Below are positions 1-64,000 of a stretch of 64,000 bases of DNA, piece after piece. Both the position numbers and the translations under genes were made by a program. Positions within the stretch are counted from its first letter, which is position 1. Each line of letters starts with the position of its first letter. The DNA comes from Flammeovirgaceae bacterium (GTDB lineage: Bacteria; Bacteroidota; Bacteroidia; Cytophagales; Cyclobacteriaceae), in NCBI GenBank assembly GCA_027487845.1, contig JAIYCV010000042.1, positions 518,210 through 582,209 on the forward strand, written 5' to 3'. The notes beneath the pieces were generated by a model. The model was not told the DNA's origin and did not search any database. It saw only the letters and a program-made list of their open reading frames with translations.

Positions 1-1
1 C

Positions 2-844
2 ATCAATATTTTTCAAAAAGACAAACGCCTGTACAAGGGTGAAAGCAAGAACAACTCTTTCCGAACGGAATTTCAAGGCGTTGAGAAAGAATTTTGGCTG
101 AATGTAAATGCGCTGTTGCAACAGCAGGGCTTTGGAGCGCCTCAGCCAAAAGGCGCATTAGTAGATGGCAGCTTCACCAAAGCGGTGCCACCCATGTATG
201 TATCTCGCGCTAATGAAATCGGCTACATTCGCTTTACGCGATTTTTTAATCAACTAAAAGGCGTGATGGGATCCGACAAAGATGAACTGGCAGACCAGAA
301 AGAACTAGCAAAGCTTGTAGATGAAACACTCAGCGAATACAGTACATGTAGAAGTCTTATCATCGATTTGCGGGATAATGGTGGAGGACACAGCGGGTAT
401 GAACTAGCAGGAAGATTTATTAGCGATTCAGCCCTGGTGAATTATAAGAGCATTCGTAGCAATGGAAAATTTTCTGCGTTGAAAGAATACCGGGTGAAGC
501 CATCTAGCAGTGTTCACTTTATAAAGCCGATAGTAATTTTGACGAGCGACCGCACCGCTAGCGCAGCAGAAGACTTTACCCTGTCACTTAGCAAGTTTCC
601 AAACGTAACCATTGTAGGCACGGCTACCAAAGGAATGTTTTCGGATACGTATTCATTCGAGTTGCCTAACAAAATGGAAGTATCTCTGTCTAATCAGCTT
701 TACTATGATGCCAATAAAATCATTTTGGAGGATAAAGGAGTAGCACCAACGGTAGAAATAAGAAACACCAGAAAAGACATAGAGGCAAAAACAGACGCAG
801 TGCTGATGAAAGCTTTTGAGGAATTGAAATCAAAAAGCAATTAA
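2..844 (+). CDS. S41 family C-terminal processing peptidase, 5' end outside window
   Basis: This is the C-terminal part of an S41 (tail-specific/CtpA-like) serine protease, an envelope enzyme that cleaves near the C-termini of proteins. The frame is open from base 2 and has no convincing start, so the gene begins before the window. The TSPc core is clear: the strand and turn LIIDLRDNGGG at about 358-390, the catalytic Ser in TASAAED (AGC codon at 560-562), and about 23 residues later the Lys of GTATKG, which would be the general base of the Ser-Lys dyad. The C-terminal LEDKGVAPTVEI is also typical of S41 proteins. Whether a PDZ domain lies upstream cannot be seen. Family call is secure; substrate is unknown. 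Confidence 0.9.
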   Translation: MNIFQKDKRLYKGESKNNSFRTEFQGVEKEFWLNVNALLQQQGFGAPQPKGALVDGSFTKAVPPMYVSRANEIGYIRFTRFFNQLKGVMGSDKDELADQKELAKLVDETLSEYSTCRSLIIDLRDNGGGHSGYELAGRFISDSALVNYKSIRSNGKFSALKEYRVKPSSSVHFIKPIVILTSDRTASAAEDFTLSLSKFPNVTIVGTATKGMFSDTYSFELPNKMEVSLSNQLYYDANKIILEDKGVAPTVEIRNTRKDIEAKTDAVLMKAFEELKSKSN

Positions 845-885
845 TACTTTAAATTGACATAGCCCCTCACTAAACACAAAGTAAC

Positions 886-1947
886 GTGATACAATTCTTT
901 AAGATTTTATCTTTTGCTTTCTTTCCATTTCTAATCAGTAATAATTGCAATGGCCAACAAAAGAGAGACTATCAAATCAAAATTGATAGTCTACTACAAA
1001 CCACAAGCCCCAGAAGTTTTAATGGCATTGTCTGGATCACAAAAAAGGATGAAACAAAGTATCTAAAGACTTATGGCTATTCAAATTTTGAAACAAAAAC
1101 ACCTTTTACGTTAAAGGACAATTTCAGAATTCAATCCCTGACCAAGCAAATTACCGCAGCCATAGTTTTAAGAGAGGTTGAAAAAGGCACAATAGACCTT
1201 CATGTTCCCATCAGGAAATACTTGCCTGATTTCAAACAGACGTGGGCCGATACTGTCACGGTTCACCATCTGCTTAACAATACTGCAGGAATTGTTGATA
1301 GTACCAAGCCATTGTCTTTCAGACCCGGAACTGATTATTATTACAGCAACCCGAGCTATGGCCTTTTGAGACCAATTATTGAAAAAGTTACAGGCAAAAC
1401 ATTTATAGAAGTAGCCAATAGTCTTTTCAGAGAATTGGAAATGCCCAATAGCTATTGTTACGAAATAAATAAACCAAATGCCGGGCTTATTAATGGGTAT
1501 TGGGTTTCGAAGGATTCAGTCAAATTGTTTGATTTCAAAAGTCTCAACTACACACCTGAAACCTGGGCAAACTTTATTCCAGCAGGTGGCATGATTTCTA
1601 ATGCCATTGATTTAAACACTTGGGATAAAAAACTTCATCATGGAAAAATACTAAAACCAGAAACGTATAATTTAATGACCCATTACGAAATCACTGCCCA
1701 GCACGACTCTTTTGGGAAAGACAAAGTTGGCTATGGTTATGGACTTAGAATAAGCGATAAAAGCCCTGTTAAATATTTAGGACACAGCGGCAAAGGACTA
1801 GGCTTTCTTTCACTTAAATTTTACATTCCTGAAAAAGATATTGATGTTATTGTTTTACAAAATCACTATGACGTAGATAGCAAACTCCATTACTACTACG
1901 AATCGAAAATAAGAGAAATCGTAATAAACAGTAGCCTTGTAAAGTAG
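886..1947 (+). CDS. Secreted serine hydrolase, class C beta-lactamase/PBP-like family
   Basis: The 353-residue protein starts at GTG and has a hydrophobic N-terminal signal segment (about residues 3-22). The three motifs of the class C beta-lactamase/D-Ala-D-Ala carboxypeptidase fold are present: SLTK at residues 84-87 (nucleophile Ser and Lys), YSN at 153-155, and HSG at 300-302, the equivalent of KTG. Such proteins act in the periplasm or at the outer membrane as esterases, peptidases or penicillin-binding-like enzymes. True beta-lactamase activity is not implied. It lies 41 bp after the S41 protease on the same strand and may be read through from it. The GTG start is chosen because the signal segment begins there. 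Confidence 0.85.
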   Translation: MIQFFKILSFAFFPFLISNNCNGQQKRDYQIKIDSLLQTTSPRSFNGIVWITKKDETKYLKTYGYSNFETKTPFTLKDNFRIQSLTKQITAAIVLREVEKGTIDLHVPIRKYLPDFKQTWADTVTVHHLLNNTAGIVDSTKPLSFRPGTDYYYSNPSYGLLRPIIEKVTGKTFIEVANSLFRELEMPNSYCYEINKPNAGLINGYWVSKDSVKLFDFKSLNYTPETWANFIPAGGMISNAIDLNTWDKKLHHGKILKPETYNLMTHYEITAQHDSFGKDKVGYGYGLRISDKSPVKYLGHSGKGLGFLSLKFYIPEKDIDVIVLQNHYDVDSKLHYYYESKIREIVINSSLVK

Positions 1948-1960
1948 CACTGGGCATCAT

Positions 1961-2440
1961 CTACTTCAAAAGCCATCGAAGAAATTTTACCCAAGCACTC
2001 CAACGTGTGGTTTTCTTTTGCGATAAAAAATGATTTTCTGTTTTGTCAAAAGCATCTTCGATCAGCGCATCGTGTAGCCACCGGATTGCCAACGGCCACG
2101 TTAGCAAAGCGAATCCGGAAGTATGCATGTCAAGGATGTGTCTGATTTCAGTTGTGTGAGTATCCAATGCGACAATGTCAAAACGATGAAAACCATGAAA
2201 GCCAAGAGGCTTCGAAAATCGAAACTGAATAAACTCTCCAGATGAGTACGCTTCTACTGTGTAACGAATCGGCCCGTGCCCTCCTTTAGAACCCACCGTT
2301 AGCCCATTATCTAACTTCATAGCTGGCCATTTGTCGTTAGCTAACATCAAATCATTTTTAGAAGCCAACGTATTGAATAAATCCACTACAGCCGATTTGG
2401 GTTGATGAATGATACGCTGGTGGATATTGATAACTTTCAT
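1961..2440 (-). CDS. SRPBCC-like (START/Bet v1 fold) protein
   Basis: The 159-residue soluble protein has the layout of SRPBCC polyketide-cyclase/START-like proteins. An N-terminal beta-strand (INIHQRIIHQPKSAV) is followed by a helix, several amphipathic strands ending in FHRFDIVALDTHTTEIRH, and a long C-terminal helix. These proteins bind hydrophobic ligands in a central cavity; the ligand is unknown. The stop lies 14 bp from the convergent stop of the beta-lactamase-like gene. It is downstream of and co-directional with two small membrane-protein genes, 10 bp apart, suggesting one operon. The fold call rests on the general pattern only. Confidence 0.6.
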   Translation of the reverse strand: MKVINIHQRIIHQPKSAVVDLFNTLASKNDLMLANDKWPAMKLDNGLTVGSKGGHGPIRYTVEAYSSGEFIQFRFSKPLGFHGFHRFDIVALDTHTTEIRHILDMHTSGFALLTWPLAIRWLHDALIEDAFDKTENHFLSQKKTTRWSAWVKFLRWLLK

Positions 2441-2450
2441 AAGCGGAACT

Positions 2451-3068
2451 TCAATAAAGTCTGTATTCTTCAGGTATTGTGGCCCCCATAAATCCGTTGG
2501 TCATTCCATAAAGAATGAGTAACATAACCAATGCCCCCAAAATCAAAATAGCTTTAGATTGCCCATTCACCGATACTCCCCACATAGCGTTTTTCATTTT
2601 ACAATGATGGATAGCTGCGATATGACCGAAAAAGGAAAGAATAGCAAGACTATAGTAAGGAATAAAAAACAAGTTGGCGGGAAAAGAATTTAAACCTGCA
2701 GCACCAAAGTAAAAATTTGTGTCAACGTGAAGGATAAACCTTCCAGCAAGAACCGCGCTTACGTGAATAACCAAAAACACAGCCAGATACAAACCAGAGA
2801 AGACGTGTAGCTTTTCAAATCCAATTTTTGTGGTTTTTCTTTTCGATAAAAAGAGCCGTATGCCGGAATACATCTGCATCAGCACAGCCGCTAAAAGTAA
2901 AAATTCAATGATGGGTGCGCGATAGAAGTGACGTAATGCATTCATCCATTCAATATGCCTATCCACACTGGCTATACTCGCTAAATGATTAGCCAAATGA
3001 AGACCAATGAAAATGGTAAGCGCTATGCCACTGGCAAAATGAATTTTACGAATTCGTATTTCTTTCAT
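2451..3068 (-). CDS. Multi-pass membrane protein, cytochrome b/SdhC-like pattern
   Basis: The start is taken at the ATG at 3068 (MKEIRIRKIHF), because it forms an ATGA overlap with the stop of the upstream gene. The longer reading frame would start inside that gene. The 205-residue protein has about five membrane segments and several histidines within or near them (LHLANHL, FEKLHVFSG, FLVIHVSAVL, FFGHIAAIHH). This recalls haem-ligating cytochrome b subunits of the SdhC/FrdC type, but no flavoprotein or iron-sulfur partner is nearby. A haem-binding or ferric-reductase-like role is inference. It is translationally coupled to the upstream membrane gene. Confidence 0.55.
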   Translation of the reverse strand: MKEIRIRKIHFASGIALTIFIGLHLANHLASIASVDRHIEWMNALRHFYRAPIIEFLLLAAVLMQMYSGIRLFLSKRKTTKIGFEKLHVFSGLYLAVFLVIHVSAVLAGRFILHVDTNFYFGAAGLNSFPANLFFIPYYSLAILSFFGHIAAIHHCKMKNAMWGVSVNGQSKAILILGALVMLLILYGMTNGFMGATIPEEYRLY

Positions 3069-3454
3069 TCTCTTCCCCAATAGATCAAACCTGCAATGGC
3101 AAACAAAAGCAACCATTGCCCTAATTTAAAAAAGCTATTTTTAAAATTTTTAGAGATGATAAGCGTTAATAAGAACGCTAATCCATAAGCAAAGAAGTAG
3201 GTAGACAGCAAGGTCAGGATGAGCGATTTCTCTTTTACGTATTCTGTAAAGTTGATGAGTGTTAGCCCGATAAAAGCCAATAAAAAATCAGCAGATACGA
3301 TATGAAAAGCACCTCGACCCATTGTCCATTTTTCCCGATGGTCAGTACTTCCATCTACGGGTTCAAGTATTTTGTATTCTTTGTCGCCCCAAAAAGTGTG
3401 CGCGATAAACGTAAGTAGCACCAACGCGTTTGCTGCCAATAAAGCCACATTCAT
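3065..3454 (-). CDS. Small four-helix membrane protein, unknown function
   Basis: The 129-residue protein has four hydrophobic segments (about residues 1-19, 48-68, 76-99 and 109-126). There is a conserved-looking polar stretch between the first two (REKWTMGRGAFHIVSADF). I do not recognise the family. It is the first gene of a three-gene minus-strand group with the cytochrome b-like membrane protein (4-bp overlap) and the SRPBCC protein, so the three probably work together. Confidence 0.6.
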   Translation of the reverse strand: MNVALLAANALVLLTFIAHTFWGDKEYKILEPVDGSTDHREKWTMGRGAFHIVSADFLLAFIGLTLINFTEYVKEKSLILTLLSTYFFAYGLAFLLTLIISKNFKNSFFKLGQWLLLFAIAGLIYWGRE

Positions 3455-3502
3455 AAGTTATTTTTTCGAAAGATGAGGCAAAATTTAGCAACGTCACTTG
3501 AT

Positions 3503-4102
3503 TTAAATCAAATTCGATTTTCTGGGTTGCCGAGCACGGCTAAGGGTTTCTAGTGTTATACCCAAGTAAGAAGCGATGTGGCCGAGAGGAACACGTTGCG
3601 TGATATCAGGCCGCAATTTTGTTAAACTTTCATACCTCTGTTGAGCTGATTCAAACTGGAGTGAGACAACGCGTTGTTGCAACTGCAACATGGTTTGAGT
3701 AACGGCCAGTCGGCCGAACCGGTCGAAATCGTGATAGGTGTCGCACAAATAGTTTACGTCCTGGCGATTGATGATTAGTAGCGTGGTGGGTTCTATGGTT
3801 TCAATATAATGGGGACTGGGAATATTAAGAAAGTAACTGTTGATGGCACAGATAAAATCATTTTCGAATCCAAACCAATCGGTGACGTTCTTACCATCCT
3901 TTAAATAATATGCGCGCACGCAGCCCGCATAGATGAAAAACAGCTTGTCAGAAAATTCGCCTTCTTTCACTAACGTGGTGTTTGCCGGTTGCGATTCGAG
4001 CCGTAGTCGCTGCGCAAAGTCCTTTTTACAATCATCTGACAAAGCCGACAGTTTAGAATCAATAAAATCAATGGAGGCCTTTATGATGGAATCTGCATTC
4101 AT
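3503..4102 (-). CDS. Crp/Fnr family transcriptional regulator
   Basis: The 199-residue protein has an N-terminal cyclic-nucleotide-binding-type beta-roll (about residues 20-130, with KEGEFSDKLFFIYAGCVRAYY) and a C-terminal winged helix. The recognition helix is near residues 175-190 (VPLGHIASYLGITLETLSRAR). This pattern is typical of Bacteroidota Crp-like regulators whose ligand is often unknown. No Cys cluster for an Fnr iron-sulfur centre is seen. It sits upstream of the three-gene membrane group on the same strand, with a 48-bp gap, so it may control that group. Confidence 0.88.
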   Translation of the reverse strand: MNADSIIKASIDFIDSKLSALSDDCKKDFAQRLRLESQPANTTLVKEGEFSDKLFFIYAGCVRAYYLKDGKNVTDWFGFENDFICAINSYFLNIPSPHYIETIEPTTLLIINRQDVNYLCDTYHDFDRFGRLAVTQTMLQLQQRVVSLQFESAQQRYESLTKLRPDITQRVPLGHIASYLGITLETLSRARQPRKSNLI

Positions 4103-4249
4103 TTAGCGAAGATACTACCAGAAAGTTTAGGTCTTCTTCGTATAAAGCATTTTTTCAAGTCCGTGTCTTGTTGCTCAAATAAAATCACTCGCACACACAA
4201 ATTTTTTTTGCTACCTTTCTTTCATCCTAAATCAAAACTTCAAATTCAT

Positions 4250-4666
4250 ATGGACGCAAAGAAAAGAATGATGGCAACCCTGGCTGGGTTCATTGTGTAC
4301 TTCATGCTCGGTTTTTTATTGTATGGTATTCTACTCTCCGATTTTATGGGCGCCAACACGGGCTCGGCCACGGGTGTGATGCGCACCGATGACGAAATGC
4401 AATGGTGGGCGCTGATTGTCGGTAATGTGATGCAGGCTTACCTGCTGGTGTACATCTTCGGCAACTGGGCCAATATCACCACGTTTGGGGGCGGCTTAAA
4501 AGCAGGTGCTATCGTTGGTTTTATTATGTCACTTGGTTTCGGCCTGAACATGTATGGCACTACCAACATTTCTAACCTAACGGCCACACTCGTTGACCCA
4601 ATTGTGATGACCGTGATGATGGGTGCAACGGGAGGCGCAATCGGCTGGGTACTTGGGAGGAAGTGA
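4250..4666 (+). CDS. DUF1761-like four-helix membrane protein
   Basis: The start is taken at the ATG at 4250 (MDAKKRMM), because the longer frame begins with a non-hydrophobic, non-conserved stretch. The 138-residue protein has four membrane segments. The first (AGFIVYFMLGFLLYGIL) and the Gly-rich last one (VMMGATGGAIGWVLG) resemble DUF1761 membrane proteins of about 130-140 residues. Function is unknown. It is divergent from the Crp/Fnr gene, about 150 bp apart. Confidence 0.6.
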   Translation: MDAKKRMMATLAGFIVYFMLGFLLYGILLSDFMGANTGSATGVMRTDDEMQWWALIVGNVMQAYLLVYIFGNWANITTFGGGLKAGAIVGFIMSLGFGLNMYGTTNISNLTATLVDPIVMTVMMGATGGAIGWVLGRK

Positions 4667-4686
4667 GGCATTCGGGTTTCCTCCAC

Positions 4687-5274
4687 TTAATCATCCAGCC
4701 CTTTTCCCGTCATGATGTGTGGTATAAACTTCTCAATTCGTGCCTTGCGGGTGTTGGCTTGCTTGGCCGATGAAAAGTATAGCAGGTAGCCACGCTGCCG
4801 CCCGGGCGTGAGCGACTCAAATGCTTTTTTCAACGAGGGAGATGCATCCAGCTCCCGCTTGAATTCTATCGGCATTTTAAATTCTGAGACTTTTTTGAAT
4901 TCAACTTTCTTGCCTGTCGCTTCGACTTTAATGGCTTCTTTAATGTAAGCTTTCAATACGTTTTCCTTATCGGTGATTTCATCTAGGTGGGTAAACCGAA
5001 TCTGCCGGGCAGATTGCACATTCTCGGTTTGCTGAATGAGCATCGTTTTAGGGTCTTTTAGCAAAGCACCTTTGTGAAAGAGTAAGGCGCAATATTCTTT
5101 GAAGCCGTGAATCAGAACCACGTTGTTGCCCGCTTGCGTGTAGCAAGGGCAACCCCATTTCAATTCCTCCACAAGTCCGCAACTGAGTACAATGGTGCGC
5201 AATGCTTTGTATTCCTCCTGCCATGGTGTGGCCTTGTTAAAAAACCAATCGACTTTGGGGTTAGTAGGCTTCAT
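4687..5274 (-). CDS. YdeI/DUF1801 family protein
   Basis: The 195-residue protein joins an N-terminal DUF1801-like domain (PWQEEYKALRTIVLSCGLVEELKWG, residues 17-41, then the CALLFHKGALLKD strand) to a C-terminal YdeI/OmdA-like helical tail. The tail motif LTPGRQRGYLLYFSSAKQANTRKARIEKF is the hallmark of the YdeI group. The biochemical function is not known. It converges with the DUF1761-like gene, 20 bp apart. A second DUF1801 protein lies 1.1 kb away. Confidence 0.85.
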   Translation of the reverse strand: MKPTNPKVDWFFNKATPWQEEYKALRTIVLSCGLVEELKWGCPCYTQAGNNVVLIHGFKEYCALLFHKGALLKDPKTMLIQQTENVQSARQIRFTHLDEITDKENVLKAYIKEAIKVEATGKKVEFKKVSEFKMPIEFKRELDASPSLKKAFESLTPGRQRGYLLYFSSAKQANTRKARIEKFIPHIMTGKGLDD

Positions 5275-5305
5275 GATTCATGGATTAACGGAAAAAAATT
5301 TGATT

Positions 5306-6067
5306 TTAAGCAAAAGCTTTGAAGTTTAACCTAAACTGATTTGGTACTAGACCGGCTTTGAAAAGCTTTGGATGAATGGATTTTTGTTCAAGTAAACTCT
5401 TACTTTCAATGATTGTCGAATCCGCACACTGGGTACCAAAAGTTATTGAACAAATAGAGTTTAAATCAAAAGCCTTTAAACCGTTCTCAGCAAGGAGAAC
5501 CCTAAACTCTTTTTCATAACTCCAATCTTCAGCTTTTGTAAATACTAAATTGTCGACTGCCACCTTTGGCGATTCATGAAAATTGATAGTATCTAGTTCC
5601 GAGCAATAGGTTACCTCTTTGACATTTACTTTTATTTTCCCATTCTTAGTCACACTTCTAATAAGCGGGATTGAATGGAATTCGATGCAAACACCAGTGT
5701 GTTTATTCGCGTAATGAGACCACATTAACATATTTTCTCGATTCAAGCTAAAACAAGTAATGCCACTCTTTACCAATAGATCATTTGCTATTTGATTTAA
5801 CGCATGAGGTAATTCGTGTGGATTTTCCTTAAAATCCTTCATCTTTTTTGCTTTGATTTCATCACTTATCGTGGGATCATTCTTAACTCGATCAATGGCT
5901 TTTTGAGTAACTGCGAAGGAGATCAGACCTAAATAACAATCATAAGGGTCGTTGAATTTACTAGGAGGTGTAAAATTTAAACTCGAGTTTTCAAGAATCT
6001 TGATGAGTATTTCAGGACAAACAAACTTAAAAACTGTAGCGGGAGGCTTATAATTACTTTCAATCAT
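5306..6067 (-). CDS. DUF2971 domain protein
   Basis: The 253-residue protein is soluble and follows the DUF2971 pattern. It has an N-terminal KFVCPEILIKILENSSLNFTPPSKFNDPYDC, a central ITCFSLNRENMLMWSHYANKHTGVCIEF, and a late DLVFTKAEDWSYEKEFRVLL-like segment (as DNLVFTKAEDWSYEKEFR). DUF2971 proteins are common in accessory regions of bacterial genomes and their activity is unknown. The start is the ATG at 6067, since the frame upstream offers only TTG. It stands alone; the gene is AT-richer than the neighbouring YdeI gene. Confidence 0.85.
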   Translation of the reverse strand: MIESNYKPPATVFKFVCPEILIKILENSSLNFTPPSKFNDPYDCYLGLISFAVTQKAIDRVKNDPTISDEIKAKKMKDFKENPHELPHALNQIANDLLVKSGITCFSLNRENMLMWSHYANKHTGVCIEFHSIPLIRSVTKNGKIKVNVKEVTYCSELDTINFHESPKVAVDNLVFTKAEDWSYEKEFRVLLAENGLKAFDLNSICSITFGTQCADSTIIESKSLLEQKSIHPKLFKAGLVPNQFRLNFKAFA

Positions 6068-6419
6068 ATTCAAGCAATGTTAAGTCACAAAGTTCGAACT
6101 TTTTTAGCTGATACCTCATTGTCCGAATGCGTCCCTGCCAGGAATGGAGCGACATGTCCTAGCCGGAAATGGAATGTGCGGATTGGTGGCGAGTGGCAAT
6201 AGCCCGGCCCGAATTCACCTGCATTGGTAACGACACATGCCAATCAGTATTTCCCATAAAATCTTAAATTTGAAACTATGGGGAGGAAAACAATTTTGCT
6301 CGCGCTTTTTGCTGGAATGTTAGCCCTAAAATCGTTCGCTCAGAAATTGGGTCGAAGCTATTTCATCACTTTAATCGTTCGGGTTTTCTTAAGTAGTAAC
6401 ACAAAAAACAGCTTCAGTT
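6068..6419. other. Intergenic stretch with GC-rich islet and imperfect short repeat
   Basis: No intact gene is visible in these 350 bp except a signal-peptide-like remnant that starts at 6278. Bases 6121-6240 are clearly richer in G and C than their surroundings. They contain two similar units near 6131-6148 and 6156-6173 (tccctgccaggaatgga versus tcctagccggaaatgga). A 28-codon frame at 6144-6230 overlaps them but has no gene-like features. This could be a degenerate repeat element or the scar of a lost gene. Confidence 0.3.
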
Positions 6420-6439
6420 ATGGCAAGAGAACCTCTTAA
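6278..6439 (+). pseudogene. Orphan signal-peptide reading frame, probable decayed secreted-protein gene
   Basis: A 53-codon frame starts with ATG at 6278 and begins with a good Sec signal peptide (MGRKTILLALFAGMLALKSFAQ, cleavage expected after FA). It then runs into a short non-conserved-looking tail and stops at 6439, overlapping the start of the next gene by 20 bp. Most secreted-protein genes would continue for hundreds of codons. The simplest reading is the 5' remnant of a deleted gene joined to unrelated sequence. A genuine small secreted peptide is the alternative. Confidence 0.4.
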
Positions 6440-6878
6440 CGAATTGAAAGGTTTTTTGAAGCCATTTGACAAAGAGGTTCAAAAAACCTGCTTGCAACTA
6501 AGGGAGTTTGTTTTAGACATGTTTCCAAACACCAATGAGTTAATTTACGACAACTACAATGCGTTGGCAATTGGCTATTCACTGTCTGATAAACAAAAAG
6601 AAATGTTTTGTCATATTGCGGTGTATAGCAAATATGTCAATATTGGTTTTGACCATGGCGTTAAACTTGACGACCCAAAACAACTTTTAAAAGGAACGGG
6701 CAATAGAATACGGCACGTCACAGTTTCGGCTTTTGCAGAGTTTGATAAAAATTATGTAAAGCAACTTCTTAAACAGGCTCACCAGCTTACCCTTGACACG
6801 CTCGAAAAGAAAACTCAAACAATAGTAGGGCAATCAATCGTTAAATCAAGTTCGGCTAAGAAAAAGAGACCCGACTAA
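6420..6878 (+). CDS. DUF1801 domain protein
   Basis: The 152-residue protein shows the DUF1801 (YdhG-like) fold: an N-terminal helical segment (PFDKEVQKTCLQLREFVLDMFPNTNELIYDNYNALAIGY, residues 15-53), strands CHIAVYSKYVNIGF, and a basic Lys-rich C-terminus. DUF1801 proteins are small alpha-beta proteins of unknown activity, sometimes compared with the frataxin/YdhG fold. It converges on the ABC permease gene, with 39 bp between stops. Confidence 0.8.
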   Translation: MAREPLNELKGFLKPFDKEVQKTCLQLREFVLDMFPNTNELIYDNYNALAIGYSLSDKQKEMFCHIAVYSKYVNIGFDHGVKLDDPKQLLKGTGNRIRHVTVSAFAEFDKNYVKQLLKQAHQLTLDTLEKKTQTIVGQSIVKSSSAKKKRPD

Positions 6879-6917
6879 CATGCGGCCTGCTAATTTAAAT
6901 TTCTGCTTTTTGAATGG

Positions 6918-7703
6918 CTATCCCTTTTCCTTCTTTGTAACATACAGCGCATAACTCATCGCGGTAATAACAACAAAATAACCAACTGCCAGCCAATGAA
7001 AGTTGAAGTCAGGAATGGCAGCTTTGTTGGCAATACCACTTTTCAAAAACAAAAATGTGGTGTATGTGTAGGGAATAATGTACCCATACTTCCACGATAG
7101 GGAAGCTAATGCACCAAACCAAAAAACAAAACCTGCGCCAACGGGCACCAAGAAATTTTTGAATTGCATGCTAATCAGGTATTGCAAGGCAATGATGGGC
7201 AGGCAATCGATAAAGTAAAATAGATTCTGCTCCAGAAAATACAAATAGGGAAATGGTGCTTTTGGATAAGGTACTCCGCTTACAAGCAAATAAGGAATAA
7301 TGGCCGACAGGTAAATTCCAATGTTGAACAACACGAAAAACTGAAACATCATCACCAAAATGACCGTGAGCTTTGAAAAGAAGATTGTTGTCAAACTCAG
7401 TGGCGTTGTATGAAGCTGTTTCCACGTGTTGTTTTTGTATTCAATTTGAGTGATTAAGCTGGTGGCCAAAACCACTCCCATTGGCAACAAAAAGATGGCC
7501 ATCGATTCCCAAGAGTTTTGCCAAAGTTGCATCCAGAATTTATCTGACGAATACATAGCAGGCAGTGTTTTGTATTGAACCAACCGGATAATCGTAACGA
7601 TGACAGGCGTGAAGAACCCACCAATAATTACGATCCACAAGGCCAGGCTGCGTTTTGTTTTTAGTCGTTCGCTTTGAAAGCTATGGATGAAAGAAAGGCT
7701 CAT
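6918..7703 (-). CDS. ABC-2 type transporter permease
   Basis: The 261-residue membrane protein has six hydrophobic segments and starts with FIHSFQSERLKTKRSLALWIVIIGG, the usual opening of BcrB/lantibiotic-immunity type ABC-2 permeases. It lies 1 bp after the ATPase gene in the same operon, so the two form an exporter at the inner membrane. Substrate is unknown; related systems expel peptide antibiotics such as bacitracin or lantibiotics. Confidence 0.85.
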   Translation of the reverse strand: MSLSFIHSFQSERLKTKRSLALWIVIIGGFFTPVIVTIIRLVQYKTLPAMYSSDKFWMQLWQNSWESMAIFLLPMGVVLATSLITQIEYKNNTWKQLHTTPLSLTTIFFSKLTVILVMMFQFFVLFNIGIYLSAIIPYLLVSGVPYPKAPFPYLYFLEQNLFYFIDCLPIIALQYLISMQFKNFLVPVGAGFVFWFGALASLSWKYGYIIPYTYTTFLFLKSGIANKAAIPDFNFHWLAVGYFVVITAMSYALYVTKKEKG

Positions 7704-7704
7704 A

Positions 7705-8613
7705 TCAATGGTTAATCATGTCAATAAATATTGATTCAAGGTCGTTTTTTACAACGCTGATTTCGTAGACAAGAACATCGTTCGCCACCAGTTGTTGATT
7801 AAGAGTTGCAATGGTTTCTCTAGCGAGAGACGGAAGGATAATTTTTCCGTTTTCAACACGGGGTGACAAATTGTGGTCGCTCATTAACCTGAGTGTTTTC
7901 TCCTGATCACTAGTTTCAAAAACGGTTTGCAATGACAATTGCTGCCTATTTTTCAAATCGTCTAATGTCCCCTGAAACAGCAACCGCCCTTGGTTGATGA
8001 TGCCAACGTGTGTAACGAGCTTTTCTATTTCTGCCAGCAAATGACTTGAAATAAGAATTGTAATTCCATCTTCTTGATTCAGTTTCTTTAACAATTCGCG
8101 CACCTCAATAATGCCGTTGGGGTCAAGTCCGTTAGTTGGCTCATCTAAAATCAGTAAAGCCGGATTATGCAGCAGTGCAATGGCAATACTCAATCGCTGC
8201 TTCATGCCCAATGAAAACTGACTTGCTTTTTTGTTTCCTGTGTCGGGCAGGCCTACCAAATTCAAAACGTGTTGAATGCGCTCTTTAGGGCATTGATAAA
8301 CTTTCTGTAACAGACTTAAATTCTCCTTCGCTGTGAGATGTCCATAAAGAGAAGGGCTTTCAATCAGTGAACCTATTTTTTTTAAGATGCTAATTCTGTT
8401 TTCGTGAAAGGGCAATCCAAAAAAATAAATCGCACCCCGTTGCTTCTTTAGCAAGCCAAGGGCTAGTCGAAGAGTTGTGGTTTTGCCTGCACCGTTTGGG
8501 CCTAAGAAGCCATAGATGCTTCCGGTTTCAACGTTTAGGTTGATCTCATGAAGAACTTCTTGCTGTAAAAAATGATGGGTAAGATTATTTGTTTGAATGC
8601 AATAGTCGGGCAT
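7705..8613 (-). CDS. ABC transporter ATP-binding protein, bacitracin/lantibiotic export type
   Basis: The 302-residue ATPase has a Walker A motif GPNGAGKTT (residues 38-46), a Q-loop segment, the signature FSLGMKQRLSIAIAL, Walker B LLILDEPTNGLDP and the switch region ILISSHLL. The C-terminal extension of about 80 residues after the nucleotide-binding domain is usual for BcrA-type proteins. It is the first gene of a two-gene operon with the permease that follows 1 bp downstream. A 130-bp gap separates it from the MacB-like permease. Confidence 0.92.
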   Translation of the reverse strand: MPDYCIQTNNLTHHFLQQEVLHEINLNVETGSIYGFLGPNGAGKTTTLRLALGLLKKQRGAIYFFGLPFHENRISILKKIGSLIESPSLYGHLTAKENLSLLQKVYQCPKERIQHVLNLVGLPDTGNKKASQFSLGMKQRLSIAIALLHNPALLILDEPTNGLDPNGIIEVRELLKKLNQEDGITILISSHLLAEIEKLVTHVGIINQGRLLFQGTLDDLKNRQQLSLQTVFETSDQEKTLRLMSDHNLSPRVENGKIILPSLARETIATLNQQLVANDVLVYEISVVKNDLESIFIDMINH

Positions 8614-8746
8614 ATTTCAACGCTGAGTTTCGTCAAGGGCATGACGATAAATAAGCCAACATGTTACACCGGTAAATTTGGCTAGAGCAAACGGCCAGGG
8701 CTTTTTCGGTTAGTAGATTAAGTTTTCTCTAGCAATATGTCACCGT

Positions 8747-11134
8747 TTACTCCTCCTTCAACGAATCAACTGGATTCATAGTCGCTGTTTTAAACACTTT
8801 GTAGCCGATGGCAACAAAAGAAATAAGAAAAAGCAGCGCAATTGAAACAACAAATGTAATTGCATTAGCACCTTGGTAATATCGCCAGATGCTACCCATG
8901 ATTAACTTCGCCTGCAGATATCCTCCCCACGAGCCAAATGCCGATGCAAGAATGAGGATAACCACAAATTCTGTATTGACGATGCGCGCTATATTGAAAA
9001 CAGAGGCACCCAATACTTTGCGCACTCCAATTTCTTTCATGCGTTTAATAACGTTGAGTGATACAAGTGTAAACAACCCCGTTGCTGAAAGCAGCATGGA
9101 AATGACTCCGAAAAAAACGAACATATACACAATGTTAAGATTGACCTCATCAACTTGTCGAAGGTCATCTACCAACATCCGTCCGGGGTACAATCGATTT
9201 GGGAAAATTTTATTCCATTCCTTTTCCATAAAAGTATTTACAGCTGCCACGTCTCCTGCTCTCGAGCTTACTACTAACTGCGTGTATTGATTTGGCAACA
9301 CATACCGAATCATCATGGGTTCAAGCTCACGCCAAAGGCCGCGCGTATAAACGTCTTTAACTACACCTACTACAAACAACTTGGTAGTATCTCGCCACAG
9401 TAGTTGCTTACCGAGGGGTTTATCCCAGCCAAAAAGATCGGCCATCTTTTGTGTAATGATAATCGATTCCCTTTTGTCCGTTTCAGAATCCTTTATGAAA
9501 TCTCGTCCTTCTGCTAGTTTCAATTGCATTGCTGGTAGGTAATTGTCACCCACTTCTATGATATCAACTTCTACTTCGCTGGATTCCCACTTGACGGGAT
9601 CATTAGCCCGATTGGAAAATATTCCACTTTTTGCTCCCGCAATGGAAAGAATAGCTGGATTAGATTGGAGCGCATTGCGATAAGTATCAAACTGGCTCTG
9701 ATCATTTACATTGGCTATGATTGAACCACGAATATCGAAGCCAAGATCATAGTTGCGTTGAAACTGCGCATTCTGAATAAATCCTATCGCGCTCACAATC
9801 GAGATGAGCGAAATGGTAAACTGTGATCCCAACAGAAAACGCGTAAAATAGTTAGTGCCTCCGAACTCAATTTTACCTTTTAGAATTCTTACCGGTTCAA
9901 ATTTGCTGATATAAAACGCTGGGTAACTTCCCGCGGCAATGCCAGTAAAAACCAACACACCAAAAAGAAAGAGTAGAAATGTTGGGTTATCAAGGTAGTG
10001 AGGTGTAAGCTGAAAATATTGCCACAGGTTATTCCAGCCGAGCACCAATAAATCGGCCAAAAATAAACCAACAACCAATGCCATAAAACAAATAAACATG
10101 GTTTCGCCAATGTATTGGAAAATCAAGTGTGCACGACTACTGCCCATTACTTTTCTTAACCCTATCTCTTTAAGCCTTCGGGACGAAATAGCAATCGAAG
10201 TATTAGTTAAATTGAAACATGCGATTAGTAAAATCATAATGCCGCTTACCGCTGAACCAATCACTGCTGAGATCGGTGGCGCGCCCCAGGTTCTCGATCG
10301 CGTATCATTTGATCTATCTCGATGCGCCATCGTGGTAAACGGATCTAACACCAGCTCCTTTATTTGAAAGTCTTCTCTCACTTTGTTATTGTTCTCAATA
10401 AAAGGCTGTAATTGTTTCAACACGTTGCTTACGCGTGTCCGGTCGTTGATCTGAACAAACAAAGTGCTTTCTAGTATTTTCCAATCGTCTTCGCGAATCG
10501 TCTTATGTTCATCCTTATAATTCTCAAAATTCAAATAGGCAGATCCATCACGCCTGTAGAAACTGGAGTTCATTACCGGATCTTTGAAAACGCCTGCCAC
10601 TTTTAGTTCTTTAATCTCTTGACCATACACTTGGCTTATCGCCTTGCCTTTCGCCTGATCGCTGTTTCCAAACAACCGAATTGCCATTTGTTCACTAATA
10701 AAAACGGCTGTCTTGTCGGTCAATTCTTTTGCATCGCCCGAAATAAAATCGAAAGAAAACAGACTAAAAAATTCCGGATCAACATAGCTAAGGTTAGCTG
10801 GAAAAAGATCGTTATCCCTTTTAAAGTTAGAGTTAGAATAATAGTAACGCGTAGCTTGATCGACATCTGTAAACGTCTTTCTAACTATGTCGCCCAGCGG
10901 AAATGACGTAAATCCAAATCGGGTTATTTTGTTATCGAACTCGCGAACGGAACCCACCCGATAAATACTAGCGTGGTTGCGATGGATCTTATCGAAATTT
11001 GAATCATATTCATATGAAAAATAACCAACGATAGAGAGCGCTATTGCTATCCCCATGCCGAACACATTAATGAAGATAAAGAGTTTATTCTTTAACATAC
11101 TACGGTAGGTAATCAGCAAGTAGTTTTTTATCAT
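8747..11134 (-). CDS. MacB/FtsX-type ABC transporter permease
   Basis: The 795-residue protein has an N-terminal membrane helix (LFIFINVFGMGIAIALSIVGYFSYEYD), a large periplasmic MacB_PCD domain, a set of FtsX membrane helices with SSRRLKEIGLRKVMGSSR near residue 320, then a second periplasmic domain and second FtsX module with NVIKRMKEIGVRKVLGAS near 690. This double arrangement is the common Bacteroidota form, roughly 790-810 residues. No ATPase is adjacent on the same strand in one operon, so it probably pairs with a LolD-like ATPase encoded elsewhere. The role is likely tripartite efflux or lipoprotein handling. Confidence 0.92.
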   Translation of the reverse strand: MIKNYLLITYRSMLKNKLFIFINVFGMGIAIALSIVGYFSYEYDSNFDKIHRNHASIYRVGSVREFDNKITRFGFTSFPLGDIVRKTFTDVDQATRYYYSNSNFKRDNDLFPANLSYVDPEFFSLFSFDFISGDAKELTDKTAVFISEQMAIRLFGNSDQAKGKAISQVYGQEIKELKVAGVFKDPVMNSSFYRRDGSAYLNFENYKDEHKTIREDDWKILESTLFVQINDRTRVSNVLKQLQPFIENNNKVREDFQIKELVLDPFTTMAHRDRSNDTRSRTWGAPPISAVIGSAVSGIMILLIACFNLTNTSIAISSRRLKEIGLRKVMGSSRAHLIFQYIGETMFICFMALVVGLFLADLLVLGWNNLWQYFQLTPHYLDNPTFLLFLFGVLVFTGIAAGSYPAFYISKFEPVRILKGKIEFGGTNYFTRFLLGSQFTISLISIVSAIGFIQNAQFQRNYDLGFDIRGSIIANVNDQSQFDTYRNALQSNPAILSIAGAKSGIFSNRANDPVKWESSEVEVDIIEVGDNYLPAMQLKLAEGRDFIKDSETDKRESIIITQKMADLFGWDKPLGKQLLWRDTTKLFVVGVVKDVYTRGLWRELEPMMIRYVLPNQYTQLVVSSRAGDVAAVNTFMEKEWNKIFPNRLYPGRMLVDDLRQVDEVNLNIVYMFVFFGVISMLLSATGLFTLVSLNVIKRMKEIGVRKVLGASVFNIARIVNTEFVVILILASAFGSWGGYLQAKLIMGSIWRYYQGANAITFVVSIALLFLISFVAIGYKVFKTATMNPVDSLKEE

Positions 11135-11256
11135 TTGTTTCGGATTAATGGTATGCCAAGTTTAAACCCTCTGTGGTGGAAAGGTTTCTCACTAAATTTC
11201 AATGAACGAATATTTGCTATCTGGGTTGCTGGTTTTAAAAAAGTAGCCAGTTACCG

Positions 11257-11273
11257 TTGGAAATCGTTTCCAA
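11257..11273. promoter_or_regulatory. Perfect inverted repeat in the divergent promoter region of mqo
   Basis: TTGGAAA-TCG-TTTCCAA is a 7-bp perfect inverted repeat with a 3-bp spacer. It lies 70 bp upstream of the mqo start and in the region shared with the divergent ABC permease. The size and symmetry fit an operator for a dimeric repressor such as a LacI or TetR type protein. No cognate regulator is adjacent, so this is only a candidate. Confidence 0.35.
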
Positions 11274-11343
11274 AGACGTAATCTGAAATCGAGCTTGCAA
11301 TACGGGAATCGAAGCTATAAATTGAAAGTTTTTACATGAGATC

Positions 11344-12846
11344 ATGACAAAGACGATCAAGAATCTTGTTCCGAAAACAGATGTTGTATTGGTTGGCGCG
11401 GGCATTATGAGCGCCACACTCGGTATGTTGTTAAAGGAACTTCATCCTGAAATGACCATTCAGCTTTTCGAGCGTTTGGATACCGCTGGCTCGGAAAGCT
11501 CTGATGCGTGGAACAACGCAGGTACAGGTCATTCGGCTTTCTGCGAATTAAATTATACCCCTCAAAAAGACGATGGCTCAGTAGATATTGCTAAAGCCAT
11601 TAAAATAGCGGAGTCATTTGAAATCTCGCGCGAATTCTGGGCTTACCTGGTTGAAAAAGGTCATGTTCCAAACGCGCAGGATTTTATTACCAAAGTGCCT
11701 CACTTAAGCTTAGTTTGGGGCGATGAAAATGTTGATTTTTTGAAGACTCGCTATGAAGCCATGCAGGCGAACCCGCTTTTTAAAGACATGTTGTATACCG
11801 AAGACAAGCAAAAAATTATGGAATGGTCGCCCTTGGTCATGCAAGGGCGAGACGAGAATCAACATGTGGCGGCAACCCGAATGGAAATAGGTTCTGATGT
11901 AAATTTTGGGGCACTTACAAGAAGTTTGATTGATAAGTTGGAAAAAATGCCGGGCGTAACTGTGCACTATAACCGCGAAATTTTAGATATCGATCCTGAT
12001 AAAAATGGCGGTTGGAAAGTTTTTATTAAAAATTTATTGAGCGATGAAAAAGAAAACGTAAACGCTCGTTTTGTCTTCCTAGGTGCTGGTGGGGCAACTC
12101 TTCCGCTATTAAAGAAAGCCGAAATAAAAGAGCGAAATGGATATGGCGGTTTTCCTGTTGGTGGATTATGGCTGAAATGTACCAATGAAGAATTGATTCA
12201 GAAACACCGGGCCAAAGTCTATGGGAAAGCATCCGTTGGCTCACCACCTATGTCTGTCCCGCACATTGATACCCGAATGATAGACGGGAAACGGGAATTG
12301 CTGTTTGGTCCCTTTGCCGGATTTTCAACTAAGTTTTTGAAGAATGGATCGAGGCTGGACTTAGCTAAATCGGTAAAACTAGATAACGTTATTCCGATGG
12401 TGTCTGCTGGTTTAAAGAACTTACCACTAACAAAGTACCTGATCGAACAAGTGCGGCTTACGCCCGAAGATCGGTTGGAATCACTAAAAGAATATGTTCC
12501 GAATGCCACGCTTGAAGACTGGGAGCTGAAAGAAGCAGGGCAGCGTGTTCAAGTAATAAAAAAGAATGAAGGTTCTAGCGGTGGCGTTCTGGAATTTGGA
12601 ACTGAGATTGTAGTTTCTTCCGATGGAAGCGTTGCTGCTCTTTTGGGTGCATCGCCTGGCGCATCCACTGCGGTTGCCATTATGCTAAACATTCTTCCAA
12701 GATGCTTTAAAGAAGAAAGCCAAACCGAAACCTGGAAGAATAAGCTAAAGGAAATTGCTCCTTCATTTGGGAAATCATTATCCAAAGATGAAAAGCTATT
12801 GAACGAAACACGAACCCGAACAGGAAAGATTTTAGGATTGAGTTGA
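11344..12846 (+). CDS. mqo: Malate:quinone oxidoreductase
   Basis: The 500-residue membrane-associated flavoprotein oxidises malate to oxaloacetate and passes electrons to the quinone pool. It replaces or supplements NAD-dependent malate dehydrogenase in the citric acid cycle. The N-terminal FAD-binding motif (DVVLVGAGIMSATLGMLLKEL, starting near residue 13) and the following ERLDTAGSESSDAWNNAGTGHSA stretch are diagnostic of Mqo, as is GGFPVGGLW in the middle. Length is normal for the family. It is transcribed alone, and its stop is 1 bp from the stop of the convergent DDAH-like gene. Confidence 0.96.
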   Translation: MTKTIKNLVPKTDVVLVGAGIMSATLGMLLKELHPEMTIQLFERLDTAGSESSDAWNNAGTGHSAFCELNYTPQKDDGSVDIAKAIKIAESFEISREFWAYLVEKGHVPNAQDFITKVPHLSLVWGDENVDFLKTRYEAMQANPLFKDMLYTEDKQKIMEWSPLVMQGRDENQHVAATRMEIGSDVNFGALTRSLIDKLEKMPGVTVHYNREILDIDPDKNGGWKVFIKNLLSDEKENVNARFVFLGAGGATLPLLKKAEIKERNGYGGFPVGGLWLKCTNEELIQKHRAKVYGKASVGSPPMSVPHIDTRMIDGKRELLFGPFAGFSTKFLKNGSRLDLAKSVKLDNVIPMVSAGLKNLPLTKYLIEQVRLTPEDRLESLKEYVPNATLEDWELKEAGQRVQVIKKNEGSSGGVLEFGTEIVVSSDGSVAALLGASPGASTAVAIMLNILPRCFKEESQTETWKNKLKEIAPSFGKSLSKDEKLLNETRTRTGKILGLS

Positions 12847-12847
12847 T

Positions 12848-13735
12848 CTAAACACGCCTCCACATTGGTCTTGTTAAACAGGTGGGACCACCACCACCTT
12901 TGTAACTGATTTCTTGTCCGTCATATTCTAACACATTACAACCTGCTTGCTGTAATCGTTGTTTTGTAACTTTGTTCCCTTTTACCATGATACAGGTGCG
13001 CGGTGCGGTCGCTAAAACATTACACCCCATCGAATCAAATTCTTCTTCGGGCACTTCAATTAATTGATAACCTCGTTTGATTAATTCTTCCCGAAATACA
13101 ATCGGCATTAGCGGAGAGTAAACCACAGCAAGGTCTTTATCTACAGGGCTAAAAATAGACATTAAGTGAAAAACATCAGAAGAGCCCTTGTAATGAGGGA
13201 GCTGCACTTCGATCACCTCGATTCCGGCAGGTTCAAGCAACACGCGCATTTGGCGGATGCCCTCTTGGTTGGTGCGATACGTTCGGCCAATAGCCAAGGT
13301 TTTTTGATCTAGCCACGCCACATCGCCACCTTCTACAGTTCCAGGGGCTTCAATCTTTCCTAAAATTGGAATGCCTGCTTTGTTGTAAACTTTTTCTGCC
13401 GCAGATGGCTCGTTGACTCTTCCCGCTTTGCCCATTCGGCAAATGATGATGCCCTTATCCGTTGCAATACTTGCATCACGGCAATAAAGGCTGTCCATCG
13501 TTACTGAATCATCTTCCTCAAAGTGTTGGATTTTCACATCGCCAGCCCGCAGCAAATTTTCAAACTGTTGATTTTCGTTTTGCGCTTGTTTGAAATCGGG
13601 AGCACCTAAAAAGTTAAGCTCTTGCCATTGGCTATCAACTTTTGACTGGTCGATAAAAGCATCTTCTACTTTCTTGATAAAAACAGTTTGTAGTGTTCCG
13701 TATTCGGATTGGCAGGTGAGATTCATTGGGTTCAT
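12848..13735 (-). CDS. DDAH-like amidinohydrolase/amidinotransferase superfamily protein
   Basis: The 295-residue protein belongs to the pentein (arginine deiminase/DDAH) family, which hydrolyses guanidino groups of arginine or methylarginines. Visible landmarks are YCRDASI, the EGGDVAWLDQKTLAIGRTYRTN block, the catalytic His in SDVFHLM, and the nucleophile Cys near the C-terminus (GGGPTCLTRP, Cys286). The ATG at 13735 is preferred over a TTG 15 bp upstream. It follows the AdiC-like permease gene on the same strand with a 36-bp gap, suggesting uptake and breakdown of arginine-like compounds. Exact substrate is not decidable from sequence. Confidence 0.85.
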   Translation of the reverse strand: MNPMNLTCQSEYGTLQTVFIKKVEDAFIDQSKVDSQWQELNFLGAPDFKQAQNENQQFENLLRAGDVKIQHFEEDDSVTMDSLYCRDASIATDKGIIICRMGKAGRVNEPSAAEKVYNKAGIPILGKIEAPGTVEGGDVAWLDQKTLAIGRTYRTNQEGIRQMRVLLEPAGIEVIEVQLPHYKGSSDVFHLMSIFSPVDKDLAVVYSPLMPIVFREELIKRGYQLIEVPEEEFDSMGCNVLATAPRTCIMVKGNKVTKQRLQQAGCNVLEYDGQEISYKGGGGPTCLTRPMWRRV

Positions 13736-13771
13736 TTTTTTGATGTTCAAATTAAGATCACGTTGAAAGCG

Positions 13772-15070
13772 CTACTTTTTCCGCACCTTGCTCCAGGCAT
13801 ACAAAGGCAAACCAGCCATTAAAAGTAAAAAGCCCCAGTACACGGTTTCCTGGCCCGAGCCACCAATAGCCCACATAGAATAACCGAAAGCCAGAAAGGT
13901 GATGGTCAACTTAGAAGCGCTATTCCATTTTAACTGTTTTGACTTTGCAGCCAGAATGATAAATGAAACAGCAGAAAACAGATAAGGCACAAGCACCGCC
14001 ATGGTAGAAAGCAAAATAATGAACTGGTAAGTATCAGCAAGACTTTTGCTAAAGTTCATGAGCAGTAAAAGCGAGACAAACACACTGGCAGCAATGATGC
14101 TGGTGGCCGGTGAACCAAATTTGTTTTCCTTTTTTAATACTGAAGGAAACAACTTATCTGTGGCTGCGGCAGCTGGTATTTGGCCTTGCATTAGTATCCA
14201 ACCATTCAACGCGCCAAAGGCAGCCATAACAGCACCGCCCGCCACGAGGTAACGCGCCCACTCGCCCCACATAGATGCAGCCGCATCAGCAAAAGGAGCT
14301 TTTGATACTTTTAACGATTCGGGCGAAAGCACGCCCATAATCACCACGGTTCCTAAAATATAAAGTACTGTAACCGCAAGGGTACCGTACACAGTGGCAC
14401 GTGAAATTGTTTTCGCAGGATTTTCAACATGACCAGAAGGGATTGTGGCAGACTCTAAGCCCACGAACGCAAACAAAGTAAGAGTAGCAGTTGCGGTAAT
14501 AGCATTGATGTCCGACAACCCGCTTGTATTAAATGGAAAATAATTGTCGGTGTTGATATAAAAAAGCCCTCCCAGCGTAACTAAAAGGAGAGGCGCAATT
14601 TTTAACACGGTAGTAATGAGTTGCACCAATCCTGCATCTCTTATCCCGCGCATATTTATCCACGTAAGAAACCAAATTGCCGAAAGCCCCACGCCAACAG
14701 CAAGCGCAGAATTTTCGGCCAGTGCGGGAACAAAAACTGTTAGGTAACTTAAAAAGGCTACGGTTATTGCTGCATTTGATCCCCAGATAGAAATCCAATA
14801 ACCCCACGCGACTAAAAAACCAGCAAAATCGCCCAACCCCTCGCGTGTATATGCATACGGGCCACCATTGGCAACGGGCATCAACTGACTAAGCCAACTA
14901 AACACCAACGCCAAGCACATGGCACCCAATCCTGAAAAAAGCCAACCGACTAAACTAATACTTCCGTAAGATGAAAGCGTAGCGGGCAACATAAACATGG
15001 CCGAGGCGATCATATTGCCCATAACCAACGAAGTGCTGGTCCAGAGGCCTATTTTTTTGGGTGTACTCAT
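13772..15070 (-). CDS. APC family amino acid permease, AdiC-like
   Basis: The 432-residue inner-membrane transporter has twelve hydrophobic segments. It begins KKIGLWTSTSLVMGNMIASAMFMLPATL, matching the GxG-type unwound first helix of arginine/agmatine antiporters of the APC superfamily, and has VANGGPYAYTREGLGDFAGFLVAWGYW in helices 2-3. The ATG at 15070 is chosen because upstream codons start only from GTG and are not family-like. It probably forms an operon with the DDAH-like gene downstream. Its start lies 104 bp from the end of the TIR/SLOG operon on the same strand, with no clear terminator between them. Confidence 0.87.
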   Translation of the reverse strand: MSTPKKIGLWTSTSLVMGNMIASAMFMLPATLSSYGSISLVGWLFSGLGAMCLALVFSWLSQLMPVANGGPYAYTREGLGDFAGFLVAWGYWISIWGSNAAITVAFLSYLTVFVPALAENSALAVGVGLSAIWFLTWINMRGIRDAGLVQLITTVLKIAPLLLVTLGGLFYINTDNYFPFNTSGLSDINAITATATLTLFAFVGLESATIPSGHVENPAKTISRATVYGTLAVTVLYILGTVVIMGVLSPESLKVSKAPFADAAASMWGEWARYLVAGGAVMAAFGALNGWILMQGQIPAAAATDKLFPSVLKKENKFGSPATSIIAASVFVSLLLLMNFSKSLADTYQFIILLSTMAVLVPYLFSAVSFIILAAKSKQLKWNSASKLTITFLAFGYSMWAIGGSGQETVYWGFLLLMAGLPLYAWSKVRKK

Positions 15071-15173
15071 TGCTTCAAGCAACAAAATCAAACATTCAAT
15101 TCCAAATAATGTGCTGAAAATCCCAAAGCTGTGTTTGGAATAAATCACGGGAAAAACAGCGACAAGGAGAATT

Positions 15174-15782
15174 TCAGAACAAACTAAGCTGTTTGTATTC
15201 TATCCAGTTTATAGGATCACCATGAATACCTGAAGTATATTTTCGTTTTATTGATTTGATAAACTCTTCTACCAAGACATCGTCTTCAATGGTATAATAG
15301 TCTCTTAATTTGCTACATAGTGGCTTGTAAGCGTCTTCAACTTCTATGTGATTATTTCCTAAGTAAATGAAGTGATTTGAGATAAGGACATACTTTGCTT
15401 GGGTGTCTTGCTTAAGATTAGCTTCATTTAATTTACCGCCATGGAGGCTATGGTGGGAATCCAACTGGCACCATTCATTATCTTCTTTATGGTAAATGTT
15501 ATCGCCATGAATTTGAACTAAACTTCCATTCAAAATGGGTTTCTTTCTCGCAAACCTTTTATCGCTCCAATATTCCTCAAAATTGATTTTCTCGGAAACT
15601 CTCATAAGAAATATTAATCTGTTGAGGAGGCCATTCTGTTTGGCTCCTGTTCCTATAATCCAATCATTAACATCAGCCTTTTTTCTGATATGAGGTTTGC
15701 AACACGCTAAAGTGCAGTAGCCAAAAAAAGGATTAGGTGCAAAACCGTAATCCCTAGTTATTTTATAAGAATAATAGCTCAT
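15174..15782 (-). CDS. Nmad2-type nucleotide modification associated protein
   Basis: The 202-residue protein matches what I know of the nucleotide modification associated domain 2 (Nmad2). It opens with YSYKITRDYGFAPNPFFGYC (residues 4-23), continues with TLACCKPHIRKKADVNDWIIGTG (24-46), and has a RVSEKINFEEYW segment. Nmad domains were defined by gene neighbourhood with DNA-base hypermodification enzymes; their reaction is unproven. The start is the ATG at 15782, which overlaps the upstream stop as TAATG. A TTG nine bases upstream is less likely. It is the last gene of the six-gene operon. Confidence 0.75.
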   Translation of the reverse strand: MSYYSYKITRDYGFAPNPFFGYCTLACCKPHIRKKADVNDWIIGTGAKQNGLLNRLIFLMRVSEKINFEEYWSDKRFARKKPILNGSLVQIHGDNIYHKEDNEWCQLDSHHSLHGGKLNEANLKQDTQAKYVLISNHFIYLGNNHIEVEDAYKPLCSKLRDYYTIEDDVLVEEFIKSIKRKYTSGIHGDPINWIEYKQLSLF

Positions 15783-16273
15783 TATTGGCAACTAATTCTG
15801 GTGACATTGTATGCAGGTGTTTTGGGTTCCCCGCTTGAATTACACCAGCCTACATCTTCCCCTTCAAGCCCAGCAATAATCTTGTCAGAGTTCCAACCAA
15901 CTAGCCCATGCCCATATTTTTCAAGGCTTTCGGGTATATCAGAATCCTTTGCGCCTTGCATAAAAACTCCAATTATTCTTTTTTCTTGCCTATGTGCTTC
16001 GTCTATTTCCCAGTTTACCCAATCTCTAGAATGGGTTTCCGAACCTATTAAGACGACCACAGTTCCAGCCCAAGACATTTTCATCTTCAAAAGGCGCCTA
16101 ATTGTATCATCGCTAACTGTTTTTTGATTTAACCTATCTAGGTTTTTAGGTTTTGCTCTGATCGAACTGTTCCTAACAATATAATCTTTACCAGCTAAAA
16201 GATTCGTAAAATCCGTCACCGCTTTGTCATCTTTATGATGATGGCTGATGAAAACGTTTTTTGATGTACTCAT
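15782..16273 (-). CDS. ThsB-type TIR domain protein
   Basis: The 163-residue protein is almost entirely a TIR-like domain of the MTH538/DUF1863 class, the class that includes Thoeris ThsB. It opens KNVFISHHHKDDKAV and has the strand TVVVLIGSETHSRDWVNWEIDEAHRQ, where Glu89 is the expected NADase/cyclase catalytic Glu. Thoeris ThsB proteins make NAD-derived signals after phage infection. Here the Thoeris partner ThsA is absent, but a SLOG protein, the kind of domain that senses such signals, lies two genes upstream. It overlaps the upstream gene by 4 bp (ATGA). Confidence 0.85.
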   Translation of the reverse strand: MSTSKNVFISHHHKDDKAVTDFTNLLAGKDYIVRNSSIRAKPKNLDRLNQKTVSDDTIRRLLKMKMSWAGTVVVLIGSETHSRDWVNWEIDEAHRQEKRIIGVFMQGAKDSDIPESLEKYGHGLVGWNSDKIIAGLEGEDVGWCNSSGEPKTPAYNVTRISCQ

Positions 16274-17298
16274 TTCCGTTTTATTAGATGATTAATGTTC
16301 CATTTAGGAGGGAAGTAAAATTCAATTGATTCTTTTGGCTGAATGCAAAACCTTTGTTTAATCCTATTTCTATTTGAATAGCCTAAAACATCAGGATGTG
16401 CAACTCTTGAGTACTTATCGACCTCACAAAAGATATTCTGGCAATCAATCAACTGCAAATTCCTGCCCCACAGAGTATTAAAATCAAGCCCTAATTTATC
16501 AAATTCGGATTCTTGGTTGTCTGCCATCATTTTGATGATATCTTCAAATGAGTATTCGCCAAAGTCAACAAAGCATTTAGCGATGCCGTCCTTTGCTCCT
16601 GGACCAGCCTTCACAAATTCTCCTTCATTGAAATCAGTTAGAGGACCGTAATTAATATCTGTTACATATTGGTAAGCCAAGAATTCACCAATAGTCGGAT
16701 ACTTGAGCAATAATTTGTATGCAGATTCCATACTACCACAAAGTTGGAGTTGTTGAGGAACTTGCTCGTTAATCATCTTTTCAATTAGCTTAAGATGATT
16801 TTGATGTTTTTTTTCAAAGCCAAAAGCAGAACGCCCAGATGCCATAATGTATGCAGCAGAGTAAATCGGAATTTTATTACCCATTAGCTCCATTAGCAGC
16901 TTGTGATATTTTTTGAATGAATAATTCTTAAAAGACAACTCTCCTAGTTCATCTTCTAAAAACTCCCAAGTTGAAATACGGTTAAATATTTTAAACAGAA
17001 GTGTACGAAAGAATATTTCATTTGGGCTTTGATCTCCTTTATAGATAACATTCTTGATCAAGTATTGACTGACTCTGTCTGCTGCTCTATATACATTTGT
17101 AAATTTGTATTGATTCAAAATCGAATCTTTTGACCAAGGGAACAATTCCCCATTCAGTTTTTTAAAAAAAATATTCTGCCTTTCTGTAGCAAACCGCCAA
17201 TAGGTTTTGTAAACAACACTTGGCTTCGGCTTTGACTTTTTTCTAATAATCAAGAGGCCATCTGTTTTGTTATGAGTTTCCAATTTCTCTAGCTGCAT
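16270..17298 (-). CDS. Base-hypermodification protein, HMUDK-helical/aGPT-pyrophosphorylase-like
   Basis: The 342-residue protein resembles the helical domain shared by 5-hydroxymethyluridine DNA kinases and alpha-glutamyl/putrescinyl-thymine pyrophosphorylases, phage enzymes that build hypermodified thymines in DNA. The marker is YKFTNVYRAADRVSQYLI (residues 64-81), followed by FFRTLLFKIFNRISTWEFL, and a glycosylase-like turn FNEGEFVKAGPGAKDGIAKCF (223-243). No P-loop is present, so it is not a complete kinase and is closer to the pyrophosphorylase type. No phage genes surround it. It is the fourth gene of the operon, 1 bp after the SLOG gene. Whether its target is DNA, RNA or free nucleotide is unknown. 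Confidence 0.72.
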   Translation of the reverse strand: MQLEKLETHNKTDGLLIIRKKSKPKPSVVYKTYWRFATERQNIFFKKLNGELFPWSKDSILNQYKFTNVYRAADRVSQYLIKNVIYKGDQSPNEIFFRTLLFKIFNRISTWEFLEDELGELSFKNYSFKKYHKLLMELMGNKIPIYSAAYIMASGRSAFGFEKKHQNHLKLIEKMINEQVPQQLQLCGSMESAYKLLLKYPTIGEFLAYQYVTDINYGPLTDFNEGEFVKAGPGAKDGIAKCFVDFGEYSFEDIIKMMADNQESEFDKLGLDFNTLWGRNLQLIDCQNIFCEVDKYSRVAHPDVLGYSNRNRIKQRFCIQPKESIEFYFPPKWNINHLIKRK

Positions 17299-17299
17299 G

Positions 17300-18265
17300 T
17301 CAGGATGTAAAGCGATTTGTTAAACCCTTTAAAATTAAATACACAATCTCACTTATGTGAGGAGTAACGGCAAGTCTTTTATTTTCCAATTCAGTTAATC
17401 CATTTGCCTCTGCTAGTCCTTTAAATTCTATTTTACTCAGCATTGAAAAGTATTCATTATAGTCTATTGGGCTATTCAAATGTCTTGAATTGTATAGTTT
17501 AATCATATTCATGTATTCTATATAAGTTGAATAACCTTCATTAGAGAAAGTAGCTGATTGAGTGCCACTCAAGGCATTAATGGCATCCTTTGTTATGCCT
17601 CCAAAGGCACCTACCAAATAGACAGGGCGATTATTACGCAGTGCGATCAAAAGTTCTTCTAAAACTCCGGGACATTTTCCTTTGAACCCTTTTGCCCGTC
17701 CGCCTATAAATATTCGTGCATCGCAGTCAACGTCCATTTCCTCTCTCATCTTTGTTAAGCATCTTGACCATATATACAGATTTTCACTTGAGTCTGGCTT
17801 TAAAAACTCGCTGGTATCCACAATCGCTAGATCATTGGGTGGGGCTACTCTCTTGAAGGAAACATTTAGCTTCAACTCCGCTTCTTTTTCTTGTTTTAAG
17901 TTTATAGATAATGGCCATGCCAAGTAACTATAGAATCGTTCATAGGGTGCTAATTCTTTATCTGCCTTGTAGTAAGCTAATAAATCAAACATAAGCTCTG
18001 TAAATCCACCTTGCCTCATATCACCGCCATAGGCTACCTTTCCGCCTAGTGCCAAAATGTATCGGGCTATTTCAATCATAGCATCTTTCAAATGAGCAAT
18101 TCCATAGCCCAATTCATTTAAGTTGTCGCTTTCTGAAATAGATACGCCAATTGTCCTGCCCTTTAATAGAAATTTTCTGGAAAGAATTTCTCGCTTCTCA
18201 GGCACAACGAACTCACCAGGTCCTCTATCGTCACCAATATTTGAGATTTTACTTTCCGCGCTCAT
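17300..18265 (-). CDS. SLOG domain protein (predicted nucleotide/NAD-derivative sensor)
   Basis: The 321-residue soluble protein has a Rossmann-like SLOG domain. The first part GRTIGVSISES (36-46) and ALGGKVAYGGDMRQGGFTELM (72-92) bind nucleotide in this superfamily, and DARIFIGGRAKGFKGKCPGVLEE (182-204) corresponds to the GGxxT/E loop of LOG and DprA proteins. SLOG domains in Thoeris ThsA and similar systems bind cyclic ADP-ribose-type molecules, while LOG enzymes cleave nucleotides; both are possible here. The last 100 residues are helical and not recognised. The ATG overlaps the stop of the tandem-TIR gene (ATGA). Confidence 0.8.
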   Translation of the reverse strand: MSAESKISNIGDDRGPGEFVVPEKREILSRKFLLKGRTIGVSISESDNLNELGYGIAHLKDAMIEIARYILALGGKVAYGGDMRQGGFTELMFDLLAYYKADKELAPYERFYSYLAWPLSINLKQEKEAELKLNVSFKRVAPPNDLAIVDTSEFLKPDSSENLYIWSRCLTKMREEMDVDCDARIFIGGRAKGFKGKCPGVLEELLIALRNNRPVYLVGAFGGITKDAINALSGTQSATFSNEGYSTYIEYMNMIKLYNSRHLNSPIDYNEYFSMLSKIEFKGLAEANGLTELENKRLAVTPHISEIVYLILKGLTNRFTS

Positions 18266-19446
18266 TTCCTTTTCGATATTGATGGTAATGTCAACGAAGT
18301 AATGAATACAAAATCATCATCCAATTGGTTAAGGATTTGCATTTCTTCTGAACCCAATGGCGGGTCAGGATAGATAACCAAGGAATATTGCTCGCCCATA
18401 TTTAATCCTCTTTTTTTCAGTTGAAGAAAATTAAAGAGTTCTGGTGAGGTGCTGAGTATTTTATGAGTCTTGATGCCGTATAGATCAGTAAGTGAATCAA
18501 GTAATGCTTTTGTGTAGAGATTGAAAAGAACTTGCTCTAAAGTCAAATCTATTATCTCAATAAAATTATCTTTGAATCTAATTGATGGGTAATTTCCTAA
18601 ATATGGGAATGCTCTTTTTTCTCCGTTCTGAACTGCATTCACAATTACAATAGGACAACCTGCCGTCTTTGCTTCCAAGACTTCAATTCTACACCATTCT
18701 CTATCTGAATAACTGTCAGATTGGAAAACAACTAATGCGGATTCGTGTGCTGCCTTTTTGATTTCTTCTCCAAAATTTGATCCATATGCAATATCAGTCG
18801 TATCAAAAAATGTCTTCAATTGCGTTTGAGAATTTATATAATCCCTAAACTTTAGCGCATCAAATTTTGATTCATCATGCTTAGAGTGGCTAATGAATAA
18901 TTTTACAGGTGGCGAAATTGCTAATGACTCAACTTCGTCAGTAGCCTTTTTCATATTCATTAACAATCTACATAGTTCGTGTAGGATTGGAGTCTTGATT
19001 TGAGAATTAACAATTTCGCTTCCGTTCTTATCACAACCTTGTTTACTTTTATCCGTGCGGATATAATTGATGGCAGAAAATTTTATTGATACATTGTAGG
19101 CGCTTTTTGACAGTGCCACAGGGTAAACTCTTCTCTTATCTTTCTCGGCCTCACATTTGTCAAAAATGCTGTCAAGGTAGTTTCCGTAGTTCTTATCAAG
19201 AACAAATTCATCCGACACTAAAGCAATAACGGCTGTATATTCAGATTCACTAAAATCAATTTCTATTGGCTGTTTTGTATCAGATATATTCGTGTTCCTG
19301 AAATAAACAGGAATACCCATTGATCGAATCAATGGTTTGGTTGAATCTCTACATAAAACGGAATAAAGGAAATCAGCAATTTGCTGTCCTTCCAAATAGT
19401 CCGGATGCCAAACTATAAAAACTGAAAGTGGTGTTCTGAAACTCAC
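18262..19446 (-). CDS. Tandem TIR domain protein
   Basis: The 394-residue protein holds two TIR-like domains. The N-terminal one (residues 6-130: PLSVFIVWHPDYLEG, then VIALVSDEFVL) is divergent and no catalytic Glu is evident. The C-terminal one (181-293) is standard: VKLFISHSKHDESKF, VVFQSDSYSDREWCRIEVLEAK with Glu255 as the likely catalytic residue, then PIVIVN. The last 60 residues (SLVIYPDPPLGSEEMQIL) may be a further small domain. The start is GTG, joined to the MazG stop as GTGA. Possible roles are NAD consumption as effector or signal synthesis. Confidence 0.85.
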   Translation of the reverse strand: MSFRTPLSVFIVWHPDYLEGQQIADFLYSVLCRDSTKPLIRSMGIPVYFRNTNISDTKQPIEIDFSESEYTAVIALVSDEFVLDKNYGNYLDSIFDKCEAEKDKRRVYPVALSKSAYNVSIKFSAINYIRTDKSKQGCDKNGSEIVNSQIKTPILHELCRLLMNMKKATDEVESLAISPPVKLFISHSKHDESKFDALKFRDYINSQTQLKTFFDTTDIAYGSNFGEEIKKAAHESALVVFQSDSYSDREWCRIEVLEAKTAGCPIVIVNAVQNGEKRAFPYLGNYPSIRFKDNFIEIIDLTLEQVLFNLYTKALLDSLTDLYGIKTHKILSTSPELFNFLQLKKRGLNMGEQYSLVIYPDPPLGSEEMQILNQLDDDFVFITSLTLPSISKRK

Positions 19447-20327
19447 TTCTTTCCTAAATAAATTAGTGACCTGTTTTTTCTACTCACCAAAACCCTGCCT
19501 CCATTATTTTCCCTAAGTTGATTATAGATTTGATAAGAGGCTAAAATTGCCTTTTCCCATTGTTTACCGCTGCACTCGTTAACTTCGGTTTTCATAACCA
19601 GATTTTTTACTTTCTTAATAATTCCTGAATCCACACTTTTACTGTATTTCAATAAGTCGTGGTCAAGTGCATGGTGATAAATATAAAGCGAAACAAGTTC
19701 TTCGGTAATTTGAGACCTCGCCCCATCTTCATTTTCATCAATAGCAGGATCGCTTTTCCTTTTTTTCTTTAAAAGTTTGCGTAACACCGGTGACCAGCCT
19801 AAAACTGCTAAATATCCATAATGAAAAATATCATGGAATCTATAGCCATCATCTTCGTAAGTGTTATCAGTCAGCGGATCGCCAATCGGTTGGTCGTCTC
19901 GTTTATCAATAATTTGTAATTTGTTTTTCCCATCTTCGGTATAACTCCGGAATTCAATTTCAAACTCTTCGGGAAATCTTTCCTCCTTGGGATATTCAAG
20001 ATCGAAATCTTTGTACAATGAATCATCACCTGCTAAGAATCGATCATGGGTTTTAGCAAGATTTTGGGTCGCGATATCTTCTAATGTTAAATTATTCTGA
20101 GACGCGATTGTCGAAAGATACCATAAAACATCCCCTAACTCCTCAGCTAGTTTATCTTTAAATGCAACATAAGATTCTCCGTCCTTAAGTTTTATCTTTA
20201 ACTGGGTTACTACCGATCCTATTTCGCCAATTATTCCTAAGAAAGGAACCATTTCTGTATACTTGGCGTCAGAGGCACTATCTTGGATAGTTTCTCTTGC
20301 CTTTTTTTGGTATTCGTTAAATTCCAT
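19443..20327 (-). CDS. MazG-like nucleotide pyrophosphohydrolase with MazG-associated C-terminal domain
   Basis: The 294-residue protein opens the six-gene operon. Residues 1-95 are a MazG-like all-alpha NTP pyrophosphohydrolase fold (FLGIIGEIGSVVTQLK, then EELGDVLWYLS), which would cleave NTPs to NMP and pyrophosphate. The usual third metal Glu of GExGE is Ser38, while Glu35, Glu63 and Asp66 remain. The C-terminal half has YRFHDIFHYGYLAVLGWSPVLR and RKSDPAIDENEDGARSQITEE, a second conserved helical domain found behind MazG in gene clusters with modified-nucleotide enzymes. It may purge unusual nucleotides or act on the system's own signal. Confidence 0.8.
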   Translation of the reverse strand: MEFNEYQKKARETIQDSASDAKYTEMVPFLGIIGEIGSVVTQLKIKLKDGESYVAFKDKLAEELGDVLWYLSTIASQNNLTLEDIATQNLAKTHDRFLAGDDSLYKDFDLEYPKEERFPEEFEIEFRSYTEDGKNKLQIIDKRDDQPIGDPLTDNTYEDDGYRFHDIFHYGYLAVLGWSPVLRKLLKKKRKSDPAIDENEDGARSQITEELVSLYIYHHALDHDLLKYSKSVDSGIIKKVKNLVMKTEVNECSGKQWEKAILASYQIYNQLRENNGGRVLVSRKNRSLIYLGKK

Positions 20328-20593
20328 ATTGCTTTTTTGTTGCCATTGACTCCCAATGCGATTCCTTGCAAATAATTCTCTCTGTAAATTGGGGAAAATT
20401 TTTGGATAACTTCTGTTTAAAAGTCCTTCCTAATAATGATTGATCGTTCATTTCCGTACTAATTTTTGTTCGCTTTTATACAAAAATCTACAGCTTTAGT
20501 ATCGAGATCACTCAAAATAAGCTAAAAACGAAGATTTGGCTTGCGGATTTTAAACTGAATGATATTTGCTCTAGGCATTGAAATTCAAAGCCC

Positions 20594-20896
20594 ATGACAC
20601 GTCAATCCTCTACTTCCCCGGTTCTTATCGCAATTATTTTAATCATAACTTTTCCGGTCTGGTTTTCGATTGCCGCAGTCCTTTTTGGGTTAGCAGCTGG
20701 CTTTTTTGGGCTTGTCTTTGGATTGATTGGCGGCCTATTTGGGCTCATCATTGGCATAATCGCCTTTCCTTTCAAATTGATTTTCGGGTCTGACGATTGG
20801 GGTTGGCATCCGTTTCATTTTCATGGATTTCATTCCGATGGCTGGTTCATCATTGCAGTAATAATTTTAGTGGTACTTGCGCTCAAGAAAAAATAG
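20594..20896 (+). CDS. Small Gly/Phe-rich membrane protein with His/Trp-rich loop
   Basis: The 100-residue protein has an N-terminal membrane segment, a glycine-phenylalanine repeat-like hairpin (residues 30-58: FGLAAGFFGLVFGLIGGLFG), a loop rich in His, Trp and Asp (68-84: DDWGWHPFHFHGFHSDGW), and a C-terminal helix ending in Lys residues. The clustered His72, His75, His77 and His80 could bind a metal. I do not recognise a named family. It lies between the TIR/SLOG operon (divergent) and an AraC regulator gene 47 bp downstream on the same strand, so it may be co-transcribed with that regulator. Confidence 0.65.
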   Translation: MTRQSSTSPVLIAIILIITFPVWFSIAAVLFGLAAGFFGLVFGLIGGLFGLIIGIIAFPFKLIFGSDDWGWHPFHFHGFHSDGWFIIAVIILVVLALKKK

Positions 20897-20943
20897 TTTG
20901 CCTCAGTCTGAATAGGCCATTGGCAAATTGATATATTTCGTGC

Positions 20944-22074
20944 ATGCCGTATCACGTTGATCTATTTGCTTTTTTCATCTTTCTCGGCATTATACAAGCG
21001 CTATTTCTTTCCATTTTCTTTTTCAGCAAGGAGAATCGCAAAATAGAGGCAAACGTATATCAGGGTATTTTAGTGTTGGCAATGGCCGCTTGCACGTTTG
21101 AGATCTTTCTGTGCTACACCGGCTACATAATCAATTGCCTTTGGCTGGTTGATTTTTCTGAATCGCATGCCTTTATCATCGGCCCTGCTTTTTACTTGAT
21201 GGTGAAAAGTCTTATCGATGGCAAGACGGATAGAAGTCGGTATCTCCATTTTGTCATTCCCGTTTTATGGCTCGTTCTTCAGCTCCCATTTTTAATTCAG
21301 TCGGACGATGTAAAATTTAATGCGTGGATTGGTGCTTATCATCCGGCTGGATTATCGTTTCGCAATACCGAAGAAAATTTCTTTAACCCACCTTATCATA
21401 GCGAATTCATTTTACTGCATTTGGCGTTTTATACGGTGTTGGTGTTGGTTACAACCATTCGTGCATTCAAAAAAAGAAACGAATCGTTTTGGAAAACCAA
21501 GCAAACAACATTCGTAAAACTTCGAGGAACCACGCTGCAAATTGTGGTGGTTATCTTTTTAATTTTTATCGTGAAGCTGTTTAACGAAGACGATTTAGGC
21601 GACCACTTTTTTGCCGCTTATATATCCGTAGCAATTTATTTGATGAGCTTTCAGGTAATCAAGCAATCCGGTTTTTTTAAACAGGCTAGTTTGGCCGATC
21701 CTCAACAACAGAAATACAAAAGTTCTTCGCTTTCGCTGGATGATCAAAACGAAATTCTCAAAAAATTAAAACTGGTGATGGACGAAGAAAAGCCTTTTTT
21801 GAAACCCGACTTTTCGTTGCCGGAATTAGCGAATCAATTGAAATTATCTGTTCATCAACTTAGTCAAGCCATTAATGATGGTTTAGGAAAGAGTTTTTTT
21901 GAGATGACTGCCGAGTACAGAATTGAGCAAGCGAAGGTTTTATTGAAAGAGAAATCGCACATTAAGGTAGAAGAGATAGCCGAAGAGGTTGGCTACAATT
22001 CCAAATCGTCATTTAATACTGCTTTTAAGAAGTTGACCGGAATGACTCCCAGCGAGTGGAGAAGCCTCATTTAA
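20944..22074 (+). CDS. AraC family regulator with multi-pass membrane N-terminus
   Basis: The 376-residue protein has about seven membrane helices in residues 1-245 and a cytoplasmic AraC-type HTH pair in the last 100 residues (FSLPELANQLKLSVHQLSQAIND and KVEEIAEEVGYNSKSSFNTAFKKLTGMTPSEWR). This one-component membrane regulator design is common in Bacteroidota. Target genes are unknown; the small membrane protein just upstream is a candidate. Its stop overlaps the stop of the convergent lipocalin-like gene by 8 bp, at the palindrome ACAAGCTTGT. Confidence 0.92.
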   Translation: MPYHVDLFAFFIFLGIIQALFLSIFFFSKENRKIEANVYQGILVLAMAACTFEIFLCYTGYIINCLWLVDFSESHAFIIGPAFYLMVKSLIDGKTDRSRYLHFVIPVLWLVLQLPFLIQSDDVKFNAWIGAYHPAGLSFRNTEENFFNPPYHSEFILLHLAFYTVLVLVTTIRAFKKRNESFWKTKQTTFVKLRGTTLQIVVVIFLIFIVKLFNEDDLGDHFFAAYISVAIYLMSFQVIKQSGFFKQASLADPQQQKYKSSSLSLDDQNEILKKLKLVMDEEKPFLKPDFSLPELANQLKLSVHQLSQAINDGLGKSFFEMTAEYRIEQAKVLLKEKSHIKVEEIAEEVGYNSKSSFNTAFKKLTGMTPSEWRSLI

Positions 22075-22498
22075 CAAGCTTGTATTCCAGACCCGGCCCA
22101 TCGCACATACGCCACGTGCCAACAATCAAATCTGGAGATTCAATGCGCAACTGTTCGCTTTGGTTTCCCATGCAACTGGCAAGCAAATCGAATCCTGTTT
22201 TATAAGTTAGTAACAGGATGGTTTTGTCAGTCGCATCAATAACGTAAGTTCCACTCGCTTCCTTAACTTGGCCGTCTTGCGTGCGCGACTTGTTAAAAGT
22301 ACCGTCTGGATTAAAGATGTAGTGTTCTTGCCAACTCATATCGCTTCCTGTCGTTTCTTTTACACTCCACGATGCAATCATTTTTACGAGCTGCCACTTT
22401 TTGGGTCCTTCAGCCTGTTTTTCATTTTCCACAAATTTGTCAGAACACGAAAAGACGGCAGTCGCCAAAACTAAAGTTAAAATCGTTATCGTTTTCAT
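22067..22498 (-). CDS. Lipocalin-like lipoprotein
   Basis: The 143-residue protein has a lipoprotein signal (LVLATAVFSC, lipobox Cys18). A short beta-rich domain follows, with WQLVKMIASW, YIFNPDGTFNKSRTQDGQVKEASGTYVI, and a terminal LIVGTWRMCDG strand, as in lipocalin_4-type proteins of Bacteroidota. It should be anchored to an envelope membrane. Two Cys residues (in SCMGN and MCDG) could form a disulfide. Ligand is unknown. Confidence 0.75.
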   Translation of the reverse strand: MKTITILTLVLATAVFSCSDKFVENEKQAEGPKKWQLVKMIASWSVKETTGSDMSWQEHYIFNPDGTFNKSRTQDGQVKEASGTYVIDATDKTILLLTYKTGFDLLASCMGNQSEQLRIESPDLIVGTWRMCDGPGLEYKLVK

Positions 22499-22616
22499 GC
22501 TAGCGTAGTTTTGCCCTTTGACACTACTCGGGACAAAGAGGTTGGAAGTTGAAGATAGGATGTCAGGTTCTAAATAGGTATCAAATTATTAACTTTCATA
22601 AAAATTATATTTTTAG

Positions 22617-23984
22617 ATGCCTGAGCTAAAGTTTCTAGTCGAAAAAATTGATTCTCTAAAATTAGAACTAGAGAAATTATCTCCACTAAAAAAGGAGGAC
22701 GAAAAAAGACTTGATAAAAAGTTCAGATTAGAATGGAACTACAATTCGAATCACATAGAAGGAAATACGCTTACCTACGGGCAAACTGAGTTGCTCTTAA
22801 TTTTTGACAAGACAACAGGTGACCATGAAATGCGCGAATATGAAGAGATGCAAGCGCACGATGTGGCAATAAAGTTGGTAAATGAATATGCGAATGATAA
22901 AAGCCGGGAACTAACTGAAGCCGATGTTAGGCAATGGAACAAAATAATTTTAGTAAAACCCTTTTGGGCAAATGCCCAAACCTCTGATGGGCAACCTACT
23001 CGTAAACTGATTCAGCCCGGGGAATATAAAAAGGAACCCAACTCGGTGCGACTTCAAAATGGTGAAATGTTCCCTTATGCATCGCCAGAAGAAACGCCAG
23101 CCAAAATGAAAGATCTATTGGAATGGTTGCGCAGAGTTTCTGCTGAAAAGAAATTGCATCCGGTTCAAATTGCTGCTCAACTTCATTATGATTTTGTTAG
23201 GATTCATCCGTTTGATGATAGTAATGGCCGCACAAGCCGATTGTTGATGAATTACGTGTTGATCCAGAATGGCTTTCCACCAGTGATTATAAAAAGCGCA
23301 GATAAGAAAGGTTATTTGAATGCACTCAACAAAGCCGATGTTGGAGACCTAAACGCTTTTATTGAATATGTCGCCAATCAATTAAACTGGTCGTTGGAGA
23401 TAAACATAAAAGCTGCAAAAGGCGAGAGCATTGAAGAGGAGGATGATTTAGATAAAGAGATCGAAGTTTTTAACAAGACCATTAAAAGTAAGAAAAAATC
23501 TGAGGTGAAAACTTTTAAAATAGTTGATGGGTTATTATTCGGAGTAGGTGAGCCTTTATTTAGTTCGATCCTAGAAAAACTTAAAAAACTATCCCCTTCC
23601 TTTGCTTTTAGTCAGTTCGTATTTACGACTAGTGAACAATCTACTTCTGTTATTTTAAATGGCAGCAAAAGCATTGGAAGCTTGCTTGCAGATCAAATTG
23701 CTTTAGTAAGACAACGATTCTCCAACCAAGAAGCTGGATTGGTAAATTATCCTATCAACCTTCGGCTGCAAATTCATTTCTCAGGTAATTTGTTAAAGCC
23801 AGAGATGCCCTACTATTTTAATGATTCTTTAGTTCTTAATCTATTTGACTTGCAATATGAAGTTTTATTTGCCGAGCAAAGGCTATTGCGAAAAAATTTC
23901 AATGATTTTGCATCAAAGGAGGAAATTGACGCGATTATAAAAAACATCGTTCGTCTGGTCATGGAATCTTTGCCTAAAGAATAG
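22617..23984 (+). CDS. Fic domain protein (predicted AMP transferase)
   Basis: The 455-residue protein has a Fic core. The catalytic loop is HPFDDSNGR (residues 197-205), with Ser at the place usually held by Gly, followed by TSRLLMNYVL. The N-terminal helix carries SNHIEGN (44-50), the class II inhibitory motif (S/T)xxxE(G/N), whose Glu blocks ATP positioning, so autoinhibition is expected. The C-terminal 180 residues are not recognised. Fic enzymes transfer AMP from ATP to protein hydroxyl groups. There is no adjacent small antitoxin gene, in line with an internal inhibitor. It stands alone with an AT-rich upstream region. Confidence 0.88.
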   Translation: MPELKFLVEKIDSLKLELEKLSPLKKEDEKRLDKKFRLEWNYNSNHIEGNTLTYGQTELLLIFDKTTGDHEMREYEEMQAHDVAIKLVNEYANDKSRELTEADVRQWNKIILVKPFWANAQTSDGQPTRKLIQPGEYKKEPNSVRLQNGEMFPYASPEETPAKMKDLLEWLRRVSAEKKLHPVQIAAQLHYDFVRIHPFDDSNGRTSRLLMNYVLIQNGFPPVIIKSADKKGYLNALNKADVGDLNAFIEYVANQLNWSLEINIKAAKGESIEEEDDLDKEIEVFNKTIKSKKKSEVKTFKIVDGLLFGVGEPLFSSILEKLKKLSPSFAFSQFVFTTSEQSTSVILNGSKSIGSLLADQIALVRQRFSNQEAGLVNYPINLRLQIHFSGNLLKPEMPYYFNDSLVLNLFDLQYEVLFAEQRLLRKNFNDFASKEEIDAIIKNIVRLVMESLPKE

Positions 23985-24043
23985 GTATAATCTTGTTCGA
24001 CTTTATAAATTCGCCCTTCTAGGTTATAAAATCGGGCTAACCA

Positions 24044-25264
24044 ATGCCTTTGCTCACCGTTTCTTTGAGCAAAATAAAAAACGCCATGAGCCCTGAGTTT
24101 TCCAACCAACAACCATTAACCATCAACGACCAACGAAGATACGACCTCGATTGGCTTCGTTTTATCGCCATCGTAATCTTGCTTTTCTTCCACACTGGGA
24201 TGTGGTTCAACACGTGGGGCTGGCATGTAAAAAACAACGAAAACACGGTTAGCTTTCAATACTGGATGATCTGGTCGCACAACTTCCGCATGCAATTGCT
24301 TTTGTTCATTTCAGGTGCGGGCACTTTTATGGCTTTAGGCAAAAGAACTTCTGGGGAATTTAGAAAAGAACGTTTTACACGATTGTTCATTCCCCTGGTT
24401 TTCGGGATGGTGGTGGTGGTGCCTCCACAAATTTATTACGAGCGAATCAATCAGTACGCGAATTATTGGGAGTTCTACAAAACGGTGTTTCAATTTAAAC
24501 CCTATCCTGAAGGAGGAAGTTTGAGCTGGCATCATCTCTGGTTTATCTTGTACTTGTTTATCTATTCTCTTCTGGCACTGCCCTTTTTGAAATTCATTCG
24601 ATCGCCAAAATCAGCTCAGTTCAAGAATATTGCTTTCAAACTTTTATCAAGCTCTGCAGGTTTGTTGTTCATACCGTCCGTATTTATTTTGGTTACCCAA
24701 ATTTTACTACGGCCCTACTTTCCAGAAGAAACGCATTCACTATTTGATGACTGGGCTTATTTTACTTACTACTTTCTATTTTTTATCATGGGCATTGTTT
24801 GTTACTCAAATCAAAAGCTTTGGGAGGCGATTGGTGCAAATAGAAAGCATTTATTAATCGCGCTGATTTTCATACTGATACCTTTTTATACCTGCTATTT
24901 TCATTTCAGAGAATTGATACAATTGCCATGGACGGGCGACACAGTTGAAACGATTTTCGATGTCGCGTCTATTTTCGTTGCCTGGTTCACCGTTATTACC
25001 ATTATTGCCTATGGGCAACATTATCTAAATAAGTCCCATAAGTGGCTTTCACAAATTAGCGAAGGGCTTTACCCTTTTTACATTTTACACCAATCGGTAA
25101 TAATTGCTATCGGTTATTATGTCTGCAAGTTAAACTGGAGTATTGCCCCGAAATATTGGGTTATCTGTTTTCTTACGCTAGTGAGTTGTGTTGGGTTTTA
25201 CTTATTGTGCATTAAGCCATTTAATGCAATGCGTTTTTTGTTTGGTGTCAAGCTGAAGAAATAG
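24044..25264 (+). CDS. Acyltransferase 3 family membrane protein
   Basis: The 406-residue protein has about ten membrane helices and opens with RRYDLDWLRFIAIVILLFFHTGMWF, the acyltransferase_3 signature with its conserved His in helix 1. The loop RKERFTRLFIPLVFGMVVVVPPQIYYERI fits glucan-modifying OpgC-like members. It would acylate a surface or periplasmic glycan. An internal ATG at 24086 is an alternative start, since the first 14 residues look non-conserved. It converges on yceI-like gene with a hairpin between. Confidence 0.85.
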   Translation: MPLLTVSLSKIKNAMSPEFSNQQPLTINDQRRYDLDWLRFIAIVILLFFHTGMWFNTWGWHVKNNENTVSFQYWMIWSHNFRMQLLLFISGAGTFMALGKRTSGEFRKERFTRLFIPLVFGMVVVVPPQIYYERINQYANYWEFYKTVFQFKPYPEGGSLSWHHLWFILYLFIYSLLALPFLKFIRSPKSAQFKNIAFKLLSSSAGLLFIPSVFILVTQILLRPYFPEETHSLFDDWAYFTYYFLFFIMGIVCYSNQKLWEAIGANRKHLLIALIFILIPFYTCYFHFRELIQLPWTGDTVETIFDVASIFVAWFTVITIIAYGQHYLNKSHKWLSQISEGLYPFYILHQSVIIAIGYYVCKLNWSIAPKYWVICFLTLVSCVGFYLLCIKPFNAMRFLFGVKLKK

Positions 25265-25273
25265 AAGTTAAAA

Positions 25274-25306
25274 GGATATTGAACTTCTTCGGAAGTCTCA
25301 ATATCC
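25274..25306. terminator. UUCG-capped hairpin between convergent genes
   Basis: The left arm GGATATTGAACTTC (25274-25287) pairs with GAAGTCTCAATATCC (25292-25306) around the loop TTCG, with one bulged base. The C(UUCG)G tetraloop is very stable. It fills the 52-bp gap between two convergent genes, so it probably ends transcription from both sides. There is no long T tract on either side. Confidence 0.6.
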
Positions 25307-25316
25307 CTTCGGTGAA

Positions 25317-25919
25317 TTACATCGAAACAATATTCACATTTAGGGTAAAGTCGTTGTAGATAAACCAATCCTTTTCAGATCCGGGCTTGTCTTTGCCTCC
25401 ATACTCTATTCCGAAAAGGGTTCTGTCAATAACTATTGTTGCGGTCACATTCTTTGTTTTCTCCACTTGATTTAAAGCTGCTATAAATTGAATTGGTTTG
25501 GTTACTTTTTTTATAGTTAGGTTACCTGTTACTTCGTATTTTAAGTTTGATACTTCTTTTGCAGAAGTGATAACAAACTTAGCCGTTGGGTAAAGATTGG
25601 TTTCAAAAAAATCTCCTGTTGTTACATGGCGAACAAAGTCTTCATTGTGCTTTGCATCGGTAATGTCATCAACGGTAATAGAATTCATATCTACTTCAAA
25701 TTCTCCTCCCACCAGTTTCGAATCCTTAAACTGTAACGAGGCTTTGCTCAATCGAATTTTCCCGTAATGAGTATCCGACACACTTTTGGCCGACCAACCA
25801 ACTTCGCTTTTTGTAGTGTCAACAGGTGGTATTACTACACGGTATTTGTTATAGATAAACCATGCAGCAATTACCGGTGCCAATAACGCAGCGATGAGAA
25901 TTATTATTTTTCTTTTCAT
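25317..25919 (-). CDS. YceI family protein
   Basis: The 200-residue protein has an N-terminal hydrophobic anchor or signal (KIIILIAALLAPVIAAWFIYNKY) and a YceI-type lipocalin-like barrel: STVGWSA-like opening (KSEVGWSAKSVSDTHYGKIRL), the D-TEH equivalent DITDAKHNEDFVRHVTTGDFFETNLYPTAKFVI, and the NLTIKKVTKPI strand. YceI proteins bind polyisoprenoids in the periplasm. The gene follows a DUF2911 gene on the same strand by 25 bp, so the two are probably one operon. Confidence 0.9.
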   Translation of the reverse strand: MKRKIIILIAALLAPVIAAWFIYNKYRVVIPPVDTTKSEVGWSAKSVSDTHYGKIRLSKASLQFKDSKLVGGEFEVDMNSITVDDITDAKHNEDFVRHVTTGDFFETNLYPTAKFVITSAKEVSNLKYEVTGNLTIKKVTKPIQFIAALNQVEKTKNVTATIVIDRTLFGIEYGGKDKPGSEKDWFIYNDFTLNVNIVSM

Positions 25920-25944
25920 TTTAAATTCGTTATGTGTTTCAACA

Positions 25945-26802
25945 TTATTTCAATGACTTTTGTAACTCTTCATTCATCCGTTGGAAATCTTCTCGATCAT
26001 TTTTTCGAGCCGATTCCCAGGAGGCTTTAGAAGTGGCCAAAGCACCCGCTCTATCATTTAGTGCTTTTTGAATTCTTGCTTTATGATAGAGCATCCAAAA
26101 AGCTTCCGGATTGCTTTCCAATGCTGTGTTAATCCATGAAAGAGCCTGCTTTAAATCTTTGCCATTTTCTAAATAGTATGTAGCGGCCAACACTAAGTTA
26201 TTCGGAACAATCTTGGTGTTTGTATCGATTGACCTCATCACTTTAGCATCAAAGTCGGCTGTGACAGGTATTTTGACTGACGTGTTTTCCCACATCAACT
26301 GAAGGTTCGCTGTTTTTCCGGTTTCAGATAAATCAGAAACTTCAACGGTAAAAGTTTCTACTCGCTCTGTTAATCGTTCGGACTTTACCGATAATCGAGC
26401 TTGATCTTTGGTTTGATCATAGCTTTCCAAATCGCCACCCATAGAAACATCTTTGTAAATAATAACGGTCCACTCTTTCTCATTGGGGATTGTAAGCAAT
26501 AGATAAGTTCCCTTTGGCACATCGGCATTGCCGAATTTTACATCATCACTGAAGGTGACTTTTGTTCCGCTGTTAGCGGCTGTGCGCCAAAGTTTTCCGA
26601 AAGGCACAACGTACTCAGAAGTGCCACCAAATATTTTGCGGCCCTTGGCTTTAGGTCGGGAGTATTCAACCTTAACATCAGTGAGACCGACAACCGTGGT
26701 GACAGAAGCGGAAGGGCTGGGTGCGGGCACGATCACCTGCGCTTGAAGCGAAATGTGACTTGCCCAAAGTAGTAGAAAAAAGAGACTTCTCATTTGTACC
26801 AT
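25945..26802 (-). CDS. DUF2911 domain secreted protein with TPR-like tail
   Basis: The 285-residue protein has a signal peptide (RSLFFLLLWASHISLQAQ) and a DUF2911 domain (residues 24-180). The domain is recognised from VKVEYSRPKAKGRKIFGG, VPFGKLWRTAANSGTKVTFSDDV and PKGTYLLLTIPNEKEWTVIIYKD. The C-terminal 100 residues form TPR-like helices (AATYYLENGKDLKQALSWINTAL). Its role is unknown; the family is widespread in Bacteroidota. Two ATGs, 9 bp apart, could serve as start; the inner one (26793) gives the neater signal peptide. Confidence 0.88.
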   Translation of the reverse strand: MVQMRSLFFLLLWASHISLQAQVIVPAPSPSASVTTVVGLTDVKVEYSRPKAKGRKIFGGTSEYVVPFGKLWRTAANSGTKVTFSDDVKFGNADVPKGTYLLLTIPNEKEWTVIIYKDVSMGGDLESYDQTKDQARLSVKSERLTERVETFTVEVSDLSETGKTANLQLMWENTSVKIPVTADFDAKVMRSIDTNTKIVPNNLVLAATYYLENGKDLKQALSWINTALESNPEAFWMLYHKARIQKALNDRAGALATSKASWESARKNDREDFQRMNEELQKSLK

Positions 26803-26937
26803 TAGTTTTAGGGATTAATTTTTCCGAAACTAACGGGATAACCGTTTTTGAATCTGTTAATGAATTCTTAAATGGTGTTAACGAGTTGTTAAATTTTTTT
26901 TGGCGAATGACGTTGCTTTTGTGGCCGGTCAAAGCAT

Positions 26938-27366
26938 TTAAGCTTGGGCCTCATTTTTTCTTGGCCAGGTAAAGGCGTAAAAAATAACTAAAGAAGTGAG
27001 CGCACTTTCTACAATTGCTAAAAACACGTAGAATGTGCGCCAAGGAGTTAGTGAAGTAACGGCTATCAGCAACATAATGGCGGTATAGAATACTCCTAAC
27101 GTAACATTCAACCGCCTATTCAAAGCTGGTTTAAGAATAACGGAAAGGAAAACCATCAACGCAGGAACAGCCAATAAAACCGATGCGGCAAACAACTTCA
27201 TAGGGGTATCGAGCATGCTTTCGCCACTGATCATACCCGATACTTTTTGGGGTACATACAATTCAAAATAATCGCCATACAAATAACAAAGTGTTACGGC
27301 TGCCCAAAGGCTCGAAAGTTTAATTTTTACATCGACTTTCAAATCAACGAAATCTCCGGTGCCCAT
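26938..27366 (-). CDS. Four-helix membrane protein, unknown function
   Basis: The 142-residue protein has four hydrophobic segments: SSLWAAVTLCYLYGDYFELYV, LFAASVLLAVPALMVFLSVIL, VTLGVFYTAIMLLIAVTSL and FYVFLAIVESALTSLVIFYAF. The layout recalls small DoxX/DUF6326-like membrane proteins, but I cannot name the family firmly. It lies 135 bp upstream of the DUF2911 gene on the same strand and about 70 bp from the next upstream gene. Confidence 0.6.
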   Translation of the reverse strand: MGTGDFVDLKVDVKIKLSSLWAAVTLCYLYGDYFELYVPQKVSGMISGESMLDTPMKLFAASVLLAVPALMVFLSVILKPALNRRLNVTLGVFYTAIMLLIAVTSLTPWRTFYVFLAIVESALTSLVIFYAFTWPRKNEAQA

Positions 27367-27439
27367 AATTGTTCGATTTTCTTTCCCAATGAATTGGAGA
27401 CGACTTGTTGTAGAAAAAGTTACAGCGCGTAATTCCGCT

Positions 27440-28447
27440 TTATTTAAGTTTCTTCTCCGCTTTATATGCGTTGATGTGATTCTTCAGCGCATCCTGCCAA
27501 AGAATGTCTGCATCCCATTTGCCCAAAAACACTTCTCCGGTTTCGAGTTTCTTAAAATAAAATTTATATACTTCCTGTTCGGCAGGAATTGCCTTCAATT
27601 GTAATTCGCCATTTGTAAAAGTTGCTGAAGCTATTGCACTTGCCGATTTTGTTGATTCATACCCCAATACATCTTTGGCTAAAGATCCTTTTGCGTGAAC
27701 AAATCGCAGAATAAACAAAAATCCTTTTTTTCGAAGATCTGATTCGTCTGCATTGCCATCCACCAACTCATATTTACCAGAATAATTTTCTTTCAGAAAA
27801 ATTTCTAGTTCTTTATCCGCGGCTTGGTCACCGAATTTAGGAAACGCAACTGAAAAATAGCCTATATCTGTTGTTAGCGTTTCGTTTCTTCTACCCACAA
27901 TGGGTGATGCTTCTTTTTCAGTAATGTATTCGGGCTGATCGTTAATTAAAAAATTCTGCTTTTTTTCGACACCAATCGCCCGTTGGTAAATCGTGTTAAG
28001 CGCTTTATTCAAACCACTTTCGTGGACAAACCAAGCTGGCTGGGATATGTCAATTAGACCAGGTTTATTATTAAATGAGATAAAATAAAACTCATATTCG
28101 TTTTGCACCTTGCGAAGAAAAATTAGAAAAACGATATTTCGTTTTACAAGATATTTAAAGCTTGTTCGTTGGCAATCGACTCCAGCCAAAGTGCGAGAAA
28201 TTTCAAGATAAGTTACTGCATCAATACCTGCTTGTTGAAATGCTTTTTGAATTGTTTGTCGCTCCGTTTCACTGATATCCTGGTCATAAAATACGGCTGC
28301 CCGAGTCGAGAGCAGCGTTGCCGGAAAGGCTCCATCTGTTTTCATTGAGCTAAAAAGCTGACCTTGACTTGAAAGCGTTTGCGCTTGCAGGCAAATCAAC
28401 TGATTTGCGAGCAATACAAGTAATTGAAATGTAACGATTCGTTTCAC
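27440..28447 (-). CDS. Secreted protein of unknown function
   Basis: The protein is about 335 residues if read from the GTG at 28447, which gives a good signal peptide (KRIVTFQLLVLLANQLICLQAQ). A TTG 15 bp upstream is the alternative. The mature part alternates strands and helices, with no motif I recognise. A segment FYDQDISETERQTIQKAFQQAGIDAVTYLEI resembles a Rossmann-like helix. Length and composition suggest a periplasmic protein conserved in related bacteria, but no function is offered. Confidence 0.65.
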   Translation of the reverse strand: MKRIVTFQLLVLLANQLICLQAQTLSSQGQLFSSMKTDGAFPATLLSTRAAVFYDQDISETERQTIQKAFQQAGIDAVTYLEISRTLAGVDCQRTSFKYLVKRNIVFLIFLRKVQNEYEFYFISFNNKPGLIDISQPAWFVHESGLNKALNTIYQRAIGVEKKQNFLINDQPEYITEKEASPIVGRRNETLTTDIGYFSVAFPKFGDQAADKELEIFLKENYSGKYELVDGNADESDLRKKGFLFILRFVHAKGSLAKDVLGYESTKSASAIASATFTNGELQLKAIPAEQEVYKFYFKKLETGEVFLGKWDADILWQDALKNHINAYKAEKKLK

Positions 28448-28700
28448 GTTGATAAAAAACAAAGTTTTAACGGCTTATAACTTTAGAATATTCATTATTC
28501 AAATGTTCATCTGTATCTGGTATAATGCGTTTATGATCTAATATCAATAGTTGCTTCCATTGATATAACTCCCACTTTAGCTCCACCTTTATTGAGTTGT
28601 AATAGGTAACAAAAGTACCATTTTTAGAGCACGGCAAAAGTTTATCGTTCAACAGAATAGATAGTACGATGTTTTGCCATTCGTTATTGTGGTTTATCGA

Positions 28701-29021
28701 TCAAATCCAGAGAAAAACTCCCGATTCGTCTTCCTTCACTTGATACGTTTTTAAATCGTTCGATCGTTCAGCGGCTTCCCGACCAGTTGCAAGCTTAAAA
28801 CGGTAGCCGTGCCAAGGACATATTACCTCGCCCAGGTAATTGACCGTTCCTTTACTCAACGACTCACCATTGTGACTGCACCTGTCGTCAAGGGCGAGTA
28901 TTTTGTTTTCAAAAAGAACTAAACACAAACGGGTGTTGCCAATTATCAGCAGTTGTGGTTTGCCAGTTGCTAGTTTATTTTTCAATTCGTTGGCGCTTGA
29001 AAATATTTTAACCCAATCCAT
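28701..29021 (-). CDS. Rieske [2Fe-2S] domain protein
   Basis: The 106-residue protein is a stand-alone Rieske ferredoxin of the NirD/biphenyl-dioxygenase ferredoxin type. The cluster ligands are visible as CSH (Cys48, His50) and CPWHG (Cys68, His71). It would carry single electrons in the cytoplasm to an oxygenase or reductase partner. No partner is adjacent. It is divergent from the M20 amidohydrolase gene, 102 bp apart. Confidence 0.93.
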   Translation of the reverse strand: MDWVKIFSSANELKNKLATGKPQLLIIGNTRLCLVLFENKILALDDRCSHNGESLSKGTVNYLGEVICPWHGYRFKLATGREAAERSNDLKTYQVKEDESGVFLWI

Positions 29022-29123
29022 TTTTTATTTCAATCTGTTTCGCTCTGTAGTTCTAAAAATAGCTATTCCGTAAACTATCTTTCGGAAAAAATTTGATTTC
29101 GATCCTCGACTAACTTTTTTAAT

Positions 29124-30440
29124 ATGGCGAAACATCTTAGCCTTCTCCTTTGTTTGTATATCTCAATTTCTGCAATTGGCCAAATAAATCCCAAATTACA
29201 GTCAAAAATTGAACTGCAAGTCAAAACAATTGAACCCAAAATTGTAGAGTGGCGAAGGTATTTTCACGAGCACCCCGAATTAAGCAATCAAGAGTATAAA
29301 ACTGGAAAATTCATTGCTGACTATTTAAAATCAATAGGGCTAGAGGTTCAATATCCTGTTGCCAAGACGGGTGTGGTGGCCTTGTTGAAGGGGTCAAAAC
29401 CAGGTGCAGTTATCGCCCTCCGGGCCGATATTGATGGGCTTCCTATCACTGAACGAAACTCGTTGCCGTTTGCTTCTAAAGAAAGATCCGTTCTTCGCGG
29501 GCAAGAAACTGGAGTGATGCATGCATGTGGGCATGACGCTCACATTTCTATGTTAATGGCTGTAGCGCAAATTTTAGCAAGCAATAAGGCTGATTTGAAA
29601 GGGACCGTAAAGTTCATTTTTCAGCCTGCGGAAGAAGGCGCTTACGGGGAAGTTGCAGGGGCAGAATTAATGGTTAAAGAAGGTGTTCTTGAAAATCCGA
29701 AAGTAGAGGTGATTTTTGGCCTTCATATTCAATCGCTTACTCCCCTTGGTAAAATTGAGTATCGTGCCGGAGGAATGATGGCAGCCGTGGATGCTTTTGA
29801 TATCAAAGTCACTGGGGTTGGCGCGCACGGTGCGACACCTTGGGATGGAGTCGACCCGATTGTGGTGGCAAGTCAAATTGTGAGTGGTTTGCAAACGATT
29901 GTTAGCCGGCAAACAGAACTCACAAAAGCGGGTGTAGTTATCACAGTAGGTTCGTTTCACTCGGGCATAAGAAGAAATATCATTCCTGAGGAAGCTATGC
30001 TGGAAGGCACCATCCGTACATTCGATCCTGAAATGCAACAAAAAATCCACGATAAAATCAGGCTCACTGCGACTAAAATTGCCGAAAGTGCGGGGGCGAA
30101 AGCAGAAGTCATTATTAATAAAGGTTATCCCGTAACTTACAATGATCCGACAATTACAAAAACAATGGTTGCTAGCTTGGAACGGGCCGCGGGTGTAGAA
30201 AACGTATCCATCACGCAGCCTGTTACGATGGCAGAAGATTTTTCCTTTTTCCAGCAGAAAGTACCGGGGCTATTCTTTTTCTTAGGTGCATACCCAGCTC
30301 AAATGAATCTACAAAAACAGCCAACCCACCATACTGCTGATTTTATGATCGATGAAGGTGCTTTTGTAACCGGAACACAGGGGCTTCTAAATTTGACGCT
30401 TGATTATATGTTTCAGAATACTTCGTCTTCGAAAAAATAA
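29124..30440 (+). CDS. M20 family amidohydrolase (N-acyl amino acid/hippurate hydrolase-like), secreted
   Basis: The 438-residue protein has a signal peptide (KHLSLLLCLYISISAIGQ) and the M20D peptidase fold. Metal and catalytic motifs include LRADIDGLPI, MHACGHDAHISML, and FIFQPAEEGAYGEVAGAELMVKEG. Such enzymes remove acyl groups from amino acids using two zinc or manganese ions. The signal peptide implies a periplasmic location, as for many Bacteroidota members. The HAD gene starts 8 bp after its stop, suggesting co-transcription. Confidence 0.93.
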   Translation: MAKHLSLLLCLYISISAIGQINPKLQSKIELQVKTIEPKIVEWRRYFHEHPELSNQEYKTGKFIADYLKSIGLEVQYPVAKTGVVALLKGSKPGAVIALRADIDGLPITERNSLPFASKERSVLRGQETGVMHACGHDAHISMLMAVAQILASNKADLKGTVKFIFQPAEEGAYGEVAGAELMVKEGVLENPKVEVIFGLHIQSLTPLGKIEYRAGGMMAAVDAFDIKVTGVGAHGATPWDGVDPIVVASQIVSGLQTIVSRQTELTKAGVVITVGSFHSGIRRNIIPEEAMLEGTIRTFDPEMQQKIHDKIRLTATKIAESAGAKAEVIINKGYPVTYNDPTITKTMVASLERAAGVENVSITQPVTMAEDFSFFQQKVPGLFFFLGAYPAQMNLQKQPTHHTADFMIDEGAFVTGTQGLLNLTLDYMFQNTSSSKK

Positions 30441-30447
30441 GCTCTTG

Positions 30448-31155
30448 GTGAGTTTGCCCATAAAACATATTTCATTGGATGTATGGCAAACGCTTATTCG
30501 TTCAAATCTTGAGTTTCGAAAAAAGCGAAATGAGTTATTGGCTGATCATTTCAACATAAGAAAACCTTTTGGTTTTGTTGAAACCGCAGCCAAAACACGG
30601 CAAGCTTGGTGCACGCAGGTGAATGAACTGGTTGGTAAAAACCTGGATAGCTTTGAGATAGTACTTCTAATACTGCAAGATTGCGCAATAGATATTAAGT
30701 CAATCTCAATCGATTTTTACGCGAAGTTTTACACACAAATGGAGATGCTGTTTTTAGAATATCCACCGCTTTTGGCCGAACAGAATTTATTTTCATGGTT
30801 GACACAAGTAAGGCAACACAATATCAGTGTAAGCCTACTTAGCAATACTGGCCTCATCAAAGGTGAAACACTAAATAAATTTTTTCAGCGTCTAAATCTG
30901 AATTTCGACTTTGCTTTGTATTCCGATGAAATTGGTTTTTCGAAACCTAATCCCAAAGCTTTTGACCTTGTTTATCAAAAATCGCGTGCCATCAAAAATC
31001 TTTTGCCGAGAGAAATCGTTCATGTTGGCGACAATTTAAATGCTGATTATGCTGGTGCTCTCGCTGTTGGATTTCAGGCACAATTGATTGATCATTCAGA
31101 AAATACTATATCCTCTTATCTTTCCAAACATGTATTTAACATTCGCCAAACATAA
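30448..31155 (+). CDS. HAD family hydrolase, associated with a phosphoribosyltransferase
   Basis: The protein is about 235 residues from a GTG at 30448 (a TTG at 30445 is also possible). Upstream codons overlap the amidohydrolase gene and are unlikely to be used. HAD motif I reads ISLDVWQTLI, so the second Asp of DxDxT is replaced by Trp. Motif II is SLLSNTG, motif III Lys is in FSKPNPKAF, and motif IV is HVGDNLNADYAGA. The missing Asp suggests weakened or altered phosphatase chemistry. The next gene starts 26 bp before this one ends, a strong sign of coupling. Confidence 0.83.
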   Translation: MSLPIKHISLDVWQTLIRSNLEFRKKRNELLADHFNIRKPFGFVETAAKTRQAWCTQVNELVGKNLDSFEIVLLILQDCAIDIKSISIDFYAKFYTQMEMLFLEYPPLLAEQNLFSWLTQVRQHNISVSLLSNTGLIKGETLNKFFQRLNLNFDFALYSDEIGFSKPNPKAFDLVYQKSRAIKNLLPREIVHVGDNLNADYAGALAVGFQAQLIDHSENTISSYLSKHVFNIRQT

Positions 31156-31960
31156 AATTGAAGATGCACAGCAGCTTCCATTCAAGGCGGAAGAATATAG
31201 CCGATTTAAGTTTGGTGATAAAGCTTTTGCAAAGACTTTTGGTGAGGAGTTAGCAAACGATTTTATTAAGGTCCATGCCAACACTTTATTGGGTGCGCAA
31301 GAGTTAGTTGTCGTGCCAAGCCCTTATAATGCAATACCTACAGCATCGGGTTTAATGTCTGTTTTTTTCAAAGAAATTATTAATCAATTTCTTTATCAAA
31401 ACAATCGCCCTTTCTTGCTCGAATCTAAAATACACCGCTACAATACCTACAGTGTTGACTACAGCCAATTGAGTTACGATGAGCGACTGAAGCTAATGGC
31501 TTCAGATACGTACCATTTTCATGAATCGTTTCTTAACAACAAAACGTGCTTGTTCTTAGATGACATCCGGGTAACCGGAAGCCATGAACAAATAATCAAG
31601 AACATGCTAGAAGTGAATAAGCTCAGTGGGGCTTTTATATTTGTTTATTACGCTGCTTTCAATAATAAAAACATTCCACCCAACCTTGAAAGCTATTTAA
31701 ATACGTTTTCCATTAAATCTCTTGGCGATGTATGCCAGGTGATCAATTCCCCTTCGTTTTCGCCCACAACACGAATCATAAAATACATTCTCAATTCTGA
31801 ACCGAATTTGCTTTTAAGCTATTTGGATAAGATCGATTTAACGATGTTAAAAGAAATTGTTAGGCTCGCCTTACAAAACAATTACCATCATATGCCCGAA
31901 TACAGGGGTAATTTCTATGCCATTGTACGTTTCACAAAAGGCACTCCGTTCACCAACTGA
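31130..31960 (+). CDS. Phosphoribosyltransferase-like protein (PRTase_2 type)
   Basis: The 276-residue protein starts at the ATG at 31130 inside the HAD gene. The PRPP-binding loop is CLFLDDIRVTGSHEQ and an early VVVPSPYNAIPTASG fits the PPi loop. HRYNTYSVDYSQLSYDERLKLM matches the PRTase_2 class seen in tellurite-resistance (Ter) associated biosynthetic clusters, where HAD and PRTase genes lie together. Here the usual ATP-grasp, aldolase and TerD genes are missing from view. A nucleoside-like product is inference. Confidence 0.78.
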   Translation: MYLTFAKHKIEDAQQLPFKAEEYSRFKFGDKAFAKTFGEELANDFIKVHANTLLGAQELVVVPSPYNAIPTASGLMSVFFKEIINQFLYQNNRPFLLESKIHRYNTYSVDYSQLSYDERLKLMASDTYHFHESFLNNKTCLFLDDIRVTGSHEQIIKNMLEVNKLSGAFIFVYYAAFNNKNIPPNLESYLNTFSIKSLGDVCQVINSPSFSPTTRIIKYILNSEPNLLLSYLDKIDLTMLKEIVRLALQNNYHHMPEYRGNFYAIVRFTKGTPFTN

Positions 31961-31968
31961 TGCTAGTT

Positions 31969-32232
31969 CTATGTGTTTTCTTTAAAACTCAGCTTAAAGT
32001 AGAGAAGGGTAGAAGCTAAAATCAGGGTGAACAAATTAGCAACTATAACAGGAATATCGCGCATCATAATGCCGTAGATAAGCCAAAGCAATACACCAAA
32101 GCAAAAGAACGAAAACATGCCAAGCGAAAGATCTTTAGCTGTTTTGGTCTTCCATGTTTTTATTACTTGGGGTAAAAATGCTATTGTTGTGCAAGCGCCT
32201 GCCACCAGTCCTACTATTTGTGTGTTACCCAT
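31969..32232 (-). CDS. SemiSWEET sugar transporter
   Basis: The 87-residue protein has three membrane helices and the PQ motif in helix 1 (TTIAFLPQVIKTWKTKTAKDLS), the layout of bacterial SemiSWEETs. These dimerise to form a passive sugar channel-like transporter in the inner membrane. The length is normal for the family. It converges with the PRTase gene, with 8 bp between stops. Confidence 0.92.
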   Translation of the reverse strand: MGNTQIVGLVAGACTTIAFLPQVIKTWKTKTAKDLSLGMFSFFCFGVLLWLIYGIMMRDIPVIVANLFTLILASTLLYFKLSFKENT

Positions 32233-32395
32233 TTGTTTGATTTTTTACAAAACTAGCGAGTTTAACTCTTCGCGCGGGTGTTCTGTAATAAAAGTATCCT
32301 CTTTTGTTGGTTCAATCGTTTGTTGAGTTTTTTGTGACGAAATGATTGTTGTTTCCTTCTTTTTCAATAGGTTGAAAAATTATATGGTCTCTGTT

Positions 32396-34363
32396 ATGAA
32401 AAAGCCTTTCCTTCTTCTTCTCTTTCTATTAACATTCTCTGTAGGCAAAGCACAAGAAAATGGGTTTCCTTTTGGAGTCATTAGCACAACGGATCTGCAA
32501 ATGGAAAGGTACGAGTTAGACGCTACCGCGGAAGCTGTTGTTCTAAATGAATTTGGCGAAGCCTATTTTGACGAGGGAAAATTGAATGTTGAGTATCATG
32601 CAAAAATCAAGATCCTCACAAAGGAGGGTTTGAAGTACGGCAACTTTAGAATTCCTCTCAGAAAGAATGAATCAAATAAAGAAGAGATAGTAAAAATTAA
32701 GGCTGTAACCCATAATCTAATTGCTGGCAAAATAGAATGGAATGAAATGGATCGGAAAAGCATCTTTTACGAAACAAATTCGCGCTATGCGGATTTCGTC
32801 AAATTTACGCTACCTAATGTCAAAGCAGGTTCTATAATTGAAGTAGCATACACCATCAAGACACCTTTTATTTTGAATCTATGGCCGTGGGAGTTTCAAT
32901 CTGAAATACCTAAGAAGCACTCGGAATTTTGGGCAAAAATTCAGGGAAATTACTTGTACAATATTTCGATGAGGGGGCCTTTAGGGCTGTCAAAAAACGA
33001 ATCGAGCCTAATCTATTCGTGTTTTAGTTTTGGAAGCAGCCGAGCCGATTGCGCGCTCTACAAGTACGCTATGGATAACATTCCTGCGTTCAAAGAAGAA
33101 GATTACATGACCGCCAAAAGCAATTTCATTGCAGCGATAAATTTTGAGCTCATGGAAATCCGATACTTTGATGGAAGAATTGATAAGGTTACACGGGAAT
33201 GGAAAGACGTGGAAGATGAGTTAATGCAACATAGCGACTTTGGTTCGCAGTTAAAAAAAGCCAAAAATTTGGCTGACGATGCTATTAGCGGTGTAATTAA
33301 TTCCGATAGCTCAGATCTCTATAAAGCGCGGAAAATTCTCTCTTGGGTAAGAAATAATTACTCTTGGAATGAAGAGGTGAGGTTGTATTCTGAATTTGGT
33401 GTAAAAAAAGCATGGGAATCCAAAGTAGGAAATTCAGCCGACTTGAATTTTATTTTGTTTGGTTTTTTGCAAAGTGCTGGGCTAAAGCCAAATCCAGTTA
33501 TTTTATCTACGAGAAGCAATGGAAACCCCGTTGCGGATCTCTATCCGGTGTTAAGTGACTACAATTATGTGGTTGTGAGCGTTGAGATAAATGGCACTGT
33601 GTACCTTTTGGATGCAACAGAAAAGTTTATGCCTTTTGGCTTGTTGCCTACCCGCTGCTTAAACGGGAAAGGCCGCTTGCTCGCTAAAAGTAAGTCTGAC
33701 TTTGTCAATTTGAGCGCAACCAAGGGCAAACAAAAACGATTTACCAGCATTATTCTCAAACTTGACGAAAACGGCAATTTTAAAGGAAGCGTTTTCATTA
33801 CATATTCAGATTATGATGGAGCAGCACGGAGGCGACAGCTTTCAGCATTTTCTAGCAACGAAGAACGGATTCAGTTTGCGCAAAAAGAGTGGTCTCGTGT
33901 GCAAGTAAGGAGCTACACAAATGAAAATTTATTGGAGGTAGAGAAACCACTTACCGAAAAACTAGAAATTGAGTTTGAGGCAGAGGTTGAAAAACCTAGA
34001 CAACTCTATTTCAATCCGTTTATCGCTGATCGTTGGGACGAAAATCCTTTTAAGTCAAATGAAAGGTCTTTCCCCGTTGATTTCGGGGCACCACTTCAAA
34101 AAATCACATCGCTAGTTATCGAGATGCCTAGCAATTACAAGGTGGACGATTTACCGAATTCTGTTGCATTAGGGTTGCCCAATGAAGGTGGAAAATTTTT
34201 GTTAGCAACCGGCAAAACAGATAAAAATGTTACTTTTAGAAGTACATTAGTCCTGAATAGAGGTATTTACAATTCTCAAGAGTACCATTATTTGAAGGAG
34301 TTATTCAGCCGAATTATTCAAATAGAGCAAGCCGATTTGGTTTTTCTTAAATCAGAAAAATAA
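32396..34363 (+). CDS. DUF3857 domain protein with degenerate transglutaminase domain
   Basis: The 655-residue secreted protein starts at the ATG at 32396, just before its signal peptide (KKPFLLLLFLLTFSVGKAQ). It has an N-terminal DUF3857 beta domain, a central transglutaminase-like fold, and a C-terminal DUF3858-like beta region. The transglutaminase triad is broken: Ser347 stands for the catalytic Cys (VGNSADLN), Tyr391 for the His (DYNYVVV), and Asp406 (LLDATE) remains. This degenerate form is frequent in Bacteroidota DUF3857 proteins, so a structural or binding role is likely. Its stop is 4 bp from the convergent sensor gene. Confidence 0.9.
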   Translation: MKKPFLLLLFLLTFSVGKAQENGFPFGVISTTDLQMERYELDATAEAVVLNEFGEAYFDEGKLNVEYHAKIKILTKEGLKYGNFRIPLRKNESNKEEIVKIKAVTHNLIAGKIEWNEMDRKSIFYETNSRYADFVKFTLPNVKAGSIIEVAYTIKTPFILNLWPWEFQSEIPKKHSEFWAKIQGNYLYNISMRGPLGLSKNESSLIYSCFSFGSSRADCALYKYAMDNIPAFKEEDYMTAKSNFIAAINFELMEIRYFDGRIDKVTREWKDVEDELMQHSDFGSQLKKAKNLADDAISGVINSDSSDLYKARKILSWVRNNYSWNEEVRLYSEFGVKKAWESKVGNSADLNFILFGFLQSAGLKPNPVILSTRSNGNPVADLYPVLSDYNYVVVSVEINGTVYLLDATEKFMPFGLLPTRCLNGKGRLLAKSKSDFVNLSATKGKQKRFTSIILKLDENGNFKGSVFITYSDYDGAARRRQLSAFSSNEERIQFAQKEWSRVQVRSYTNENLLEVEKPLTEKLEIEFEAEVEKPRQLYFNPFIADRWDENPFKSNERSFPVDFGAPLQKITSLVIEMPSNYKVDDLPNSVALGLPNEGGKFLLATGKTDKNVTFRSTLVLNRGIYNSQEYHYLKELFSRIIQIEQADLVFLKSEK

Positions 34364-34367
34364 AAGA

Positions 34368-36215
34368 CTAACTAGCTTGTAACTCCAGTTTTTGCTTAAG
34401 TGACACTATTTGCATTTCTAGTTCCTGTTTTTGCCTTGTCATTTCCTCTTGTGTTGCTTGAAGTTCTTCCGCATTTTGGCGCATTTCCTCCTCTTGCTGC
34501 GATAATACTTCTGCCCTCTCTTGCGACTCCCTCAATAATTGTTTTGTCTGCGAGGCGTTTTGCTTATTAAAAATTAAGGAGGCAATGCTTTCCGATATTT
34601 TCTCTACAAATTCTATTTTAAACTGTTCAATGATATGAAAGGAGGCCAATTCCATAATCCCTAAAATTTGGTTACGCTGCTTGATGGGTATTATAAGAAC
34701 GTTCTTTGGAGTAGCTTCACCGAGGCCCGAAGTTATTTTCACATAATCCCTTGGAATCTCTTTTAGGTAAATTGTCTGACCTTCGAGCGCACACTGGCCG
34801 ACCAGGCCTTGACCTATCTCAATTGCGTCATCTATGAATTTCTTTTTGCCGTAAGCGTAGGTAGCAATTCGGAGAAGCCTCTTCTCTTCAACTATAAATA
34901 ACGCTCCTTGGTTTACCTCGAGGTATTTTATAATCAAAGCAAGAATTTTATCTGCTAAAGAAGAAATGTCTTCGGATTCGTTTTTGATAATTTCAGAAAA
35001 CTTTGCGGCTCCTTCGTTTGCCCAATTGATCTTTTGCTGTCGTTCTTCACCTTCACTTAGCTTTAGTTGCATTTGGATGATCGATTTAGCTAATACGTCA
35101 TTATCAAATCGTTCATCATATTTTGCTTTTAGATCGCCTTCGCCCATTTTGAAGGCAAACGTTGTTGCCGCTTGAAGTCGCTCTAGAAATTGGTTCAAAG
35201 CCATTTTCGTCTGGCCTATTTCTTCGGTTGTTCGAATGGACAGTTTTTCCGGAAATGCGCCACTTGCTAAATTCTGCATCGCGTTTCTTATCTCCTTAAT
35301 TGCCTTTGTTATTAGGTCTGCATAAAATACGGCCAAAAATATGCCGGCTATAAGTTGAAGCCCAAAAATGATCCAGAGTCCGAACATAATTTGCGTTGTT
35401 TGGTTTTCGCTTCTTGTCTTCAAGGTTGCTCCAAATGATGCGAGCGGTGCTTTTAGATCTATTAACCGCTTATCTAATTCGCCCCTTTTACCATCTTGCG
35501 GCTTTAGCCCTATTTGGGTCTCAATCTCCACCACATTTAGAAACTCGGCTTTATAATTTTCGAGGTTGTTCAAAACATCGCTGGTACGAGAATCTTTTAT
35601 CTGTAGAACTGTTAGTCTGAATCTTTCTGCGTTTTCGATAAACTCAGCTTTGTATTTTATGTCTTTTCGCAAGAAAAAGTCTTTTTCATTTCGCCTCAAG
35701 GTTAGCAATTGCGCCTTGTCAAACTTGATTTCACTTTCTTCTATTTTGTGTACTGCTTTTCTAAGAGCACCTTCTAGCCCATAATCTTTGAACCCGCGCT
35801 TTCTCAACAATTGTTTAAGGGAATCGAAACCCATTTGGATCGATAGTAATGCCGTTTGAATATTCTGAACGCTGTTTTCCGAGCTGGTTGTGTCGTTGAA
35901 ATTTTGCTTCAGTTCTTTTAATATCGAAAGCGACATAAGACTATTTTCATCATACGTTTCAATGTACTTGCTCTGGCCAAGCTCTTGGAAATCGTTCTCC
36001 TTGTAACCTTCATATATAAATTCCTTTATCGCAAATTCTTGGGATTGAATACAGAGTTTCAGTATTTCTACTTTTTCATTTACATCCTTGTTATCAATAA
36101 TTCGATTAATGGAATTCAGCGATAGAACGATAAGTAGAACCGAGAAGAGCAAAATAGATCCAAAAGCAGCCAGTAGTTTTGCCCTTATCTTTAGTCCAAG
36201 AAGCCAATTTTTCAT
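34368..36215 (-). CDS. Membrane sensor with HAMP and GAF domains and C-terminal coiled coil
   Basis: The 615-residue protein starts at the ATG at 36215 (MKNWLLGLKIRAKLLAAFG). It has a first membrane helix at 11-32, a helical extracytoplasmic sensor region to about 275, a second membrane helix (IMFGLWIIFGLQLIAGIFLAVFY), then a HAMP domain, a GAF domain (about 415-545) and a coiled coil with SQQEEEMRQNAEELQATQEE. No histidine kinase or cyclase domain follows, so it probably signals through protein contacts, possibly in gliding or chemotaxis-like control. It follows the TPR gene on the same strand, with a palindrome between. Confidence 0.87.
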   Translation of the reverse strand: MKNWLLGLKIRAKLLAAFGSILLFSVLLIVLSLNSINRIIDNKDVNEKVEILKLCIQSQEFAIKEFIYEGYKENDFQELGQSKYIETYDENSLMSLSILKELKQNFNDTTSSENSVQNIQTALLSIQMGFDSLKQLLRKRGFKDYGLEGALRKAVHKIEESEIKFDKAQLLTLRRNEKDFFLRKDIKYKAEFIENAERFRLTVLQIKDSRTSDVLNNLENYKAEFLNVVEIETQIGLKPQDGKRGELDKRLIDLKAPLASFGATLKTRSENQTTQIMFGLWIIFGLQLIAGIFLAVFYADLITKAIKEIRNAMQNLASGAFPEKLSIRTTEEIGQTKMALNQFLERLQAATTFAFKMGEGDLKAKYDERFDNDVLAKSIIQMQLKLSEGEERQQKINWANEGAAKFSEIIKNESEDISSLADKILALIIKYLEVNQGALFIVEEKRLLRIATYAYGKKKFIDDAIEIGQGLVGQCALEGQTIYLKEIPRDYVKITSGLGEATPKNVLIIPIKQRNQILGIMELASFHIIEQFKIEFVEKISESIASLIFNKQNASQTKQLLRESQERAEVLSQQEEEMRQNAEELQATQEEMTRQKQELEMQIVSLKQKLELQAS

Positions 36216-36249
36216 TTGTTTACAAATAATAAACAAAGAACGGATTCGA

Positions 36250-36265
36250 CCAGCAAGCTTGCTGG
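36250..36265. terminator. Perfect palindrome between TPR gene and GAF sensor gene
   Basis: CCAGCAAGCTTGCTGG is a 16-bp perfect palindrome. TTCG and CGAA lie just outside it and can extend the stem with small bulges. On the minus strand it comes 20 bp after the stop of the TPR gene and is followed by a T-containing stretch, which fits a terminator. An operator for the downstream sensor gene is the alternative. Confidence 0.45.
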
Positions 36266-36285
36266 ATGCGAAGGTTATTGTTTTG

Positions 36286-38172
36286 TTAATTTATGGAATT
36301 TGCGTTTGTAAAATCGCCACGCAGCTCCCGGTAACGTTTACGTGCCTCAGAAGCATAAACACTGCCTGGGTATTTGGATAGAAAGTCGCGATAGATTTCC
36401 ATTGCCTCCGACTTTTTGTTTAAGTGCTGTTCGAAAACCTCCGCTTCTAAAAAATAGGCATCATCAGAAAGCACATCCTGAGAATAAAATTTTGTTATCA
36501 TTCGAAGCACCGAAATGGTCTTTTCGAAATCACCTTGCTTTAACAAAGTATTTGCTTCGAGCCAATATATGTCATCTAATAACGTGGAGCTTTTCATTCT
36601 CAAAGAGTCGCCATCTCCTTCTATTTTTTTAAGCGCATCTAGTTTTGTTATGGCTACATCTAGCTTATTTTGATTGAGTAGCATTTCAATTGAGGCGTAC
36701 TCTTTTAGGGAAGTGGCCAGTGTGTCTGAAGCTGTATTTTCCTTTATCCGAAGGCTCAGCTCAAGTGCATCGTTCGCAATTTCTCTCGATGTTGCTTTTT
36801 TTAGAATGTCTAGATGCTCTTCGGCCAATTTAAAGTCGCCAATGAAATAAGATAGTTTTGCGTTTTTAAGTTTTGCATCATAACCCAACACGGTTTCTTT
36901 ATTGGTTTTCTCAACCTGCGAGTAAAGCAATGAAGCCTCCCATGGCTCGTATTTAAAGAGGTATAGATCCCCTAACTCCAGTTTGCATTTAGATTTTAAC
37001 AAAGGCGAGTTAACTTTTGGATTCGCTACTAGACTTGTTAATATTGAAATTGCTTTCTCCTTGTCATCAAGATAGTAAGCAAAAAGAAGTGCTTTGTTTT
37101 CAATTGCTTCAAACGAATTAGGGTTATCTGGGTAAGTTTCTATGAACTTGTCGTAGCTCGCTATCATTGATCGCACAGAATCTATTTTGACTGGCAATTG
37201 TTCTTTCAGCCTAGCTTCTTTTGTTTTTAAAAGACCTAGTCGAGCCGAGAGAAAACTGCTCGTGTTAGCGTACTCCTTCATCACAAAAGTGTAAGCCTTT
37301 TCAGCCGCTTCATAACTTTTATTGTTAAAAGCTATTTGAGCTATTTCAAGGGTTTTACTGGTTTCCTTTTTGAATCGTTTGTCAAATGCCCTAGCTTGGA
37401 CAAAAGCACCTAAAAAATTTCTTTGTTGGAGATTTACCCATATTAAAAGCTCCGCGTAGTTTTCGTTGTCGGCAGAACTTTGAACTTTTAAATAAAGCTG
37501 TCCTTCTAATGCTTGTAATTCTTCTGGCTTGGTAAGCAGCACCTGAAGGAGATTTTTTATGTAACCTAAATTTCCTGGCGTTTGAGCAATGTAGTTTAGA
37601 TACTCATTCACCATTTCGTTGTTTTTACCGCTAAGCCTGAAGAGATTGGCCAATTCCAGCGTAAAAATTGTTGGTGTGTTGCTTGTTTCCCTGGCTTGTT
37701 GTAGTGCATCGATGGAATAGGCGATGAGATTGTTTGTTAAGAGATAGTCTGAAATTTGCTTTAACCTGGCTATATCTTGTGATGATTGGCGGATTAAATT
37801 TTTCAAGTACCTGTTTGATTTGGGAAGATCACCTTGGCGTTGATAGATAATTCCAAGATCAAGTTGATAGGTCAGTTTATTTTCATTTCGGAGCAAACGG
37901 TCGACATAAGTCTCAGCGTCTTTAAACATCGATTGGTCAAGTAGTAAGTTGAGATAATCATTGTGTATGAAGGGTATGTTTTCATTTTTTTTTGCTAGCT
38001 GTTTATAACTGTCTATCGCTTTTTGTTTTTGGCCTTTCAGCAAATATTCGTTGGCAATTTGAATCTCTGTTAGGTCCTGTGCAAATGTGGCCGTTGGATA
38101 AGTTGTAATCCACACTAACATTACTTGTATTAATCTATTGATTATTAATTTTTTGTTATAGTTATTAGGCAT
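36286..38172 (-). CDS. Secreted tetratricopeptide repeat protein
   Basis: The 628-residue protein starts at the ATG at 38172 (MPNNYNKK), giving a signal peptide that ends TYPTATFAQ. The codons upstream are open but of odd composition and not protein-like. It is built of helical TPR units over its whole length, such as ANEYLLKGQKQKAIDSYKQLAKK, and ends with a YfgM/BamD-like pair ENKALLFAYYLDDKEKAISIL and DAYFLEAEVFEQH. It likely works as a scaffold in the periplasm. The gene upstream on the same strand is the Ig-like lipoprotein. Confidence 0.88.
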   Translation of the reverse strand: MPNNYNKKLIINRLIQVMLVWITTYPTATFAQDLTEIQIANEYLLKGQKQKAIDSYKQLAKKNENIPFIHNDYLNLLLDQSMFKDAETYVDRLLRNENKLTYQLDLGIIYQRQGDLPKSNRYLKNLIRQSSQDIARLKQISDYLLTNNLIAYSIDALQQARETSNTPTIFTLELANLFRLSGKNNEMVNEYLNYIAQTPGNLGYIKNLLQVLLTKPEELQALEGQLYLKVQSSADNENYAELLIWVNLQQRNFLGAFVQARAFDKRFKKETSKTLEIAQIAFNNKSYEAAEKAYTFVMKEYANTSSFLSARLGLLKTKEARLKEQLPVKIDSVRSMIASYDKFIETYPDNPNSFEAIENKALLFAYYLDDKEKAISILTSLVANPKVNSPLLKSKCKLELGDLYLFKYEPWEASLLYSQVEKTNKETVLGYDAKLKNAKLSYFIGDFKLAEEHLDILKKATSREIANDALELSLRIKENTASDTLATSLKEYASIEMLLNQNKLDVAITKLDALKKIEGDGDSLRMKSSTLLDDIYWLEANTLLKQGDFEKTISVLRMITKFYSQDVLSDDAYFLEAEVFEQHLNKKSEAMEIYRDFLSKYPGSVYASEARKRYRELRGDFTNANSIN

Positions 38173-38415
38173 GTGGAAATGTGGGTATTTTTTTTCGTGA
38201 ACTATTTGTGGTTGGTTTGTGGGTAATAGTGGGGTTTGTAGTGTTTTGTTGCTGGTTTGGAGGTTGTTGTTCACAATTTGTTGCGGTGTACTTTGGTCTT
38301 TTGGGTTGTAAACATGTTGGCTTGTTTGATCGGTTGTTAGTACTTTTTCGATTGAGGGCTTTTTTTTGGTTTGGTTTGTTTTGTTAACTGGAAAAAAAAC
38401 TTTTACACAATTTGT
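38173..38415 (-). other. Gene-free spacer with extreme G over C skew
   Basis: These 243 bp upstream of the TPR gene contain no convincing gene. The plus strand is very rich in G and T: in 38221-38280 I count 22 G and 3 C. On the minus strand this is an A/C-rich leader. A frame in it (34 codons, in phase with the TPR gene) encodes only Asn, Gln, Thr and Pro-rich sequence and is probably untranslated. Confidence 0.6.
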
Positions 38416-40083
38416 TCAGAATTGGATTTTGATAGGTCCTACTTCCCAGTTCTCTCTAATCGGGATAACGAATTTTTTGTCTGAGCCGATGAAGAAAAAG
38501 GTTTTTTCAGGCTCTTCGCGTTTTAAAATGTTCCCGAAGTCCCATTTTTGGTTTGCGTTTGTGTCTAGTGTAATTCGTATTTTGTATTCACCGTTGAGGT
38601 GGGTGAAAGTGTGTTTTTTCTCGTTTAGAAAGGAGCCAACAACTTCGTTCGAAGAGTTTATTAATTCGATGATGTAATTTTTTTCATCGGTTTTGACGTC
38701 TAGATGCAGCAGCCCTGTATTGGTGGTGTGTCTGGTTGGGAGGTTGATTTTTTGACTTTTTGATGAGTCGCGGTGGATTGATATGGCGAAGCCTTTCCCC
38801 AATAACAATGCTGGTTTTGCAGGTTGTTGTCTCCTAAGCGGTTGTCGAGTGGTGGCTGTTAGCGGCTTTGGAGAGAGTAGGGCTGTGTCAATTTTAGTTG
38901 AAATTGAGAATTTCTTTGTTTTCTGGTTGTAGCTAATTTGATTTTCCTTGAACGATATTTTTGTTGTGGAGTCTATTTGGATGTAGATACTGTCTTGGTT
39001 GAATTTGGCTGTTGGCAGGTTTGTTTTGCCACGTAGCTCTAAAATTCCGGTTTCAAAGTCCATTGTTGGCGGTTCGGTAGACAAACTAAATACTTGTTTT
39101 ATGGCTTTGATATTGGTTTGTTTTATGTAGATAAGCGAGTCGAAGTGTTGTTTCAAACTGTCCGTTGCTTTAACGTGTATCTTTGTGCTATCATTCGTTG
39201 ATGTTGATTCGTCATAATGGAGTTGTATTTCGGTGAAATTGTCGCCAAAACTTGTGAAAACGGTGTTTGGGAGGTCTGATACCGAATAGTCTGTGAGGTT
39301 TTTGTTGAATCTGAGTGTTGTTGCTTTGGTTGTTGAGCGGTTGCTGTTTAGTTTTATTGGGCGGCTATCTACTTGAATTAGACTTAGTTGTATCGAATCG
39401 TTTTTTTGTCTTATTTTGATAGGCTTGGCTTTGAAGCCGTATTTCTCGTTGGTGCTCTCGATTTTTAAGTTTTTGTTTTTGTCTTCATATGCGTATACGT
39501 AGTAGTCTCCGGCCTTCAGGTTTGTTATTTTAAAATTGCCCTTTTTGTCTGTCTTTGTGAAATAGGTGGAGTGGTCAGTAAATATCTCGAAAGTATCGGA
39601 TGCATATAGTGCAACAGTAATGTTTTCGGGGATTGTCTCTTTTCTCGATTCCGCAACGCTGCCGGTGATGAACAAAGAGTCTATGGTGTTACCTGTGCTG
39701 AATGCCAAGTGAAGGTCTTCGGTGGGATTGCTTTCGGTTATGTCCTGAATTGATTCTCTAAAAAGTATGTTGTATGTGGTTGAGTCATGCCATAGGGCGG
39801 GTGGTTCAATTGTTATTTTGTTTGCTGTAGCGGCGTACTTTATGTCTTTTCCAGGTGAGGGTGTAATTATTATTTGCTCTTTTGGATCTTTTAGTTTTAC
39901 GTCCTCTGAAAAAAGCAGTTCTATTTTTTTGCCCTTGAAGTTGGTTTGGTTTGCGTTTGGGGTTGATTTCAAAAGAACAGGCTTGGTTACGTCCTTTGGT
40001 CCACCTTCTGGGGTTGTTTGTCTTGCGCAGTTCGAAAAAATTATTGTTGTAATTGCCGCTAAAAGGACGTTGGTTGGTTTCAT
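38416..40083 (-). CDS. Ig-like domain lipoprotein
   Basis: The 555-residue protein has a lipoprotein signal (LLAAITTIIFSNC, Cys19). An N-terminal SbsA-type Ig-like domain follows (TKPVLLKSTPNANQTNFKGKKIELLFSEDV ... LHLAFSTG), then a carboxypeptidase-regulatory-like beta sandwich (GNFKITNLKAGDYYVYAYEDKNKN). This architecture is common in Bacteroidota envelope lipoproteins of unknown role. The protein is rich in Thr, Asn, Ser and Gln, and its coding strand is markedly rich in A and C. It overlaps the methyltransferase gene by 4 bp (ATGA). Confidence 0.87.
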   Translation of the reverse strand: MKPTNVLLAAITTIIFSNCARQTTPEGGPKDVTKPVLLKSTPNANQTNFKGKKIELLFSEDVKLKDPKEQIIITPSPGKDIKYAATANKITIEPPALWHDSTTYNILFRESIQDITESNPTEDLHLAFSTGNTIDSLFITGSVAESRKETIPENITVALYASDTFEIFTDHSTYFTKTDKKGNFKITNLKAGDYYVYAYEDKNKNLKIESTNEKYGFKAKPIKIRQKNDSIQLSLIQVDSRPIKLNSNRSTTKATTLRFNKNLTDYSVSDLPNTVFTSFGDNFTEIQLHYDESTSTNDSTKIHVKATDSLKQHFDSLIYIKQTNIKAIKQVFSLSTEPPTMDFETGILELRGKTNLPTAKFNQDSIYIQIDSTTKISFKENQISYNQKTKKFSISTKIDTALLSPKPLTATTRQPLRRQQPAKPALLLGKGFAISIHRDSSKSQKINLPTRHTTNTGLLHLDVKTDEKNYIIELINSSNEVVGSFLNEKKHTFTHLNGEYKIRITLDTNANQKWDFGNILKREEPEKTFFFIGSDKKFVIPIRENWEVGPIKIQF

Positions 40084-40964
40084 CTTGGTTTCGCGATATA
40101 TATTAGGCTGGAATATTCGGTCGTTTTTTTTGCGCTCCTGTTAGATAACAGCCCATTTTTGATGGCCTTTAGAAAGTTTATTACTTTGTTTCCGGGCGTG
40201 TACTTGCTGCTTAGAATTGAGACGTAGTAGGAATCTAGTTTCAATGGAATAATTTTTTTGACCTGTAATCCAGCTTTTTCTAGTACGTTTGACATTGTTG
40301 TCTGGTCGAAATGCCAGAGGTGTCTCGGCAGGTCGTATGCAGCCCAATATTGTCCGTAGTGTTTTGCGTCATAGCTTTTGTGATTTGGTACTGCGATGAG
40401 TAGCGTTCCTTTAGGGCTCAAGTATGTTTTGAGGGTTTCAATGGTGGTTGCTAAGTCTGGCAAGTGTTCCAAAACGTGCCAAACGGTAATCATATCGAAA
40501 TTTCTTTCGGTGATTGATCGAAGGTTGGAGGCCACCACTTGGCCTAGTTTTGCCGTGGCGTCTTCCCTCGCTTTGGTTGATGGCTCGACTCCGAATATCC
40601 GGTATCCTTTGCCTTTACAAGTTAGTAGGAAATCCCCTGTGCCGCAGCCATAGTCCATAATAGATCCTTTCTCGCCTATTGCCTCGCTGACGATTTTGGT
40701 TTTCCATTGTAGAGAGAACACCCTTGCTAGTTTGTAAGCGTTGTAAAATAACGATGAATTTTTTCCACCGTGAGATAAGTAATTGTCTGATTGATAGTAT
40801 GTTGGTGTTTCCGAGTCAGATGGGATAGGGTTGGTGAAGGTGATGCCACAACTGTTGCACCTATCTATATTAAATTCTGTTGAGGTTAGGAAGTAGTCTT
40901 TGCTTGCTAAGACTCTTACTACGTTTTGACTTGAACAGAAAGGGCAGTTTGTTAAAGTTGTCAT
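40080..40964 (-). CDS. Class I SAM-dependent methyltransferase with N-terminal zinc ribbon
   Basis: The 294-residue protein starts with a zinc-ribbon of four Cys (CPFCSSQ near residue 8 and CNSCG near 37). A Methyltransf_23-like domain follows with motif I IMDYGCGTGDFLL and the later WHVLEHLPDLATTIETLKTYLSPKGTLLIAVPNH. It resembles methyltransferases acting on sugars or small metabolites. It lies between mnmG (1-bp gap) and the Ig-like lipoprotein (4-bp overlap), so the three are likely co-transcribed. The target is unknown. Confidence 0.88.
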   Translation of the reverse strand: MTTLTNCPFCSSQNVVRVLASKDYFLTSTEFNIDRCNSCGITFTNPIPSDSETPTYYQSDNYLSHGGKNSSLFYNAYKLARVFSLQWKTKIVSEAIGEKGSIMDYGCGTGDFLLTCKGKGYRIFGVEPSTKAREDATAKLGQVVASNLRSITERNFDMITVWHVLEHLPDLATTIETLKTYLSPKGTLLIAVPNHKSYDAKHYGQYWAAYDLPRHLWHFDQTTMSNVLEKAGLQVKKIIPLKLDSYYVSILSSKYTPGNKVINFLKAIKNGLLSNRSAKKTTEYSSLIYIAKPR

Positions 40965-40965
40965 T

Positions 40966-42828
40966 TTACTTGCCCATGTATATAGTCAGTACTGATATAT
41001 CGGACGGGTTTACACCGCTTATTCTTGAAGCTTGGCCAATCGTTTCAGGTCTAATTTTTTTCAGTTTTTCGCGACCTTCTGATGAGAGAGCTTTCACTCG
41101 GTCATAGTCGAAATCTGTTTTAATTACATAGTTGGTGAGTGATTCGATTTTTTCTGCCATTTTCTGTTCCCTCTCTATATAGCTTTCGTATTTCAAGTGT
41201 ATTTCAACTTGCTCTTGGATTTCCGTTGGAAAAGCATTTAGAGTTGCATTTAGTGAGGTGTTTAGGTTCTTGAGTTCGGAAAGACCGATTTCTGGCCTTC
41301 TCAATAGTTGAGCAATAGTTTGTGGCTCCCTGATCTCTGAACTATTAATAACTATCAAAGAGGGATTGATACTTTCTGGTGGCACCTTAATCTCTTTGGT
41401 TTTTTTCAATAGTTGGTCGACAAGGGCTAATTTTTCGTCTAGTTTTTCCAAACGGGAATTATCTGCCAGGCCTATTTCGTGGCCTTTTTTTGTCAATCGT
41501 ATGTCGGCATTATCTTGTCTTAGAAGAATGCGATATTCGGCACGTGAAGTGAACATTCTATATGGCTCTTTGGTGCCTTTATTAACTAGGTCGTCAATTA
41601 ATACACCGATGTAGGCTTCGGATCTTTTTAGTACAAATTCTGTCTTTCCTGTATTTTTTAAGTGCGCGTTAATGCCAGCTATTAAACCTTGGCAGGCTGC
41701 TTCCTCGTATCCGGTGGTTCCGTTTATCTGACCTGCAAAGTATAAGTTTTCGATTTGTTTGGTTTCTAGTGTGGTTTTTAACTGTGTCGGTGGGAAATAG
41801 TCGTACTCAATTGCGTAACCAGGTCGGAACATTTTGGCGTTTTCGAAGCCAGGTATCTTTGTTATTGCTTTATATTGAATGTCCTCTGGCAGCGAAGTTG
41901 AGAAACCGTTTACGTATATTTCAACTGTGTGCCATCCTTCAGGTTCTACAAAGATCTGATGTCGATCACGTTCTGCGAAACGGTTAATTTTGTCTTCTAT
42001 AGAAGGGCAGTATCTGGGTCCGAAGCCCTGTATTCGGCCTTGGAACATAGGTGATTGATGAAACCCCTTTTTTAATTCTTCGTGGACTGCATCGTTAGTA
42101 TATGTGATCCAACAGCTTAGTTGGTTTTCTGGTGGGGTAGTATTGGTATATGAGAAAGTACCTGGTTTTTGGTCCCCCTTTTGTTCTTCCATTCGTGAAT
42201 AATTAAGGGACCGGCCATCTACCCTTGGAGGCGTGCCGGTTTTCATTCTTCCAGCTTCGAAGCCTAAATTGATTAGTGTTTCGGTTATACCAGTAGCATT
42301 TTTTTCTGCTGCTCTACCCCCTCCAAAACTTTTTTCGCCAATGTGAATTTTGCCGTTTAGAAATGTGCCATTTGTGAGGACGACTGATTTGGAGCGTATT
42401 TCTATACCTAGTGCTGTCTTTACACCCTTAATTTGTTTGTTATGCACTAGTAGGCTTACAGCCATTTCTTGCCAGAAGTCTACATTTTTTATGCGTTCTA
42501 ACTGAAGGCGCCACTCTTCTGAGAATTTCTGTCGATCATTTTGACTCCTTGGACTCCACATCGCGGGGCCTTTCGATAAGTTCAACATCCTGAATTGAAT
42601 CATAGATCGATCAGTTATTATACCCGAGAAACCGCCAAGCCCGTCAATCTCTCTGACAATTTGCCCCTTTGCCACGCCCCCCATTGCTGGATTGCATGAC
42701 ATCTGGGCAATTGTGTTCATATTCATTGTGATCAAAAGAACGGAAGATCCCATTGTAGCTGCCGCTGCGGCTGCCTCGCAACCGGCATGACCTGCACCAA
42801 CTACTATTACATCATAATCTTTAAACAT
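40966..42828 (-). CDS. mnmG: tRNA uridine-5-carboxymethylaminomethyl(34) synthesis enzyme MnmG
   Basis: The 620-residue FAD protein works with MnmE to build the 5-carboxymethylaminomethyl group on wobble uridine 34 of some tRNAs. The N-terminal dinucleotide motif [14 protein letters not shown] (residues 7-20), [23 protein letters not shown], the signature [11 protein letters not shown] and [17 protein letters not shown] are family hallmarks. The start is the ATG at 42828; the frame upstream opens only with a TTG inside the parS-like palindrome. The gene is conserved near replication origins in many bacteria. Confidence 0.96.
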
Positions 42829-42841
42829 ATCCAACTTTGGT

Positions 42842-42857
42842 TGTTCCACGTGGAACA
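42842..42857. other. parS-like centromere site 1
   Basis: TGTTCCACGTGGAACA is a 16-bp perfect palindrome, identical in pattern to bacterial parS sites, the chromosomal ParB-binding sequences (consensus TGTTNCACGTGNAACA). It lies in the leader of mnmG, 14 bp before the ATG, a position where parS sites are found in other bacteria. No parA or parB gene is in the window. Confidence 0.85.
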
Positions 42858-42879
42858 ATGATTATTATCCCGAGTCCTC

Positions 42880-43323
42880 TTAGTGTTTCACGTGGAACTT
42901 TTTATTAAACAACTTCAAATAAAAGTTTTCCATTTCTACCATTTTTTTCTTTTGCAACATCTTTTTATCGCTGTACCCACAGAGATGTAGTAACCCATGA
43001 ATCATTACCCGATTTATTTCTTCTTCAAATGAAACTGAAAACTTCGTTGCGTTTTCCATTACCCGATCAATACTTATGAAGACATCGCCTATGATGATTT
43101 CCTTGTCGCTAGAATAATCAAATGTAATGGTATCGGTTAGTGTATCGTGCTTCAGGTACTTTTCATTCATCTTTAAAAGGTAACTATCACTGCAAAAAAT
43201 ATAGCAAAGTTCAAGGAGTTCTTTTCCTTCTTGACTAGCACAGGCCATAATCCATTTTTTTGTAACACGCTTACCCTTCATTAAAAAAGATATATCTTCT
43301 ACAATAAAAGAGACCGACCCCAT
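42880..43323 (-). CDS. ybeY: Endoribonuclease YbeY (rRNA maturation factor)
   Basis: The 147-residue metalloprotein processes 16S rRNA 3' ends and supports ribosome quality control. The zinc motif reads MIHGLLHLCGYSD; the third ligand, His in most bacteria, is Asp here, as I recall for other Bacteroidota YbeY proteins. The TDTITFDY segment is also typical. The ATG at 43323 overlaps the stop of the upstream anti-sigma-like gene by one base; a TTG just upstream is not needed. Its last codons carry a parS-like site. Confidence 0.92.
   Translation of the reverse strand: MGSVSFIVEDISFLMKGKRVTKKWIMACASQEGKELLELCYIFCSDSYLLKMNEKYLKHDTLTDTITFDYSSDKEIIIGDVFISIDRVMENATKFSVSFEEEINRVMIHGLLHLCGYSDKKMLQKKKMVEMENFYLKLFNKKFHVKH
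42884..42899. other. parS-like centromere site 2, inside the end of ybeY
   Basis: TGTTTCACGTGGAACT matches the parS consensus at nearly every position (last base T instead of A), and its halves are almost symmetric. It overlaps the last codons of ybeY, encoding the C-terminal FHVKH. The centre lies 42 bp from that of site 1, about four helical turns, so ParB dimers would sit on one face. Confidence 0.75.
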
Positions 43324-43724
43324 CAATTGATATAGAAGCTTAGCTCAACGATTCTTCCATTTTCCTTAAAGTCCACCTCGTCAGATAGGTGTTTCATTAG
43401 GAAAATGCCCCTCCCACCGGGCTTATCAATATTTTCTGGTGACGTAGGATCTGGTAAATGCTGGTAATCAAAACCACTTCCCTCGTCTTCTACTTTAAAT
43501 TTTATCATCCCTTCTTTCATTAATAGCGTCAACGATACGTTCTTTAGTGGACTACTATTGTTGCCATGCTTTATAGCATTGTTGACCGCCTCGGTGATGG
43601 CAATCATAATGTTCCCATAGATATCATCGTTAAGGCTGAATTTTTCTCGTGCATTATCAATGAAACTTTCAATCATTCGAATGTTTTCTTTGATGGATGG
43701 AATTTCGATGTGAATGCTATTCAT
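43323..43724 (-). CDS. RsbW-like ATP-binding regulatory kinase
   Basis: The 133-residue protein is a HATPase_c_2 domain of the RsbW/SpoIIAB anti-sigma or serine kinase type. The N box is AITEAVNNAIKHGN, followed by the G1 box KVEDEGSGFDYQHLPDP and G2 segment GGRGIFLMKHLSDEV. Such proteins bind or phosphorylate anti-anti-sigma factors or act as partner kinases. No STAS gene is adjacent. It is upstream of ybeY with a one-base overlap. Confidence 0.9.
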   Translation of the reverse strand: MNSIHIEIPSIKENIRMIESFIDNAREKFSLNDDIYGNIMIAITEAVNNAIKHGNNSSPLKNVSLTLLMKEGMIKFKVEDEGSGFDYQHLPDPTSPENIDKPGGRGIFLMKHLSDEVDFKENGRIVELSFYIN

Positions 43725-43790
43725 GTCTTAACAATTAATTTTTAGTCGTCTTACTCAATTTGTGAACTTTCCAATCGCACTTTCCTGCAA

Positions 43791-46700
43791 CTACTGTATT
43801 TTGTCTTTTTGAATTCTTTTAAAATATTCTGTCACTTCTTTCTTATAGTAAGGATATAATTTTGGAGGAACGGTTTTCAAAAATTCTGTTTCCTTTTGCC
43901 TTATCCTTAAATACTCTTCAAATGCCCTCGGCACTTCCTTCGCATAGTCTTTTGCACTTTCACCCTTTCTTTCTTCTTCTTGATTTTGCTCCCTTAATGA
44001 CTTTTCTGTTTCTAGAAGACGAGTCATAATTTCTTGTTGCCTTTTTATAGTCTGCTCAGTAATTCTTTTGTTTACCAAATCCATCTCCGTCTTTTCCATT
44101 TCTTCCGATAAATCTCCACCTGGCATTTTACCACCTTGCTGTTTCATTTTGTTCTCCATCTCCTCCAATGCCCTTCGAATACGCTCTTGTTCGGCAGCCA
44201 TTCGGGCGAATTCTTCAGAATAAGATCGTTCACCTTTACCACCTTTTTTCAACTCGTTTAATTTATCATTTATTTTCTTTTGCAGTTGAGATAGGCTTGG
44301 CTCGCTCCCCTTCTTTTTATTTTTTCCTTTTCCAGGTTTTGATTTTGAGATCATCTCCATCATCGCATTAAAATGATCGTCTAGCATTAATGCAAGATTA
44401 TTGATGCTGGTCATTGAAAGTTGCATTTCAGTAGCTGCATTTTGTTTTCTTCTTTCCTTTATGTTTTCGGATGCCTTTGCAAAGTGTTCATTTAAATCAC
44501 CAATTTCTTTTATCACAAAGTTACTCATCAATGGATCGCGTTTGGAAATAGCTAGTAGGCTGTCTTCTAGAACTTTAGCATCATCTTTAATCTTAATTTG
44601 ATTTTGTGAAAGGGTTAAATATTTAGGGTCAGCCTGCTGAACATTTCCGAAATCCTTCATGGTAAGTTCTTGATCGTAGGACAATTTGATTAATCCATGT
44701 ACAGCCTGCCTGAGAGATTCTAGGTTTTGCATATTGATCTCCATTTCCATACTGTTTTGCGAACTTTCTAAATCATTTTTGACCTGATTCAATTTGTTTA
44801 TTGCCTTTTTTTGAGATTCTGCCGCTTTCTTAGGTTGTTTTTGATCAAGCTGACTCTTGCTTTCTTTTTGGTGTTGGTCAATTTGATTGAGATCTTCCTT
44901 AGAAGGTGTATCAACTTGCTTTTCTAGCTCATTCGACAATTTTTCTAACTCTTCTGCCGTCTTTTTAATCTCCTCTAAACCTTTATTTGTTTTTGCCTGG
45001 CTACTAGCAATGGAATCTCGCAATGCGCTATTTTCTTTTGAGTTTGGATTTTTTTCATTCGCTAGCTCCTTTGTATTTTTTTGAATTTCTTCTTCTTGCT
45101 TAATCTGATCCTTCAGCTGATTTAACGCTTGATCAACCTTATAGTCAAACTGAAGTTCCTTGAACAACTCCAAGGTTCGTTCAAGCTCTTTCTCAAGATC
45201 AACTTCTTTTTTATTGATCTTATCAAGCATTTTTTGCAATTGTGATGGCTCGGTGTTTTCATTTACAAGTTTTTGAAGCTCTTCAAACATTTTTTTCGTT
45301 TCGTTATCCAACAACTCGTCCATCAACTTTTGAATCTGCTCTGACTTTTCTTTTATTTTCTCATTTTCTTCTGTAAACGCCTCTTTTTTTTTCTCCAAAA
45401 GGTTGTTTTGCTTCTTTAACTCATCAATGGCTTTATCGAGTTGTTCCTTTTGCTGAATAATTTCTTCCAGTTTTTTCTTATCCTGCCATTCAAGACCCTG
45501 CTTAGCTTTAAGATGTTGCTTCGCATCGTCTATTGATTTTTTTAATTCTTTTGCTTTTAAAATGCTCTCATCAATTTTAGATTCAGTCGAGAGTTGCTCC
45601 TTTGAAATTTGATCTTTCAACTCGAGATCGGTTGGAAGCGAAAAGACATAAGTCTGTGTTCTTGTTGATTTACTGCCATTAACCCCATCGTTATCCCACA
45701 CTTCAGCATAATAGCTTACTTTGTCCCCAGGTTCAAGTAGTAGAGAGTCTAGCCGCCAATCATAAAAAAAGGTAGATTGCGAATTCGAACTGAAGACGAT
45801 GTTCTTTTTACCCGATTGGCTCGTCCCACCTTTTGCAATTTCATACCGTAACAACAATTTGGTTATGCCGTAATCATCTTTCAATTGTCCGCTCAAATAG
45901 ATGTGGTTAAAAAGTATTGTATCCGAGAGAATTGATAAATTAATCTCCGGATGTTGATCTTTTATTATTTGTATTGAATGGCTGACCTTATCCTTATTAT
46001 AGCGATCGTTATTTTCGAGGTCGATTTTATATTGATCCGAATTTTTGAAACCTTTCTTAAAACTAAACATTTGATTGTCAGAACTTTCCATTCTATTTCC
46101 TGATTCTGAAGACGAAAATTTAATGATCGCGCTTTTTGTGTAGATTGCATTTACTTTCCAGCCAATAACGCTTCCTTCGGGCAGTTCCACATCTCCTGCA
46201 TTCACAATTTCTACATCTTTTTGTCTTAGATAACTGGGGTACTTGATACTCAATTTTAGGCTGGTCAATTCTGGCCTATTTAACACCTTAATTGAATAGG
46301 TATTCGAACTAAAGCCAGCCGCCATTAAAATAAAGTCTATTTCAGACTGGACTTTTTCGAAGGTGTAACTATAAACACCTTCGCTGTCTTTCGAAAGTTT
46401 AAGCTGACTAGAAGATCCTACCAAAATCGATAGTGACTCAGGCTGATTTTCACCAACCACTTTGATTCTAACGGTTAAGTCCTCATTTACAAAGGCACTA
46501 AGATCTTTATTTAGCAATTGAAATTGGAAAGGCGCGATAGGCTGAAATTCGGTATTGAAATTGATAATTCGGGCCGTGCTATTTGTAAAAATACTTTTGT
46601 TGTAAAGTACTAGAGCTACAATTATAATAACAGGTATGGCTAAATACCTTAAGTATTGCCTATTATCATTAAGATCAACCGCTTTTTCAAAAGCGATGTT

Positions 46701-47108
46701 TTCAAAGGAACGCGTTTTCTGATAAATGCTTGCGTTGGCCAATGCAGATCTGCCGGCCAGTTTTGAAAGTTGAAGAACGTTTATCAATCGATCGCTAATT
46801 TCTGGGAAATGCTGCCCAATAACGTTGGCACTTTGCTCTTCCGTAAGTCCTTTACTTTTTAAAATCCAAAGAAGTGGTGCTTTAAGAAATCGGTAAATAC
46901 AAAACAGGAAAAAGCAAAAGAATAAAATGATAATACCTAACCTAGCAAAACCATTAAGCCATAGATTATACTCAGTTATTGTAGCTGTTATAAAGTAAAA
47001 AAGGATAAAAGAAAGTGTTAAGATACCGCCTCTTATGAATAGACTTAAATAGTACTTTCTTTTGAAAGCAGCTAGTTTATCTTCAATATCATTAAGGGCG
47101 TCCACCAT
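43791..47108 (-). CDS. DUF4175 family membrane and coiled-coil protein
   Basis: The 1105-residue protein has two N-terminal membrane helices (near residues 22-45 and 53-80), a third near 155, and a periplasmic beta-rich part. A very long Lys/Glu/Gln-rich coiled coil spans about residues 510-1070. The layout is that of DUF4175 proteins, found throughout Bacteroidota, whose function is unknown; a mechanical or envelope-organising role is plausible. The coding strand is strongly purine-rich, in contrast to the genes left of parS. Confidence 0.9.
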   Translation of the reverse strand: MVDALNDIEDKLAAFKRKYYLSLFIRGGILTLSFILFYFITATITEYNLWLNGFARLGIIILFFCFFLFCIYRFLKAPLLWILKSKGLTEEQSANVIGQHFPEISDRLINVLQLSKLAGRSALANASIYQKTRSFENIAFEKAVDLNDNRQYLRYLAIPVIIIVALVLYNKSIFTNSTARIINFNTEFQPIAPFQFQLLNKDLSAFVNEDLTVRIKVVGENQPESLSILVGSSSQLKLSKDSEGVYSYTFEKVQSEIDFILMAAGFSSNTYSIKVLNRPELTSLKLSIKYPSYLRQKDVEIVNAGDVELPEGSVIGWKVNAIYTKSAIIKFSSSESGNRMESSDNQMFSFKKGFKNSDQYKIDLENNDRYNKDKVSHSIQIIKDQHPEINLSILSDTILFNHIYLSGQLKDDYGITKLLLRYEIAKGGTSQSGKKNIVFSSNSQSTFFYDWRLDSLLLEPGDKVSYYAEVWDNDGVNGSKSTRTQTYVFSLPTDLELKDQISKEQLSTESKIDESILKAKELKKSIDDAKQHLKAKQGLEWQDKKKLEEIIQQKEQLDKAIDELKKQNNLLEKKKEAFTEENEKIKEKSEQIQKLMDELLDNETKKMFEELQKLVNENTEPSQLQKMLDKINKKEVDLEKELERTLELFKELQFDYKVDQALNQLKDQIKQEEEIQKNTKELANEKNPNSKENSALRDSIASSQAKTNKGLEEIKKTAEELEKLSNELEKQVDTPSKEDLNQIDQHQKESKSQLDQKQPKKAAESQKKAINKLNQVKNDLESSQNSMEMEINMQNLESLRQAVHGLIKLSYDQELTMKDFGNVQQADPKYLTLSQNQIKIKDDAKVLEDSLLAISKRDPLMSNFVIKEIGDLNEHFAKASENIKERRKQNAATEMQLSMTSINNLALMLDDHFNAMMEMISKSKPGKGKNKKKGSEPSLSQLQKKINDKLNELKKGGKGERSYSEEFARMAAEQERIRRALEEMENKMKQQGGKMPGGDLSEEMEKTEMDLVNKRITEQTIKRQQEIMTRLLETEKSLREQNQEEERKGESAKDYAKEVPRAFEEYLRIRQKETEFLKTVPPKLYPYYKKEVTEYFKRIQKDKIQ

Positions 47109-47216
47109 TTTAAGATAGCTCTAAATATAAAAAGAAACGTATTTCCATCAACCTTAGTTTATAATTTAGCAACACATCACCAAAACCAAGCAACGCGTTT
47201 ACAAACAAGCTTACGT

Positions 47217-47570
47217 TCAAAAATAAGCTTCGTTTTCAAAATACTCCATGACATGCATTTTAAGCAGCTTTTCTTGCTCGAGCAGATCAAAATGCGGTAA
47301 TTTTTTAACCATCTTCCAATGCGGCCAACCATCTTTGTCCAGCCCCTCCAATTCATAATAGCCAGAAAGACTTAGCACTTTGCAGATAGCGATATGCATC
47401 AAATCTTGTTTCTCTTCCTTGCTAAAACGAAGAAATCCTTTGCCAAGTTCTTGAACTCCTATTATGAAAAGTACTCCATTGAGGTCTTTAGGCTTTTTCC
47501 CTAAAAACGTTTCTAGGTTTACTAACAGGCTCTGCCAGCCCTGCTCTAGTACTAGATCTCGCTTAAACAT
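47217..47570 (-). CDS. Conserved hypothetical protein downstream of an AhpD-like gene
   Basis: The 117-residue protein starts at the ATG at 47570 (MFKRDLVLEQGW); the longer frame overlaps the upstream gene. It is soluble, with helical segments such as LLVNLETFLGKKP and GVLFIIGVQELGKGF, and a His/Trp-rich end (DGWPHWKMVKKLPHFDLLEQEKLL). I do not recognise a family but believe such short proteins are conserved in Cytophagales. It overlaps the AhpD-like gene by 8 bp, so the two are translated together. Confidence 0.6.
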   Translation of the reverse strand: MFKRDLVLEQGWQSLLVNLETFLGKKPKDLNGVLFIIGVQELGKGFLRFSKEEKQDLMHIAICKVLSLSGYYELEGLDKDGWPHWKMVKKLPHFDLLEQEKLLKMHVMEYFENEAYF

Positions 47571-47904
47571 GATGAAGCTCTCCCCAATACTCAAACGCTT
47601 TTCTAAGGTGAGGTATGACGATAGTCCCGCCAACCAGCGTGGCTATTCCCATCGCTTCATGCACTTCTTCTGAGCTTAAGCCAACTTCCTTACATTTGCC
47701 CAAGTGATATTTTACACAGTCATCGCACCGTAAAACCAGTGAACAAGTTAATCCTATTAATTCTTTCGATTTAAGACTCAATACACCTTCTTGATACGCG
47801 TTTGTATCAAGGTTGAATATCCGTTTTATGATTAGGTCATCAGAAGCAAGAATTTGATCATTCATTTTGCTTCTGTAGTCGTTAAATTGTTCTACTAAAC
47901 CCAT
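47563..47904 (-). CDS. Carboxymuconolactone decarboxylase/AhpD-like protein
   Basis: The 113-residue protein has the AhpD-like CxxC active site (Cys60-Asp-Asp-Cys63) and His67 in RCDDCVKYHLGKC, and the helix SSEEVHEAMGIATLVGG. These proteins act in peroxide or thiol redox chemistry, often as small alkylhydroperoxidases. It is divergent from comF, with 27 bp between starts, and forms an operon with the hypothetical gene that follows. Confidence 0.9.
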   Translation of the reverse strand: MGLVEQFNDYRSKMNDQILASDDLIIKRIFNLDTNAYQEGVLSLKSKELIGLTCSLVLRCDDCVKYHLGKCKEVGLSSEEVHEAMGIATLVGGTIVIPHLRKAFEYWGELHHV

Positions 47905-47931
47905 AAATTTATTCTAATTAATAGAACAAAG

Positions 47932-48651
47932 ATGAAGGCAAATGAACGTAATTCAAAAAGTCTCTCCGATGTTATGTTTGACTTTATTGCTTTATTTTTC
48001 CCTAATTATTGTTTAGCGTGTTCAGAACCGCTAGTAAAAGGCGAAGAAATGCTATGCACGAGATGCATATTAGACTTACCCAAAACAAATTATCACCTCG
48101 ACAAAACCAACCCTATAAAAGAGCGATTGATAGGCAGAATTGAAGTTGAAAACGCTATTGCCTTTTTAAAGTTTAACAAAAAAGGAAGCGTGCAACATTT
48201 GCTGCACCAATTAAAATACAATAATCAACCCGAAATAGGAATAGCGCTGGGTATGATCTACGGAAAGGAGCTAATGGACGCTCAAGTCTTAAGAGGTTAT
48301 GACATTTTAATTCCTGTTCCTTTGCATCACTCAAAGGAAAGAAAACGAGGCTATAACCAAAGCACAAAGTTTGCTGAAGGTCTGGGTTTACTTCTGAATA
48401 TTCCAGTAGAGGACAAATTGATGATAAGAACAAAGGCGACCGTAACACAGACAAAAAAAACAAGGGTAGAGCGTTGGGAAAATGTTAAAAGTGTTTTTGA
48501 GTTAACAGATCCATGTCAAATCAAAAATAAATCAATACTCTTGGTAGATGATGTTGTTACAACAGGTGCCACAATTGAAGCTCTGGGCCATAAACTAATG
48601 GATGCGCAATGCAATAAAATTAGTATTATCTGCTTGGCAGAAGCCCAATAA
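47932..48651 (+). CDS. comF: ComF family phosphoribosyltransferase-like protein
   Basis: The 239-residue protein has an N-terminal zinc-finger (CLACSEPLVKGEEMLCTRC) followed by a phosphoribosyltransferase domain. The PRPP-binding motif is SILLVDDVVTTGATIEAL, and RGYNQSTKFAEGL precedes it, as in ComF of competent bacteria. ComF is needed for DNA uptake in transformable species; in Bacteroidota its role is not well tested. A strong terminator follows the stop. Confidence 0.9.
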   Translation: MKANERNSKSLSDVMFDFIALFFPNYCLACSEPLVKGEEMLCTRCILDLPKTNYHLDKTNPIKERLIGRIEVENAIAFLKFNKKGSVQHLLHQLKYNNQPEIGIALGMIYGKELMDAQVLRGYDILIPVPLHHSKERKRGYNQSTKFAEGLGLLLNIPVEDKLMIRTKATVTQTKKTRVERWENVKSVFELTDPCQIKNKSILLVDDVVTTGATIEALGHKLMDAQCNKISIICLAEAQ

Positions 48652-48676
48652 AAAAGCCCTCATTAGAGGGCTTTTT
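48651..48676 (+). terminator. Rho-independent terminator after comF
   Basis: AAAAAGCCCTC (48651-48661) pairs perfectly with GAGGGCTTTTT (48666-48676) around the loop ATTA. A run of T continues after it, and A residues precede it, so it can stop transcription from both comF and the convergent gldJ. Confidence 0.9.
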
Positions 48677-48697
48677 TTTAACTATTTACTTTTTTAC

Positions 48698-49993
48698 TTA
48701 ATAATTTGATCCAGCTTTGATCATCGCGCAACGGAAACCAATCGTTGCTGTTGCAGAATCTTCATCAAGAAATCTTCTTGTACCTGGTGACATCCAATAA
48801 GCAACATCTTTCCAAGATCCGCCTTTGTAAACCCTAACTTTATCAGAAACAAGCGATTGGAAATTGTCAGGCTTTTTCTGGTAGGTGAATGATTTCGAAG
48901 AGTCATTCTTTGTCTTCGAGTATCCGTTTTTATAGCTCGTGTGGTCGTCTAAGAAATCATCTCTTCTTATGGGATTTAGATCGTCAAAATCCTGATGAGA
49001 AAGTGGGCGATATACATCCATTACCCATTCACTCACATTACCTGCCATATTATAAAGACCATATTCGTTTGGAGGATACTCATACACGTAGGAAGTGATT
49101 AACGCGCCATCATTCAATTTACCTGCAATACCTGCGTAATCACCTCTACCCCGCTTGAAATTCGCGAGAAAAAATCCTTGCTGAGCACCATACGGATTTC
49201 GTAGTGAGTGACCATCCCAAGGATAAATACGTTGGTGCGTTTGCATCTCTTCTAGCCATTGTGTTCCGATAAGCGCTTGAGCTGCGTATTCCCATTCCGC
49301 CTCCGTAGGAAGCCTGTAGTCGGGAACGACAACGCCTGATTCAATAGGAATTCGACCACCAGGAGTAGTTGGTTTTAAATCATCACGACCAGACTGTGTT
49401 GCGAGGGCATCATTGACTTTTGAAGTTCTCCATTTTGAAAACTCGTTTGCTTGTTTCCAAGACACACCTACCACTGGGAAATATCTAAAACCAGGATATC
49501 TTAAATAATGTTCTACGTAAGGATCATTGAACGCCAATTTTCCTCTCCAAACATTTGTATCTGGCAAATTTCTCGTGTAGGCATCTTTAATATTAGGGTC
49601 AGATGATCTTGGAGAATCCAAGCTAAGGTATTTTAGAAACTCAAGCCAGTGAATGTTTGAAATTTCAGTTTCATCCATAAAGAAAGAGGCAACAGAAACG
49701 GTTCTTTCAACATTGTCACCGTAGGCCATCACGTCCTCTTCGAATGACCCAAGTACCGCACGACCGCCTTCAATAAAGACAGTATTTGGAGCATCTGGCT
49801 GCTGATCATAGCGATTAACTTCAAATCCTCCGCCATCGGCATCGTTGTAAGCTAGGCCAGTTGCTGTGCTGAACTCGCCAGGATTTTGAGCAGTTGGCTT
49901 TCCACCTTTCGTTCCGAACAAGGAACAAGATGAAATGAAAAATGACATTGCTGTCAGTAGAAATAGACCTTTAAAGTACTTCATGGTATTCAT
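48698..49993 (-). CDS. gldJ: Gliding motility lipoprotein GldJ
   Basis: The 431-residue protein is a lipoprotein (signal ending FISSC) with a sulfatase-modifying-factor (FGE/SUMF1) fold. TGLAYNDADGGGFEVNRYDQQPDAPNTVFIEGG and SVASFFMDETEISNIHWLEFLKYLS align with GldJ of gliding Flavobacteria rather than GldK. PVVGVSWKQANEFSKWR and a C-terminal VYKGGSWKD...RRFLDEDSATATIGFRCA complete the fold. GldJ is needed for gliding and stabilises GldK of the type IX secretion system. It ends at the terminator after comF. A second ATG, 9 bp inside, is possible. Confidence 0.88.
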   Translation of the reverse strand: MNTMKYFKGLFLLTAMSFFISSCSLFGTKGGKPTAQNPGEFSTATGLAYNDADGGGFEVNRYDQQPDAPNTVFIEGGRAVLGSFEEDVMAYGDNVERTVSVASFFMDETEISNIHWLEFLKYLSLDSPRSSDPNIKDAYTRNLPDTNVWRGKLAFNDPYVEHYLRYPGFRYFPVVGVSWKQANEFSKWRTSKVNDALATQSGRDDLKPTTPGGRIPIESGVVVPDYRLPTEAEWEYAAQALIGTQWLEEMQTHQRIYPWDGHSLRNPYGAQQGFFLANFKRGRGDYAGIAGKLNDGALITSYVYEYPPNEYGLYNMAGNVSEWVMDVYRPLSHQDFDDLNPIRRDDFLDDHTSYKNGYSKTKNDSSKSFTYQKKPDNFQSLVSDKVRVYKGGSWKDVAYWMSPGTRRFLDEDSATATIGFRCAMIKAGSNY

Positions 49994-50074
49994 TTGATGT
50001 ATAACGTAAACGCTAATATAGACAGATAATTATGAGTTTTCCAAAGGCAGTTAATTTTATTGAAAAAAGCAATT

Positions 50075-50082
50075 CAAAGTTA
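50075..50082 (-). promoter_or_regulatory. Candidate -7 element upstream of gldJ
   Basis: On the minus strand these bases read TAACTTTG, matching the Bacteroidota -7 consensus TAnnTTTG. It lies about 80 bp upstream of the gldJ ATG. No good -33 TTG is found at the normal spacing, so support is limited. Confidence 0.35.
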
Positions 50083-50199
50083 TTGAATAAATAAAGCTTT
50101 TACAGTTCCAATTTGGGATTCTTCTATTCAAATTTGGAAAAACTGACCTACAAAAAGGCCAAAATCCCGTAAAAAACCAACTGGCACAACTATTTCATT

Positions 50200-50475
50200 A
50201 TGGCTAGCGAATCAAAAATGACTATGACTACGCTAAATGATTTTCTTTACGCATCATTCGAAAAAAAATGTGATGTTGTAACAATGAGTTCTCAGTTTGT
50301 AACCGGAAGAAAGCTGGGAGACTGCAAAGTTTATCTTTACCATACCGGAAATTTTTTTATTGAAGTCTACTATTCGGTAGTTTATAAAAAAGTTTTGATG
50401 ATCAATGCCTTCAACGATGCTTTAGGGCTTGAACCTTATTTGGAGGCGATTTCGTTGGCTGATTTAAAGCTATAA
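50200..50475 (+). CDS. Small conserved-looking protein of unknown function
   Basis: The 91-residue protein is soluble, with alternating strands (DCKVYLYHTGNFFIEVYYSVVYKKVLMINAF) and a C-terminal helix. It resembles no named family known to me. Its end overlaps the end of mfd by 40 bp on the opposite strand, a rather long convergent overlap. It is divergent from gldJ across a 206-bp gap. Confidence 0.6.
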   Translation: MASESKMTMTTLNDFLYASFEKKCDVVTMSSQFVTGRKLGDCKVYLYHTGNFFIEVYYSVVYKKVLMINAFNDALGLEPYLEAISLADLKL

Positions 50476-53400
50476 TCCATAATTTTATTGAAAATGACGA
50501 TAGCAGCCTCCACGGAAGTGATGTTGCTAATTGTTAAAATCAGCTTGCCGGCCGTATCCTTCATTCTGCATTGCTTGGAATGTATTTGAACGAAAGTTAA
50601 AATCTTCCCAAAAACATCAGATTTGAAGTATTCATCTTTTCCAGAGACAAAATAGGCTCTTAGATTGTCATTTTTTAAGGAAATCTTCTCCAATCCTAAT
50701 TCCTCGCCCATCCATCTAAGCCGCACGGAATTAATGAGTTGCTCAACGGAAGGTGGGAGCGGCCCAAACCTGTCAATCAATGAGCTACTAAAACTTTGAA
50801 GTGCTATTTCATCTTTTACATTATCGAGACTGCTGTAAAGTTGCAGTCTCTCACTTGAGTTGTTGATGTAAGTTTCAGGGATTAGAATTTCTAGGTCGGT
50901 CTCAATCACACAATCTTGAACAAGGTGCTTAACTCGTTGGGCTAGCTCTTCGGAGAATAAATCTTTGAAATCAGTTTCTTTCAATTCTTGAATCGCATCA
51001 TCCAAAATTTTATGATAGGTATCAAAACCTAAGTCGGTAATAAAGCCAGTTTGTTCTGCTCCTAATAAATTTCCGGCACCGCGAATGTCCAGATCGCGCA
51101 TCGCTACTTTAAAGCCATCGCCCAATTCCGAAAATTCTTCCAGCGCGGCCAAGCGTTTGCGTGAATCAGAACTTAGTCCAGAAGAAGGTGGGGTTAATAA
51201 ATAGCAAAAGGCTTTTTTATTAGAGCGCCCTACTCGGCCCCTCATCTGATGAAGATCGCTTAGCCCAAACATGTGAGCGTTATTGATCATGATGGTGTTA
51301 GCGTTTGGAATGTCTAATCCAGATTCTATAATATTTGTAGACACTAACACATCGTACTCACCTTCAATGAACTTTAGCATGGCTTTTTCCAACCGGTCGC
51401 CTTCCATTTGGCCATGGGCAATACCGATTCGTGAATCGGGAACAAGTTTAAAGATGGTATTGGCAATTTGTTCAATATCACTTACCCGGTTGTGAACGAA
51501 AAACACCTGACCACCTCTCTTTAATTCATAGCTTACGGAGTCACGTATTGATTCTTCATTAAAGGAAAATATCTCTGTAGTTACTGGCTGCCTGTTGGGT
51601 GGTGGAGTTGCAATGATACTTAAATCGCGAGCACCCATAAGTGAAAAATGGAGCGTACGCGGTATGGGTGTGGCGGTAAGGGTAAGCACATCCACATTTA
51701 CTTTCAGTTCCTTCAGTCTATCTTTTACTTTAACCCCAAATTTTTGCTCTTCATCAATTATCAATAAACCAAGATCTTTGAAAACCACGTCTTTGCTTAC
51801 CACGCGGTGAGTTCCGATAATGATGTTTACCGTGCCGTCTTTTACCTGACTAAGAATTTCTTTGATTTCTTTTTCTGTTTTAAAACGCGAAACGTATTCA
51901 ATTTTTACAGGGAAATCAGAGAGCCTTTCGGCAAAGGTTCTATAATGTTGCATCGCCAAAATAGTAGTTGGCACCAGCACGGCAACCTGTTTTCCTTCGG
52001 AGGCAGCTTTGAAAGCAGCACGAATGGCCACCTCTGTTTTACCAAAACCAACATCGCCACACACCAGTCGGTCCATTGGGTGCGGCAACTGCATATCTTT
52101 TTTCACTGCCTCAGTAGCACTTGCTTGATCGGGCGTATCTTCATAAATAAAAGAAGATTCTAGCTCTGCCTGCATAAAACCATCAGGCGCATAAGCAAAA
52201 CCAGGTGCCGATTTTCTTTTGGCATATAATTCGATCAGCTCTTTTGCAATGTCTTTGACCTTCTTTTTTACTTTGGCTTTCTTGCTGTCCCATTCTGCAG
52301 AGCCTAGTTTACTCATCGAAGGTGCAGCGCCATCTTTGCCGGAGTATTTTGAGATTTTGTGAAGCGAATGTATGTTGATATACATCAGATCATCATCGCG
52401 GAATACAAGGCGTATCGCTTCTTGTTCTTTCCCATCGACTGACTTTTTTTCAAGGCCAGCAAATTTGCAAATGCCGTAGTCAATATGCGTAACAAAATCG
52501 CCTGGTGTTAACGCCTGAAGTTCACGAAATGTTAACGCCTTTGTTTTGCTAAACTTTTCCTTTGCTCTGTAGCGATGGAACCGTTCAAAGATTTGATGAT
52601 CAGTGTAACACACAATTTTTGTGTTGTGGTCAACAAAACCTTGGCGAAGAGCAAATTCCAGCGGTTGAAATACTAGATCGGGATTTACTTCTTCGAAAAT
52701 TCCGCGTAAGCGATCTAATTGTTTACCTTGATCGGAGGCCACAAAATTTGAAAGGCCTTTATCTTGTTGCTCTTGCAAGTTACTGGCTAACAATTCAAAA
52801 TTTTTGTTGAACGAAGGCTGAGCAGACGACTTAAATTCGTAGGTGTTTGAAGGCGTAAATGAAAAGCGAGAACCGCATTCAATTAGTGTAAAACTCTTAA
52901 TTTTTTCTTCAAAACTTTCAGAGGTTTCGAATAATTGTTCGGGCTGAAGCACAACTTTCGCCCCTCCGCTATTATGAAGAATAGTATCAAAGCTTTGGCT
53001 GGCCTTGTCAAAACATTTTTGAAGCACATTTACGGTAAGCTCAAAATCCTTGATCCAGATTCTTGCGTTGGCCGGTATAAATTCAAAAAATGATTGGCGT
53101 TCTTCCAAGATTAAACGAGTTTGAACGTTGGGCATCAAACTCACTTTATCTAGAGAGGTTACTGAAAGCTGCGACCCAGGATCAAAACTTCTGATACTCT
53201 CCACCTCATCACCAAAAAGTTCAATTCGGTATGGAAGGTCATGTGCAAAGGAGAAAACATCGATAATCCCTCCACGAATGGCAAATTGTCCGGGTTCATA
53301 AACGAAGTCCGTTTTCTCAAAATCATATTCGTGGAGAAATTCCTCCAGAAAAGTGTGGTCTAACTTCTCACCCTTCATTACTACGAAGGTGTTAGAAGCG

Positions 53401-53840
53401 AGTGATTTTTTGTTAATTACTTTTTCAGATAATGCTTCAGGATAAGTAACGATGATTTGAGAATCGGGATTTGTGCCAATAAAATTTAACACCTCGGCTC
53501 GCATGAGAATATTGGCATTCTCCGTCTCATTGTACTCATAAGGCTTTTTGTACGACATCGGGAAAAACAAAATTTCCTTTTCCCCCAATAGATTCTGCAA
53601 ATCATTTAATACATAAAATGCTTCTTCTTTGTCGTGAAGAATAATTACATGAGTAGCTCGCGTGCTCTTATAAACCGTTGAAAAGATTACAGAATCAAGG
53701 CTTCCCGAAAGGCCTTTTACGCGAAGTGCGGTTGTTTTGGACGTGCGAATTCCTTCCGCCAGGTTTTGCACCAAGCTATCCGACTTATAGATACTTAAAA
53801 ATTCGTTCGCCTTCAAACCTCCCGATAAAACAAAGGGCAA
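50436..53840 (-). CDS. mfd: Transcription-repair coupling factor Mfd
   Basis: The 1134-residue protein removes stalled RNA polymerase at DNA lesions and recruits the UvrAB excision machinery. It has the UvrB-homology N-terminus, the RNA polymerase interaction domain (GDFVTHIDYGICKFAGLEKK), and a RecG-like translocase with Walker A CGDVGFGKTEVAIRAA, DEEQ box and MRGRVGRSNKKAFCYLL. The C-terminal TRCF domain (ETYINNSSERLQLYSSLD) is also present. The frame has no ATG near the start: TTG at 53840 or TTG at 53816 (next to GGGAGG) must serve. Confidence 0.96.
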   Translation of the reverse strand: MPFVLSGGLKANEFLSIYKSDSLVQNLAEGIRTSKTTALRVKGLSGSLDSVIFSTVYKSTRATHVIILHDKEEAFYVLNDLQNLLGEKEILFFPMSYKKPYEYNETENANILMRAEVLNFIGTNPDSQIIVTYPEALSEKVINKKSLASNTFVVMKGEKLDHTFLEEFLHEYDFEKTDFVYEPGQFAIRGGIIDVFSFAHDLPYRIELFGDEVESIRSFDPGSQLSVTSLDKVSLMPNVQTRLILEERQSFFEFIPANARIWIKDFELTVNVLQKCFDKASQSFDTILHNSGGAKVVLQPEQLFETSESFEEKIKSFTLIECGSRFSFTPSNTYEFKSSAQPSFNKNFELLASNLQEQQDKGLSNFVASDQGKQLDRLRGIFEEVNPDLVFQPLEFALRQGFVDHNTKIVCYTDHQIFERFHRYRAKEKFSKTKALTFRELQALTPGDFVTHIDYGICKFAGLEKKSVDGKEQEAIRLVFRDDDLMYINIHSLHKISKYSGKDGAAPSMSKLGSAEWDSKKAKVKKKVKDIAKELIELYAKRKSAPGFAYAPDGFMQAELESSFIYEDTPDQASATEAVKKDMQLPHPMDRLVCGDVGFGKTEVAIRAAFKAASEGKQVAVLVPTTILAMQHYRTFAERLSDFPVKIEYVSRFKTEKEIKEILSQVKDGTVNIIIGTHRVVSKDVVFKDLGLLIIDEEQKFGVKVKDRLKELKVNVDVLTLTATPIPRTLHFSLMGARDLSIIATPPPNRQPVTTEIFSFNEESIRDSVSYELKRGGQVFFVHNRVSDIEQIANTIFKLVPDSRIGIAHGQMEGDRLEKAMLKFIEGEYDVLVSTNIIESGLDIPNANTIMINNAHMFGLSDLHQMRGRVGRSNKKAFCYLLTPPSSGLSSDSRKRLAALEEFSELGDGFKVAMRDLDIRGAGNLLGAEQTGFITDLGFDTYHKILDDAIQELKETDFKDLFSEELAQRVKHLVQDCVIETDLEILIPETYINNSSERLQLYSSLDNVKDEIALQSFSSSLIDRFGPLPPSVEQLINSVRLRWMGEELGLEKISLKNDNLRAYFVSGKDEYFKSDVFGKILTFVQIHSKQCRMKDTAGKLILTISNITSVEAAIVIFNKIMDYSFKSANEIASK

Positions 53841-53936
53841 AAGTAGCTAAACACGGCTACCATTTTACATGGCCAACGCAAAATTTACTAATAAAGACAT
53901 GTCTTTTTTAAACGTTAAACTTTTAACTTTGACGTA

Positions 53937-54128
53937 ATGTATTATGTTCGATTGCTAATTCTTTACTTGGGCTACACCAGTTCAATCTTTCTTTTGGTAG
54001 GATTGTATAAACCATGGACCATGCTGTGGTGGGAGGACGTGCAAAATAGAAAAAAGGTCTTCCAGGTATATGGAACATTATTGGTTGTTTTTTATTCTAT
54101 CTACTGGGGATTAGGATTTATAAAGTAA
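53937..54128 (+). CDS. Small two-helix membrane protein
   Basis: The 63-residue protein has two hydrophobic segments (RLLILYLGYTSSIFLLVGLY and VYGTLLVVFYSIYWGLGFI) with the loop KPWTMLWWEDVQNRKKV between them. Function is unknown. It lies 5 bp before the thioredoxin-like lipoprotein gene and likely shares its transcript. A TAACTTTG box just upstream (53924-53931) is too close to the ATG for a normal leader. Confidence 0.6.
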   Translation: MYYVRLLILYLGYTSSIFLLVGLYKPWTMLWWEDVQNRKKVFQVYGTLLVVFYSIYWGLGFIK

Positions 54129-54133
54129 ATACA

Positions 54134-54628
54134 ATGAGAGTAGCACTAATTTTTTTTGTTGTCGGGTTATTAAGCTGTGAACGTAAAAAGGAGGTGAAAG
54201 TAGAAACGCCTGCTTCCACCTATCCTCAACAGGAGGTTAATCAATTGCCAATCATGTTGATGACGGATAAGGACAACAACACAACCGATGCCAATAAATT
54301 AAAAGGTAAGAACATCATCATTCTTTTTTTCCCCGATTGCGATCATTGTAAACGCGAAGCGACAGAAATAGCTGAGCGAATAAAATCATTTGATGGTTAC
54401 ACACTCTATTTTCTGTCGATTAACCCTTTTGAAGAAATTTTAAAGTTTGCCGAAGACCATAGGTTGAATGGCATAAAAACCGTAAAATTTGTTCAAACAA
54501 CTGGTGATGCTATTTATAATAACTTCGGGGCGGTGCCCACGCCATCAATGTATATTTATGACAATGGTAAATTAGTTAAGAAATTTAATGGTGAAACAAA
54601 ACTAGAAGAAATTGTAAGGTATTTGTAG
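54134..54628 (+). CDS. Thioredoxin-like lipoprotein (TlpA/redoxin type)
   Basis: The 164-residue protein has a lipoprotein signal (FFVVGLLSC, Cys15) and a thioredoxin fold with active site CDHC (Cys69-Cys72) in IIILFFPDCDHCKRE. The cis-Pro equivalent is in VPTPSMYIYDNGK. It should act as a disulfide oxidoreductase in the envelope. Its stop is 1 bp from the stop of the convergent methyltransferase gene. Confidence 0.88.
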   Translation: MRVALIFFVVGLLSCERKKEVKVETPASTYPQQEVNQLPIMLMTDKDNNTTDANKLKGKNIIILFFPDCDHCKREATEIAERIKSFDGYTLYFLSINPFEEILKFAEDHRLNGIKTVKFVQTTGDAIYNNFGAVPTPSMYIYDNGKLVKKFNGETKLEEIVRYL

Positions 54629-54629
54629 A

Positions 54630-55832
54630 CTAACCTATGCGTTTTGCAATCAGTAACATTCGCTTTTCGGAAGTTACTCCAAACAAAAACAAATTCCCTC
54701 CATCTTTCAAACTGAATTTCTTTTTTAGTTCATCTGCACTCAGCGGGTAATTACGTGTGGCAACGTTAGCTTTACCATCGGAAAAACATTTTTTGAGATC
54801 ATTTTCTTTTGGATTAACACACTCAATTTTAAAAACTCTGCCCGGAAAGTTTTCGACAAACTGATGGGAGGTATAAAGATGTGTGTTCACATGAAGTTTA
54901 AAAAGATTGAAATGTGTGCTAACATATTTGAAGGCTCCACCTTTTAGTATCGAAGTATTTGGTTCATACAAATAGGTGAGTGGTTCTGCATACAAAACAT
55001 TTGAATTTTTCTCTGTCGAGAAAGTGAATTGCACCATACTGCGATTTCCGGAGAGATCAACGCAATTGATAATTGGCTCACCACTAAATCCTTTTTCACA
55101 AAGAAATAATACCTCTTTACACTCATTATCAACCGAGACTACATAAATATTTTTAACAAACTGAAGTTCTCGCGCACCTTGTTGCAAATCCAACAACGGA
55201 GAAGCTTTAACTAAAACAAGATAAGTATGTTCAAAAAGTTTTGGCAACAGTATGTCAACAGCAGGATCGCACTCGCTAAACTTGTAAACCCTTCCTTTTT
55301 TTGCTCTGCGTGAGGGATCGACAAAAATAAAATCAAAGTTGTTTTTAGACGAGTTGATAAAATCCTCAGCGGTGGTTTGATGATATTCAATGTTTGTAGC
55401 GCCTAACTTTATATGATTGAATTTTGCTAACTGTAAGACTGGTGCCTCTTTTTCGACATATTGAAAAGACGAGCAATTTTTGCTTAAGAAAAAAGAGTCA
55501 ACGCCAAAGCCTCCTGTTAGGTCCACTCCTTTTAAATCAGAATTATTAACATGCTCTTGAATGATTTCTGTTTTAAATTTTGCTGTAGCTTCTGAAGAAG
55601 ATTGCTCGATGTTTATGCTTGGCGGATAAATAATACCGCGGGTATTATAAAAAGAACCAAGTTTGATTTTTGCTTTTCTTCTTCCGACAAATTGATTAGC
55701 AATAATGCCAGAGGGAATTCCGAAAAGGTTTTTGTGTTTCAATACAAATTCTCTTTCGTCTAAATGTTCATTTGCAAACAAGAAATCTTGAAAGTCATTT
55801 TTACTAAGTAATGAAAATAGATTTTCGTCCAC
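54630..55832 (-). CDS. THUMP-like domain methyltransferase
   Basis: The 400-residue protein starts at GTG. The SAM-binding motif I is GVDLTGGFGVDSFFLSK, and FIFVDPSRRAKKGRVYKFSECDP is its catalytic loop; the C-terminal NYPLSADELKKKFSLKDGGNLFLFGV matches the THUMP-like domain of bacterial RNA methyltransferase homologues. The conserved DPSRR instead of the DPPY of many RNA methylases is typical of this family. The target is presumably RNA but not known. Confidence 0.85.
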   Translation of the reverse strand: MDENLFSLLSKNDFQDFLFANEHLDEREFVLKHKNLFGIPSGIIANQFVGRRKAKIKLGSFYNTRGIIYPPSINIEQSSSEATAKFKTEIIQEHVNNSDLKGVDLTGGFGVDSFFLSKNCSSFQYVEKEAPVLQLAKFNHIKLGATNIEYHQTTAEDFINSSKNNFDFIFVDPSRRAKKGRVYKFSECDPAVDILLPKLFEHTYLVLVKASPLLDLQQGARELQFVKNIYVVSVDNECKEVLFLCEKGFSGEPIINCVDLSGNRSMVQFTFSTEKNSNVLYAEPLTYLYEPNTSILKGGAFKYVSTHFNLFKLHVNTHLYTSHQFVENFPGRVFKIECVNPKENDLKKCFSDGKANVATRNYPLSADELKKKFSLKDGGNLFLFGVTSEKRMLLIAKRIG

Positions 55833-55854
55833 TTATTCCAGACTTACGTTTACC

Positions 55855-56994
55855 TTATTCCTCTGTATTTTTCAAAAAACTTAGTAAGTCATAAGCACCA
55901 TTGATAACAAAGGTTTTTTCTCCCGTTAACTTCTTTGGAAGAATAATTTCCTTGAAGCCATCGGAGGATTGGCCGATCTCAACTTCCGTCATTTCATAAG
56001 TGCGTTTACTTTCGTTGGTTACAATAAACACATACTCTTTGCCATCGAAACTTACCACCGCTTTTTCAGGAAGGCAACTGACTTGCTGTAGACTGGTCTC
56101 TATGCTAGCATTAAAATAGGATCCGGGAATTAAGGAATGATCCTCCTCAGTTAGGTGACAGTGAACACGAACCGTGCGTTCCGGAGTAATTTCTTTTCCA
56201 ATTAAGTAAACGGTCGCATTTCTTTCGCGCGTCTCATTGGCTAGAGTAAGATGCACCTTTTGCCCTACCCGTAGTTTTGTAATATCTTTTTCGAAAACCT
56301 GCGCTTCTGCATGTAAATGTTCTGTGTCTACTATTTCAAGCATTACATCTGCTGGATTGACATGAATGCCGATGTTGATATTTACTTTAGTGATGTACCC
56401 CGCTATGGGCGAAAATAAACTGATCGTGCTGCTGATCGCGCCTTTTTCAAGAATATCAGTTTCGATATTGATTAAATGAAGCTTTGCTTTTAGGCCTTGC
56501 ACTTTCGCCTTGGCACTATAATAATTTGATTTCGACAGTTGCAACGATTTAGCCGCGTTTACATTTTCTTTGGCAAGTTCTTGTTGCCTTTGATAATCTA
56601 ATTCAAGAAATTCTAACTGACTTTTACTATCCAGATAGTCTTGTTGAAGCTGAATATAGTCTTGATTTTCAAGCGTAACTAATAATTGCCCTTTCTTTAC
56701 CTTCATACCTTGTAGTAGTTCGGTATGTTTTACGAATCCCGCCAAGGGTGCAGAAATGGTTACCAGGTTTTGTGGAGGTACATCCAACATGCCATTCGCT
56801 TTTATGGATCCGGTAATCCCGCGTTGCTCCAATTTTCCAACTTGTAGATTTACTGTATTAAATTGTTCTTCGGTGAGCGTTACTTGTGAGGTTGTCTCCG
56901 CTACGGCATTTAGTTTTGGTTGATCCGATAGTGTTGGTTTTGAACAAGAAAAAATAAAAAAGAACCCAACAGAAATTTTGACAAAGGTTTTCAT
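55855..56994 (-). CDS. RND efflux periplasmic adaptor (CzcB/CusB-like)
   Basis: The 379-residue protein starts at the ATG at 56994, which gives a lipoprotein signal (ISVGFFFIFSC). It has the membrane-fusion layout: barrel-sandwich segments (GFVKHTELLQGMKVKKGQLLVTLEN), a helical hairpin (QLQQDYLDSKSQLEFLELDYQRQQ), and a beta-barrel with HLHAEAQVFEKDITKLRVGQ. It links the RND pump to the TolC channel for metal export. It is the third gene after czcA and the TolC gene. Confidence 0.9.
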   Translation of the reverse strand: MKTFVKISVGFFFIFSCSKPTLSDQPKLNAVAETTSQVTLTEEQFNTVNLQVGKLEQRGITGSIKANGMLDVPPQNLVTISAPLAGFVKHTELLQGMKVKKGQLLVTLENQDYIQLQQDYLDSKSQLEFLELDYQRQQELAKENVNAAKSLQLSKSNYYSAKAKVQGLKAKLHLINIETDILEKGAISSTISLFSPIAGYITKVNINIGIHVNPADVMLEIVDTEHLHAEAQVFEKDITKLRVGQKVHLTLANETRERNATVYLIGKEITPERTVRVHCHLTEEDHSLIPGSYFNASIETSLQQVSCLPEKAVVSFDGKEYVFIVTNESKRTYEMTEVEIGQSSDGFKEIILPKKLTGEKTFVINGAYDLLSFLKNTEE

Positions 56995-57025
56995 GATGAA
57001 TAAGAGTTTTGGATTGTCCATATTT

Positions 57026-58270
57026 TTATAACGTTCCAGTAAGGAACTCAATTTTTATGACCGACTGATTATATTGATTAAGTACCTGCAAATAATTCGA
57101 CTTGATAATTATGGCATTTTTAAGCGACTGTAGGTACTCGATGTAACCTATTTCACCAGCCTTAAAAGATTTTTTTGATTGCGTGAGAATGAGGTTGGCA
57201 TTTTTAAGCGCGCTGCTTTCATAGTAATTTAAGCTAGAGCTATATTTGTTCAGTTCTTGCTGCGCTTGCGCAAACGTACCAGCAAGAGTCGTCTTAAAAT
57301 GTTCAGCATTTTTTTTCGTTTCTAATTCTGCGAAAGCAGCAGCTTTTGACCGCGCAACTTGTGGGCCAAACCATAAAGGAATGGAAACGCCCAATTGAAA
57401 ACCTTGAAAGCGGTTTCCGGCATTAAACCTTTGATCTTGACCATTGATGTTTTGAGTGCCAATTAAACTTTGATTGAAGTAGCCAATAGTAAGGTCGGGT
57501 AGCATCCGCGACCGTTCGGTTATTTTTGCCTGCCTGCTGATCACACTTTGATGCTGCAAATAATTTAGTTGTGGATTAGCCGCTACCGAAATAGAATCAA
57601 CCACTTGAGCAAGCTCTCTTTTTTGTAGAACACCTGCGGCAGAAACTGGTGTTTCAAATTTCAACAATGCCTGAAGATGGGTTTTTGCAATCTCTACATC
57701 TGCCAAGTTGAGTGCTGCTTGATTTTTGACTTCCATCAATTGGCTTTCGGCAGTGGTTTTTTCGAGCAAATTGCTCTCGCCAGTTTTGTAGCGAATACTG
57801 CTGGCTCGGGCAAAGTCTTCAAACAAACTATCTTGTGAGCTGATCAACAATCTCAAAGCCTCTAAATACTGTAGCTGATAAAATGAAGACTTCACTTGGA
57901 AGGCCAATTCATTTTTTACCACCGATAAGTTTTTCGCTGCGCCAATAACTTGTTCTTGGCCTAACTTATGTTGGTTGCTCAAAACGGTTGGAAAAGGAAT
58001 GCTTTGAGTGAACGTCAGATTGTTATCTTGATACAACGAGTTGTATTGTCCGTGCATCCAGCTGGCAGAAAGCTTGCCGATTTCGGTGGAGGTTTTCTTC
58101 ATTTGTTTGAAATAATCAATTCTAAACTCTGCCGACTGAATGAGTTGGTTATTCTTCAATGCAATACCTAACGCTTCGTCCAAGGTTAAACTACGTTGCG
58201 CAGACACAGAAAATGCACTGCACAAAAGTGTCAATGCAACTGTTAGTCTTTTTAAAATCATATTCATCAT
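57026..58270 (-). CDS. TolC family outer membrane efflux protein (CzcC-like)
   Basis: The protein is about 414 residues if read from the ATG at 58270; further ATGs occur at 58267, 58261 and 58294. It has a signal peptide (LTVALTLLCSAFSVSAQ) and the double helical layout of TolC channels. An early RSLTLDEALGIALKNNQLI is the usual opening, and AELETKKNAEHFKTTLAGTFAQAQQELNKY lies in the second coiled-coil arm. It forms the outer-membrane channel of the efflux system, between pump and adaptor genes. Confidence 0.9.
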   Translation of the reverse strand: MMNMILKRLTVALTLLCSAFSVSAQRSLTLDEALGIALKNNQLIQSAEFRIDYFKQMKKTSTEIGKLSASWMHGQYNSLYQDNNLTFTQSIPFPTVLSNQHKLGQEQVIGAAKNLSVVKNELAFQVKSSFYQLQYLEALRLLISSQDSLFEDFARASSIRYKTGESNLLEKTTAESQLMEVKNQAALNLADVEIAKTHLQALLKFETPVSAAGVLQKRELAQVVDSISVAANPQLNYLQHQSVISRQAKITERSRMLPDLTIGYFNQSLIGTQNINGQDQRFNAGNRFQGFQLGVSIPLWFGPQVARSKAAAFAELETKKNAEHFKTTLAGTFAQAQQELNKYSSSLNYYESSALKNANLILTQSKKSFKAGEIGYIEYLQSLKNAIIIKSNYLQVLNQYNQSVIKIEFLTGTL

Positions 58271-58280
58271 AATAATGCTT

Positions 58281-61200
58281 CTAATGTTGTTCATCTTTTA
58301 ATTGCGATAACGCTGATCCCTTTTCAATGTATGTATAAAGCACCGGCAGCACTACAAGGGTGAGTAAGGTAGCCGTAATTAGCCCACCGATTACCACGGT
58401 TGCCAAGGGCCGTTGCACTTCTGAACCCGATGAGCTTGACAATGCCATTGGTAAGAAACCAAGCGAAGCCACCAAGGCAGTCATAATAACGGGGCGCAAA
58501 CGAACTTCTGTTCCCTTTAAAACTACTTCATTTAAATCGCTTAGGCCACTATTCTTTAAACGCGTAAACTCAGCAATTAACACGATGCCATTGAGTACCG
58601 CAACGCCAAAGAGTGCAATAAATCCTACACCAGCTGAAATACTAAACGGCATGCCCCTTACCCACAGCGCAAACACACCACCTATTGCCGACAAAGGAAT
58701 GGCAGTGAAGATGAGCAGTCCATGGCGCAGTGAACTAAACGCAAAGTAGAGCAAGATAAAAATCAATACCAACGCCACCGGCACTGCTATCATTAATCGT
58801 TGGGTTGCTTCTTCCAGGTTTTTGAATGAACCACCATAGGTTACAATATACCCCGGTTGAAATTTTATTTGGGATTGAATTTTGGCATCGATCTCGCCTA
58901 CGATCGTTGCTACATCGCGGCCACGCACATTGAAGCCCACCGCTATTCTGCGCTTGGCATCATCGCGCTGAATCTGATTAGGCCCCACCTTCAGTTTTAT
59001 TTCTGCTACCTGTTCCAATCGAATTTGAGAACCGTGGGCATCTGAAATATAAAGCGCTTTAATATCCTCTATGCTTAGTCGCTTACTCTCCACCAAGCGT
59101 ACTACAAGTTCGAAGCGCTTTTCATTTTCGAATACCATGCCTGCGGCTTCGCCCGAAAAGCCAGTACGCAACGCCTTATTGGCCTCGTCAATGTTTAACC
59201 CAAATAGGGCCAGCTTTGCGCGATCGAATGTTACCACCAGTTGTGGTAGCCCGCCAATTGGCTCCACAAAAACGTCTTCGGCTCCCGATACCGTGCTGGC
59301 AATCTTTCCAATTTTTTCGGCATAGGTTGCGAGTAAGTTTAAATCTTCGCCATAGATTTTTAATACAACATCTTGCCGTGCGCCTGTCATTAATTCGTTG
59401 AAGCGCATTTGAATAGGTTGTTGAAAACCGTAGGTTACTCCGGGAATAACCTGATGCAGCTTGGCAGAAATTTTATCGGCTAGTTCTTCGCGGTTGGATG
59501 CGTTTGTCCATTCCGATTTTTCTTTCAAAACAATAATCAAATCCATTGCTTCAATTGGCATGGGGTCGATTGGAATGTCGGAATTTCCGATTTTTCCGAC
59601 CACGTTTTTTACCTCTTGAAAATTATCTAAAATGACCTTCGAACTTTTCTCCGCTACTTCAATACTTTGGCTTAAGGAGCTGCCAGTAAGCAACCGCGTA
59701 TCCACTGCAAAATCGCCTTCATCTAGTTGTGGAATAAATTCCCCGCCAAGGGTAAGAAACAAAAAGATGGATAAAATCAATAAAACAGCAGAGCTAGTAA
59801 CCACCAAGAGCCTCTTCTTAAGTGCGAAGTGGATAAGTGGAGAATAGACGCGATGGATAAAGTTGATGATACGATCGGAAATGTTTGGCTTGTGGCCGGT
59901 ATTTTTAGATAAAAGCACTGAAGAAACCATTGGCACGTAGGTGATGGATAAAATTAAAGCGCCAATAATGGCAAAGGCCACGGTTTGTGCCATGGGCCTG
60001 AACATTTTGCCTTCAATGCCAACCAGCGACAGAATGGGCAGGTATACAATCAAAATAATAATTTGGCCAAAGGCAGCTGAGCGCATCATTTTGGTAGCCG
60101 AAAGGTTAACCTCTTCGTCCATTTCTGTTTGCGTGAGTCGTTGCACCACTCCGCGCATGGCTAAGTGATGCATCGTGGCTTCCACAATGATGACTGCCCC
60201 ATCTACAATCAAACCAAAATCAATGGCACCAAGGCTCATGAGATTTCCTGACACGCCAAACGTGTTCATCAAAATGATAGCGAATAGCATGGCCAGTGGT
60301 ATCACCGAAGCTACTATCAACCCGGCCCTGAAGTTGCCTAGTAACAAAACCAACACAAACACAAGGATCAATGCCCCTTCAGCCAAGTTCTTAGAAACGG
60401 TACTGATGGCACTGTTCACAAGCTTGGTTCTGTCCAGATAGGGTTTGATTTCAATGCCTTCCGGAAGTGTTTTCTCGATAATGGCAATACGCTCTTTCAC
60501 TTTTTTAATCACACGCGAAGAGTTTGAACCCTTTAACATCAGCACAATAGCACCCACCGTTTCGCCATCGTTGTTATAGGTCATGGCTCCATACCGATTG
60601 GCATGACCAAGTTTAACTTCTGCTAAATTTCGCACTTGCACAGGCAAGCCGTTGTTTGTTTTTACGATTATGTTTTCGATGTCCTCCAGGTTCTGAACCA
60701 TGCCCTCGCTGCGAATGAAATAAGCGAACGGTTTTTCGTCAATGTAAGCACCCCCCGTATTTTGATTGTTCTTTTCTAGCGCAGCGAAGACTTCCGAGAT
60801 GGTGACATTCATGCTCCGCAGTTTTTCGGGATCAATGGCGACTTCATACTGTTTGGTAAAACCCCCGAAGCCGCTTACATCTGCTACTCCCTCCGTACCC
60901 AAAAGTTGCCTGCGCACAATCCAATCTTGAATGGTACGTATGTCCATCGGGGTATATTTTTTTTCATATCCCTTTTTTGCTTGTAGCGTATACTGATAGA
61001 TTTCACCCAAACCTGTTGTAAGTGGCGCAAGTTCTGGACTTCCCGACCCAGCAGGTATCATCCCTTTTGCCTGATTAAGGCGTTCGTTTACCTGCTGGCG
61101 TGCCCAATAAATATCAGTTTCTTCGGAAAAAACGATTGTTACCACCGATAAGCCGAAGCGCGAAAAAGATCTCATTTCTGTGATCCCAGGAATGGTGGTC

Positions 61201-61418
61201 ATTGTTTGCTCTACTGGAAAAGTTACGAGTCGCTCTACTTCGGGGGCTGCCAATGAAGGCGAAAGTGTGATCACCTGAACTTGAGTATTGGTGATATCGG
61301 GCACAGCATCAATAGGTAGCTGAGTAACAGAATAGCTGCCATACACGATGAGTGCAAGCGTGGCCATTGCAATGATGAACTTATTCTTTATAGAAAAAGA
61401 AACTATGCTTTCAAGCAT
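58281..61418 (-). CDS. CusA/CzcA-type heavy-metal efflux RND transporter
   Basis: The 1045-residue inner-membrane pump has twelve helices and two large periplasmic domains. The HME-RND signature DFGLIVDGAVIIVEATMHHL carries the transmembrane acidic residues for proton coupling. The N-terminal LPIDAVPDITNTQVQVITLSPSLAAPEVERLVTFPVEQ is highly characteristic. It exports cations such as copper, zinc, cobalt or cadmium; which ones cannot be told. It forms an operon with TolC and adaptor genes downstream. Confidence 0.95.
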   Translation of the reverse strand: MLESIVSFSIKNKFIIAMATLALIVYGSYSVTQLPIDAVPDITNTQVQVITLSPSLAAPEVERLVTFPVEQTMTTIPGITEMRSFSRFGLSVVTIVFSEETDIYWARQQVNERLNQAKGMIPAGSGSPELAPLTTGLGEIYQYTLQAKKGYEKKYTPMDIRTIQDWIVRRQLLGTEGVADVSGFGGFTKQYEVAIDPEKLRSMNVTISEVFAALEKNNQNTGGAYIDEKPFAYFIRSEGMVQNLEDIENIIVKTNNGLPVQVRNLAEVKLGHANRYGAMTYNNDGETVGAIVLMLKGSNSSRVIKKVKERIAIIEKTLPEGIEIKPYLDRTKLVNSAISTVSKNLAEGALILVFVLVLLLGNFRAGLIVASVIPLAMLFAIILMNTFGVSGNLMSLGAIDFGLIVDGAVIIVEATMHHLAMRGVVQRLTQTEMDEEVNLSATKMMRSAAFGQIIILIVYLPILSLVGIEGKMFRPMAQTVAFAIIGALILSITYVPMVSSVLLSKNTGHKPNISDRIINFIHRVYSPLIHFALKKRLLVVTSSAVLLILSIFLFLTLGGEFIPQLDEGDFAVDTRLLTGSSLSQSIEVAEKSSKVILDNFQEVKNVVGKIGNSDIPIDPMPIEAMDLIIVLKEKSEWTNASNREELADKISAKLHQVIPGVTYGFQQPIQMRFNELMTGARQDVVLKIYGEDLNLLATYAEKIGKIASTVSGAEDVFVEPIGGLPQLVVTFDRAKLALFGLNIDEANKALRTGFSGEAAGMVFENEKRFELVVRLVESKRLSIEDIKALYISDAHGSQIRLEQVAEIKLKVGPNQIQRDDAKRRIAVGFNVRGRDVATIVGEIDAKIQSQIKFQPGYIVTYGGSFKNLEEATQRLMIAVPVALVLIFILLYFAFSSLRHGLLIFTAIPLSAIGGVFALWVRGMPFSISAGVGFIALFGVAVLNGIVLIAEFTRLKNSGLSDLNEVVLKGTEVRLRPVIMTALVASLGFLPMALSSSSGSEVQRPLATVVIGGLITATLLTLVVLPVLYTYIEKGSALSQLKDEQH

Positions 61419-61516
61419 AAAAATGATGTATTATTTAGAGTGAACTGATTACAGAAATTAAAACGGGAAAGGTCGGGGCTTGAAACACTAAGACCTTATA
61501 GATTTCCAAGAATCAA

Positions 61517-61888
61517 TTATGAAAGTTTTGGCGGCTGAAAAATAGCCTGATTGGGCGAAGCGAAGAAGGCAACTTTATAATCGGAAGTATGTTTGATCTC
61601 CTCGAAAGACGAAGGCTCTTTTAAAGACAGTTTTTGAAAAGGGAGACTTACTGCAGCGGCAACATACGAATGGTTTTTATCCTTAAAAGGGAGTTCGTTA
61701 TCTTGATCATCGTGCGACACATCTGTTTTGTAATGCATCACTATGAATTCCCAAAAAGTGATATCGCTCACGTGCAGTTTGTGTTCTTGAAAATGTTCAA
61801 TCAAAACGGGCACACGCAATAACTCGTGAAACTCAGTGAACGAGTTTAGATAAAGAACTAAAAGCGATATGGAAATGAGTTGTTTCAA
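61517..61888 (-). CDS. Small secreted protein at the head of the metal efflux operon
   Basis: The 123-residue protein has a signal-like N-terminus (ISISLLVLYLNSF) and starts at TTG; no ATG is nearby. Several His residues (FHELLRV, IEHFQEHKLHV, MHYKTDVSHDDQD) could bind metal. Short hypothetical genes of this type often precede CzcA operons in Bacteroidota. It lies 98 bp upstream of the pump gene on the same strand. Its role is unknown. Confidence 0.6.
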   Translation of the reverse strand: MKQLISISLLVLYLNSFTEFHELLRVPVLIEHFQEHKLHVSDITFWEFIVMHYKTDVSHDDQDNELPFKDKNHSYVAAAVSLPFQKLSLKEPSSFEEIKHTSDYKVAFFASPNQAIFQPPKLS

Positions 61889-61901
61889 AAATTTACTGAA
61901 G

Positions 61902-61909
61902 CAAAGTTA
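61902..61909 (-). promoter_or_regulatory. Candidate -7 element for the metal efflux operon
   Basis: On the minus strand these bases read TAACTTTG, a match to TAnnTTTG, 14 bp before the TTG start. No clear -33 element is visible, and the leader would be only a few bases, so this is weak. Confidence 0.3.
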
Positions 61910-61993
61910 AGTAAAACCTTCAGAAAAAAATAACTGAAATAGGTTTAGCGCAACTTGGCTAATTGTTTACAATTCGAAAAGAGTTTACACCCC

Positions 61994-62026
61994 TTGCACA
62001 AATTCTAAGGCCAATTTATATTTTTG
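61994..62026 (+). promoter_or_regulatory. Candidate Bacteroidota-type promoter of the LytS/LytTR operon
   Basis: TTG at 61994-61996 and TATTTTTG at 62019-62026 match the -33 (TTG) and -7 (TAnnTTTG) elements with a 22-bp spacer, close to the usual length. The -7 box ends about 100 bp before the sensor kinase ATG. Confidence 0.5.
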
Positions 62027-62128
62027 AAGTATTGAAAACAGCAGAAAAAGGATACTTTTAAAAAAGTAAAGTTGCCAATTCATCGATAGTCGAGTTGGGC
62101 AAGATGGAGTAAATTCAAAACGGATTTA

Positions 62129-63106
62129 ATGAAAAAAAGTCTTTTACGATACGCATTGTTGTCTACCCCAATTTTGGCAAGCTATGCGTTATCGCCAGTA
62201 TTAATTTTCGATGTCATTAATAGATCAGAATTGCCAACCATAATCGTTGGAATGTTTGTAAATATTTCCATTGTATGGTCCATCAATATTCTTATTACGC
62301 TGCACCTGCAGCATCTCGAAAAATGGAAGCGATACGCTCTTAGTTATCTTTTCCAATTGCTTTTTCAACTTGTTTTGTTCCTCGTTAGCGACTTCATCGC
62401 CATTAGGCCAGGCCTCGCAGAAAAATACCTAAGTTACCCAGTACTTATATCGATTAGTTTTAATGCTGTTATTATTCTCCTGTGTAATTCAGTAGAGAAT
62501 GCCTTCAAGAAAAATGTGGCAGAGATTGAAAACCGGGAACTGAAATTTCAGAACAGCGAAGCACAAAAACAACTATTGCTTCGCCAATTGCACCCCCATT
62601 TTTTATTTAATGCATTAAGTGTTTTGAAATCACTCATTAAAGAAAAGCCCGATACCGCTGAAGATTATTCAATAAAACTCTCAGACTTTCTAAGGTATTC
62701 TGCAAGAGCATCTGCACAAACGCTGGTGAGTTTGCGTGAAGAATTAGAATTTACAACGGGTTATATTGATTTACAAAAAGTTCGATTTGAAAATACGTTT
62801 TCATTTTCTGTTGGTATCCCAAAAGAAGTCATGCATTTTAAAGTACCTGTGTACTCGATTCAAACATTAGTTGAAAATGCGTTTAAGCACAATTACTTTA
62901 CGGAAAAAAATCCACTGAGCATTGAAGTGAATTACCATAACAATAAACTTATTGTTACCAATAATAAAGTATCGATCAAAGTTATTGAACGATCAGGTAT
63001 GGGTCTTGTCAATTTGAATCAACGCCACAAGTTGATTACCGGAAAGGAAATTGACATTCTTGAAACAGAAAACACATTTTCGGTAACTATACATTTGGTG
63101 GAGTGA
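62129..63106 (+). CDS. LytS family sensor histidine kinase
   Basis: The 325-residue protein has four membrane helices (residues 8-120) and a cytoplasmic His_kinase domain of the LytS/YehU type. The phosphoacceptor motif is LHPHFLFNAL (His157 of PHFLFN), the N-box LVENAFKHNYF, and the G-box SGMGLVNLNQRHKLI. It phosphorylates the response regulator encoded next, whose ATG overlaps its stop by one base. It is divergent from the metal efflux operon. Confidence 0.93.
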   Translation: MKKSLLRYALLSTPILASYALSPVLIFDVINRSELPTIIVGMFVNISIVWSINILITLHLQHLEKWKRYALSYLFQLLFQLVLFLVSDFIAIRPGLAEKYLSYPVLISISFNAVIILLCNSVENAFKKNVAEIENRELKFQNSEAQKQLLLRQLHPHFLFNALSVLKSLIKEKPDTAEDYSIKLSDFLRYSARASAQTLVSLREELEFTTGYIDLQKVRFENTFSFSVGIPKEVMHFKVPVYSIQTLVENAFKHNYFTEKNPLSIEVNYHNNKLIVTNNKVSIKVIERSGMGLVNLNQRHKLITGKEIDILETENTFSVTIHLVE

Positions 63107-63864
63107 TGAAGATTGCAATTATAGAAGATGAGAAGCCTACCGCCAGAGATTTGGCCAAAACCATTACAGCTATTGAGCCCGATGCGGAGATTGTAAAGCT
63201 GCTCCATTCCGTAGAGGAAGCGATTGAATATCTTTCATCGAATTATGTTGACCTCATTTTTTCTGATATACAATTAGGCGATGGATTGAGCTTTAAGATT
63301 TTTGAAGAAGTAGAAAACCACGCGCCCATTATTTTTTGCACGGCCTTTAATGAATATGCACTGGAGGCCTTTAAAAGTGCAGGCATCGATTATCTTTTAA
63401 AACCGTTCAGCAAAGCCACCGTGGCCAAAGCGCTCGAAAAATACCAGAAACTAAAATCTGCTTTCGCCAAGCCACAGCACGACTTTTCACATTTGCTAAA
63501 AGAAATAGAACGGAGCATTACCAAAAAAGGAAGCTCTATTGTTATTCGCCAAGGCGATAAAATCATTCCGCTAGATAGCGCCAACGTAGCGTTTTTCTTT
63601 GTCGAAAACGAGAACATTTACGCCTACACCTTTGACCAAAAAAAGCTGCTCGTCAATGAAAAAATGGAGCAACTGGAGGCTTCTTTTTCACCTATTTTCT
63701 TTCGTGCTAATCGTCAGTTTCTTATTAATCGCAAGGCGGTGAAAGATGCGGCACAATCTTTCAACAGAAAAATCGTGGTGAATCTACAACTCCCGTTTAA
63801 AGAACCCATCGAGATAGGGAAGTTGAAAACGACTGAATTTATGGAGTGGTTGGCTGAATATTAA
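63106..63864 (+). CDS. LytTR family response regulator
   Basis: The 252-residue protein has a receiver domain (phosphoacceptor Asp54 in LIFSDIQLGDG, acidic pair near Glu7-Asp8, Lys in YLLKPFSK) and a C-terminal LytTR DNA-binding domain (SIVIRQGDKIIPLDSANVAFFFVENENIYAYT, ending RANRQFLINRKAV). The ATG at 63106 is preferred over the GTG just upstream. It binds direct repeats of about 9-10 bp in promoters. Its targets are not visible, but the adjacent efflux operon is a natural candidate. Confidence 0.93.
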   Translation: MKIAIIEDEKPTARDLAKTITAIEPDAEIVKLLHSVEEAIEYLSSNYVDLIFSDIQLGDGLSFKIFEEVENHAPIIFCTAFNEYALEAFKSAGIDYLLKPFSKATVAKALEKYQKLKSAFAKPQHDFSHLLKEIERSITKKGSSIVIRQGDKIIPLDSANVAFFFVENENIYAYTFDQKKLLVNEKMEQLEASFSPIFFRANRQFLINRKAVKDAAQSFNRKIVVNLQLPFKEPIEIGKLKTTEFMEWLAEY

Positions 63865-64000
63865 CGATGAGTGTGAGTTGATGGTAATGTACTGAAAAAT
63901 AGTTGGTGACTTTGATGCGATAATTTGTTAAAATTAGCGCGTCAGCCTGAAGAGGAATCAAGCTCTGCTGGAGAGCAACTTGTCAGCAATAAGGTTGATG

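What the first reader, a model, noticed from the sequence alone, without database searches (positions are those of the whole stretch)
15174..20327. Six-gene TIR/SLOG/MazG operon joined to DNA-base hypermodification proteins
Six minus-strand genes are packed with 1-4 bp overlaps or a 1-bp gap: MazG-like, tandem TIR, SLOG, HMUDK/aGPT-pyrophosphorylase-like, ThsB-type TIR, Nmad2. The TIR and SLOG pair is the logic of Thoeris (TIR makes an NAD-derived signal, SLOG senses it). MazG, HMUDK/aGPT and Nmad2 belong to the modified-nucleotide world, first seen around phage hypermodified thymine pathways. A single operon holding both suggests that detection of, or production of, a modified base or nucleotide is tied to TIR signalling and cell suicide or NAD loss. 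The parts are known by comparative genomics, but I know of no experiment on this combination. Sense or arm, attack or protect, is open.
Basis: partly seen in the sequence, partly recalled or inferred. Interest (0 to 1): 0.92.

Follow-up and report, generated by a model that had tools for sequence, protein, structure and literature searches.

The report
TIR alarm wired to base readers
Six tightly packed bacterial genes, found together again in other bacteria, join TIR and SLOG immune-signalling proteins to relatives of the enzymes phages use to modify their DNA, and likely form an alarm that would be set off by modified phage bases and would kill or stall the infected cell by spending NAD.

Summary
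Six minus-strand genes (15174-20327) overlap by 1-4 bp or are 1 bp apart, and each has a domain far above cut-off (the N-terminal half of the 'tandem TIR' is weak). The order recurs: exactly in L039, and with extra TIR genes in four more Bacteroidota-type loci. Across 39 distinct SLOG-cluster-2 loci two units appear. One is a receiver, TIR protein plus SLOG, adjacent in 26 and fused in 5. The other is a ThsB-type TIR plus Nmad2 that diverges as a pair (r 0.77; 0.75 after controlling for the receiver); the 22 Nmad2-linked TIRs examined form one pure clade. Fold comparisons hint at base recognition: Nmad2 resembles YTH/EVE/ASCH readers, HMUDK_hel resembles DNA glycosylases, and other loci carry a uracil-DNA-glycosylase relative. 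SLOG R174 and E204 align with ligand-binding R371 and E403 of Thoeris ThsA. Best reading: a Thoeris-like alarm whose sensor is a modified-base reader. It is not Thoeris type I or II, because no SIR2, macro or membrane effector was found. An E. coli relative of the HMUDK-TIR-Nmad2 arm has probably been validated as anti-phage (DefensePredictor; figure not seen). Trigger, signal and effector action are inferred.

The parts
19443..20327 (-). Gene 1: MazG domain plus MazG_C (294 aa). ExxD half of the MazG site kept (E62/E63/D66), first EExxE half looks reduced (motif recalled); MazG_C has invariant H165, D166, H169, E209, E210
   Evidence: Pfam; alignment of 13 sequences (ExxD in 12 of 13, the other is truncated); in phages no match covers 80%, and the 10 of 176 listed lie in residues 1-100
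18262..19446 (-). Gene 2: TIR protein (394 aa, GTG start), clear TIR at 184-292 with E255; conserved N-terminal half possibly a degenerate TIR. Predicted NAD-consuming effector half of the receiver
   Evidence: Pfam; E255 in 32 of 32; adjacent to or fused with SLOG
17300..18265 (-). Gene 3: SLOG cluster 2 (LD_cluster2, 321 aa), predicted receptor for a TIR-made nucleotide; R174 and E204 align with ThsA R371 and E403
   Evidence: Pfam; weak profile hit to BcThsA SLOG, E 0.011-0.043; R174 in 39 of 39 and E204 in 37 of 39
16270..17298 (-). Gene 4: HMUDK_hel / aGPT-pyrophosphorylase-like protein without kinase domain (342 aa), predicted DNA-glycosylase-like fold
   Evidence: Pfam; 413 phage records with relatives; residues shared with phage relatives; model and fold comparison
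15782..16273 (-). Gene 5: ThsB-type TIR (163 aa) with E89, predicted signal-making sensor TIR; member of the Nmad2-linked TIR clade
   Evidence: Pfam, PADLOC, PDB ThsB1 9.8e-7, tree
15174..15782 (-). Gene 6: Nmad2 (202 aa from the ATG at 15782), predicted YTH/EVE/ASCH-like modified-base reader, partner of gene 5
   Evidence: Pfam; model pLDDT 93.3; fold comparison; co-divergence with gene 5

Best explanation
The six genes lie in one tight array, likely one operon, that likely works as a Thoeris-like anti-phage alarm in which a ThsB-type TIR and its Nmad2 partner would sense modified bases, make an NAD-derived signal, and switch on a TIR-SLOG receiver predicted to drain NAD. Shown by sequence: the packed genes, domain families, catalytic glutamates, ThsA-like ligand residues in SLOG, the recurrent link, and the co-divergence of ThsB with Nmad2. 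Predicted: Nmad2 reads modified bases (fold only), HMUDK_hel is a DNA-glycosylase-fold protein acting on or binding 5-hydroxymethyl-pyrimidine-type bases, and MazG/MazG_C acts on modified nucleotides. Inferred: infection with base-modified DNA or nucleotides activates ThsB through Nmad2; ThsB makes a cyclic ADP-ribose-type molecule; SLOG binds it; the adjacent TIR (E255) consumes NAD and the cell stalls or dies.
For: Recurrence with rearranged order in Bacteroidota, Pseudomonadota, Candidatus Binatota and a cyanobacterial plasmid. TIR-SLOG adjacent in 26 and fused in 5 of 39 distinct loci (L034 dropped as a duplicate of L002). SLOG R174 39 of 39 and E204 37 of 39, aligned with ThsA R371 and E403, which with K388 coordinate 3'cADPR (PMC10022894, passages). 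E255 32 of 32, E89 49 of 49. ThsB-Nmad2 divergence r 0.77 over 20 loci, partial r 0.75 given the receiver TIR over 12 loci (p 1e-4), whereas ThsB against receiver TIR given Nmad2 is -0.06; HMUDK, which is beside ThsB in all 8 loci of that comparison, tracks SLOG (0.91) more than ThsB (0.34). Nmad2-linked TIRs are one pure clade, 22 of 22 in a tree of 57. All 3 HMUDK_hel and all 3 MazG_C genes found in 247 genomes each are beside a TIR-Nmad2 pair. Nmad2 model resembles YTH/EVE/ASCH; the g4 model resembles DNA glycosylases in 49 of 50 rows, many of them OGG1 entries. UDG-family genes stand beside MazG_C in other loci. In L081, L104 and L105 a TIR plus SLOG cluster 3 takes the place of cluster 2 near a TIR-Nmad2 pair and MazG_C-UDG. 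It is on plasmids, and in the two of 16 E. coli genomes opened it lies near conjugation genes.
Confidence: 0.5

Rival explanations
1. The base-related genes make rather than sense: HMUDK_hel, MazG (and TS and dNMP kinase where present) produce a modified nucleotide or mark DNA, Nmad2 reads that mark as 'self' or as a licence, and the TIRs fire when phage activity disturbs the pool or the mark.
For: HMUDK_hel keeps R40, N68, R71, D74, D214, G232, G234, G238, C291, E292, K295 (with L197 and F206) in 15 of 15 defence and phage proteins. Of five phage relatives opened, three have thymidylate synthase or pyrimidine hydroxymethylase within 4 kb, one has none annotated there and one is unannotated. 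Erwinia (L009), Atlantibacter, E. coli and L059 loci add a TS-family protein; the L009 one is nearest in PDB to CMP 5-hydroxymethylase (1.4e-15), ahead of thymidylate synthases (best 1.2e-6) and dCMP hydroxymethylase (5.5e-5); a dNMP kinase (L009, L010) or Nmad1 (L059) goes with it.
Against: The window operon has no TS, no dNMP kinase and no kinase domain, so it could not make a base by the phage route alone; no TS was seen in the UDG-type loci opened; Nmad2 gave no match in the phage records.
Confidence: 0.25
2. MazG, HMUDK_hel and UDG act on the TIR-made signal itself (hydrolysing or exchanging an N-glycosidic base or a pyrophosphate bond), shaping or ending the alarm; Nmad2 is the receptor or sponge of that signal.
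Against: g4, UDG and a reader fold together fit DNA bases better; g4 relatives in phages often lie near base-modification genes.
Confidence: 0.12
3. Two independent defence units share one operon: a TIR-SLOG system and a base-modification or restriction-type system, co-located because defence genes cluster.
For: Either part occurs without the other (L059, L080; 25 of 39 SLOG loci).
Against: Overlapping genes, the same order with or without extra TIRs in six distinct loci (WIN, L002-L005, L039), a TIR directly between HMUDK and Nmad2 in 10 of the 13 HMUDK loci compared, a dedicated TIR clade for Nmad2.
Confidence: 0.1

Closest known systems
Thoeris (ThsA/ThsB), types I and II
   Same: ThsB-type TIR with the catalytic Glu; SLOG with two of the three residues that hold 3'cADPR in ThsA; one receiver with one or several TIR sensors
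   Different: Receiver is TIR plus SLOG cluster 2, with no SIR2, macro or membrane effector found; sensor TIR is tied to Nmad2, HMUDK_hel and MazG_C
DefensePredictor E. coli system with TS, dNMP kinase, 5-hmdU kinase domain and NMAD (PMC13092281; abstract, sections 5 and 7 and passages seen, figure and supplement not)
   Same: The E. coli relative found here, TS-dNMPk-HMUDK-TIR-Nmad2, has that set; it is very probably the same module (my inference)
   Different: The window has MazG_C in place of TS and dNMP kinase, and the TIR-SLOG receiver in the same operon; the text I read gives no mechanism for it
Phage thymidine hypermodification pathways (HMUDK, aGPT-pyrophosphorylase; pathway recalled)
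   Same: HMUDK_hel family; three of five phage relatives opened lie near TS/hydroxymethylase, one also beside glucosyltransferases
   Different: Bacterial operon with TIR and SLOG; no kinase domain, no TS
Nucleotide-centric conflict systems predicted by Burroughs et al. 2015 (gkv1267), cited in PMC13092281; paper not held here, content recalled
   Same: As recalled, families such as SLOG, TIR and MazG were grouped there as predicted defence parts; PMC13092281 says several of its nucleotide-modifying domains were predicted there

Membership tests
Thoeris (type I SIR2-SLOG or type II TM-macro) | ThsB-type TIR with catalytic glutamate | tested here: met
   Pfam ThsB_TIR 7.1e-22, PADLOC ThsB 1.5e-51, E89 in 49 of 49
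Thoeris (type I SIR2-SLOG or type II TM-macro) | ThsA effector with SIR2-SLOG or TM-macro domains | tested here: not met
   No SIR2 or macro domain by Pfam, no predicted membrane span in the six proteins; STALD is under its cut-off (21.3 against 24 bits)
Thoeris (type I SIR2-SLOG or type II TM-macro) | SLOG that binds a TIR-made cADPR isomer | tested here: inconclusive
   Residues aligned with ThsA R371 (39 of 39) and E403 (37 of 39) kept, K388 position not kept; binding not testable
Thoeris type III (NCBIfam ThcB4) | Match over the curated equivalog cut-off | tested here: not met
   Gene 2 scores 34.7 bits, cut-off 220
Phage thymidine hypermodification pathway | TS/hydroxymethylase and a P-loop 5-hmdU kinase beside the helical protein (recalled definition) | tested here: not met
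   None among the six genes; a TS and a dNMP kinase are present in Erwinia, Atlantibacter and E. coli loci, a TS in L059
YTH/EVE/ASCH (PUA-like) modified-base readers, for Nmad2 | Same fold | tested here: inconclusive
HhH-type DNA glycosylases, for HMUDK_hel | Same fold and catalytic acid | tested here: inconclusive
CBASS | CD-NTase cyclase | tested here: not met
   No such domain among the six proteins

The most novel reading that the evidence does not exclude
Nmad2 is a modified-base reader of the YTH/EVE kind that directly gates its own dedicated TIR enzyme, so that the base modifications phages use to hide from restriction enzymes become the trigger of NAD-based immunity; the ThsB-Nmad2 cassette is swapped between operons to change which modification is read, while a constant TIR-SLOG receiver carries out the response.
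Probability: 0.33. Interest if true: 0.92.

Novelty: new variant of a known kind. Interest (0 to 1): 0.72.

Why it matters
Phages modify bases to escape restriction. A defence that treats the modification as the alarm would close that escape and would tie two fields, DNA hypermodification and TIR/NAD signalling. The ThsB-Nmad2 pair makes it testable: exchange the pair and see whether phage range follows. It would also give Nmad2, a named domain whose role I found stated in none of the papers I could search, a predicted job.

Tried and rejected
Phage or prophage origin: SLOG and Nmad2 give no match in 50,697 phage records, SLOG none in viral contigs; set aside. RNA element or tRNA insertion site in the window: none. 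Empty-site comparison in 6 loci from the genus: the AraC-type gene (20944-22074) was found in 6 of 6 and the gene at 22067-22498 in 2 of 6, the permease flank in none, so the insertion site could not be shown. Defence island: of 10 flanking proteins tested only the Fic protein matched PADLOC. Foldseek alone on the g4 model gave nothing below E 1.8. No solved-structure relative by sequence for gene 4 (E up to 1) or gene 2 (E up to 0.01); only weak ones for genes 1 (0.2) and 6 (0.65). STALD search of four genomes found nothing beyond the cluster-2 SLOGs themselves, so no ThsA-type SLOG was found in L059's genome. Kongming (recalled, no call) was considered and set aside: no deaminase or SIR2 among the six genes. 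Paper searches; none of the listings showed a paper on TIR with Nmad2 other than DefensePredictor's domain lists, several searches listed only part of their hits, and key subscription papers are not held.
Full report
Observation. Six minus-strand genes between 15174 and 20327 are packed with overlaps of 4, 4, 4 and 1 bp and one 1-bp gap. Pfam places them as MazG+MazG_C, TIR, SLOG cluster 2, HMUDK_hel, ThsB-type TIR and Nmad2; each protein has a match far over cut-off, and the N-terminal half of gene 2 is weak. The G+C content of 16-20 kb is 0.36, against 0.42-0.43 on the left side and 0.38 on the right. PADLOC recognises gene 5 as ThsB; genes 1, 4 and 6 have no PADLOC match, genes 2 and 3 only weak ones.

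Recurrence. I collected cluster-2 SLOG loci without regard to neighbours: 20 from genome contigs, those from two samples of the window's order and phylum (6 of 390 and 7 of 395 genomes, own genome included), and 8 of the 10 plasmid hits (H8 and H9 are unannotated and were not fetched). After dropping L034, the same contig as L002, 39 distinct loci remain including the window (L009 and L010 are near copies). A TIR protein of the gene-2 type is adjacent to SLOG in 26 and fused to it in 5. By reading, L016, L036, L072 and L073 also have an adjacent TIR, L071 is interrupted by an IS3 transposase, L015 is a contig end, and L011 and L042 have none. A further TIR gene is labelled in 32 of 39. Fourteen of 39 carry Nmad2, 12 MazG_C and 9 HMUDK_hel in the fetched stretch; the Gloeothece plasmid adds one, with a separate HMUDK-MazG_C-TIR-Nmad2 set on the same 22.6-kb replicon. 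For comparison, HMUDK_hel, MazG_C and Nmad2 occur in 3, 3 and 10 of 247 sampled genomes of the phylum, own genome included. All three HMUDK_hel and all three MazG_C genes of that sample are beside a TIR-Nmad2 pair; of the ten Nmad2 genomes four have a TIR next to Nmad2 and six do not, three of these six having Nmad3 instead. Among 16 plasmid records with Nmad2 I opened ten; one is unannotated, and 7 of the 9 others have a TIR directly before it. The window's exact six-gene order is in L039; L002-L005 have the same order with one extra TIR between MazG and gene 2 and further TIRs at the ends. L035, L007, L016, L019, L009 and L010 have rearranged orders.

Two kinds of arm. One is HMUDK_hel-TIR-Nmad2, in Erwinia, Atlantibacter and E. 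coli preceded by a thymidylate-synthase-family gene and a dNMP kinase, in L059 with TS and Nmad1, in Parabacteroides with a radical SAM gene. The other is TIR-Nmad2 with MazG_C and a uracil-DNA-glycosylase relative (L007, L008, L016, L072, L081, L104, L105). L019 and L058 have TIR-Nmad2-MazG_C with no UDG found, and in L106 and L107 the gene before Nmad2 is not recognisable as a TIR. Where complete, both arms put a TIR, Nmad2 and a DNA-glycosylase-fold protein together; the window mixes them. In L081, L104 and L105 the SLOG beside the receiver TIR is cluster 3, not cluster 2. In E. coli the receiver operon and the TS-HMUDK arm are in the same 16 of 5,426 genomes; in the two opened they lie near conjugation genes and ArdC, in one with a broken integrase gene. 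This is probably one mobile element, not 16 independent events.

Residues. E255 of gene 2 is invariant in 32 of 32 and E89 of gene 5 in 49 of 49 TIRs aligned. SLOG R174 is invariant in 39 of 39 and E204 in 37 of 39. They align with R371 and E403 of B. cereus ThsA (profile E 0.011-0.043), two of the three residues that coordinate 3'cADPR (PMC10022894, passages); the third, K388, falls on a variable position. HMUDK_hel shares thirteen fully invariant residues with five phage relatives. MazG keeps its ExxD half in 12 of 13 and its first half looks reduced.

Co-divergence. Across 20 loci, ThsB and Nmad2 identities correlate at r 0.77; over the 12 loci that also have the receiver, the partial correlation given gene 2 is 0.75 (p 1e-4), while ThsB and gene 2 given Nmad2 give -0.06 (L010 and L077 were left out as near copies of L009). 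Without that control ThsB also correlates with gene 2 (0.43), SLOG (0.46) and MazG_C (0.63), and Nmad2 with them (0.58, 0.56, 0.63). HMUDK_hel, next to ThsB in all 8 loci of the common set, follows SLOG (0.91) much more than ThsB (0.34). An example: against the window, L003 has gene 2 at 76% and HMUDK at 71% but ThsB at 38% and Nmad2 at 48%; L009 has gene 2 at 30% but ThsB at 50% and Nmad2 at 48%. The set is small and end-of-operon exchange could add to it.

Reading. The parts separate into a constant receiver (TIR-SLOG) and exchangeable inputs, one of which is ThsB-Nmad2 with base-processing neighbours. That is Thoeris logic with a different effector and an input that looks like a base reader. 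I commit to modified-base-triggered TIR signalling (0.5), with making a modified nucleotide as the main rival (0.25). Results against it are the retained enzyme residues of HMUDK_hel, the TS and kinase in some loci, arms without a cluster-2 SLOG, and Nmad2 genes with no TIR neighbour.

Print. In the held library, DefensePredictor (PMC13092281; abstract, sections 5 and 7, and passages read) reports validated E. coli systems with a 5-hydroxymethyluracil kinase and a thymidylate synthase, its legend lists TS, dNMPk, 5hmdUk and NMAD, and it lists MazG, MazG-C, aGPT-Pplase and a nucleotide modification associated domain as predicted, not validated. That the E. coli module found here is that system is my inference. 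No other paper on Nmad2 with TIR was found by the searches named under Tried and rejected; the original comparative-genomics papers are not held.

Noticed in passing
L081:8169-9910, L104:3525-5252, L105:3400-5141: TIR plus SLOG cluster 3 pairs replace TIR plus SLOG cluster 2 near a TIR-Nmad2 pair and MazG_C-UDG.
   Followed up: partly
L009:6919-7647, L077:20628-21356, L059:9249-9881, L067:5710-6432, L069:10322-10978, L040:10508-11194: A family of 210-242 aa proteins with 1-3 predicted N-terminal membrane spans, most of them beside these TIR or Nmad2 genes, also in L059 where no cluster-2 SLOG exists: a candidate alternative membrane effector (the E. coli copy in L077 by position and span only).
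   Followed up: partly
L060, L061, L063: Nmad2 genes without a TIR are next to Nmad3, a different pairing of the same family.
   Followed up: no
L106:5447-5992, L107:5474-5992: Rhizobium and Agrobacterium plasmids have an acidic 172-181 aa protein in the TIR's place before Nmad2, with a metallophosphoesterase and MazG_C-UDG nearby; no Pfam or TIR-profile match.
   Followed up: partly
window:22617-23984: Fic-type protein near the operon, matching PADLOC SoFic and PDC-S04 models.
   Followed up: no
L035:6625-9279: An 884 aa protein without Pfam match lies downstream of the TIR-SLOG genes.
   Followed up: no
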